Assembly: GCA_028869005.1 (NCBI GenBank)
Contig: JAGWTJ010000004.1
Span: 1-37,613 of the forward strand
Reading direction: 5' to 3'
DNA: 37,613 nt
Source: Burkholderiales bacterium
GTDB lineage: Bacteria; Pseudomonadota; Gammaproteobacteria; Burkholderiales; Burkholderiaceae_C
Part shown: piece after piece, positions 1-37,613 of the stretch
Numbering within the stretch: the stretch's first letter is position 1
Layout: every line of letters begins with the position of its first letter
Translations under genes and position numbers: made by a program
Notes under the pieces: generated by a model
Databases searched by the model: none
Seen by the model: the letters and a program-made list of their open reading frames with translations, nothing else
Told to the model about the DNA's origin: nothing

Positions 1-977
1 TCGCTCCAGGGCGCGTCGAGCCGCGCACGCAGCTCGGCCATCGAACGCAGCCGTGCGTCGGGGCGCAGCGCCAGCGCGGCGTCGACGGCCGCCAGCAGCG
101 GCGCCGAGTAGCGCCCCGCCGCGGCACGCGCCGCCGGCACCATCTCGTCTTTCACCACGCGCGCGATCGACGACGGCGGCGGCGCGCCCGTGATGGCGGT
201 GTAGAGCACCGCGCCGAGCGCGTAGACGTCGGTCCAGGGTCCCTGGCGCGCCGCGGTCTCGCCGTCGTACTGTTCGGGCGGCGAGTAGCCGCTCTTGAGC
301 AGCACCGTCAACTGCTGCGTGGCCTCGCCGACGACGCGGCGCGCGGAGCCGAAGTCCAGCAGCAGCGGACGCGGCCGCAGTGCGCCGTCGCCGCCGCGCT
401 CCAAGCGCAGCAGGATGTTGTCGGGCGCGATGTCGCGGTGAAAGCAGCGCTGCTCGTGCAGCAGCGCGAGCACGTCGATCAGCTCGAGCGCGATCGCGCG
501 CAGCGCGTGCTCGGGTGGCGGCGCGCCGAGCTCGGCCAGCCAGCGCTTCATCGTGACGCCCTCGGCCAGCGTCATCGCCATGTAGGCGCTGCCGTTGTCG
601 CTCCAGAACTGGTGCACCTTGACCAGCGCCGGATGATCGAAGTGGGCGAGCAGCTTGGCCTCTTCGAGAAAGCTCGCCAGGCCGGCGGCGAAGGCGCGCT
701 CGAAGCGCGGCAGACGCGGCCCGATGCGGCCATCGGGCGCACGCGCCGCGATCGTCGCCGGCATGTACTCCTTGATCGCCACCGAGCGCTGCAGCGCGCT
801 GTCGTAGGCACGGTAGACGATGCCGTGGCCGCCCACGCCCAGGCAGCGCTCGACCGTGAACTGTGCGAGAGGCGTGCCGCGCGGCAACTCGGCGCCCCGG
901 TCGCGTCGCGGCACCAGCAGCGTCCTGGGCTCGTCCGGGCGGGATGGCTGCGGCGAGACGGGCGAGGGCGGGCTCAT
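1..977 (-). CDS. Serine/threonine protein kinase, C-terminus truncated by window edge
   Basis: Minus-strand reading from ATG at 975-977 gives ...ERCLGVGGHGIVYRAYDSALQRSVAIKEYMPA...CFHRDIAPDNILL...LLDFGSARR...GPWTDVYALGAVLYTAITG..., i.e. Gly-rich loop, VAIK lysine, HRD loop and DFG. Confidence 0.88.
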   Translation of the reverse strand, partial: MSPPSPVSPQPSRPDEPRTLLVPRRDRGAELPRGTPLAQFTVERCLGVGGHGIVYRAYDSALQRSVAIKEYMPATIAARAPDGRIGPRLPRFERAFAAGLASFLEEAKLLAHFDHPALVKVHQFWSDNGSAYMAMTLAEGVTMKRWLAELGAPPPEHALRAIALELIDVLALLHEQRCFHRDIAPDNILLRLERGGDGALRPRPLLLDFGSARRVVGEATQQLTVLLKSGYSPPEQYDGETAARQGPWTDVYALGAVLYTAITGAPPPSSIARVVKDEMVPAARAAAGRYSAPLLAAVDAALALRPDARLRSMAELRARLDAPWS

Positions 978-1024
978 CGCGCGCAGTATCGGTCCGAAAC
1001 GCGCGTGTGCGGCCGGCGCGGCGC

Positions 1025-2077
1025 CTAGCCCGCATCCCCGGGACGCACTCGAGCGCCGCGTTGCGCCAGTGCGGTCGCGGCGCCCGCCAGCGCCGCCAGC
1101 GTGTCGACGACGACGGCGGTCGGAACGGCACGCAGATAGGCCTCGAAACGGCCCTTGGCCTCGAAGCGCGCACGAAACGGCGAACGGTCGAACAACGCGC
1201 CCAGCCGCGGCACGATGCCGCCGCCCACGTAGACCCCGCCGCGCGCGCCGAACACGAGCGCCACGTCGCCGGCGAAGCCGCCGAGCAGCGCGCAGAACGT
1301 CTCGATGGTGCGGGCGGCCAGCGCGTCGTCGCCGGACACGGCCGCCGCGACGATCTGCTCGGCGCTGGCCGGCGCTGCCGCGACGCCCACGACGCTGGCC
1401 ACGGCGCGCTGCAGCAGGGGCAGGCCGAGGCCCGACAGCAGCCGTTCGGCCGAGACGTGGCGCTGTTCGCGCCGCGCCGCAGCGATGACCGCGCTTTCGA
1501 AGTCGTCGCCCGCGGCCAGCGTCACGTGCCCGCCCTCGCCCGGCACGGCGACCCAGCGCCCGTCGGCGTGGACCAGCCCGGCCACGCCGAGGCCGGTGCC
1601 GGGCCCGAGCACGGCGCGCGCGGCAACGTCGGCCCGCTGCGCCGGCGTACCGGTGCGGGCTGCGTGCGCCAGCGCCACCGCACCGACCACGCGCAGCTGC
1701 GCCCCTTGCAGAGCGGGCAGCGAGAGTGCGAGCGCCTCGAAGTCGTTGAGCACCGCCAGATGGTCGAGCGCGAGCGCGCGCTCGGCGGCGCCGCGCGAGA
1801 AGCTCCAGGCGCTGTTGGTGAACGCGATGCGGTCGCCCTCGATCGGCGTGGCGACCGCGAAGGCCGCGGCCCGTGGCGGCCGGTAGTCGCTGCCCAGCTC
1901 TGCGGCCAGCGCCTCGAGATAGGCCTGCGCCGCATCGATCGGATCGGCATGCTCGGCGGTGTGCAGGGTGCGCACCTGCGCCACCGGCGCCCCGCGCGCC
2001 GCGACCCAGCCGAAGCGTGCGTTGGTGCCGCCGATGTCGGCGACCAGCCACGGCGGTGCCGGCGCGGCTGCGCTCAT
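1025..2077 (-). CDS. glk: Glucokinase (ROK-independent Glk family)
   Basis: MSAAAPAPPWLVADIGGTNARFGWVA...LNDFEALALSLPAL...GPGTGLGVAGLV...VPGEGGHVTLA; start at 2075-2077 inside the longer ORF 1025..2755. Confidence 0.92.
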   Translation of the reverse strand: MSAAAPAPPWLVADIGGTNARFGWVAARGAPVAQVRTLHTAEHADPIDAAQAYLEALAAELGSDYRPPRAAAFAVATPIEGDRIAFTNSAWSFSRGAAERALALDHLAVLNDFEALALSLPALQGAQLRVVGAVALAHAARTGTPAQRADVAARAVLGPGTGLGVAGLVHADGRWVAVPGEGGHVTLAAGDDFESAVIAAARREQRHVSAERLLSGLGLPLLQRAVASVVGVAAAPASAEQIVAAAVSGDDALAARTIETFCALLGGFAGDVALVFGARGGVYVGGGIVPRLGALFDRSPFRARFEAKGRFEAYLRAVPTAVVVDTLAALAGAATALAQRGARVRPGDAG

Positions 2078-2270
2078 ATGGCCCCCTTGGGCCTGCGGCC
2101 CGTCCCCCCGAGGGGGAGCGAGCGCCTTCGGAGCTGCCGGGCGGCGCTCATCGGCACACGCGCCGCAGCCGCAGCCCTGAATCGCTCCGGCGCAGCGCTG
2201 GAAGTTTGCCATCCACGCGGGCAAGCCTACACCGAGGCGGCGCGCACCCCCTGTCATATGATGGGCAACC

Positions 2271-2819
2271 ATGGTCGAGCAGCGCATCACGCAGCATTTC
2301 TTCGAGAGCGCGGACCTCGAGTACCAGTCCGCCGAAGTGCTGGCGCGGCCGATCGCCGAGGCCGCCGGCGCACTGCTCGGTGCCATCACCGGCGGCGGCA
2401 AGGTGATGGTGTTCGGCAGCGGCTTCGCGCGGCTGCTCGCGCCGCACATGGCGCAGTTGCTGGTCGGTCGTTTCGAGCGCGAGCGCCCGCCGCTGGCCGC
2501 GGTGGCGCTGGCCGGCGCCGCCGCGCAGGCGGCGCCCCAGGTGCGCGCGCTCGGCCTGCCCGGCGACGTGCTGCTGCTGATGGACAACGGCGAGGGCGAC
2601 AGCGCCGCGCTGATGGCCGCCGCGCGCGGCAAGGACATGACGCTGGTCGTGCTCGCCGGGCGCGGCGCCAACGAACTGCGCGAACTGCTCGCCGAGAGCG
2701 ACGTGCTGATCGCCGTGCCGCACGAGCGCGCGGCGCGCGTGGCCGAGACGCACATGCTGGTGCTGCACTGCCTGTGCGACGCGATCGACTTTCAGTTGAT
2801 GGGAGACATCGAACCGTGA
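2271..2819 (+). CDS. diaA: DiaA-like SIS-domain protein (phosphoheptose isomerase family)
   Basis: MVEQRITQHFFESADLEYQSAEVLARPI...KVMVFGSGF...MTLVVLAGRGANELRELL...HMLVLHCLCDAID; followed directly by a BON lipoprotein as in the E. coli diaA-dolP order. Confidence 0.75.
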   Translation: MVEQRITQHFFESADLEYQSAEVLARPIAEAAGALLGAITGGGKVMVFGSGFARLLAPHMAQLLVGRFERERPPLAAVALAGAAAQAAPQVRALGLPGDVLLLMDNGEGDSAALMAAARGKDMTLVVLAGRGANELRELLAESDVLIAVPHERAARVAETHMLVLHCLCDAIDFQLMGDIEP

Positions 2820-3481
2820 ATCGACACCTGTCCCAAGCGATGCGGCGCACGCTGCGCCCGCGCAGTGCGGCGCTGCTGCTGGCGTCGGTCTTTCTTCTGT
2901 CGGGCTGCGAGGTGCTGCTGCTGGGCGGTGCGGTCATGGGCACCGGGTTGGTGGCCACCGACCGTCGCACCGCGGGCACGCAGCTGGAGGACGAGACGAT
3001 CGGGGTCAAGGCCGAGAGCCGCGCGCGCGGCCTGGCCACGCTCGGCCACATCGACGTGACGAGCTACAACCGGGTCGCGCTCATCACCGGCGAAGTCCCG
3101 ACCGAGGCCGACAAGGCGAGCGTCGAGCGCGCGGTGGCCGGCGTCGAGAACGTGCGCAGCGTCGACAACGAGCTCGCCGTCGGCGCCAACGCCTCGCTCG
3201 GCCAGCGTTCGTCGGACTCGCTGCTGACGGCCAAGGTCAAGGCGAGCCTGGTCGATGCCAAGGATCTGCAGGCCAATGCCTTCAAGGTCGTCAGCGCGCG
3301 CGGCAACGTCTACCTGATGGGGATGGTCACCGAACGCGAGGCCAACCGCGCCGCCGAAGTGGCGCGCGGCGTGGCCGGCGTGAGGAAGGTGGTGAAGGTG
3401 TTCGACATCCTGACCGAGGACGAACTGGCGCGCCTCGGCCAGACGCCGGCGCCCGCGCTCGCCGCCAGCGCGCCGCAGTGA
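2816..3481 (+). CDS. dolP: BON-domain outer-membrane lipoprotein, DolP/YraP-like
   Basis: GTG start overlapping the diaA stop (GTGA); lipobox-like LLLASVFLLSGC, ATDRRTAGTQLEDETIGVKAES, two BON-like segments (VALITGEVPTEADKASVERAVAGVENVRSVDNEL; VYLMGMVTEREANRAAEVARGVAGVRKVVKVFD). Confidence 0.85.
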   Translation: MNRHLSQAMRRTLRPRSAALLLASVFLLSGCEVLLLGGAVMGTGLVATDRRTAGTQLEDETIGVKAESRARGLATLGHIDVTSYNRVALITGEVPTEADKASVERAVAGVENVRSVDNELAVGANASLGQRSSDSLLTAKVKASLVDAKDLQANAFKVVSARGNVYLMGMVTEREANRAAEVARGVAGVRKVVKVFDILTEDELARLGQTPAPALAASAPQ

Positions 3482-3550
3482 ACGCACGCCGTGCCGGCAA
3501 CGGCACGGAGCGGCGGGCACGGCCCGGCACGACCGGATGAACTCGGCAAC

Positions 3551-4576
3551 ATGCTCCAGCGCCCGCTCATCGTTCGCCTGTGCAACTGGATCGGCGATGT
3601 CGTGCTCGGCGTGCCTGCGCTCGAGCTGCTCGAGGCGCAGGGTTACATGCCGCTGCTCTACGGCAAGCGCTGGGCAGCGACGTTGCTCAGTGGCTACCCG
3701 TGGACCGTGCACGTGCGCAGCGGCACGCTGCAGCAGCGTGTGCACGAGCTGAAGGCGCTGGCCGCGGCCTGCCGCCTGCGTGACGCGGACTTTGCGCGCC
3801 GCGTCAATGCCCTGGTGATGCCGAACTCGCTGTCCAGTGCGCTCGAGCTGCGGCTGGCGGGGCTGCGCACGGCCGGCTACGCGCGCGATGGCCGCGGTCT
3901 GCTGCTGGCGCAACGCATCGCCCCGCCGCGCCAGCCGCACGAGCTGGAGCGCATGCTGGCGCTCGCCTCGGCGCTGACCGGCGCGCCGGCGCCGGCGCCG
4001 CAGGCGATCGGGTTTCGCGTCGCCGCCGCGGCGCAGACACGCACCGACGTCATCGTGCGCGAGCGCGGCTGGCAGCGCGGCTACCTCTGCCTCGTGCCTT
4101 TCGCCACCGGCATCGTCAACGGTCGCGACAAGCGCTGGCCGGGCTTCGCGGCGCTCGCCGCGCGGCTGGCGAGCGCGGGCCACGTCGTCGTGATCTGCCC
4201 CGGCCCCGGCGCCGAAACGGCGGAGGCCCGCAGCCGCTTCGCGCAGGCCGAGATCGTCGAGGACCTGCCGCTCGACACCTACGCCGCGCTGCTGCGCGGC
4301 AGCCGCCTGGTGGTGGCCAACGACACCGGGCCGGGCCACCTCGCCGCGGCCGTGGGTGCGCCGCTGCTCAGTGTGCTCGGGCCGACGACCGTTGCGCAGC
4401 ATCGTGCCTGGGGCCCGAACGTGCAGTTGCTGCAGGCGGCGTCCGGCTGGCCCGAGGTCGAGCAGGTGCTGGCGGCCGCCTTGCAACTCCTCGCTTTGCA
4501 GGCGAGCGGGCCGGCGACACCGGCGGCACCGACGCAGGTGCCCGCGGCCATCGCGCCGGCGGCGCACGGCGGTTGA
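3551..4576 (+). CDS. Glycosyltransferase family 9 (heptosyltransferase-like)
   Basis: LQRPLIVRLCNWIGDVVLGVPALELLE...VVANDTGPGHLAAAVGAPLLSVLGPT: typical GT9 N-terminus and DTGPGHLAAA motif. Confidence 0.85.
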   Translation: MLQRPLIVRLCNWIGDVVLGVPALELLEAQGYMPLLYGKRWAATLLSGYPWTVHVRSGTLQQRVHELKALAAACRLRDADFARRVNALVMPNSLSSALELRLAGLRTAGYARDGRGLLLAQRIAPPRQPHELERMLALASALTGAPAPAPQAIGFRVAAAAQTRTDVIVRERGWQRGYLCLVPFATGIVNGRDKRWPGFAALAARLASAGHVVVICPGPGAETAEARSRFAQAEIVEDLPLDTYAALLRGSRLVVANDTGPGHLAAAVGAPLLSVLGPTTVAQHRAWGPNVQLLQAASGWPEVEQVLAAALQLLALQASGPATPAAPTQVPAAIAPAAHGG

Positions 4577-5691
4577 CGCCGGCCGTGGCCGAGACCCTGC
4601 ACCTGATCGAGCCGACGCTGGCCGATGCGGCCGGGCACGGTCATGCCCTGGTGCTGGCGCTGGCGCAGGCGGCAGCGCCGGACTGCGAGGTGCAGGTCTG
4701 GGCCGCCCGGGAGTTCCGCTCCGCGTGGACCGGCCCGGGCCGGTTGCACGCGCATTTCAGCCGGGGCTGGCGCCGCCCGCAGGCCTTCGCGCTGTACCGC
4801 AGGCTGTTGCGCGAGCCCGGCCGCCTGCTGATCACCACCGCCGGCACCACCGACCTGCTGCTGGCGGCGTGGGCGGCACCGGGCCGGCTCGGGCCGGGCA
4901 AGTGCCACGCCTTCGTGCACTGGCTCAATGCGCGCGAGTCCAAGCGCCGGCTGCTGACGCGCCTGGCGCGCAGGCAGCCGCATCTGCAGATCCTCGCGCC
5001 CACCGACAGCGTGGCGCGCTTCTTTCGCGACTGCGGCTTCGACGCCGTCGCGGTGCCCTATCCGCTCGCGGCCGATGCGCGCCCGGCGGCGTCGCAGGCG
5101 GGCACCTTCGACCACCTGCTGGTGGCCGGCGGCGCCAGGCTCGACAAGGGCTTCGACTGCATTGTGGAACTGGCGGAGCTCATGGCGCAGCGCGGGCTTG
5201 ACTGGCCGCTCACGATCCAGGTCTCGCGCGAAGAGCGCCATCGCGACGACGCCGCGCTGACGCAATGGATAGCGCGCCTGCGTGCCTGCAAGCTGCCGCG
5301 CCTGACGCTGCGCGAGGACACCCCGAGCCCGGCCGACTACCGGCGCTTGTTCGACGGCGCCGTGGTGCTGCAGCCGTATCGGCCGGGTACGTTCGCCGAT
5401 CGCGTGAGCGGCGTGACGCTGGACGCGCTGGCCGCCGGCGCACCGGTGATCGCCACCGATCACACCTGGATGGCACGCCTGGTGCAGCGCTTCGATGCCG
5501 GCGTCGTGCTGCAAGAACGCACGCCGCAGGCGCTCATCGCCGCCATCGAGCGCGTCCTGGCCGACCACGCCGCGTACGCGCAGCGCGCGCTGCAGGCGGC
5601 CGCGCAGGTGCGTGCCGAGCACTCCGCGCGGCCGCTGATCGATCAGGTGCTGGGCCGCGCCAAGCACGCCGACACGGCGGGGCCGACATGA
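4573..5691 (+). CDS. Glycosyltransferase, GT4/GT-B type
   Basis: ORF with TTG start overlapping the previous stop; ...LLVAGGARLDKGFDCIVELAELM...VLQPYRPGTFADRVSGVTLDALAAGAPVIATDHTWMARLV resembles the GT4 C-terminal donor-binding region. Confidence 0.7.
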   Translation: MTPAVAETLHLIEPTLADAAGHGHALVLALAQAAAPDCEVQVWAAREFRSAWTGPGRLHAHFSRGWRRPQAFALYRRLLREPGRLLITTAGTTDLLLAAWAAPGRLGPGKCHAFVHWLNARESKRRLLTRLARRQPHLQILAPTDSVARFFRDCGFDAVAVPYPLAADARPAASQAGTFDHLLVAGGARLDKGFDCIVELAELMAQRGLDWPLTIQVSREERHRDDAALTQWIARLRACKLPRLTLREDTPSPADYRRLFDGAVVLQPYRPGTFADRVSGVTLDALAAGAPVIATDHTWMARLVQRFDAGVVLQERTPQALIAAIERVLADHAAYAQRALQAAAQVRAEHSARPLIDQVLGRAKHADTAGPT

Positions 5692-6551
5692 ACGGCGCGC
5701 CCGCCGTGAACGACGCGCTCACCGCGCCCCCCGTGCCGGCTACGTCGCGCCTGTCGGTGATCGTCATCACGCGCGACGAGGAGTCGCGTCTGCGTGCCTG
5801 CCTCGAATCGGTGGCCTTCGCCGACGAATGCGTCGTCGTCGATGGCGGCAGCCGTGACGGCACGGTGGCACTGGCGCAGCAGTTGGGTGCGCGCGTCATC
5901 GTCACGCCCGACTGGCCGGGCTTCGGCCGCCAGAAGCAGCGCGCGCTCGATGCGGCACGCGGCACCTGGGTGCTGAGCATCGACGCCGACGAGTGGGTCG
6001 ACGAGGCGCTGGCGCAGGCCATCCGCGGCGTCGTCGAGTCGCCCGAGACCGCGCACGGCGACGCGACAGCGCCGACGGCCTACAACGTCGATCGGCTGTC
6101 TGCGCTGTGCGGGCGCTGGATGGAACACGGCAGCTGGCAGCCCGATCCCTGCCTGCGCCTGTTTCGCCGCGGCAGCGCGCGCTTTTCCGACGATCTCGTT
6201 CACGAGCGGCTGATTTGCGACGGGCTGATCGCCCGTCTGCCCGGGCGACTGCTGCACAACAGCCTGCCTCGGCTCGAGCAGGCGCTGGAGAAGATGAACC
6301 GCTATTCGAGCGGCCGTGCGCAGGATCTGGCGGCGCGCGGGCGGCGCGGCGGCCTGGGCCCGGCGATCGGACATGGGCTGTGGGCGTTCGTGCGCGGCTA
6401 CCTGCTCCGGCGCGGCTTTCTCGACGGGCGCCTGGGCTTCGTGCTCGCGGTGCTCGACGCCGAGGCGGCGTACTACCGCCACCTCAAGGTCTGGCTCGAT
6501 GCCGAGCCGCTGTCGCATCCCCTGCCCGCGCCGCGCCGGCCGCGCGGCTGA
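5688..6551 (+). CDS. Glycosyltransferase family 2 (WaaE/KdtX-like LPS core type)
   Basis: LSVIVITRDEESRLRACLESVAFADECVVVDGGSRDGTVALAQQLGARVIVTPDWPGFGRQKQRALDAARGTWVLSIDADEWV; start overlaps previous stop (ATGA). Confidence 0.85.
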   Translation: MNGAPAVNDALTAPPVPATSRLSVIVITRDEESRLRACLESVAFADECVVVDGGSRDGTVALAQQLGARVIVTPDWPGFGRQKQRALDAARGTWVLSIDADEWVDEALAQAIRGVVESPETAHGDATAPTAYNVDRLSALCGRWMEHGSWQPDPCLRLFRRGSARFSDDLVHERLICDGLIARLPGRLLHNSLPRLEQALEKMNRYSSGRAQDLAARGRRGGLGPAIGHGLWAFVRGYLLRRGFLDGRLGFVLAVLDAEAAYYRHLKVWLDAEPLSHPLPAPRRPRG

Positions 6552-6559
6552 CGACGCCG

Positions 6560-7660
6560 ATGCCGGCCGCGACGCATCCGATGACGCCTGCGCTGGTCTT
6601 TGCCAACCACGGCCTGCGGCACTCCGGCGGCATCGAGCGCTACCTGCTCACGCTCGTCGACGCGCTGCACGAGCGCGCCATCCGTCCCACTGTCGTCGCG
6701 CGGCGCTTCGACCGCGCGCTGCCCGAATACGACTGGGTCGATGCGGTGGCGGTGCGCACCTACGGCTTGCCGGCGGCGCTGCGCGACCGCTGGTTCAGCC
6801 GGCGTCTGGTCGAGCTCAAGCGCCGCCATGGCTGGTACCCGGTGATCGGACTGAACCAGACGCGCGCCTCCGACATCGCGATCTGCGGCAGCACGCATCC
6901 GGGCTGGCTGGCCGTCACGGGACAGCGGCCCGGTTGGCGCGACCGCATGACGAGCGCCCTCGAGCACGACCATTTCAACGGCGCCGCCGTCGTCATCGCG
7001 CACTCGCGCCTGATGGCTGCGCAGCTCGAGCAGCACCACGGCGTGGCGGCGGCGCGCATCGTGGTGCTGCATCCGCCGGTGGACACGCGCCGCTTCCACC
7101 CGGTGAGCGCCGAGCGCCGGCTGGTGCTGCGGCGACGGCTCGGCCTGCCCGAGGACCGCCTGGTGTTCCTGCTCGCCTCCACGGGCCACGCGCGCAAGGG
7201 GCTCGATCTGCTGGTGCGTGCGCTGGGGCACAGCACGGAGCCGGTGCTGCTGGTGGTGGCCGGCCGTCCCGTGGACGCCAGCGCGCCCAATCTGCGCTGG
7301 CTGGGCTATCGCAGCGACATCGAGGACGTCTATCGCGCCGTCGACTGCACGGTGATGGCGTCGCGCTTCGAGCCGTTCGGGCTGGTCGGCGTGGAGAGCG
7401 TGCTGTGCGGCACGCCGCTCATCGGCGCGCGCGGCATGGGCTGCCTGGAGGTGATCGTCGGCGACGCGCTGCTGCCGTTCGACGTGGCCGATGGCGCGAG
7501 CCTGGACGCCGCCATCGCGCAGGCATTGCAGCGCTGGCGCGCGGGCCGGCTGGCGTTGGCCGACCCGCGCGCGTCGCTGCGCTACGACCCGTCGGCGCAG
7601 GCGCATCTGGATGCGCTGCTCGGCTGGGTGGAGCGGCTGCGCAACGCTGCGCTACCATGA
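6560..7660 (+). CDS. Glycosyltransferase family 4
   Basis: MPAATHPMTPALVFANHGLRHSGGIERYLLTLVDALHERAIRPTVVARRFD...LLASTGHARKGLDLLVRAL...VMASRFEPFGLVGVESVLCGTPLIGARGMGCLEVI. Confidence 0.85.
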   Translation: MPAATHPMTPALVFANHGLRHSGGIERYLLTLVDALHERAIRPTVVARRFDRALPEYDWVDAVAVRTYGLPAALRDRWFSRRLVELKRRHGWYPVIGLNQTRASDIAICGSTHPGWLAVTGQRPGWRDRMTSALEHDHFNGAAVVIAHSRLMAAQLEQHHGVAAARIVVLHPPVDTRRFHPVSAERRLVLRRRLGLPEDRLVFLLASTGHARKGLDLLVRALGHSTEPVLLVVAGRPVDASAPNLRWLGYRSDIEDVYRAVDCTVMASRFEPFGLVGVESVLCGTPLIGARGMGCLEVIVGDALLPFDVADGASLDAAIAQALQRWRAGRLALADPRASLRYDPSAQAHLDALLGWVERLRNAALP

Positions 7661-7709
7661 CCGGCACCCCTCGTTGCCCCCGGTGCCCAACGGCCCGCAG
7701 CCCGATCGA

Positions 7710-8375
7710 ATGGCTCATCCGCAGCAGGCCGAATTCTTCGGCAGCGTCCGCGACGCCTACCGTCGCTTCTTCCACGGCGCGCGCGTGCTGGAAGTCGGCT
7801 CGCTCGACATCAACGGCTCGCTGCGCTCGCTGTTCGACGACTGCACGTACACCGGCGTCGATCTGCAACCCGGGCCGGGCGTCGACCTGGCCTGCCCCGG
7901 CCACTTGCTCGAGTTCCCGAGCGGCCACTTCGACATCGCGGTCTCGGCAGAGTGCTTCGAGCACAACCCGTTCTGGCGCGAGACGCTGGCCAACATGCTG
8001 CGCATGACGCGCGCCGGCGGACTGGTGCTGCTGAGCTGCGCCACCACCGGGCGCAAGGAGCACGGCACGACGCGCACCAACCCCGACGCCTCGCCGTTCA
8101 CGGTCGCCGCACGCTGGGACTACTACCGCAACCTGCGCGCGCGCGACCTCGAAGGCGGCGCGCACCTGCCCGGCTGGCTGGCGCACTGGCGCTGCTGGAC
8201 CAACCACGTCAGCCGCGACCTGTACTTCGCCGGCCTGCGCCGCGGCGGCGACGCCGCCCTCGACGCGGCGCTGCTGGCCACGCTCGATCGCCGCTACGCG
8301 ATGGCCGCCAGCGGCAAGGCGCTGCGCCGCGGCGTCAAGAGCAAGCTGATCGGCGATCTGCTGTCGCACGGCTGA
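7710..8375 (+). CDS. Class I SAM-dependent methyltransferase
   Basis: ARVLEVGSLDINGSLRSLFDDCTYTGVDLQPGPGVDLACPGHLLEFPSGHFDIAVSAECFEH: SAM-binding motif I (VLEVGSLDING) and downstream motifs. Confidence 0.8.
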   Translation: MAHPQQAEFFGSVRDAYRRFFHGARVLEVGSLDINGSLRSLFDDCTYTGVDLQPGPGVDLACPGHLLEFPSGHFDIAVSAECFEHNPFWRETLANMLRMTRAGGLVLLSCATTGRKEHGTTRTNPDASPFTVAARWDYYRNLRARDLEGGAHLPGWLAHWRCWTNHVSRDLYFAGLRRGGDAALDAALLATLDRRYAMAASGKALRRGVKSKLIGDLLSHG

Positions 8376-8389
8376 GGAGCGCGTCGCCG

Positions 8390-9445
8390 ATGTCGAGCCC
8401 GATCGGCCGGCTGCGGCGCGTCGAGAGTGGCGACGCCGCCGCAGCGGCCGATGCCGACGCGCGGCCCTGGGTCTCGATGCTGCTCATCGCCTACCGCCAG
8501 GCCGGCACCGTCGGCGAGGCGGTGGCCGGCGCGCTCGCGCAGACCTACTCGCCGCTCGAGATCATCGTCTCCGACGACGCGTCGGACGACGCGACCTGGG
8601 ACGCGATCGAGGCCGCGCTGGCCGGCTACAAGGGGCCGCACCGCATCGTGCGCAACCGCAATGCGCGCAACCTCGGCATCGGCGCGCACCTGTCGAAACT
8701 GGCGGCGATAGCGCGCGGCGAGCTGCTGTTCGTCACCGCCGGCGACGACGTCTCGCGCCCCGAACGCTGCGAACGCACGGTGCAGGCCTGGCTCGCACAC
8801 GGCCGTCGCCCCGATCTGATCGCCAGTCCGCTGCTCGATATCGACGCCCGCGGCGAGGCGCGCGGCCTGCTGCGGCCGAGCGACCTCGGCGTCTATCGAA
8901 GCGCGGCCGCATGGATCGCGAAGCCGCCCTACGTGATCGGCGCCGGCCAGGCGTGGACGCGCCGCCTCGTCGAGCGCTTCGGTCCGCTGCCCGAGGGCAC
9001 GGTCGCCGAGGATCTGGTGATGGTGTTCCGCGCCGTCGTCAGCGGCGGGGCGATCACGCTGGCCGAGCCGCTGGTAGCGTACCGGCGCGGCGGCCTGTCG
9101 CGTCGGCGCCGCGCGCTGCACGCGAGAGAGGTGCGGCACAAGCTGCTGGCCAACGCGCGCCACGCGCTGGTCGAGCTGCCCTGCCTGCTGCGCGATGCCG
9201 AGCGCGCCGGCGTGCGCGACCAGGTGGCGCCCACGCTCGAACGGCAGCTCGCGCGCGAGCGCCACGTCGCGGCGCAGTTCGACGCGTCGGCCAGCTTGCC
9301 GGCGCGCTGCGGTCGGCTGCTCGGCGACCGTGCCGTGCCGGCCGCGACACGGTTGCGCGTGTTCGTCTACGCGGCGCTGCCCTGGCTGCTGGCGCCCGGG
9401 TTCGCGCTCAAGCGCCTGGCATTGGGCCGCCGCGAACCGGAGTGA
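8390..9445 (+). CDS. Glycosyltransferase family 2
   Basis: WVSMLLIAYRQAGTVGEAVAGALAQTYSPLEIIVSDDASDDATWDAI...GELLFVTAGDDVSRPERCERTVQAW. Confidence 0.83.
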   Translation: MSSPIGRLRRVESGDAAAAADADARPWVSMLLIAYRQAGTVGEAVAGALAQTYSPLEIIVSDDASDDATWDAIEAALAGYKGPHRIVRNRNARNLGIGAHLSKLAAIARGELLFVTAGDDVSRPERCERTVQAWLAHGRRPDLIASPLLDIDARGEARGLLRPSDLGVYRSAAAWIAKPPYVIGAGQAWTRRLVERFGPLPEGTVAEDLVMVFRAVVSGGAITLAEPLVAYRRGGLSRRRRALHAREVRHKLLANARHALVELPCLLRDAERAGVRDQVAPTLERQLARERHVAAQFDASASLPARCGRLLGDRAVPAATRLRVFVYAALPWLLAPGFALKRLALGRREPE

Positions 9446-9449
9446 GGGG

Positions 9450-10358
9450 CTAAGGCGCGAGCCTGCGCATCAGGCTCGACGTGTCGTCGCGGCCGCCGCC
9501 GGCGGCCTGCAGCTCGGCGTAGAACTGGTCCACCAGCGCCGTCACCGGCAGCGGCGCGCCGTTGCGCCGCGCCTCGTCGAGCACGAGGCCGAGGTCCTTG
9601 CGCATCCAGTCGACGGCGAAGCCGAAGTCGAACTTGCCGTCGAGCATCGTGCGGCCGCGGTTGTCCATCTGCCAGCTCTGCGCCGCGCCCTTGCCGATCA
9701 CGTCGAGCACGAGCGGCATGTCCAGGCCGGCGCGCCGGCCGAAGGCGAGCGCCTCGGCCAGCGCCTGCACCATGCCGGCGATCGCCACCTGGTTGACCAT
9801 CTTGGCCAGTTGCCCGGCACCGCTGGCGCCGACCCGCGTGACCGCACGCGCGTAGTTCATCGCCAGCGGCCGCATCGCCTCGAAAGGCGCGGCGTCGCCG
9901 CCGCACATCACCGTGAGCGCGCCGTTGACGGCGCCGGCCTGGCCGCCGGAGACCGGCGCGTCGACGAAGTGCAGTCCGCGTGCGCCGGCGGCGGCGTGCA
10001 GCTCGCGTGCGACGGCCGCCGACGCGGTGGTGTGGTCGACGAAGACGGCGCCGCTCGCCATGCCGGCGAAGGCGCCGTCGGCACCCAGCACGATGCTGCG
10101 CAGGTCGTCGTCGTTGCCGACGCAGGCGAACACGAACTCGGCACCGCCGTGCGCCGCCGCGGCCGCGCGCGGCGTGGCGGCGCTGTCGCCGCCGTAGACG
10201 TCGACCCAGGCCCGGGCCTTGTCGGCACTGCGGTTGTAGACGCAGACCTGATGGCCGGCGCGCGCCAGGTGGCCGGCCATCGGATGGCCCATCACGCCCA
10301 GGCCGATGAAGGCGACGCGGCGCGCGGGAAGGGGTTCGTAGGAGCGGGGGCTGTTCAT
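9450..10358 (-). CDS. NAD(P)-dependent oxidoreductase, 3-hydroxyisobutyrate dehydrogenase / tartronate semialdehyde reductase family
   Basis: RRVAFIGLGVMGHPMAGHLARAGHQVCVYNRSADKARAW...FVDAPVSGGQAGAVNGALTVMCGG...GASGAGQLAKMVNQVAIAGMVQALAEALAFG. Confidence 0.9.
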   Translation of the reverse strand: MNSPRSYEPLPARRVAFIGLGVMGHPMAGHLARAGHQVCVYNRSADKARAWVDVYGGDSAATPRAAAAAHGGAEFVFACVGNDDDLRSIVLGADGAFAGMASGAVFVDHTTASAAVARELHAAAGARGLHFVDAPVSGGQAGAVNGALTVMCGGDAAPFEAMRPLAMNYARAVTRVGASGAGQLAKMVNQVAIAGMVQALAEALAFGRRAGLDMPLVLDVIGKGAAQSWQMDNRGRTMLDGKFDFGFAVDWMRKDLGLVLDEARRNGAPLPVTALVDQFYAELQAAGGGRDDTSSLMRRLAP

Positions 10359-10406
10359 GCCCCCGATGGTGCCACGGCGCGGTGGCGCGCCGGCCGCGAC
10401 GACGCG

Positions 10407-11543
10407 TCAGACGATCTTCATCGCCTCGGTGCCCGCCGCCAGGTCCGGGTTGCGCGCGCGCACGCTCTGCAGCTTGATCGTCAGGCGCAGGTCGTTCACC
10501 GAATCGGCGTTGCGCAGGGCATCCTCGTAGGTGATCAGACGCTGCTCGTAGAGGTCGAACAGCGCCTGGTCGAAGGTCTGCATGCCGAGCTCGCGGCTGC
10601 GCTTCATCAGGTCCTTGATCTCGGCGACCTCGCCCTTGAAGATGAGGTCGCCGACGAGCGGGGTGTTGATCATGATCTCCACCGCCGCCACACGCCCGCG
10701 GCCCTGCTCGCGCGGCATCAGGCGCTGGCTGACCAGCGCCTTCAGGTTGAGCGACAGGTCCATCAGCAACTGCTGGCGCCGCTCCTCGGGGAAGAAGTTG
10801 ATGATGCGGTCCAGCGCCTGGTTGGCACTGTTGGCGTGCAGCGTGGCCATGCACAGGTGGCCGGTCTCGGCGAAGGCGACGGCGTTTTCCATCGTCTCGC
10901 GGTCGCGGATCTCGCCCATCAGGATCACGTCCGGCGCCTGGCGCAGCGTGTTCTTCAGCGCGATCGCCCAGCCGTCGGTGTCGATGCCGATCTCGCGCTG
11001 CGTGACGATGCAGTTCTTGTGCGGGTGCACGAACTCCACCGGATCCTCGACGGTGATGATGTGGCCGAAGCTGTTCTCGTTGCGCCAATCGACCATCGCC
11101 GCCAGCGACGTCGTCTTGCCCGAGCCGGTGGCGCCGACGAAGATGACCAGGCCGCGCTTGGTCATCGCCACGTCCTCGAGGATCGGCGGCAGCCCGAGAC
11201 CCTTGATCGTCGGCAGCGTCTGCGGGATGGTGCGGAACACGAGTCCGACCTGGCCCTGCTGCATGAAGGCGTTGACGCGAAAGCGCCCGATGCCCTGCGG
11301 GCTGACCGCGAAGTTGCACTCCTTGGTGCGCTCGAACTCGGCCGCCTGCTTGTCGTTCATGACGGCGCGCGCCAGCGCGATGGTGTGCAGGCCGCTCAGC
11401 GGCTGCGGGCTGACCTTGGTGATCTTGCCGTCGACCTTGATCGCCGGCGGGAAGTCGGCAGTGAGGAAGAGGTCCGAGCCGTTGCGCGAGACGAGCAGGC
11501 GCAGCAGGTCATTGACGAATTTGGAGGCCTGGTCGCGTTCCAT
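10407..11543 (-). CDS. pilU: Type IV pilus retraction ATPase-like protein PilU
   Basis: MERDQASKFVNDLLRLLVSRNGSDLFLTADFPPAIKVDGKI...VGATGSGKTTSLAAMVDWRNENSFGHIITVEDPVEFVHPHKNCIVTQREIGIDT...GEIRDRETMENAVAFAETGHL. Confidence 0.93.
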   Translation of the reverse strand: MERDQASKFVNDLLRLLVSRNGSDLFLTADFPPAIKVDGKITKVSPQPLSGLHTIALARAVMNDKQAAEFERTKECNFAVSPQGIGRFRVNAFMQQGQVGLVFRTIPQTLPTIKGLGLPPILEDVAMTKRGLVIFVGATGSGKTTSLAAMVDWRNENSFGHIITVEDPVEFVHPHKNCIVTQREIGIDTDGWAIALKNTLRQAPDVILMGEIRDRETMENAVAFAETGHLCMATLHANSANQALDRIINFFPEERRQQLLMDLSLNLKALVSQRLMPREQGRGRVAAVEIMINTPLVGDLIFKGEVAEIKDLMKRSRELGMQTFDQALFDLYEQRLITYEDALRNADSVNDLRLTIKLQSVRARNPDLAAGTEAMKIV

Positions 11544-11685
11544 GATGTCATCTCCTCTGCGTAGGCGCAGGCACCGCCATCCATCCACCACGGGCCTGGC
11601 CAGCAGCCGCGGTGGATCCGGCTCTGCCGGTCCACTCGCGGCGCCCCCTGGGGGGAGGCGCCGAAGGCGCTTCGGGGGGGACCAT

Positions 11686-12729
11686 TTATCCCGGGAAGTT
11701 CTCGGGGATCTTGGCCTTGCCACGCGCCTCGGCCGGGCTCACCAGATTGCGGCGCACGAGATCGGACAGGTTCTGGTCGAGCGTCTGCATGCCCAGGCTC
11801 TGGCCGGTCTGGATGCTCGAATACATCTGCGCGATCTTGTTCTCGCGGATCAGGTTCTTGATGGCGCTGTTGGCCAGCATGATCTCGTGCGCGGCCACGC
11901 GCCCCGAGCCGTCCTTCAGCTTGCACAGCGTCTGCGAGATCACCGCCACCAGCGACTCGGAGAGCATGGCGCGCACCATCTCCTTCTCGGCCGCCGGAAA
12001 GACGTCGACCACGCGGTCGACCGTCTTGGCCGCGCTCGAGGTGTGCAGCGTGCCGAACACGAGGTGACCGGTCTCGGCGGCAGTGAGCGCGAGGCGGATG
12101 GTTTCGAGGTCGCGCATCTCGCCCACCAGGATCGCATCGGGATCCTCGCGCAGCGCCGAGCGCAGCGCGTTCGAGAAGGAGAGCGTGTGCGGCCCGACCT
12201 CGCGCTGGTTGATCAGGCACTTCTTGCTCTCGTGCACGAACTCGATCGGGTCTTCCACCGTCAGCACGTGGCCGTACTCGCTCTCGTTGAGGTGGTTGAC
12301 CATCGCCGCCAGCGTCGTGCTCTTGCCCGAGCCGGTGGGGCCGGTGACGAGCACCAGGCCGCGCGGCTTGAGCGCGAGTTCGGCGAACACCTTGGGCGTG
12401 CCGAGCTGCTCGAGCGTGAGGATCTTGCTCGGGATCGTGCGGAACACGGCGCCGGCGCCGCGGTTCTGGTTGAAGGCGTTGACGCGAAAGCGCGCCAGCC
12501 CCTGGATCTCGAAGCTGAAGTCGCACTCGAGCGTGTCCTCGTAGTGCTTGCGCTGGGCGTCGTTCATGATGTCGTACACCATGCCGTGGACCGTCTTGTG
12601 GTCCAGCGCTTCGACGTTGATGCGGCGCACGTCGCCGTGCACCCGGATCATCGGCGGCAGTCCGGCCGACAGGTGCAGGTCGGAGGCCTTGTTCTTGACC
12701 GAGAAGGCCAGCAGTTGCGTGATGTCCAT
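11686..12729 (-). CDS. pilT: Type IV pilus retraction ATPase PilT
   Basis: MDITQLLAFSVKNKASDLHLSAGLPPMIRVHGDVRRINVEALDH...VTGPTGSGKSTTLAAMVNHLNESEYGHVLTVEDPIEFVHESKKCLINQREVGPHT. Confidence 0.96.
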   Translation of the reverse strand: MDITQLLAFSVKNKASDLHLSAGLPPMIRVHGDVRRINVEALDHKTVHGMVYDIMNDAQRKHYEDTLECDFSFEIQGLARFRVNAFNQNRGAGAVFRTIPSKILTLEQLGTPKVFAELALKPRGLVLVTGPTGSGKSTTLAAMVNHLNESEYGHVLTVEDPIEFVHESKKCLINQREVGPHTLSFSNALRSALREDPDAILVGEMRDLETIRLALTAAETGHLVFGTLHTSSAAKTVDRVVDVFPAAEKEMVRAMLSESLVAVISQTLCKLKDGSGRVAAHEIMLANSAIKNLIRENKIAQMYSSIQTGQSLGMQTLDQNLSDLVRRNLVSPAEARGKAKIPENFPG

Positions 12730-12845
12730 GCAGATCCGGTGTGAGGCGCCGCGCCCGATTCACTGCGGCCGTCGCCGCGCGGCCCGTCCGGTGCGCAGCC
12801 AGGCGGCCGCGCGCGCCGCCGGGATCCCGCTAAGCTCGGGGCATT

Positions 12846-13595
12846 ATGGGCAGCATCGGAAGCAACCTGCAAGAAGTGAAGCGGCGCATCGCCGCCGCCT
12901 GCGCCCTAGCCGGTCGCGATGCCAACATCTTCACGCGCGCGCCGGCGCCGGGCGCCTTCGACGCGCCGCCGTGCGGCGTCACGCTGCTGGCGGTGAGCAA
13001 GACCTGGCCCGCGGCCGCGCTGCGCGAGGCCCACGCCGCCGGCCAGCAGGCCTTCGGCGAGAACCAGGTGCAGGAGGCGCTGGCCAAGATCGAGGCGCTG
13101 GCCGACCTGCGCGCGCGGCTGCAGTGGCATCTGATCGGCCCGCTGCAGAGCAACAAGACGCGCGCCGTCGCCGAGCAGTTCGACTGGGTGCACTCGGTCG
13201 ACCGGCTCAAGATCGCCGAGCGCCTCGCCGAGCAGCGCCCGGCCGGTCTGCCGCCGCTCGATCTGTGCCTGCAGGTCAACATCAGCGGCGAGGCGAGCAA
13301 GAGCGGTGTGGCGCCGGCCGACCTGCGTGCGCTGGCGCACGCGGTGGTCGCGCTGCCCGCCGAGCGCGTACGCCTGCGTGGCCTGATGGCCATCCCGGCG
13401 CCGGCCACCGGTCGCGACGCGCAGCGCGCGCCGCACCGCGAACTCGCCGCGCTGCTGGCGGTATTGCGCGGCGACGGGCTGGCGCTGGACACGCTGTCGA
13501 TGGGCATGAGCGACGACCTCGAGGCCGCCGTGCTCGAAGGCGCCACCGTCGTGCGCGTGGGCAGCGCGATCTTCGGCGGCCGGCCGCGGGCGTGA
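12846..13595 (+). CDS. YggS/PROSC-family PLP-homeostasis protein
   Basis: VTLLAVSKTWPAAALREAHAAGQQAFGENQVQEALAKIEAL...LQWHLIGPLQSNKTRAVAEQFDWVHSVDRLKIAERL...LSMGMSDDLEAAVLEGATVVRVGSAIFG. Confidence 0.95.
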   Translation: MGSIGSNLQEVKRRIAAACALAGRDANIFTRAPAPGAFDAPPCGVTLLAVSKTWPAAALREAHAAGQQAFGENQVQEALAKIEALADLRARLQWHLIGPLQSNKTRAVAEQFDWVHSVDRLKIAERLAEQRPAGLPPLDLCLQVNISGEASKSGVAPADLRALAHAVVALPAERVRLRGLMAIPAPATGRDAQRAPHRELAALLAVLRGDGLALDTLSMGMSDDLEAAVLEGATVVRVGSAIFGGRPRA

Positions 13596-13611
13596 GCGCG
13601 CCGCCGCCGCG

Positions 13612-14592
13612 TCAGTTCAGGTACATGCCCAGATAGCGCCGGCCGCGGCTCACCGCCTCGGCATCGGGACACATCGCGAACCACTCGACGAGCTGCTTGC
13701 GCGCCGCCTCGCGCTGCTCGCCCTTGTCGCGCAGCACGACCTCGAGCAACTGCTCGAAGGCCGCGTCGAAGTCGCCGTCGTGCGCGAGCAGCGCCGCCAG
13801 GCCGAAGCGGGCTTCGAAATCCTTCGGGTCGGCGGCGATGCGCGCGCGCAGTTGCACCGGGTCGCCGGCCGGCTTGTGGCGCGCCATCTCGATGCGCTTG
13901 CCGAGCGCCTCGTGGCGCTCGCCGCGCGCGTCGGCCCGGACGCGATCGAGCAGGCCGGCCGCGGCGTCGAGCTCGCCGCGCGCGATGCGACGCTCGGCCA
14001 GATCGTGCAGCGTCTCGGCATGCGCCGGGTCGAGCGCCAGCGCCTCCTCCAGCAACTGCTCGGACTCTTCGGCGTGACCCTGCTCGATCGCAACGGCCGC
14101 GGCCTTGCGCAGTTCCTCGAGCGGCGAGCCCTGCGGCTCGAACTGGCCGAGGTGCTTGTCGAGGAACTGGCGGATCTGTCCTTCGGGCAGTGCGCCGACG
14201 AACTGGTCCACCGGCTGCCCGCCGGCGAACAGCACCACCAGCGGGATGCTGCGGATGCGCAGCGCCGCCGACAGGTTGGGCGCTTCGTCGGTGTTGATCT
14301 TGGCCAGGATGAAGCGCCCACCGTAGTCCTGGGCGAGCTTTTCCAGGGTCGGCCCGAGCGAGCGGCACGGCCCGCACCACGGTGCCCAGCAGTCGAGTAG
14401 CACCGGCACGTCGAGCGAACGCTCGAGCACCAGGCGCTCGAAGTCGGCTTCGGTGACGTCGATCACCCGCTCGGCGGGTGCGGGCGGCATGGCGGCGCCG
14501 GGTGCGACGGCCGTGGCGGCGCCCGTGGTGGCGGTCTGGGCGGCGGCGTACGGATCGTGCGCGGCGAAGGGATTGCGGGGGGAGGCACTCAT
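13612..14592 (-). CDS. Thioredoxin-TPR protein, CnoX/YbbN-like co-chaperone
   Basis: VIDVTEADFERLVLERSLDVPVLLDCWAPWCGPCRSLGPTLEKLAQDYGGRFILAKINTDEAPNLSAALRIRSIPLVVLFAGGQPVDQFVGALPE... followed by TPR-like C-terminal half. Confidence 0.9.
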   Translation of the reverse strand: MSASPRNPFAAHDPYAAAQTATTGAATAVAPGAAMPPAPAERVIDVTEADFERLVLERSLDVPVLLDCWAPWCGPCRSLGPTLEKLAQDYGGRFILAKINTDEAPNLSAALRIRSIPLVVLFAGGQPVDQFVGALPEGQIRQFLDKHLGQFEPQGSPLEELRKAAAVAIEQGHAEESEQLLEEALALDPAHAETLHDLAERRIARGELDAAAGLLDRVRADARGERHEALGKRIEMARHKPAGDPVQLRARIAADPKDFEARFGLAALLAHDGDFDAAFEQLLEVVLRDKGEQREAARKQLVEWFAMCPDAEAVSRGRRYLGMYLN

Positions 14593-14749
14593 GCGTCGAT
14601 TTTCGCCTGACTTGCGCTCGCGTGCAGCGATGGCCGCCTCCGGTCGCCCGGCGCGGCACGATGGTCCGGCGCGATGGCCGCGCGCACTGGCTCGATGCGA
14701 TCGTGCGGCACGATGACCGCGCACGATCGGGCGTCGATACACTGACCGC

Positions 14750-15565
<816 letters not shown>

Positions 15566-15567
15566 AC

Positions 15568-16488
15568 TCAGCGCAGCGCCAGGTCGAGCGCAACGCCGGC
15601 GAAGATCGCCAGTCCCAGCCAGTGGTTGAGCCGGAAGGCCTTGAAGCAGCCCTCGCGCGTGCGTGTGCGGATCAAGGCAAAGTGCCACAGCGCCTGCGCG
15701 GCGGCAACAGCGACGCCGAGCCCGAACCAGCGGCCGAGGCCGAACAGAGCGCCGAGCAGCAACCAGCTCGCCAGGTGCAGCGCGTAGAACAGCATCACGC
15801 CGGCGACGTCGTAGCGGCCGAGCGTGATGGCGCTGGTCTTCATGCCGATGCGCAGGTCGTCGTCGCGATCGACCATCGCGTACTCGGTGTCGTAGGCGAG
15901 CACCCAGAACAGATTGGCCGCCAGCAGCGCCGCGGCCAGCGGCGGCACCGACGCCAGCGTCCACTCGCGGCCGCCAAGCGCGGCGGCGAAGGCCATCGGA
16001 ATGCCGAAGCTGAAGGCCACGCCGAGCACCGCCTGCGGCATCGAGATCCAGCGCTTGGCCCAGGGGTACAGCAGCGTCACCGCCAGGCCGACGAAGGACA
16101 GCAGGATGGCCGGCGGGTTGGTCGTGAGCACCAGCGCAAAGGCCGCCAGCGCGAGCAGCGCGCCCAGCACTAGCGCCTCGCGCACCGAGACCGCGCCGCT
16201 CGTCACCGGGCGCGACGCCGTGCGCTTGACGTGGCGGTCGAAGTCGCGGTCGACGACGTCGTTGTAGCAGCAGCCGGCACTGCGCATGAGGACGGTGCCG
16301 AGCACGAAGACCGCGAGCAGATGCCAGCCCGGCCAGCCGTCGGCGGCGATCCACAGCGCACTCAGCGTCGGCCACAGCAGCAGCAGCCAGCCGGCGGGGC
16401 GGTCCCAGCGGATGAGGTCCAGGTAGAGCGCGAGGCGCGCGCGTCGGGAGCCGGGGCGCGGCTCGGGAGTGGCGGTGGCAGGGCTCAC
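15568..16488 (-). CDS. ubiA: 4-hydroxybenzoate polyprenyltransferase
   Basis: [80 protein letters not shown]...[25 protein letters not shown]; probable GTG start at 16486-16488. Confidence 0.93.
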
Positions 16489-16669
16489 CGCACGGATTAT
16501 CGGCAGCCCGGACGGCCCCGCAGCGCGCACGCTCGACGGCCCGCCGCCAGCCACGGTTCGTCGTCCACAACGCCGCGCGGCACGACGACAGGCAAGCGGG
16601 GAGCGAGTCGGTGGACGGGCTCCGAGCACAAGGATGGCTTGGCAAGCGCGGTTGCGGCATCATCAGCCG

Positions 16670-16960
16670 ATGAACCGCGAACAGGTCCTCGCTTTGCTAG
16701 CCGCGCACAAGCCGGTGCTCGCCGAACGCTTCGGCGTGACGCGGCTCGCGCTCTTCGGCAGTGCCGTACGAGGCACCGCGCGGGCGGACAGCGACGTGGA
16801 CGTGCTGGTCGATTTCGACGGCCCCGCCACCGCCAAGCGCTACTTCGGCGTGCAGTTCTATCTCGAGGATCTGCTGGGTCGCGAAGTGGACCTCGTGACA
16901 ACCGACGCGCTGCGCCCGCGGCTGCGGCCCTACGTCGAGCGCGATGCCCTCGACGTCTGA
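16670..16960 (+). CDS. MntA-like minimal nucleotidyltransferase (antitoxin of HepT/MntA-type module)
   Basis: MNREQVLALLAAHKPVLAERFGVTRLALFGSAVRGTARADSDVDVLVDF: GS-x-x-R...DSDVD nucleotidyltransferase motif; overlaps the HepT-like gene. Confidence 0.88.
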   Translation: MNREQVLALLAAHKPVLAERFGVTRLALFGSAVRGTARADSDVDVLVDFDGPATAKRYFGVQFYLEDLLGREVDLVTTDALRPRLRPYVERDALDV

Positions 16961-17309
16961 TCGCGACGTGCGCCTGTACGTCGAGGACATGCTCGAGTTC
17001 TGCGAGCGCGCCATGCGCTACGCGAGCGGCTACGGTCTCGAGGCCTTGCTCGCCGACACCATGCGCTACGACGCGGTCCTGCGCAACCTCGAACTGATCG
17101 GCGAGGCTTCGACCCATGTCGGCAGCGCGCAACGAGCGCTGGCTCCGGCGATTCCATGGCGACAGATCGTCGGCACCCGCAACCGCGTGGCACATGCTTA
17201 CCTAGGCATATCGCCAGCCACGGTGTGGGACATCGTGACCGTGGAACTGCCGAGCCTGCACGCCGCTCTGCTCGAATTGTTGGGGCAGCTGCCCGAAGCC
17301 CACGCCTGA
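16944..17309 (+). CDS. HepT-like HEPN (DUF86) ribonuclease toxin
   Basis: RDVRLYVEDMLEFCERAMRYASGYGLEALLADTMRYDAVLRNLELIGEASTHVG...WRQIVGTRNRVAHAYLGI: DUF86 architecture with RX4HXY motif (RNRVAHAY). Confidence 0.9.
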   Translation: MPSTSDRDVRLYVEDMLEFCERAMRYASGYGLEALLADTMRYDAVLRNLELIGEASTHVGSAQRALAPAIPWRQIVGTRNRVAHAYLGISPATVWDIVTVELPSLHAALLELLGQLPEAHA

Positions 17310-17354
17310 CCCGGCGCGTCGGGATTGCGGCATTGCTCGCTCGGGGCGAGCGCC

Positions 17355-18998
17355 TCACCCCTCGAGCTGCTTCTGGAACACCAGCCCCGCGTGCTCGCGC
17401 AGCGCGTGAAAGCGGATCTTCGGCCAGTTCTCCTGCATCGCGCGCAGCTCGCCGGCGTATTCCAGCAGCACGCAGGGCGCGTCGACCGCATCGAGCGCCA
17501 CGCGGTGCGCATTGCCGTCGATGAAGCGCTGGAGCTCGCGCAGGTCGGCGGCGGCACCCTCGCCGGTTTCACTCGTGACCCAGCGCGCGACGTTGTAGCG
17601 CGCCGGCAGCACACGCGCCTTGACGCCGTACTCGTGCTCGAGGCGATGCGCCACGACCTCGAACTGCAGCTGCCCGACCGCACCCAGCAGCAGCGCGCCG
17701 CCGGCGACCGGGCGGAAGACCTGGATCGCGCCTTCCTCGCCGAGCTGTGTGAGGCCCGCGCGCAACTGCTTGGTCCTGAGCGGATCGGCGACCTCGACGG
17801 CGCGGAACATCTCCGGCGCGAAGAACGGCAGCCCCGTGAACTGCAGCGCCTCGCCTTCGGTGAGCGTGTCGCCGAGCTGCAGCACGCCGTGGTTCGGGAT
17901 GCCGATGATGTCGCCGGCGTAGGCTTCGTCGAGCAGTTCGCGGCGCTGCGACAGGAAGCTCACGACGCTATTGGGGCGCAGCTCCTTGCCCGAGCGCACG
18001 ACCTTCAGGCGCATGCCGCGCACGAAGCGGCCGCTGGCCACGCGCAGGAAGGCGATGCGGTCGCGGTGCGCCGGGTCCATGTTGGCCTGGATCTTGAAGA
18101 CGACGCCGCTGAACCTGTCTTCGGTCGGCTGCACCGTGCGTTGCAGCGCGGGCTTCGGGCCGGGTGGCGGCGCCAGGTCGACCAGCGCGTCGAGCACCTC
18201 CTGCACGCCGAAGTTGTTGATCGCCGAGCCGAAGAACATCGGCGTCTGGCGGCCGGCGAGGAACTCGGCCTCGTCGAAGGCGGGCGCCGCTTCGCGCACG
18301 AGGTGCACCTCGCCCGCGGCGTGCTCGTAGTCGACGCCGAAGCGCGCCGCGAGCTGCGGGTTGCCGATGCCTTCGACGATCTCGTCGCCGGCGTCCTTCA
18401 AGCGATCCTCGCCGGCCTTGAAGACGCGCATCTGGTCGCGCCGGAGGTCGAGCACGCCGCCGAAGTTGCGGCCCATGCCGACCGGCCACGTAAAGGGCAC
18501 GACGCTCATGCCGAGCTCGCGCTCGATCTCGTCGAACAGGTCGAGCGGCGCCTTGACCTCGCGGTCCATCTTGTTGACGAAGGTGAGGATCGGCGTCGAG
18601 CGCGCGCGGCACACCTGCAGCAGGCGCCGCGTCTGCGGCTCGACGCCGTTGGCCGCGTCGATCACCATCAGCGCCGCGTCGACGGCGGTGAGCACGCGGT
18701 AGGTGTCCTCGCTGAAGTCCTGGTGGCCGGGCGTGTCGAGCAAATTGACGACGCAGTCGCGGTACTCCATCTGCATCACGCTGGAGGCGACCGAGATGCC
18801 GCGCTGTTTCTCGATCTCCATCCAGTCGCTGGTGGCATGGCGGCTGGCCTTGCGCGCCTTGACGGACCCGGCGATCTGGATCGCACCCGAGAACAGCAGC
18901 AGCTTCTCGGTCAGCGTGGTCTTGCCGGCGTCGGGGTGGGAAATGATGGCGAAGGTTCTTCTGCGCCGGACCTGATCGTCTATGGCGGCGTTGGACAT
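17355..18998 (-). CDS. prfC: Peptide chain release factor 3
   Basis: RRRRTFAIISHPDAGKTTLTEKLLLFSGAIQIAGSVKARKASRHATSDWMEIEKQRGISVASSVMQMEYRDCVVNLLDTPGHQDFSEDTYRVLTAVDAALMVIDAANGVE. Confidence 0.96.
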   Translation of the reverse strand: MSNAAIDDQVRRRRTFAIISHPDAGKTTLTEKLLLFSGAIQIAGSVKARKASRHATSDWMEIEKQRGISVASSVMQMEYRDCVVNLLDTPGHQDFSEDTYRVLTAVDAALMVIDAANGVEPQTRRLLQVCRARSTPILTFVNKMDREVKAPLDLFDEIERELGMSVVPFTWPVGMGRNFGGVLDLRRDQMRVFKAGEDRLKDAGDEIVEGIGNPQLAARFGVDYEHAAGEVHLVREAAPAFDEAEFLAGRQTPMFFGSAINNFGVQEVLDALVDLAPPPGPKPALQRTVQPTEDRFSGVVFKIQANMDPAHRDRIAFLRVASGRFVRGMRLKVVRSGKELRPNSVVSFLSQRRELLDEAYAGDIIGIPNHGVLQLGDTLTEGEALQFTGLPFFAPEMFRAVEVADPLRTKQLRAGLTQLGEEGAIQVFRPVAGGALLLGAVGQLQFEVVAHRLEHEYGVKARVLPARYNVARWVTSETGEGAAADLRELQRFIDGNAHRVALDAVDAPCVLLEYAGELRAMQENWPKIRFHALREHAGLVFQKQLEG

Positions 18999-19119
18999 CG
19001 ATACGGCCTTCTCGTGGGGTGCGAACACGGGCCTGCGCCGCGCAGGCGGCGGCGGGCCGGCGCCGGCGCGGGCACCGGTGACCCGAAGGCGCGCATGGTA
19101 TCCGGGCAGGCGAGTACAC

Positions 19120-19143
19120 TGGTAAGTATTCAATAACTTACCA
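19120..19143. promoter_or_regulatory. Perfect inverted repeat TGGTAAGT-ATTCAATA-ACTTACCA, candidate TetR operator
   Basis: 8-bp arms read directly from the sequence; AT-rich island between divergent prfC and the tetR-like gene, 15 bp upstream of the tetR-like ATG at 19159. Confidence 0.7.
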
Positions 19144-19158
19144 AGACGACGCTCCAGC

Positions 19159-19761
19159 ATGCCGCTCCGACTGCCCACCGAGGAACGCCAGGCCGGCATC
19201 GTGGCCGCGGCGCTGCACCTGGCTCGCGAGTCGAGCCCGGCACTGATCACCAGCGGCGACATCGCCGCGCAGATCGGCGTCACGCAGGGCGCCCTGTTCA
19301 AGCACTTCCCGACCAAGGACGCGATCTGGCTGGCCGCCATGCGCTGGGCGCGCGAAGAACTGCTGGCGCGGCTGCAGTCGGCCGCGACGTCCGCGGCGCC
19401 GCCGCCGACGCAGGCGCTGGCGGCGATGTTCCGCGCCCACGTCGAGTTCATCATCGCCCACCCGGGCGTGCCGCGGCTGATCTTCCACGAACTGCAGCAA
19501 CCGGCCGACTCGCCGACCAAGCGCGAGGTGCGCGCGCTGCTGCAGGGCTACCGCCGGCTGCTGCTGGACACGCTGGCGCAGGCATCGGAGCAGCGCCTGC
19601 TGGGCCCGGACGTCGATGCCGAGGCCGCCGCCACCAGCTTCATCGGCCTGGTGCAGGGGCTGCTGATGCAGTCGATGCTGAGCGGCCGCGTAGCCGCCAT
19701 GCGGGCGCAGGCCGAGCGCGTCTTCGCGCTGTACCTGCGCGGCCTCGGAGCGGCCGCATGA
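19159..19761 (+). CDS. TetR/AcrR family transcriptional regulator
   Basis: LPTEERQAGIVAAALHLARESSPALITSGDIAAQIGVTQGALFKHFPTKDAIWLAAMRW: TetR HTH. Confidence 0.9.
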   Translation: MPLRLPTEERQAGIVAAALHLARESSPALITSGDIAAQIGVTQGALFKHFPTKDAIWLAAMRWAREELLARLQSAATSAAPPPTQALAAMFRAHVEFIIAHPGVPRLIFHELQQPADSPTKREVRALLQGYRRLLLDTLAQASEQRLLGPDVDAEAAATSFIGLVQGLLMQSMLSGRVAAMRAQAERVFALYLRGLGAAA

Positions 19762-20948
19762 AGCTCTCGCCGCCGGCCACGCGCCGGATCGTCCTCGTCG
19801 CGCTCGGCGCGGCGCTGGCGCTGGCGCTGGCCTTCGTGGCGCTGCGCTCGGGGCCGCTGGCGGCGACCCGCGTCGGCGTCGTGCAGGCTGTCGAAGGACG
19901 TCTCGAGCCAACGCTGTTCGGCGTCGGCAGCGTCGAGGCGCGCCGCAGCTACCTGATCGGCCCGACGGCGGCGGCGCGCGTGCGTTCGGTCGCGGTGGAC
20001 GTGGGCGACGCGGTGCGCGCCGGGCAGCCGCTGGCCGAGATGGACCCGGTGGACCTGGACCAGCGCGGGGCCGCGCTCGACGCTTCGATCGCCCGCGCCG
20101 CCAGCGCCACCGTCGCGGCCGAGGCGCAGCGCCGCGACGCGCTGGCGCGACACGAGCTGGCGGCAGCGAACGCGCGCCGCTATCGCGATCTGGGCGCGCA
20201 GGACTTCGTCAGCGCCGGCGCCGTCGAGGCGCGCCGGCAGGAGGAAGCGTCGGCCGAGGCCGCGCTCGGCGCAGCGCAGGCCAATCTGGCCGCGGCACGG
20301 CTGGACGAGCAGCGGCTCGCCTCGGAGCGCGCCGGGCTGCGCGTGCAGCGCGCCAGCGTGCGCCTGATCGCGCCCGACGACGCCGTCGTCACCAGCCGCG
20401 ACGCCGAGCCCGGCTCCACCGTCGTCGCCGGCCAGGCGGTGCTGAGGCTGGTCGCGCCGTCGTCGCTGTGGATCCGGGTCCGCTTCGACCAGGGGCGCTC
20501 CGCCGGGCTGGCGGCCGGGCTGCGGGCGCAGATCGTGCTGCGCTCGGACCCGGGGCGCACGCTGGCGGGCCGCGTGGCGCGCGTCGAACCGGTGAGCGAC
20601 AGCATCACCGAGGAGCGCATGGCGCAGGTGAGCCTGGAGCCGCCGCCGGCCGGCCTGTCGGTGGGCGAGATGGCCGAAGTCACTCTGACCTTGCCCGCCA
20701 CGGCGCGCTCGGTGCTGCTGCCCAACGCGGCGATCAGGCAGTTCGGCGGCCGCAGCGGCGTGTGGACGCTCGACGGCAAGGCGCTGCGCTTCGCCCCGGT
20801 GCGTCTGGGCCAGACCGGCGTCGACGGCCAGGTTCAGGTGCTGCAAGGCGTCGCCGCCGGCACGACGGTGGTCGTCTACAGCGACAGCGAACTCGGCCCC
20901 GACAGCCGCGTCCGCGTCGTCGATTCGCTCGTCGCCCGCCAGCCGTGA
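19758..20948 (+). CDS. HlyD/DevB-type membrane fusion (periplasmic adaptor) protein
   Basis: VQAVEGRLEPTLFGVGSVEARRSYLIGPTAAARVRSVAVDVGDAVRAGQPLAEMDPVDLDQRGAALDASIARA...LIAPDDAVVTSRDAEPGSTVVAGQAVLRLV; ATGA overlap with tetR-like gene. Confidence 0.9.
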   Translation: MKLSPPATRRIVLVALGAALALALAFVALRSGPLAATRVGVVQAVEGRLEPTLFGVGSVEARRSYLIGPTAAARVRSVAVDVGDAVRAGQPLAEMDPVDLDQRGAALDASIARAASATVAAEAQRRDALARHELAAANARRYRDLGAQDFVSAGAVEARRQEEASAEAALGAAQANLAAARLDEQRLASERAGLRVQRASVRLIAPDDAVVTSRDAEPGSTVVAGQAVLRLVAPSSLWIRVRFDQGRSAGLAAGLRAQIVLRSDPGRTLAGRVARVEPVSDSITEERMAQVSLEPPPAGLSVGEMAEVTLTLPATARSVLLPNAAIRQFGGRSGVWTLDGKALRFAPVRLGQTGVDGQVQVLQGVAAGTTVVVYSDSELGPDSRVRVVDSLVARQP

Positions 20949-22156
20949 TCAGCCTGGCCGGCCGCGACCTGCTGCACTCATGGGGCAAGTTCGTGCTGAC
21001 GAGTGTCGGCCTGGGCCTGCTGATCGGCGTCACGCTGACCATGGCCGGCGTGTACCGCGGCATGGTCGACGACGCGCGTGCGCTGCTGCGCAACAGCGGC
21101 GCCGACGTCTGGGTCGTGCAGCAGGACACCCAGGGTCCGTACGCCGAAGCGTCGAACCTGCACGACGACGTCGTGCGCAGCGTGCTCGGCCTGAGCGACG
21201 TGCAGCGCGCTGCCAACGTCACCTACCTGACGATGCAGGTGCGCCGCGCGTCGCGCAACGGCGCGGCCGGTGACGACGTGCGCGCGATGGTCGTCGGCTT
21301 CGAGCCCGGTCAGCCCGGTGAACCGGACTACCTGGTGGCGGGCCGGCGCGTCACGCGCAGCCACTACGAGGCGGTGGCCGACCTGCGCACCGGCTTCGCT
21401 TTAGGCGAGCGCGTCCGCATCCGCCGCCACGACTACACCGTGGTCGGGCTGACGCGGCGCATGGTGTCCTCGGGCGGCGACCCGATGGTCTTCATCCCGC
21501 TGGCCGACGCCCAGGAGGCGCAGTTCCTCAAGGACAACGACGCCATCCTGAACGAGCGTGCGCGCACGGCGGCCAATCCGGCGCTGAACCGGCCGGGCGT
21601 GCCCGGCCTGCTCGAGGCGGTGCAGGCCTCGCAGGCGAGCAACCGCTTCGTCAACGCCGTGCTGGTGCAGGTGCGGCCCGGCACCGACCCCGAACGCGTC
21701 GCCGCCCAGGTGCGCCGCTGGAAGCACCTGGAGGCCTTCACCGGCGCGCAGATGGAGAAGATCCTGATCGTCAAGCTGATCGCGACCTCGGCGCGGCAGA
21801 TCGGCATGTTCCTCGTCATCCTGGCGGTCGTCAGCGCCGCCGTCGTCGCCTTCATCATCTACACGATGACGCTGGGCAAGATCCGCGAGATCGCCGTGCT
21901 CAAGCTGATCGGCACACGCGACCGCACCATCGCCGGCATGATCCTGCAGCAGGCGCTGGGCCTCGGGCTGATCGGCTTCGTCGTCGGCAAGATCGCCGCC
22001 ACGCTGTGGGCGCCGGTGTTCCCGAAGTACGTGCTGCTCGAGTGGGGCGACGCCGTGGCGACGCTGGCGGCGGTGACGGCGGTGTGCGCGCTGGCGAGCA
22101 CGCTGGCCATCCGCGCGGCGCTCGCCGTCGATCCGGCGGCGGCCATCGGAGGCTGA
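20945..22156 (+). CDS. ABC transporter permease (DevC/FtsX-like)
   Basis: GTG start overlapping previous stop; hydrophobic segments (VILAVVSAAVVAFIIYTMTLGKIREIAVLKLIGTRDRTIAGMILQQA) typical of MacB/DevC permeases. Confidence 0.88.
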   Translation: MISLAGRDLLHSWGKFVLTSVGLGLLIGVTLTMAGVYRGMVDDARALLRNSGADVWVVQQDTQGPYAEASNLHDDVVRSVLGLSDVQRAANVTYLTMQVRRASRNGAAGDDVRAMVVGFEPGQPGEPDYLVAGRRVTRSHYEAVADLRTGFALGERVRIRRHDYTVVGLTRRMVSSGGDPMVFIPLADAQEAQFLKDNDAILNERARTAANPALNRPGVPGLLEAVQASQASNRFVNAVLVQVRPGTDPERVAAQVRRWKHLEAFTGAQMEKILIVKLIATSARQIGMFLVILAVVSAAVVAFIIYTMTLGKIREIAVLKLIGTRDRTIAGMILQQALGLGLIGFVVGKIAATLWAPVFPKYVLLEWGDAVATLAAVTAVCALASTLAIRAALAVDPAAAIGG

Positions 22157-22157
22157 C

Positions 22158-22865
22158 GTGGGCACGCCCGGCATCCGCGTCGAAGGCCTGCGCAAACGCT
22201 ACGGCCGCGGCGCCACCGCCGTCGATGCGCTGAAGGACGTGAACATGACCGTCGACGCCGGCGAGGTCGTCGGCCTGATCGGCCCCTCCGGATCGGGCAA
22301 GAGCACGCTGCTCAAGTGCCTGGGCGCCGTCATCGAGCCGAGCGGCGGCAAGATGGTGCTGGGCGGCCAGACGATCTACGACGACGGCTGGCGCATCGGC
22401 GACCTGCGCGCGCTGCGGCGCGACCGCATCGGCTTCGTGTTCCAGGCGCCCTACCTGATCCCGTTCCTCGACGTCACCGACAACGTGGCGCTGCTGCCGA
22501 TGCTGGCCGGACAGCCCAACGACGAGGCGCGCGCGCGCTCGCGTGAACTGCTGGCGGCGCTCGAGGTCGACCATCGCGCACGCGCCCTGCCGTCGGAACT
22601 GTCCGGCGGCGAGCAGCAGCGCGTGTCGATCGCGAGGGCACTGGCGAACCGGCCGCCGGTGATCCTGGCCGACGAACCGACGGCCCCGCTGGACAGCGAG
22701 CGCGCGTTGGCGGTCGTGCGCATCCTCGACCAGATGGCGCTGCAGTACCGCACGGCGATCATCGTCGTCACGCACGACGAGAAGATCATTCCGTCCTTCC
22801 GGCGCCTGTACCGCATCCGCGACGGCCGCACGCACGAGGAGCGCGGCGAAGGACGCCGCCTCTGA
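22158..22865 (+). CDS. ABC transporter ATP-binding protein (DevA/LolD-like)
   Basis: VVGLIGPSGSGKSTLLKCLGAV...LSGGEQQRVSIARALANRPPVILADEPTAPLDSERA: Walker A, signature, Walker B. Confidence 0.95.
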   Translation: MGTPGIRVEGLRKRYGRGATAVDALKDVNMTVDAGEVVGLIGPSGSGKSTLLKCLGAVIEPSGGKMVLGGQTIYDDGWRIGDLRALRRDRIGFVFQAPYLIPFLDVTDNVALLPMLAGQPNDEARARSRELLAALEVDHRARALPSELSGGEQQRVSIARALANRPPVILADEPTAPLDSERALAVVRILDQMALQYRTAIIVVTHDEKIIPSFRRLYRIRDGRTHEERGEGRRL

Positions 22866-22952
22866 CGCTGCGAGCGCGCTGCTCTACGATAGGCCCGGCG
22901 TCTGGGCGCCTTCGACCGCACCACCGGCCACCGATCTTCACCGGCAACGCTC

Positions 22953-23321
22953 ATGTCCTACCTCGACGACCCGCGCGTGCTGTTCGCCGCCGAACGCACG
23001 CTGCTCGCCTGGCAGCGCACCGCCATCGCATTGATGGGCTTCGGCTTCGTCGTCGAGCGCTTCGGTCTGTTCCTGCGCATGGTGAGCAACCAGCCGCTGA
23101 GCCTGTCGCAGCGCGGCTTCTCGCTGTGGCTGGGCGTCGCGCTGCTGGTGCTCGGGGCCGGCGTGGTCGTCGTCTCGGCGCTGCAGTTCCGCACCGTGGT
23201 GCGCACCCTCGGCGAGAAGGAGATCCCGCGCGGCTACTGGCTCGCCCACGGCGTCTGGCTCAATTTCGCGCTCGCGCTGCTCGCGCTCGCGCTGGCGGTG
23301 CACTTCGTCGTCAGCGGCTGA
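22953..23321 (+). CDS. DUF202 (YidH-like) inner-membrane protein
   Basis: DDPRVLFAAERTLLAWQRTAIALMGFGFVVERFGLFL: characteristic DUF202 N-terminus; three hydrophobic segments. Confidence 0.88.
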   Translation: MSYLDDPRVLFAAERTLLAWQRTAIALMGFGFVVERFGLFLRMVSNQPLSLSQRGFSLWLGVALLVLGAGVVVVSALQFRTVVRTLGEKEIPRGYWLAHGVWLNFALALLALALAVHFVVSG

Positions 23322-23468
23322 AACGCGCGACGCCGTCGAAGCGCGCCGGCGAATCACTTCTTTACCGGCCGTGACACGACGCGCTGTTGCGTCGGGGGTA
23401 GAGTGGCCTGCCGCGCATCGCGCCGGCCTCGGCGCAGCGCCTACGGCCCACGCCGCAAGGACACAACC

Positions 23469-23966
23469 ATGCTCGACGAATTCCAAGACGCGGCCGTCGC
23501 CGCGCAGTCCGATCCGAGCCCTGACCCACCCAAGCGCAGATCGAATCCGATCCCGCGCCTCGTCGCCCGCATGTATGCGGCCAGCGACGCCGCGCTGCGG
23601 GCGCGCGTGCTGCAGCGGCTGCTCGATCCGCTGGGCACGCTCGGCATGGCCGCCGTCGCCGCCGGTGCGTTCGCGATCTTCGTGCAGCGCCGCGGCATCG
23701 ACGGCATCCGCGTCTCGCTCGACGACGTGAGCCGCTTCTCGGGCGAGCAGATCGCCGAACTGGCGCACTTCGTCTGGCAGGTCAGCCCGGAGGCGCTGCA
23801 GTCGGTGGCCAACGCCATCGTCGACAGCCCGGTGGGCCTCACCGCCTTCAGCGCGTCGGCCGCGGTGCTGCTGGTGCAGGCACTGGGGCGCATGCGACCC
23901 GGGGCGGTCGGCCCCGCAGGCGTTCAGCGCGACAGCCGCTTCACGCCCTCGAGCGGGCAGGCATAG
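23469..23966 (+). CDS. Hypothetical protein with possible membrane segments
   Basis: ORF MLDEFQDAAVAAQSDPSPDPPKRRSNPIPRLVARMYAASDAALRARVLQRLLDPLGTLGMAAVAAGAFAIFVQRR...; good codon context, no family recognised. Confidence 0.6.
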   Translation: MLDEFQDAAVAAQSDPSPDPPKRRSNPIPRLVARMYAASDAALRARVLQRLLDPLGTLGMAAVAAGAFAIFVQRRGIDGIRVSLDDVSRFSGEQIAELAHFVWQVSPEALQSVANAIVDSPVGLTAFSASAAVLLVQALGRMRPGAVGPAGVQRDSRFTPSSGQA

Positions 23967-24847
23967 ATGCAGTTGCGCAGCGCCGCGATCGCCTCGTAGC
24001 GAGGAAAGGTGCGCCGCCACGCGAGCACGACGCGGCGCGTCGGCGGCGGCGGCACGAACTTGACGTAGCGCACGTGCGGCTGCGGCTCCTTGGGCACCGA
24101 CAGTTGCGGCACCACGGTCACGCCCATGCCCGAGGCCACCATGTACTTGATGGTCTCGAGCGAGCTGCCCTCGAAACTCTTGCGGATGCCCTCGGCATCG
24201 CTCGAGAAGTGCGCGTACTCGGGACAGACCTCGAGCACATGGTCGCGAAAGCAGTGCCCGGTACCGAGCAGCAGCATCGTCTCGTTCTTCAGCTCCTCGG
24301 CGCTGACGCTCTTGCGCCTGGCCAGCGGATGCTGCGCCGGCACCGCGGCCATGAACGGCTCGTCGTACAGCGGCGCCACCGCCAGACCCGTGTCGGGAAA
24401 CGGCTCGGCCAGGATCGCGCAGTCGAGCTCGCCGGTGCGCAGCATCTCGAGCAGCCGCGTCGTGAAGTTCTCCTGCAGCATGAGCGGCATCTGCGGCACG
24501 CGCTCGATCGCCTGGCGCACGAGGTCGGGCAGCAGATACGGCCCGATCGTGTAGATGATGCCCAGGCGCAGCGGACCGGTCACCGGGTCCTTGCCGAGCT
24601 TGGCGATCTCCTTGATCGCCGCCGCCTGCTCGAGCACCTGCTGCGCCTGGCGCACGATCTGCTCGCCGAGCGGCGTCACCGCCACCTCGGTGGTGCCGCG
24701 CTCGAAGAGCTTGACGTCGAGTTCCTCCTCGAGCTTCTTGATGGCCACGCTGAGCGTCGGCTGCGAGACGAAACAGGCCTCGGCGGCGCGCCCGAAGTGC
24801 CTCTCGCGCGCGACGGCGACGACGTACTTGAGCTCGGTCAGCGTCAT
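23924..24847 (-). CDS. oxyR: LysR-family oxidative stress regulator OxyR
   Basis: MTLTELKYVVAVARERHFGRAAEACFVSQPTLSVAIKKLEEELDVKLFERG... plus redox-cysteine region GTGHCFRDHVLEVC. Confidence 0.9.
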   Translation of the reverse strand: MTLTELKYVVAVARERHFGRAAEACFVSQPTLSVAIKKLEEELDVKLFERGTTEVAVTPLGEQIVRQAQQVLEQAAAIKEIAKLGKDPVTGPLRLGIIYTIGPYLLPDLVRQAIERVPQMPLMLQENFTTRLLEMLRTGELDCAILAEPFPDTGLAVAPLYDEPFMAAVPAQHPLARRKSVSAEELKNETMLLLGTGHCFRDHVLEVCPEYAHFSSDAEGIRKSFEGSSLETIKYMVASGMGVTVVPQLSVPKEPQPHVRYVKFVPPPPTRRVVLAWRRTFPRYEAIAALRNCIYACPLEGVKRLSR

Positions 24848-25500
24848 GGCGCACTCACGCGCGCCGCGGCACGGCGCGCGCGCCAGGCGCCGGCCAGCGC
24901 GAGCACGCCGGGCAGGCCGATCATCAGCCAGACGATGATCGAGAAGTGGGCCTGCACCCAAGGCAGGTTGCCGAACAGGTAGCCGGCCAGCACCACGCTC
25001 GCCACCCACAGGCCGCCGCCGGTCACGTCATAGAGCGTGAAGCGGCGCCGCGTCATCGCCGCCACGCCGGCGACGAAGGGTGCGAAGGTGCGCAGGAACG
25101 GCATGAAGCGCGCCGCCACCAGCGTGATGCCGCCGTAGCGCTCGTAGAAGGCATGCGCCTGCTCGAAGGCACGGCGGTTGAACCAGCGGCTGTGCTCCCA
25201 TTGCCACACGCGCGGGCCGACGGCGCGGCCGATCGTGTAGTTGGTCTGGTTGCCCGCCACCGCCGCCAGCCAGAGCAGCCCGATCGACGGCGCCAGGTGC
25301 ATCAGGCCGACGCCGCACAGCGCGCCGACGACGAACAGCATCGAGTCGCCGGGCAGGAACGGCATCACGACCAGGCCGGTCTCGACGAAGATGATCGCGA
25401 ACAGCAGCGCGTAGACCCAGGCGCCGTGCGCGAGCACGAATTCGCGCAAATGGCGGTCGACGTGCAGCACGAAGTCGACCAGCGGCAGCAGGACATCCAT
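24844..25500 (-). CDS. DedA family membrane protein
   Basis: YALLFAIIFVETGLVVMPFLPGDSMLFVVGALCGVG...GNQTNYTIGRAVGPRVW...HAFYERYGGITLVAARFMPFLRTFAPFVAGVAAM. Confidence 0.93.
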   Translation of the reverse strand: MDVLLPLVDFVLHVDRHLREFVLAHGAWVYALLFAIIFVETGLVVMPFLPGDSMLFVVGALCGVGLMHLAPSIGLLWLAAVAGNQTNYTIGRAVGPRVWQWEHSRWFNRRAFEQAHAFYERYGGITLVAARFMPFLRTFAPFVAGVAAMTRRRFTLYDVTGGGLWVASVVLAGYLFGNLPWVQAHFSIIVWLMIGLPGVLALAGAWRARRAAARVSAP

Positions 25501-25599
25501 CGCGCGATTATCGAGGGGCGCCGGGCAGGCCCGTTGCGGACCACGCGGGCCACGCGGGCCGTGCGAAGCGGCGTGCGGTGCGAGGCAGCGCGAACCCCG

Positions 25600-25633
25600 C
25601 GCTCAGGCCTTCATGACGCTCAGGCCTTCATGA
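25600..25633. repeat. Perfect tandem duplication, 2 x 17 bp (CGCTCAGGCCTTCATGA)
   Basis: 25600-25616 and 25617-25633 identical; spans the recG stop codon. Confidence 0.95.
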
Positions 25634-27692
25634 ACTCGGCGCGCCCACCCAGCCAGCGCTGCACATGCGCCGCCGCCGCCTCGGGTTGCTCGCGCAGCAG
25701 GCGCGGCGCGAGCGCGCGTGCCGCGTCGAGCAGCGCGGCGTCGCCGTCGATGTCGGCAAAGCGCAGCAGCGCGTCGCCGCTCTGGCGCGCGCCCATGAAC
25801 TCGCCGGGACCGCGCAGGGCGAGGTCGCGCCGTGCGATCTCGAAGCCGTCGCTGGTCTCGGTCATCGCGCGCAGGCGCTGCTTGGCGGTGGCCGACAGCG
25901 GCGCGGCGTACAGCAGCACGCACACGCTGGCCGCCGCGCCGCGCCCGACGCGGCCGCGCAACTGGTGCAGTTGCGCCAGCCCGAAGCGCTCGGCGTGCTC
26001 GATCACCATCAGGCTGGCGGCCGGCACGTCGACGCCGACCTCGATCACGGTGGTGGCCACCAGCACGCGCAGCTCGCCGCACGTGAAGCGCGCCATCACC
26101 GCCGCCTTCTCCGCGGCGCCCAGGCGCCCGTGCAGCAGGCCGACCGCCGTGCCGGGCAACGCCGCGGCCAGTTCGGCGTGGGTGGCAGTGGCGTTCTGCA
26201 GATCGACATGCTCGCTTTCCTCGACCAGCGGGCAGACCCAGTAGACCTGACGCGCAGCCCCCGCGGCGAGTTCGTCGCGGATGCGCGCCACCACCTGCGC
26301 GCGCTTGTCTTCACCGAACAGGCGCGTCACCACCGGCTTGCGGCCGGGCGGCAGTTCGTCGATGGTGCTCACGTCGAGGTCGGCGAAGTAGCTCATCGCC
26401 AGCGTGCGCGGGATCGGCGTCGCGCTCATCATCAGCAGGTGCGGCTCGAGCTGCTGCTGGTCGAGCTTGTCGCGCAGCGCCAGCCGTTGCGCGACGCCGA
26501 AGCGGTGCTGCTCGTCGACCACCGCCAGTCCGAGACGCGCGAACACCACGTCGCGCTGGATCACGGCGTGCGTGCCGACGACGAGCGCGGCCGCGCCCGA
26601 GGCCACCTGCGCGAGCGCCTCGGCACGCGCGCGGCCCTTGCGGCTGCCGCTGAGCCACGCCACCTGCACGCCGAGCGGCCGCAGCCAGTCGACGAGCTTG
26701 CGCAGATGCTGTTCGGCGAGCAACTCGGTGGGCGCCATCAGCGCGCACTGCCAGCCGGCGTCGATGGCGCGCGCGGCGGCCAGCGCCGCCACCACCGTCT
26801 TGCCCGAGCCGACGTCGCCCTGCAGCAGCCGGTGCATCGGCTGCGCGCGCGCCAGATCGCGCTCGATCTCGGCCGCCACGCGCCGCTGCGCCGCGGTGAG
26901 GCGAAACGGCAAGGCGGCGGCCAGCGCGTCGTACAGCGCGCCGCTACGCGCCGCCAGCGCCGGTGCGCGCAACGCGGCGCGCGCGCTCTGCGCCTGGCCC
27001 TGCGCGAGCTGCTGGGCGAGCAGTTCCTCGAACTTCAGCCGTTGCCACGCCGGGTGGCTGCGGTCTTCGAGCGCGGCCAGCGGCTGGCCGGGCACCGGGT
27101 GGTGCAGCATCTGCAGCGCATCGCGCAGACTCGGCAGCGCCGCCAGCTCGGGCGGCAGCAGCGCGTCGGGCCACAGCGCGGCCAGCGGCGCGCGCGCGAG
27201 CGCCGCTTCGACCGCCTTGCGCAGATAGGCCTGCGGCAGTTGCGCGCTCGCCGGATAGACCGGCGTGAGCGCGCTCGGCAGCGGCGTGTCGGGTGCCACC
27301 GCGCGCACCGTCGGATGCACCATCTCGCGCCCGAGCAGGCCGGCGCGCACCTCGCCCAGCACGCGCAGCAGCCGGCCTGCACCCATCTGCCTTTGCTGCG
27401 AAGGGTAGAAATGCAGGAAGCGCAGCACGAGCTCGCCGCTGGCATCGGCCAGCCACACGACGAGCTGGCGGCGGCTGCGCGTCTCGATGCGCGCGTCGCG
27501 CACCACGCCCTGCACCTGAGCGTGCTCGCCGTCGTGCAGCGCGGCGATCGGCACCAGGCGCGTCTCGTCCTCGTAGCGCAGCGGCAGGTGCAGCGCGAGG
27601 TCGATGTCGCGCACCAGGCCGAGCTTGCGCAGTGCGCGCGCGGGAGCGCTGAGCGCAGGTCGTGCCGGCGACGGTGACGGCGGGGCGGACAT
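25620..27692 (-). CDS. recG: ATP-dependent DNA helicase RecG
   Basis: [48 protein letters not shown]...[19 protein letters not shown]...[34 protein letters not shown]...[14 protein letters not shown]. Confidence 0.96.
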
Positions 27693-27777
27693 GGAACAAT
27701 TCTCGCCGTCCGCAGCGGCGCCGCTCGCTCGCGACGCGCGTCGCACGTCGCGGATCCCACTTGCCCCCGGTTCACCG

Positions 27778-28827
27778 ATGCCTCGCTACACCACCGCGGA
27801 TTTCGACTTCGATCTGCCGCGCGAGCTGATCGCGCAGCATCCCGCAGCCGAGCGCAGTGCGGCGCGCCTGCTCGACGGTCGCAACGCGTTGCCGGTCGAC
27901 CGCGTCTTTCACGAGTTGCCGGCGCTGCTCGCTCCGGGCGACCTGCTGGTGTTCAACGACACGCGCGTCGTCAAGGCACGGCTGCTCGGCGCCAAGACCA
28001 GCGGCGGCGCGGTCGAGGTGTTGGTCGAGCGCGTGCTGCCGGGCCCGCCCGCCAACGAGGTGCTGGCCCATCTGCGCGCGAGCAAGTCGCCGCGGCCCGG
28101 CAGCGTGCTGCGCCTGGCCGACGCCTTCGACGCCGAGGTGCTGGGCCGCGGCGGTCCGGACGGCGCGCTGTTTCGCCTGCGCTGGCCCGACGACCCGTTC
28201 GCGCTGATGGCGCGTCACGGCCATGTGCCGCTGCCGCCGTACGTCGAGCACGGCGACAGCGCCGACGACGAGCGCCGCTACCAGACGGTGTTCGCGGCGC
28301 GTCCCGGCGCCGTCGCGGCGCCGACCGCAGCGCTGCACTTCGACGCGGGCGTGCTCGCCGCCCTCGACGCGCGCGGCGTGCGCCGCGCCGCCATCACGCT
28401 GCACGTCGGCGCCGGCACCTTCCAGCCGGTGCGCGTCGAAGACCTTACCGCGCACCGCATGCACAGCGAGTGGTTCGAGGTCGGCGCCGACAGCGCCGCC
28501 GCCATCGCCGCCACGCGCGCCGCCGGGGGACGCATCGTGGCCGTCGGCACGACCTCGCTGCGTGCGCTCGAAGCGGCCGCGCTGCGCTTGCCGGACGGCA
28601 CCGTGCAGCCGTGCCGCGGCGACACGGACCTCTTCATCACGCCGGGGTTCGAGTTCCGCGCCGTCGATCTGCTGCTCACCAACTTCCACCTGCCGCGCAG
28701 CACGCTGTTGATGCTGGTGGCCGCCTTCACCGGCTTCGAGCACATGCAGGCGCTGTACCGGCACGCCGTCGAGGCACGCTACCGCTTCTTCAGCTACGGC
28801 GACGCGATGCTGCTGGCGCGCGCCTGA
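27778..28827 (+). CDS. queA: S-adenosylmethionine:tRNA ribosyltransferase-isomerase
   Basis: [29 protein letters not shown]...[32 protein letters not shown]...[17 protein letters not shown]...[22 protein letters not shown]. Confidence 0.97.
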
Positions 28828-30102
<1,275 letters not shown>

Positions 30103-30108
30103 CGCCGC

Positions 30109-30969
30109 TCAGCGTGCGCGCGAGCATTCGACGACGCCCTTGGCGCCGTCGAACTGCGCCAGCGCCTGCGCCAGCCACGGCAGCAGCGGCGTGAGCGTGG
30201 CGCGCAGCGTGTGCGGCGGGTTGGCCACGAAGACGCTGCTGCCCATCATGCCGAAGCCGCGCGCGTCGGCTTGCGCCACAGTCAAACGAGCGTGCAGCCA
30301 GCCCTTCTTGGCCTGCGCGTCGGCGGCGGCCTGCAGCCGCTTGGGCAGGCGTGCCGCCTCCACGAGCTGCAGCTGCGGCAGCCAGACGATGACCACCGCC
30401 TCGGCAAAGCGCGTGAGTGCCTCGCGCAGCGCGGCCAGCGCGCGTGCGTAGTCGGTCTTGATCTCGTACGGCGGGTCGATCAGCACGACGCCTCGCCGCG
30501 TCGGCGGCGGCAGCACCGACTTGAGCGCCTCGAAGCCGTCGGCGGCGCGCACCTGCACGCCGGGCTCGTCGCCTAGCCACGAGGCGAGGATGCGCGCGTC
30601 GGTGGGATGCAGCTCGAACAGCCGCAACTGGTCCTGCGGCCGCATCAGCAGGTGCGCGATGGCGGGCGAGCCCGGGTACTGCCGCAGCGCGCCGCCGCCG
30701 TTGAAGCGGCGCACCAGATCGACGTAGCGGCGCACCGGCGCCGGTGCGGCGGCGGCGCGCTCAGCGAGGCGTGCGATGCCGCTTTCGAACTCGCGCCGCT
30801 TGCCGGCCTGTTCGCCCTCGAGCGAATAGCCGCCCGCGCCGGCGTGCGTGTCGACATAGCGCCAGCCCGCCGGCTTGTCGTTCATGTACGTGAGCACTTC
30901 GGCGAGCACGAGGTGCTTGAGCACGTCGGCATGATTGCCGGCGTGAAAGCCGTGGCGGTAGGCGAGCAT
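30109..30969 (-). CDS. rlmJ: 23S rRNA (adenine2030-N6)-methyltransferase RlmJ
   Basis: MLAYRHGFHAGNHADVLKHLVLAEVLTYMNDKPAGWRYVDTHAGAGGYSL...GVVLIDPPYEIKTDYARALAAL (DPPY motif). Confidence 0.95.
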   Translation of the reverse strand: MLAYRHGFHAGNHADVLKHLVLAEVLTYMNDKPAGWRYVDTHAGAGGYSLEGEQAGKRREFESGIARLAERAAAAPAPVRRYVDLVRRFNGGGALRQYPGSPAIAHLLMRPQDQLRLFELHPTDARILASWLGDEPGVQVRAADGFEALKSVLPPPTRRGVVLIDPPYEIKTDYARALAALREALTRFAEAVVIVWLPQLQLVEAARLPKRLQAAADAQAKKGWLHARLTVAQADARGFGMMGSSVFVANPPHTLRATLTPLLPWLAQALAQFDGAKGVVECSRAR

Positions 30970-31043
30970 GGCCGCACTGTGCCATGCCTGGCCGCGCGGT
31001 CGGCAACTCCGGAGTCAGCGGCGTCGGCGGCAACCCGCCGGCG

Positions 31044-31331
31044 CTATGCCTCGTAGCACGACAGCACGACGTCCGCGGCCTGCAGCCGCAGCGGGATCAA
31101 AGCCTGGTAGGCGGGCGAGGCGAACCAGGCGTCGGCATCGGCCGCCGAAGCAAAGCGGATAACGACGATGTCCGGATGCGGCTGCGCGCCGCCCAGCGCC
31201 GCCACCCGCGTGCCGCGAAAGACCAGTTCCGCACCCCACGGCGCCAGCGTCTGCGGCACCCGGCTGCGGTACTCGGCCCAGCGCGCCTCGTCCTTCACCG
31301 CGATGTGACCGACGACATAGGCGTGCGACAT
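31044..31331 (-). CDS. DUF1330 family protein
   Basis: MSHAYVVGHIAVKDEARWAEYRSRVPQTLAPWGAELVFRGTRVAALGG...IVVIRFASAADADAWFASPAYQALIPLRLQAADVVL. Confidence 0.9.
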   Translation of the reverse strand: MSHAYVVGHIAVKDEARWAEYRSRVPQTLAPWGAELVFRGTRVAALGGAQPHPDIVVIRFASAADADAWFASPAYQALIPLRLQAADVVLSCYEA

Positions 31332-31374
31332 GGGCGTCGGCTCCGTTGGCGACAAGGGCGATGCGTGGCGCAGG

Positions 31375-31680
31375 CTACATGCGCAGCAGGCGCACCGTGA
31401 GGTACAGCAGCAGCACGAACACGATCCAGCCCCAGACCGTCGACCGCGAGCGCGGCACCTCGCCCGGTGAGAGCGCGCTGTCGAACGCGGGGGTGACGTG
31501 GCCCGGGCCGGGCGCCGGCTTCGGCCCCAAGCTTGCGGAGGCCGGTGTCTCGGCACGTCGGGCCTCGGCACGCGCGGTCACGCCACGTCCGCCGAGCAGC
31601 AGCCGCAGCGCTTCGAGCGGCTGCCGTCGCTCGAGCGCGGCCAGCACGTCGGGCGGCAGAGGCGGGGGTGGTGAGGCCAT
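31375..31680 (-). CDS. Small proline-rich protein with single C-terminal transmembrane helix
   Basis: MASPPPPLPPDVLAALERRQPLEALRLLLGGRG...STVWGWIVFVLLLYLTVRLLRM; one hydrophobic stretch at the extreme C-terminus. Confidence 0.65.
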   Translation of the reverse strand: MASPPPPLPPDVLAALERRQPLEALRLLLGGRGVTARAEARRAETPASASLGPKPAPGPGHVTPAFDSALSPGEVPRSRSTVWGWIVFVLLLYLTVRLLRM

Positions 31681-31728
31681 GGCGCAACGCTCCGGGATCG
31701 CGACGTTAGCCGATCATGGGCGCAGTCG

Positions 31729-32004
31729 TCAGCGCCGGCCGCCCTTCGCCGGCGGCTGCCGTCGCCGCCAGTACTGGAAGGCTTCCTCGTTGAACTCGAT
31801 GTCGAGTTCCTGCACGCGCTCGAGCAGCTGCTCCTGCACCCGCTGCACCGCCTGGTTGTAGATGAGCGGACCGATCTCCTCGACGATGAAACCGAGCAGC
31901 GCCCCCGCGGCGATGTTGCCGATGCGCTGGTCGAGTTCCTCCTGGAAGTAGCGCTCGATCGATGCCACGGCCTGGGCGCGCGCCTCGCGAGTCAGTTCGA
32001 TCAT
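31729..32004 (-). CDS. DUF2164 family protein
   Basis: MIELTREARAQAVASIERYFQEELDQRIGNIAAGALLGFIVEEIGPLIYNQAVQRVQEQLLERVQELDIEFNEEAFQYWRR; start chosen at internal Met (ORF track starts 30 nt earlier). Confidence 0.85.
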   Translation of the reverse strand: MIELTREARAQAVASIERYFQEELDQRIGNIAAGALLGFIVEEIGPLIYNQAVQRVQEQLLERVQELDIEFNEEAFQYWRRRQPPAKGGRR

Positions 32005-32075
32005 CTTCGGGTCTCCGTGCGATGGGGCAAGCATGGCACGCGGCGGATTCGATGTCAGGATGCTGATGGGGCCGG

Positions 32076-35000
32076 CTATGTGGAAGGGGCGGGGGGTGCA
32101 GGCGACGCAGGCGGTGCAGGCGGGCTGCGCGTCGCGTCGGCGGCGAAGATCTGCGCCAGCAGCGCGTCGTTGAAGTGCAGACCGCGCAGCGCAGCGGGCG
32201 GCAGCGGGATCGGCGGGCCCTCGATCGGTACCGGCTGGATCGCCGGCGGATCGTCGTCGTGCCCGTGCTTGCGCGCCAGCGCGTAGTCGATCTCCTTACC
32301 CACCCAGACCGAGTCGCGCGCCGCGCTCGACCAGAACAGCATGAAGACGTCGCAGTCGTCGATCTCGGTGTACAGGCGCCGCTCCCAGCGCTCGCCCGGG
32401 TCGAGGTCGAGCACGTCCTGGAACACCGTGAGGCCGGCGATCTTGAAGGCCTGCACGCGGCGCAGCACCTCGGCGCGGTCCTTCGACGCGTAGGACACGA
32501 AGGCGCGCCGGTAGCGCACGCCCTGCGTCTGGCGCACGGCGGCCGGCTCGGCGCTGCTGCCGGCGGCGGCCACCGCGACCTGGAAACGCAGGGTGCCGAC
32601 CGGCGCACCGTCGATCGCGAAGCGCAGGCGTCCGGTGACGTTGCCGGCGGCGTCGCCCGCGGCGTCGGCCGGCACCGCGACCTCGAACTGCACATTGGCG
32701 GCGCGGCTCCTCCAGACCACCCAGGCGTCGGCTTCGGCGACGACGAAGCCGGGCATCTCGAGATGCAGATCGACGCGCGCCCCCGGTGCGAGGTCCAGCG
32801 GCAGCGACCAGGTCTGGCGACGCCCGGCCGTGGCGTCGGCCTGGCGCGCGCGCGCGTCGACCGCGTCGGCTTCGGGCGGCGGGTATAGGTAGACCTGCAC
32901 GATGAAGCTGGCGGCGCGTGCCACGCGCGGCGGGCAGAAGACGGCCGCGTCCACCGGCTCGGCTGCGGGCGTCGGCAGGGCGCGCGTCGGCGCGGTGGAG
33001 TTCGACGGGATCGACGGCGGCAGCGCCGCCGCGGCCGGTGCCGCGGCCGCAAGCTCCACAGGTGCGGCGCCCGCCGCTTCCGGCGCCGGTGGTGGCGGTG
33101 GCGGTGGCGGTGGCGGTGGCGGTGGCGGTGGCGGGGAGGGTGAGGGTGAGGGTGAGGGTGGCGGTGGCGATGCCGCTTCCGATGCCGCGTCAGCGGGCGC
33201 CACACGATCGTCGCGACCACGCGACTCGTTAGTCGGCTCCGCGATGAGCGCGAACGCCGGCGGCCTGGCGCGTTGGACATGGCCGCCCGCACCGGCGCGC
33301 TCAGCGGCCGCCGCGGCGTCTTCGCGGCCCGCATAGCCGGCGAGCTGCCGCCACAGCGTCGCGGCGGCAGCGCGCTCGGCGTCATCGCCGTGTCGCATCC
33401 AGGCGCCGAGCACGAGATCGGCCTGATCGGCCACCGACGCCCACCAGGCGGCGTTGTCGAGCCGCCCATGCAGGTCGGCCCAGGCCGCAGCCAGCACGGC
33501 CTGCTGCGACGCCAGGCGCGCAGCGGCCAGCGCGTCGTACAGCGCGAGATCTGCGCCGCCGACCTGGCTCCAGAAGTCGGGGTCGCGCTGCGACTTGTCG
33601 GCCAGGCTCGCCCGCGCCAGGCTGCGCACCGACGCCGCCAGCCGCAGCGGCTTGCCGGCAAGGCGCTGCAGCACGAGTTCGAGCGCAAGGCAGTTGAGCG
33701 CGGGATAGAAGACGTCGGCGACGCCGGCGCGGCGGGCCAGACGTAGCGCGTGCCGGTAGGCGTCGAGCGCGGCGCCTAGCGCGCGCCGCTCGGCGGCCGC
33801 GTCACCGGCCTGGCGTTCGATCAGCGCCAGCCGCTTGTGCGCCGAGCCGAGCAGGTTGAAACGCTCGGCGGTGGGCCGGCGCGCCGCGAGCGCCCGCAGG
33901 TCGGCGAGCGCCCTGGCGATGGCACGGTCGGCTTCGCGCGAACGCGCCGCGTGCCCGCCCGTCGCCGCGCCGGCCTGCGCGGTGGCCTGCGCCGCAGCCT
34001 GCGCCCAGGCGCGGCGCGCACGCAGGTTGGCCAGCATTTCCTCGGCACGCATCGAAGCCGAGCCGTCGTTGGCCTGCACGGCGCGTTCCAGCCAGGCGAT
34101 GGCGCGCTCGCAGCCGTCGGACGTCTCCCAGGCGACGGCGCGGCCGCCGTCGTCGGCCACCGCGGCCCAAGCGACGCCGAAGGCCTCGGCGACGGCGCCA
34201 ATCGCATCCCAGGCCGCATCGAAGCGTGCCTCGAGCTGGCGCAGCTTCGGTCCCTGTTCGGCGGCGCGCTTGCCCATGAAGCGCGACTGCACCGCCAGCG
34301 TCTCGAGCGCCAGCGCCAGCGCCGCCGGCGAGGCGATGGCGGCGAACTCGTCGCCCTCGGTGCGCGGCGCCTGCGCGTCGGCGCCGGCACGGCGAAACAC
34401 CCAGTTCGGATCGCCGTAGCACTGGTAGGCGGCCCAGGTCTTGCCCTGCGGCGCGCTGCGCCAGCAGGCTTCGCGCGCGCGGCTGACGGCATCGATGAAG
34501 CGCGCATGGCGCTGCGTCAGCTCGGCGTAGAAGGTGCGCGCGAAGACCAGCGCCGGCGTGTCGTCGACGGCCCAGCCGGCGGCCACCACGCAGCGCACGC
34601 CGATGGCGATGAGCGCATCGGCGATGTTCGCCGCGAACGCCGACGGGTCGCCGCCGCCGAGCACCTGCGCGCTGCCGAACGCCCCCAGATGGCAGCAGTT
34701 GAGGAAGACCAGCTCGGGCACCGTGTCCATCGCGCCGATCTCGGTGGCGCCGAGGAAGTGTCCGTTGCTGAGCACGACGCCGCGACCGCCGTCCTGCACC
34801 GACTCGCCGTGGCCGGCGATGTGCACGATGCGCCACGGCCGCTCGAGCAGGCCGCCGACCACGGTCGCCGCGTCCGGCTCGTCGACGAGCGCAAGCACGC
34901 GCTCGTAGGGCAGGCCGCCCTGCTCGGTGAGCGCGTCCTGCACGGCCAGCGCTTCGTCGCGCGCCGCCGGCAGCGGGCCGTAGCCGGAGCCGGCGTCGAC

Positions 35001-37613
35001 CTTGGGCGCGCCGACCAGCAGCACGTGGGCGTCGGCGTCGGCGTCGTGCGGCGCGGTGCGGAACACCGTCTTGCGCAGCCGCCGCATGAGGCGGGCGCGA
35101 ATCGCCCAGGGCCGCAGGTCGGCGCCGCCGGCGTCGGTACCGGCATCGAGCAGCTCCCAGGGGATGGCCGCGGTGGAGGCGTCGAGGTCGAGCACCATGC
35201 GGTCGGTACCGCCGAGGAAGGCGCGCATCTCGAGCGGCACCAGCAGCTGGTACAGCGTACGGCCGATCGCGGCGTCGCCGGCGCGATCGGTGGCGGCCTT
35301 CAGCACCAGCTCCCGCACCAGGCCGATCTGCGTGGGCTGTTGGCGCAGCTCGCTGCGCGCGCGCCGGCTGTCGAGCGCGAACTCGATCACCCCGGCGTCG
35401 CGCGTGACGGCGGTGATGAGGTCGTAGTCGACGCCGCGGTAGCCGCTGACGAGCTGCTGGCGCAGCGGCCCGGTGCCGCTGGCGATGCGCGCGTCCAGCC
35501 GGAACGATTCGGGGCCGGACGCCGCCAGCACCTGCAGGCCCTGCCAGGCCTCGGTGGCGCGGTCCAGGTACAGCTCGACCAGCGTGAGCCGCTCGACCAG
35601 CGGCCAGCCGATCGCGGCCAGCCGCAGGTTGGCCTCGCGCACGCCGCGCGCCACGGCACGCGCCGATGCGCCGGCCGACACGCCCAGGCCACCGCTGCCG
35701 AGCAGCGTCGCGGCCAGCCCGGTGGTCGCCGCGGCCGCGCGCTCCTCGGTCAGGCGCTGCGCCCAACCGAGCACCGCCTGGCATACGCCGGCCACCAGTT
35801 CGGACTCGCGCAGCCCACCTTCGTCGCCCAGGCCGAGCACGATCACGGCACGCGGCCGCGGCAGCGCCCACGGGTTGGCCGGGTCGGGCCAGCCGTTGAC
35901 GAAAGCGCGGTGTGCGCCGCGCTCTTCGGGGTAGATGCCGGCGCCGAGCGCGGCCGACATCGAGCCGCCGAGCAGCCGGTCGACCACCGCCTCGGTGCCG
36001 GTGAGCTCGGAGCTGCGATAGTGGCCGACGAGCAGCGGCTGCGCGACGAAGGCGAGGTTGCCGTTGAGCACCGCGATCTGCAGCGCCGCACCGGCGGCCG
36101 GCGCCGCAGCGGCGCGCGCTTCGGGCGCGGCGCCGAGCACCGTGTCCTCGCCGCGTGGCGGCTGCACCGGCACGCTCTGGCGCGACGGCCGGCTGCGCAA
36201 CAGCGCGGCCGTCGCGACCGGCGCGGACAGCGTCCCGCGCGTCGCCTCGACGCGCTCGAGGCGCGCCGTGGTGCCGCTGGCGAGCAGCTCGACGTAGGCA
36301 TCGAACGCACCCGTCGTGCTCGGCAGGCTGCCGTGCTCGGCGTCGACGCTCCAGGTCGGAACACCGGGCAGCAGCGCGCTGGCGCGCGCGACGCGGCCGT
36401 CGCCGTCGCCCGATTCGAGGTAGACGAAGCCTTCGGGCGCGCTGTCGTCGTAGCCCACCGGCGTCGCCTTGGCCTGGCCGACGACGAGCACGATGCGATC
36501 GGCAAACGACGGCAGGTCCTGTGCGCGCTGTGCGTCGAGCCGGCGCCGCAGCGCCACCGCGGCGTCGAGCACCGCCTGCGGCGGCACGCCCCAGCGGTAG
36601 GCCGCGTTCATCGCTTCGCCGGCCGAGCGATGCCACCAGTTCAGCTGTTGCGTGTGCGCGTAGTCGTCCTCGGCCAGCCGGCGCCAGGTGGCCTCCTGGT
36701 CGAGGCGGTGCGCGGGGTCGGTGCTGCTGGTGAGATCGGCCTGCAACTGGATGAAGCCGGGCATCGCCGCCATCAGGTCGCGCGCATGCCGGTCGCGCAG
36801 CGGCGAGCCGAACGCGGCCAGCAGGTTGCCGAAGGTGTCGTCGCCCGACAGCACCTGCATCGGCGCGTACGAGCCGCCGTTGGGCGTGCCGAGCATCAGC
36901 ACGCGCGCGCCGGGTTGCGCCAGCATGCGCTGCCAGATGGCGGGGCACTCGAGCGCGAGCGAGCGCGCCAGCAGGCCGCCCATCGAGTGCGCGACGATGC
37001 GCACCGGCTGTCCGCTCGCCTTGCGCGCGTCAAGCGCGGCGTCGATCTCCTGCGCGAAGCGCCGCGCCTCCTCCTCGATCGGCCGACGCCAGTCGAAGGC
37101 GAATGGCCGCACCTCATGCGTGGCGCCGAGGCGGTCGATGAGCTTGCCGTAGATCAGGTCGATCGGCCCGTCCGGCGCGACGCCGTCGGCGCCGTTCGGC
37201 TGGTAGGCCAGCGCGTCGAGGTTGGCGAACAGGTTGATGCTCAGCCAGACGCGCCGGCCATCCTGCTGCAGGTTGCTGCCGAGGATGCCGGGCAGCACGA
37301 ACACCGCCGGCAGCGTGGGATCGCGCTCCAGGCCGCGCGCGCCGGAGGCATCCTCGCCGGCCCAGGACAGCGGCCCGATCGGCGCGAAGCCTGCCGGCGG
37401 CTGGGGCTGCACCAGCGCGTCGACCACGGCGTCGGCGGTGGCGGGGTTGGCGAAGTAGGCGAAATGCGTGGTCTTGCCGCCGCGGTCCAGCAGGAAGCTC
37501 GCGCCGCCGGCGCGCGGCGCGCCGGCATACATCGAGCGCGTCTGCACGACGATGTCGTTGTCGGTCCAGTAGTAGGCGTCGGCCAGCAGCGTCTTGACCC
37601 AGCTCGCCACCGA
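32076..37613 (-). CDS. Giant multidomain protein: alpha/beta hydrolase(s) - macro/M17N-like - CHAT protease - TPR-like - Pro/Ser hinge - beta-sandwich - TIR (5' end beyond window)
   Basis: Single uninterrupted minus-strand frame of at least 1844 codons to the window edge; PAVFVLPGILGSNL / AHSMGGLLARSLAL (hydrolase), HIAGHGE and VFLNCCHLG (CHAT His/Cys), RAFVSYASKDRAEVLRRVQAFKIAGLTVFQDVLDLDPGERWERRLYTEIDDCDVFMLFWSSAARDSVWVGKEIDYAL (TIR). Confidence 0.9.
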   Translation of the reverse strand, partial: SVASWVKTLLADAYYWTDNDIVVQTRSMYAGAPRAGGASFLLDRGGKTTHFAYFANPATADAVVDALVQPQPPAGFAPIGPLSWAGEDASGARGLERDPTLPAVFVLPGILGSNLQQDGRRVWLSINLFANLDALAYQPNGADGVAPDGPIDLIYGKLIDRLGATHEVRPFAFDWRRPIEEEARRFAQEIDAALDARKASGQPVRIVAHSMGGLLARSLALECPAIWQRMLAQPGARVLMLGTPNGGSYAPMQVLSGDDTFGNLLAAFGSPLRDRHARDLMAAMPGFIQLQADLTSSTDPAHRLDQEATWRRLAEDDYAHTQQLNWWHRSAGEAMNAAYRWGVPPQAVLDAAVALRRRLDAQRAQDLPSFADRIVLVVGQAKATPVGYDDSAPEGFVYLESGDGDGRVARASALLPGVPTWSVDAEHGSLPSTTGAFDAYVELLASGTTARLERVEATRGTLSAPVATAALLRSRPSRQSVPVQPPRGEDTVLGAAPEARAAAAPAAGAALQIAVLNGNLAFVAQPLLVGHYRSSELTGTEAVVDRLLGGSMSAALGAGIYPEERGAHRAFVNGWPDPANPWALPRPRAVIVLGLGDEGGLRESELVAGVCQAVLGWAQRLTEERAAAATTGLAATLLGSGGLGVSAGASARAVARGVREANLRLAAIGWPLVERLTLVELYLDRATEAWQGLQVLAASGPESFRLDARIASGTGPLRQQLVSGYRGVDYDLITAVTRDAGVIEFALDSRRARSELRQQPTQIGLVRELVLKAATDRAGDAAIGRTLYQLLVPLEMRAFLGGTDRMVLDLDASTAAIPWELLDAGTDAGGADLRPWAIRARLMRRLRKTVFRTAPHDADADAHVLLVGAPKVDAGSGYGPLPAARDEALAVQDALTEQGGLPYERVLALVDEPDAATVVGGLLERPWRIVHIAGHGESVQDGGRGVVLSNGHFLGATEIGAMDTVPELVFLNCCHLGAFGSAQVLGGGDPSAFAANIADALIAIGVRCVVAAGWAVDDTPALVFARTFYAELTQRHARFIDAVSRAREACWRSAPQGKTWAAYQCYGDPNWVFRRAGADAQAPRTEGDEFAAIASPAALALALETLAVQSRFMGKRAAEQGPKLRQLEARFDAAWDAIGAVAEAFGVAWAAVADDGGRAVAWETSDGCERAIAWLERAVQANDGSASMRAEEMLANLRARRAWAQAAAQATAQAGAATGGHAARSREADRAIARALADLRALAARRPTAERFNLLGSAHKRLALIERQAGDAAAERRALGAALDAYRHALRLARRAGVADVFYPALNCLALELVLQRLAGKPLRLAASVRSLARASLADKSQRDPDFWSQVGGADLALYDALAAARLASQQAVLAAAWADLHGRLDNAAWWASVADQADLVLGAWMRHGDDAERAAAATLWRQLAGYAGREDAAAAAERAGAGGHVQRARPPAFALIAEPTNESRGRDDRVAPADAASEAASPPPPSPSPSPSPPPPPPPPPPPPPPPPAPEAAGAAPVELAAAAPAAAALPPSIPSNSTAPTRALPTPAAEPVDAAVFCPPRVARAASFIVQVYLYPPPEADAVDARARQADATAGRRQTWSLPLDLAPGARVDLHLEMPGFVVAEADAWVVWRSRAANVQFEVAVPADAAGDAAGNVTGRLRFAIDGAPVGTLRFQVAVAAAGSSAEPAAVRQTQGVRYRRAFVSYASKDRAEVLRRVQAFKIAGLTVFQDVLDLDPGERWERRLYTEIDDCDVFMLFWSSAARDSVWVGKEIDYALARKHGHDDDPPAIQPVPIEGPPIPLPPAALRGLHFNDALLAQIFAADATRSPPAPPASPAPPAPST
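32140..32515 (-). other. Domain: TIR within the giant ORF
   Basis: RAFVSYASKD (betaA, about 32480-32510), DVFMLFWSSAARDSVWVGKEIDYAL (candidate catalytic Glu in VGKEID, about 32281-32320). Confidence 0.88.
33091..33168. repeat. Hexanucleotide tandem repeat, 13 units: (GGTGGC)7, GGGGAG, (GGTGAG)3, (GGTGGC)2
   Basis: Read directly; in-frame on minus strand, encodes Pro16-type tract and (Ser-Pro)n hinge. Confidence 0.95.
34390..35300 (-). other. Domain: CHAT (caspase-like) protease within the giant ORF
   Basis: MVLDLDASTAAIPWELLD...RIVHIAGHGESVQDGGRGVVLSNGHFLGATEIGAMDTVPELVFLNCCHLGAFGS...ALIAIGVRCVVAAGWAVDDTPALVFARTFYAEL...CYGDPNWVF: canonical CHAT layout with His and Cys catalytic motifs. Confidence 0.9.
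35550..36090 (-). other. Domain: M17 N-terminal / macrodomain-like region within the giant ORF
   Basis: LQIAVLNGNLAFVAQPLLVGHYRSSELTGTEAVVDRLLGGSMSAALGAGIYPEERG...PRAVIVLGLGDEGGLRESELVAGVCQAVLGWA resembles leucyl-aminopeptidase N-terminal domains; tentative. Confidence 0.45.
36290..37311 (-). other. Domain: LCAT-like alpha/beta hydrolase (lipase/esterase) within the giant ORF
   Basis: VFVLPGILGSNL (about 37270-37305), nucleophile motif HSMGG (36975-36989), candidate His in VDAEHGSLPST (about 36320-36350); boundaries approximate. Confidence 0.8.

Follow-up and report, generated by a model that had tools for sequence, protein, structure and literature searches.

A TIR domain fused to a conserved hydrolase–macro–CHAT–TPR-S scaffold in a Burkholderiales bacterium: a candidate NAD-signal-controlled protease–lipase

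The window, which is the whole stretch of 37,613 nucleotides analysed here, encodes a real, conserved multi-enzyme protein in which a TIR domain has been fused once to a conserved hydrolase–hydrolase–macro–CHAT–TPR-S scaffold. From the N-terminus, the order of the domains is DUF7379 hydrolase, LCAT-like hydrolase, macro-fold domain, CHAT, TPR-S, Pro-rich linker, β-sandwich and TIR. About 60 relatives share the common scaffold, and the TIR is fused to it only in the window and in L002. The protein is most likely an NAD-signal-controlled protease–lipase death protein onto which the signal maker has been fused here. That it works as a single-chain, NAD-signal-operated cell-death protein, probably directed against phages, is in our judgement about evenly balanced. 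The original prediction was right that the modules exist, but rather than a random collection of toxins they form a conserved scaffold with one TIR fusion.

The single long minus-strand frame that had been proposed is real: it spans 32076–37613 with 1845 codons and a stop, and is open to the contig end. The original description has to be corrected, however, in that the gene is truncated there. The window is an entire contig (G000:C417) of a 3.66-Mb genome in 453 contigs, and the missing start of the gene, 406 codons, was found at the end of contig C43, from 5826 (ATG) to 7043, where it encodes an additional α/β-hydrolase (hydrolase 1). Judged from L002, a gap of roughly 40 codons separates the two parts. 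The full protein is estimated at ~2,280 aa; L002, the closest relative, has 2278 aa and is about 75% identical. The fusion did not arise during assembly, since L002, an independent MAG, carries it at full length and with a different Pro-rich linker. Residue numbers (P0001) count along the translation of the window frame, and all features below lie on its minus strand. On C43, an RlpA/SPOR-like lipoprotein gene of the same orientation ends 160 bp ahead of this start codon. A secreted metacaspase with intact GHG/DAC motifs is encoded on the same contig about 4 kb upstream of the gene's start (L032 292–1779).

All the domains that had been named from the sequence are present, with conserved catalytic residues. 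The window holds only the C-terminal end of hydrolase 1, of the DUF7379 type (37404–37613), with the invariant Asp18/Asp20 and His50; its nucleophile (HSRGG) is encoded on C43. Hydrolase 1 also has an IHGT motif. Hydrolase 2 (residues ~100–460; 36234–37316) is the α/β-hydrolase that had been recognised by its AHSMGG motif, and its sequence places it among LCAT/PLA2G15-like enzymes. Pfam LCAT (PF02450) matches residues 167–262 at E 1e-6, above the cut-off, and a match to PLA2G15 was also obtained; Ser210 sits in HSMGG, and the predicted triad is completed by Asp405 and His427. The Ser, Asp and His of both hydrolases are invariant in the 37 aligned proteins (37/37 for hydrolase 2; 36 proteins for the hydrolase 1 segment that the window lacks).

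Hydrolase 2 and the macro-CHAT part are joined by a linker whose length and sequence vary. Its one constant element is an RPS[RH]-type motif, which was retained in 34/34 clade members checked and reads RSRPSR in the window (residues 473–478; 36180–36197). Metacaspases and separases prefer basic residues, and RSRPSR is therefore a natural candidate for Arg-directed cleavage, although it may just as well serve for docking. The earlier idea that CHAT releases the lipase by autocleavage thereby gains a concrete candidate site. The tripeptide TRG, which may be a second processing motif, is enriched about tenfold in the N-terminal ~200 residues of the scaffold proteins (L032 5826–6500 in the window's genome). 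It occurs 38 times against 3.3 expected in the N-terminal low-complexity stretch of 32 proteins, an expectation controlled for composition only by shuffling, with the sequences being related and hence not independent.

The macro-fold domain (related to Peptidase_M17_N; residues ~509–705; 35499–36089), which carries a conserved GSGGxG loop, had been overlooked in the original prediction. An AlphaFold2 model of residues 500–1432, built with 26 sequences, gave a mean pLDDT of 82, with values mostly between 75 and 97 across the macro region (model residues 11–210). In Foldseek searches, the modelled domain matched macroH2A1.1, TTHA0132 and YmdB with a probability of 1.00 and TM-scores (target) of 0.66–0.78, which identifies it as a predicted macro fold; further matches were leucyl aminopeptidases. 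By sequence, the region gave only weak Peptidase_M17_N matches in 9/15 members (best E 0.0032), and its profile had no meaningful match among PDB sequences. The CHAT domain (residues 783–1068; 34410–35267) is a predicted caspase-like protease with both of the catalytic motifs that had been noted. Pfam CHAT (PF12770) matches at E 3e-28, and His935 and Cys973/Cys974 are unchanged in 37/37 aligned proteins.

The long helical region behind CHAT, described before as TPR-like, divides into a TPR-S domain by its Pfam match (PF20308; residues 1169–1311; 33681–34109) and a remaining helical TPR array in the AlphaFold2 model (residues 1312–1430; 33324–33680). The TPR-S match has an E value of 4e-7 and scores 31.1 bits against a curated cut-off of 27.6; the domain was matched in 25/26 members at E ≤ 0.5. 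TPR-S proteins (PF20308) were reportedly treated by Burroughs and Aravind (2020, J Bacteriol). The domain is shared with these proteins, but here it is embedded in a ~2,280-aa protein together with hydrolases, macro domain and CHAT. Close unfused homologues stop about 20–40 residues past the aligned part.

The C-terminus beyond the TPR array, which comprises linker, β-sandwich and TIR, is present only in the window and L002. The Pro/Ser hinge and the β-rich segment of the original prediction correspond to a Ser/Pro-rich linker at the fusion junction (residues 1431–1555; 32949–33323) and to a β-sandwich (residues 1560–1690; 32544–32936), which looks immunoglobulin-like in a low-confidence model and gave only generic β-sandwich matches in fold searches with that model. 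The β-sandwich travels with TIRs of this type, as in a TIR-β-TIR protein on an Allocoleopsis plasmid, adjoining caspase-nSTAND-WD40 genes, and in an FHA-β-TIR protein of another member of the family (G144). The TIR itself (TIR_2; residues 1703–1816; 32166–32507) is matched by PF13676 over residues 1705–1816 at E 2e-18, and the low-confidence β-TIR model (pLDDT 59) gave fold matches to the TIRs of SARM1 and SPARTA. The conserved Glu that had been pointed out is the putative catalytic Glu1774 (WVGKE), which aligns with the Glu that follows the W of AbTIR and is retained in L002 and L016. With a Glu in the WxxxE region, the TIR has the sequence signature of an NADase and probably breaks down NAD+. 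Between the window and L002, dN/dS is <1 for every domain, with the TIR ranking among the best-conserved parts (86% identical, against 80–82% for hydrolase 2, macro and CHAT).

The association of TIR with the scaffold is recurrent and statistically clear outside the fusion as well. A TIR profile was run over the 59 loci of the scaffold and its matches were confirmed by Pfam; eight TIR genes were seen in 0.75 Mb of flank where 0.13 were expected. The expectation comes from the density of TIR_2 in the family, about 79 matches over 101 genomes whose mean size was assumed to be 4.4 Mb. A two-gene form occurs in G115 (L057), where the TIR gene has a 4-bp ATGA overlap with the scaffold gene. L016 has one TIR gene about 60 bp downstream of the scaffold and a ParA-TIR-PASTA gene; G449 has two near the scaffold, one of them TIR-SLOG; and single cases were found in G384 (TIR-TPR), G239 and L029 (SIR2-TIR). 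Two of the eight carry some ascertainment bias, because L016 was fetched by a match running into its TIR gene. In L029, the SIR2-TIR gene is followed by an nSTAND1-WD40 gene (8542–13643), and the pair, close to the scaffold, is likely a defence system of its own. A plasmid of Rhizobium leguminosarum carries a 936-aa macro-CHAT-TPR-S gene flanked by two TIR-nSTAND1-WD40 genes; this locus was taken from a ranking of plasmids by similarity, was not selected for TIR and lies outside the count of eight. The TIR-linked cases belong to different branches of the tree, and the two fused proteins form one clade. At the level of genomes, TIR was present in 12/18 scaffold-bearing genomes versus 20/83 without the scaffold, a co-occurrence to which genome size may contribute in part. 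No TIR was found within the sequence examined at about 50 of the 59 loci, and 6/18 scaffold-bearing genomes had no TIR_2 match; TIR is thus not obligatory. TIR as an obligatory part was rejected also as almost all homologues are without it in cis.

Caspase genes are likewise recurrent beside the scaffold. At 13/59 loci, spanning both deep branches, a Peptidase_C14 (metacaspase) gene in the same orientation lies close to the scaffold gene, directly abuts it or overlaps it. Most of these metacaspases have GHG and D[CS]CH motifs. These genes are L102 13997–14857, L103 13669–14676, L114 1642–2718, L115 13242–14396, L101 5224–6075, L112 4029–5378, L060 4946–5800, L099 103–927, L016 7189–8712, L054 3743–4894, L053 12176–13567, L107 6963–7916 and L057 15397–16314, and the metacaspase is a probable partner of the scaffold. 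About ten Rubrivivax loci have a related secreted caspase-like gene upstream without recognisable catalytic His/Cys motifs (L024 5361–7724, with counterparts in L004, L008, L003, L028, L021, L012, L011, L026 and L029), which is possibly a degenerate partner.

The domains, catalytic residues, macro fold, linker motif and the linkage to TIR and caspase genes rest on sequence or model; the course of events that we propose from them, with its trigger, messenger, cleavage steps and part in antiviral defence, is inferred. In this lineage, the β-sandwich-TIR module, found elsewhere in separate genes, became joined to the C-terminus of the scaffold, which is spread through the Burkholderiales. Upon a trigger, the TIR domains would associate and cleave NAD+ to an ADP-ribose-type product, which would be bound by the macro domain and/or TPR-S. 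CHAT would thereby be switched on to cleave in cis or in trans, for example at the RSRPSR linker; in operonic relatives, the adjacent metacaspase might be cleaved by CHAT too. The hydrolases, once freed, would attack membrane lipid, and the cell would stop growing or die. A stronger version, in which the messenger made by the TIR acts on the macro/TPR-S part of the same or a neighbouring copy, CHAT cuts its own RSRPSR and two lipases are released, with the scaffold of other lineages connected to a metacaspase and a TIR encoded apart from it, would make these proteins a new family of death systems built on lipase zymogens that a protease activates; this we offer only tentatively. If the proposed course is right, it would link TIR-made NAD-derived signals, caspase-like proteases and lipases, until now separate themes, put a macro-fold receptor immediately next to a CHAT protease, give DUF7379 and the TPR-S domain a function, and provide a bacterial example of lipase zymogens released by a caspase-like enzyme. 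As the relatives offer unfused, operonic and fused forms, simple mutants would suffice to test the order of signal maker, receptor, protease and lipase.

It is improbable, to our mind, that the TIR and the lipases are independent toxins that are released by CHAT autocleavage to deplete NAD+ and to damage the membrane in parallel. Such a scheme would agree with the conserved catalytic residues in all modules and with the cleavable-looking sequences, namely the Pro/Ser linker before β-TIR and RSRPSR before macro-CHAT. However, the macro fold and TPR-S beside CHAT fit the reading of an NAD-derived signal, and it is therefore more likely that the TIR is an upstream signal maker for the protease than a parallel NAD-depleting toxin. 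Moreover, the scaffold can do without the TIR, and the TIR genes that accompany it are many and unrelated to one another, a pattern that input modules would be expected to show.

For a TIR-made signal that controls a protease, the best reading by analogy is a logic like that of type IV Thoeris in one chain. PMC12847820, citing Rousset et al. 2025, describes type IV Thoeris as a system in which TIR-made N7-cADPR activates a caspase-like protease. The likeness lies in the genetic coupling of a TIR to a caspase-superfamily protease and in a proposed TIR product acting on the protease; here, in contrast, one polypeptide is found, with two lipase-like hydrolases, a macro fold and TPR-S, and the protease is CHAT. 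Membership in two-gene type IV Thoeris was rejected for the window, where TIR and protease are one chain and where the CHAT part matched none of the Thoeris models in PADLOC and NCBIfam, but a two-gene form with scaffold and separate TIR occurs in G115/L057. PMC12847820 also reports that TM-macro ThsA of type II Thoeris responds to TIR-made His-ADPR. ThsA likewise pairs a macro-fold domain, as the putative receptor of the TIR product, with a TIR, but the effector here is CHAT with the hydrolases and not a transmembrane domain, and the macro relation here is by fold, the sequence being nearer Peptidase_M17_N. Among PDB folds, the macro-CHAT-TPR model comes nearest to Csx29, the TPR-CHAT protease of Craspase in type III-E CRISPR (8eey_B, E 1.9e-5), although the two superpose poorly overall (rmsd 16.7, 10% identity), the TPR follows CHAT here, and no CRISPR effector was noted near the scaffold. 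In MoxR-vWA/VMAP ternary conflict systems, a caspase-like domain and an α/β-hydrolase are paired effectors (PMC7159879), an association that is seen here too; no vWA, MoxR or VMAP components were met among the annotated scaffold neighbours.

The original prediction had looked to a defence-island context. No such context was found in the window, where the neighbours are RlmJ, TGT, QueA-like, RecG, UbiA, RF3 and P5CR genes, and in most Rubrivivax relatives; most chromosomal scaffold copies sit among housekeeping genes. Synteny is partly conserved, as a gene of the short-chain dehydrogenase type, from one 21-member cluster, follows most Rubrivivax copies, usually directly downstream, and many Rubrivivax loci have RlpA/SPOR or the degenerate secreted caspase upstream. 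This conserved neighbourhood and the absence of the scaffold from phages would suit a lineage-specific housekeeping or stress protein, that is, a vertically kept envelope/lipid stress protease–lipase of Rubrivivax-type bacteria in which the TIR fusion is incidental tuning. We consider this doubtful, since the scaffold is patchy (about 7–18% of sampled genomes: about 18/101 in the family and about 20/300 in the order; rare elsewhere in the phylum) and is also carried on plasmids of Azotobacter, Paracoccus, Rhizobium and Ensifer, one copy adjoining a type I restriction-modification/Fic cluster. In several genomes, on plasmids and at some chromosomal loci, the neighbours moreover include metacaspase, TIR, SIR2-TIR, TIR-SLOG and TIR-nSTAND1-WD40 genes. 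A TIR that serves only as a non-enzymatic oligomerisation or adaptor domain, clustering the protein for activation of CHAT by proximity, would suit the exchange of unrelated TIRs and the fact that animal TIR domains often act by assembly, but it is very unlikely given the retained catalytic-type Glu and the purifying selection on the TIR. Carriage by phages or viruses was rejected, as no scaffold relative was found in phage records and the β-TIR part had no match in viral contigs.

Several further genes were observed next to the scaffold. On Paracoccus plasmids, a membrane protein of 1,080–1,094 aa is encoded directly upstream (L118 4030–7314, L121 4098–7343); one of the two has a solute-binding-like segment, and the protein is a possible sensor partner in both. 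A GH108 lysozyme-like gene lies directly after the scaffold, between it and the TIR gene, in two distant genomes, the Rhizobium plasmid (L119 12797–13414) and G449 (L106 7647–8315). A 200-aa SLOG-like gene with a weak YAcAr match was found near the scaffold in L115 (16361–17089), L119 (18934–19536), L114 (192–812), L112 (425–1081) and L104 (16529–17185). In L053 (13203–15206) and others, the SLOG-like part is fused to a TPR-S protein whose N-terminal domain is a different one, unmatched in Pfam.
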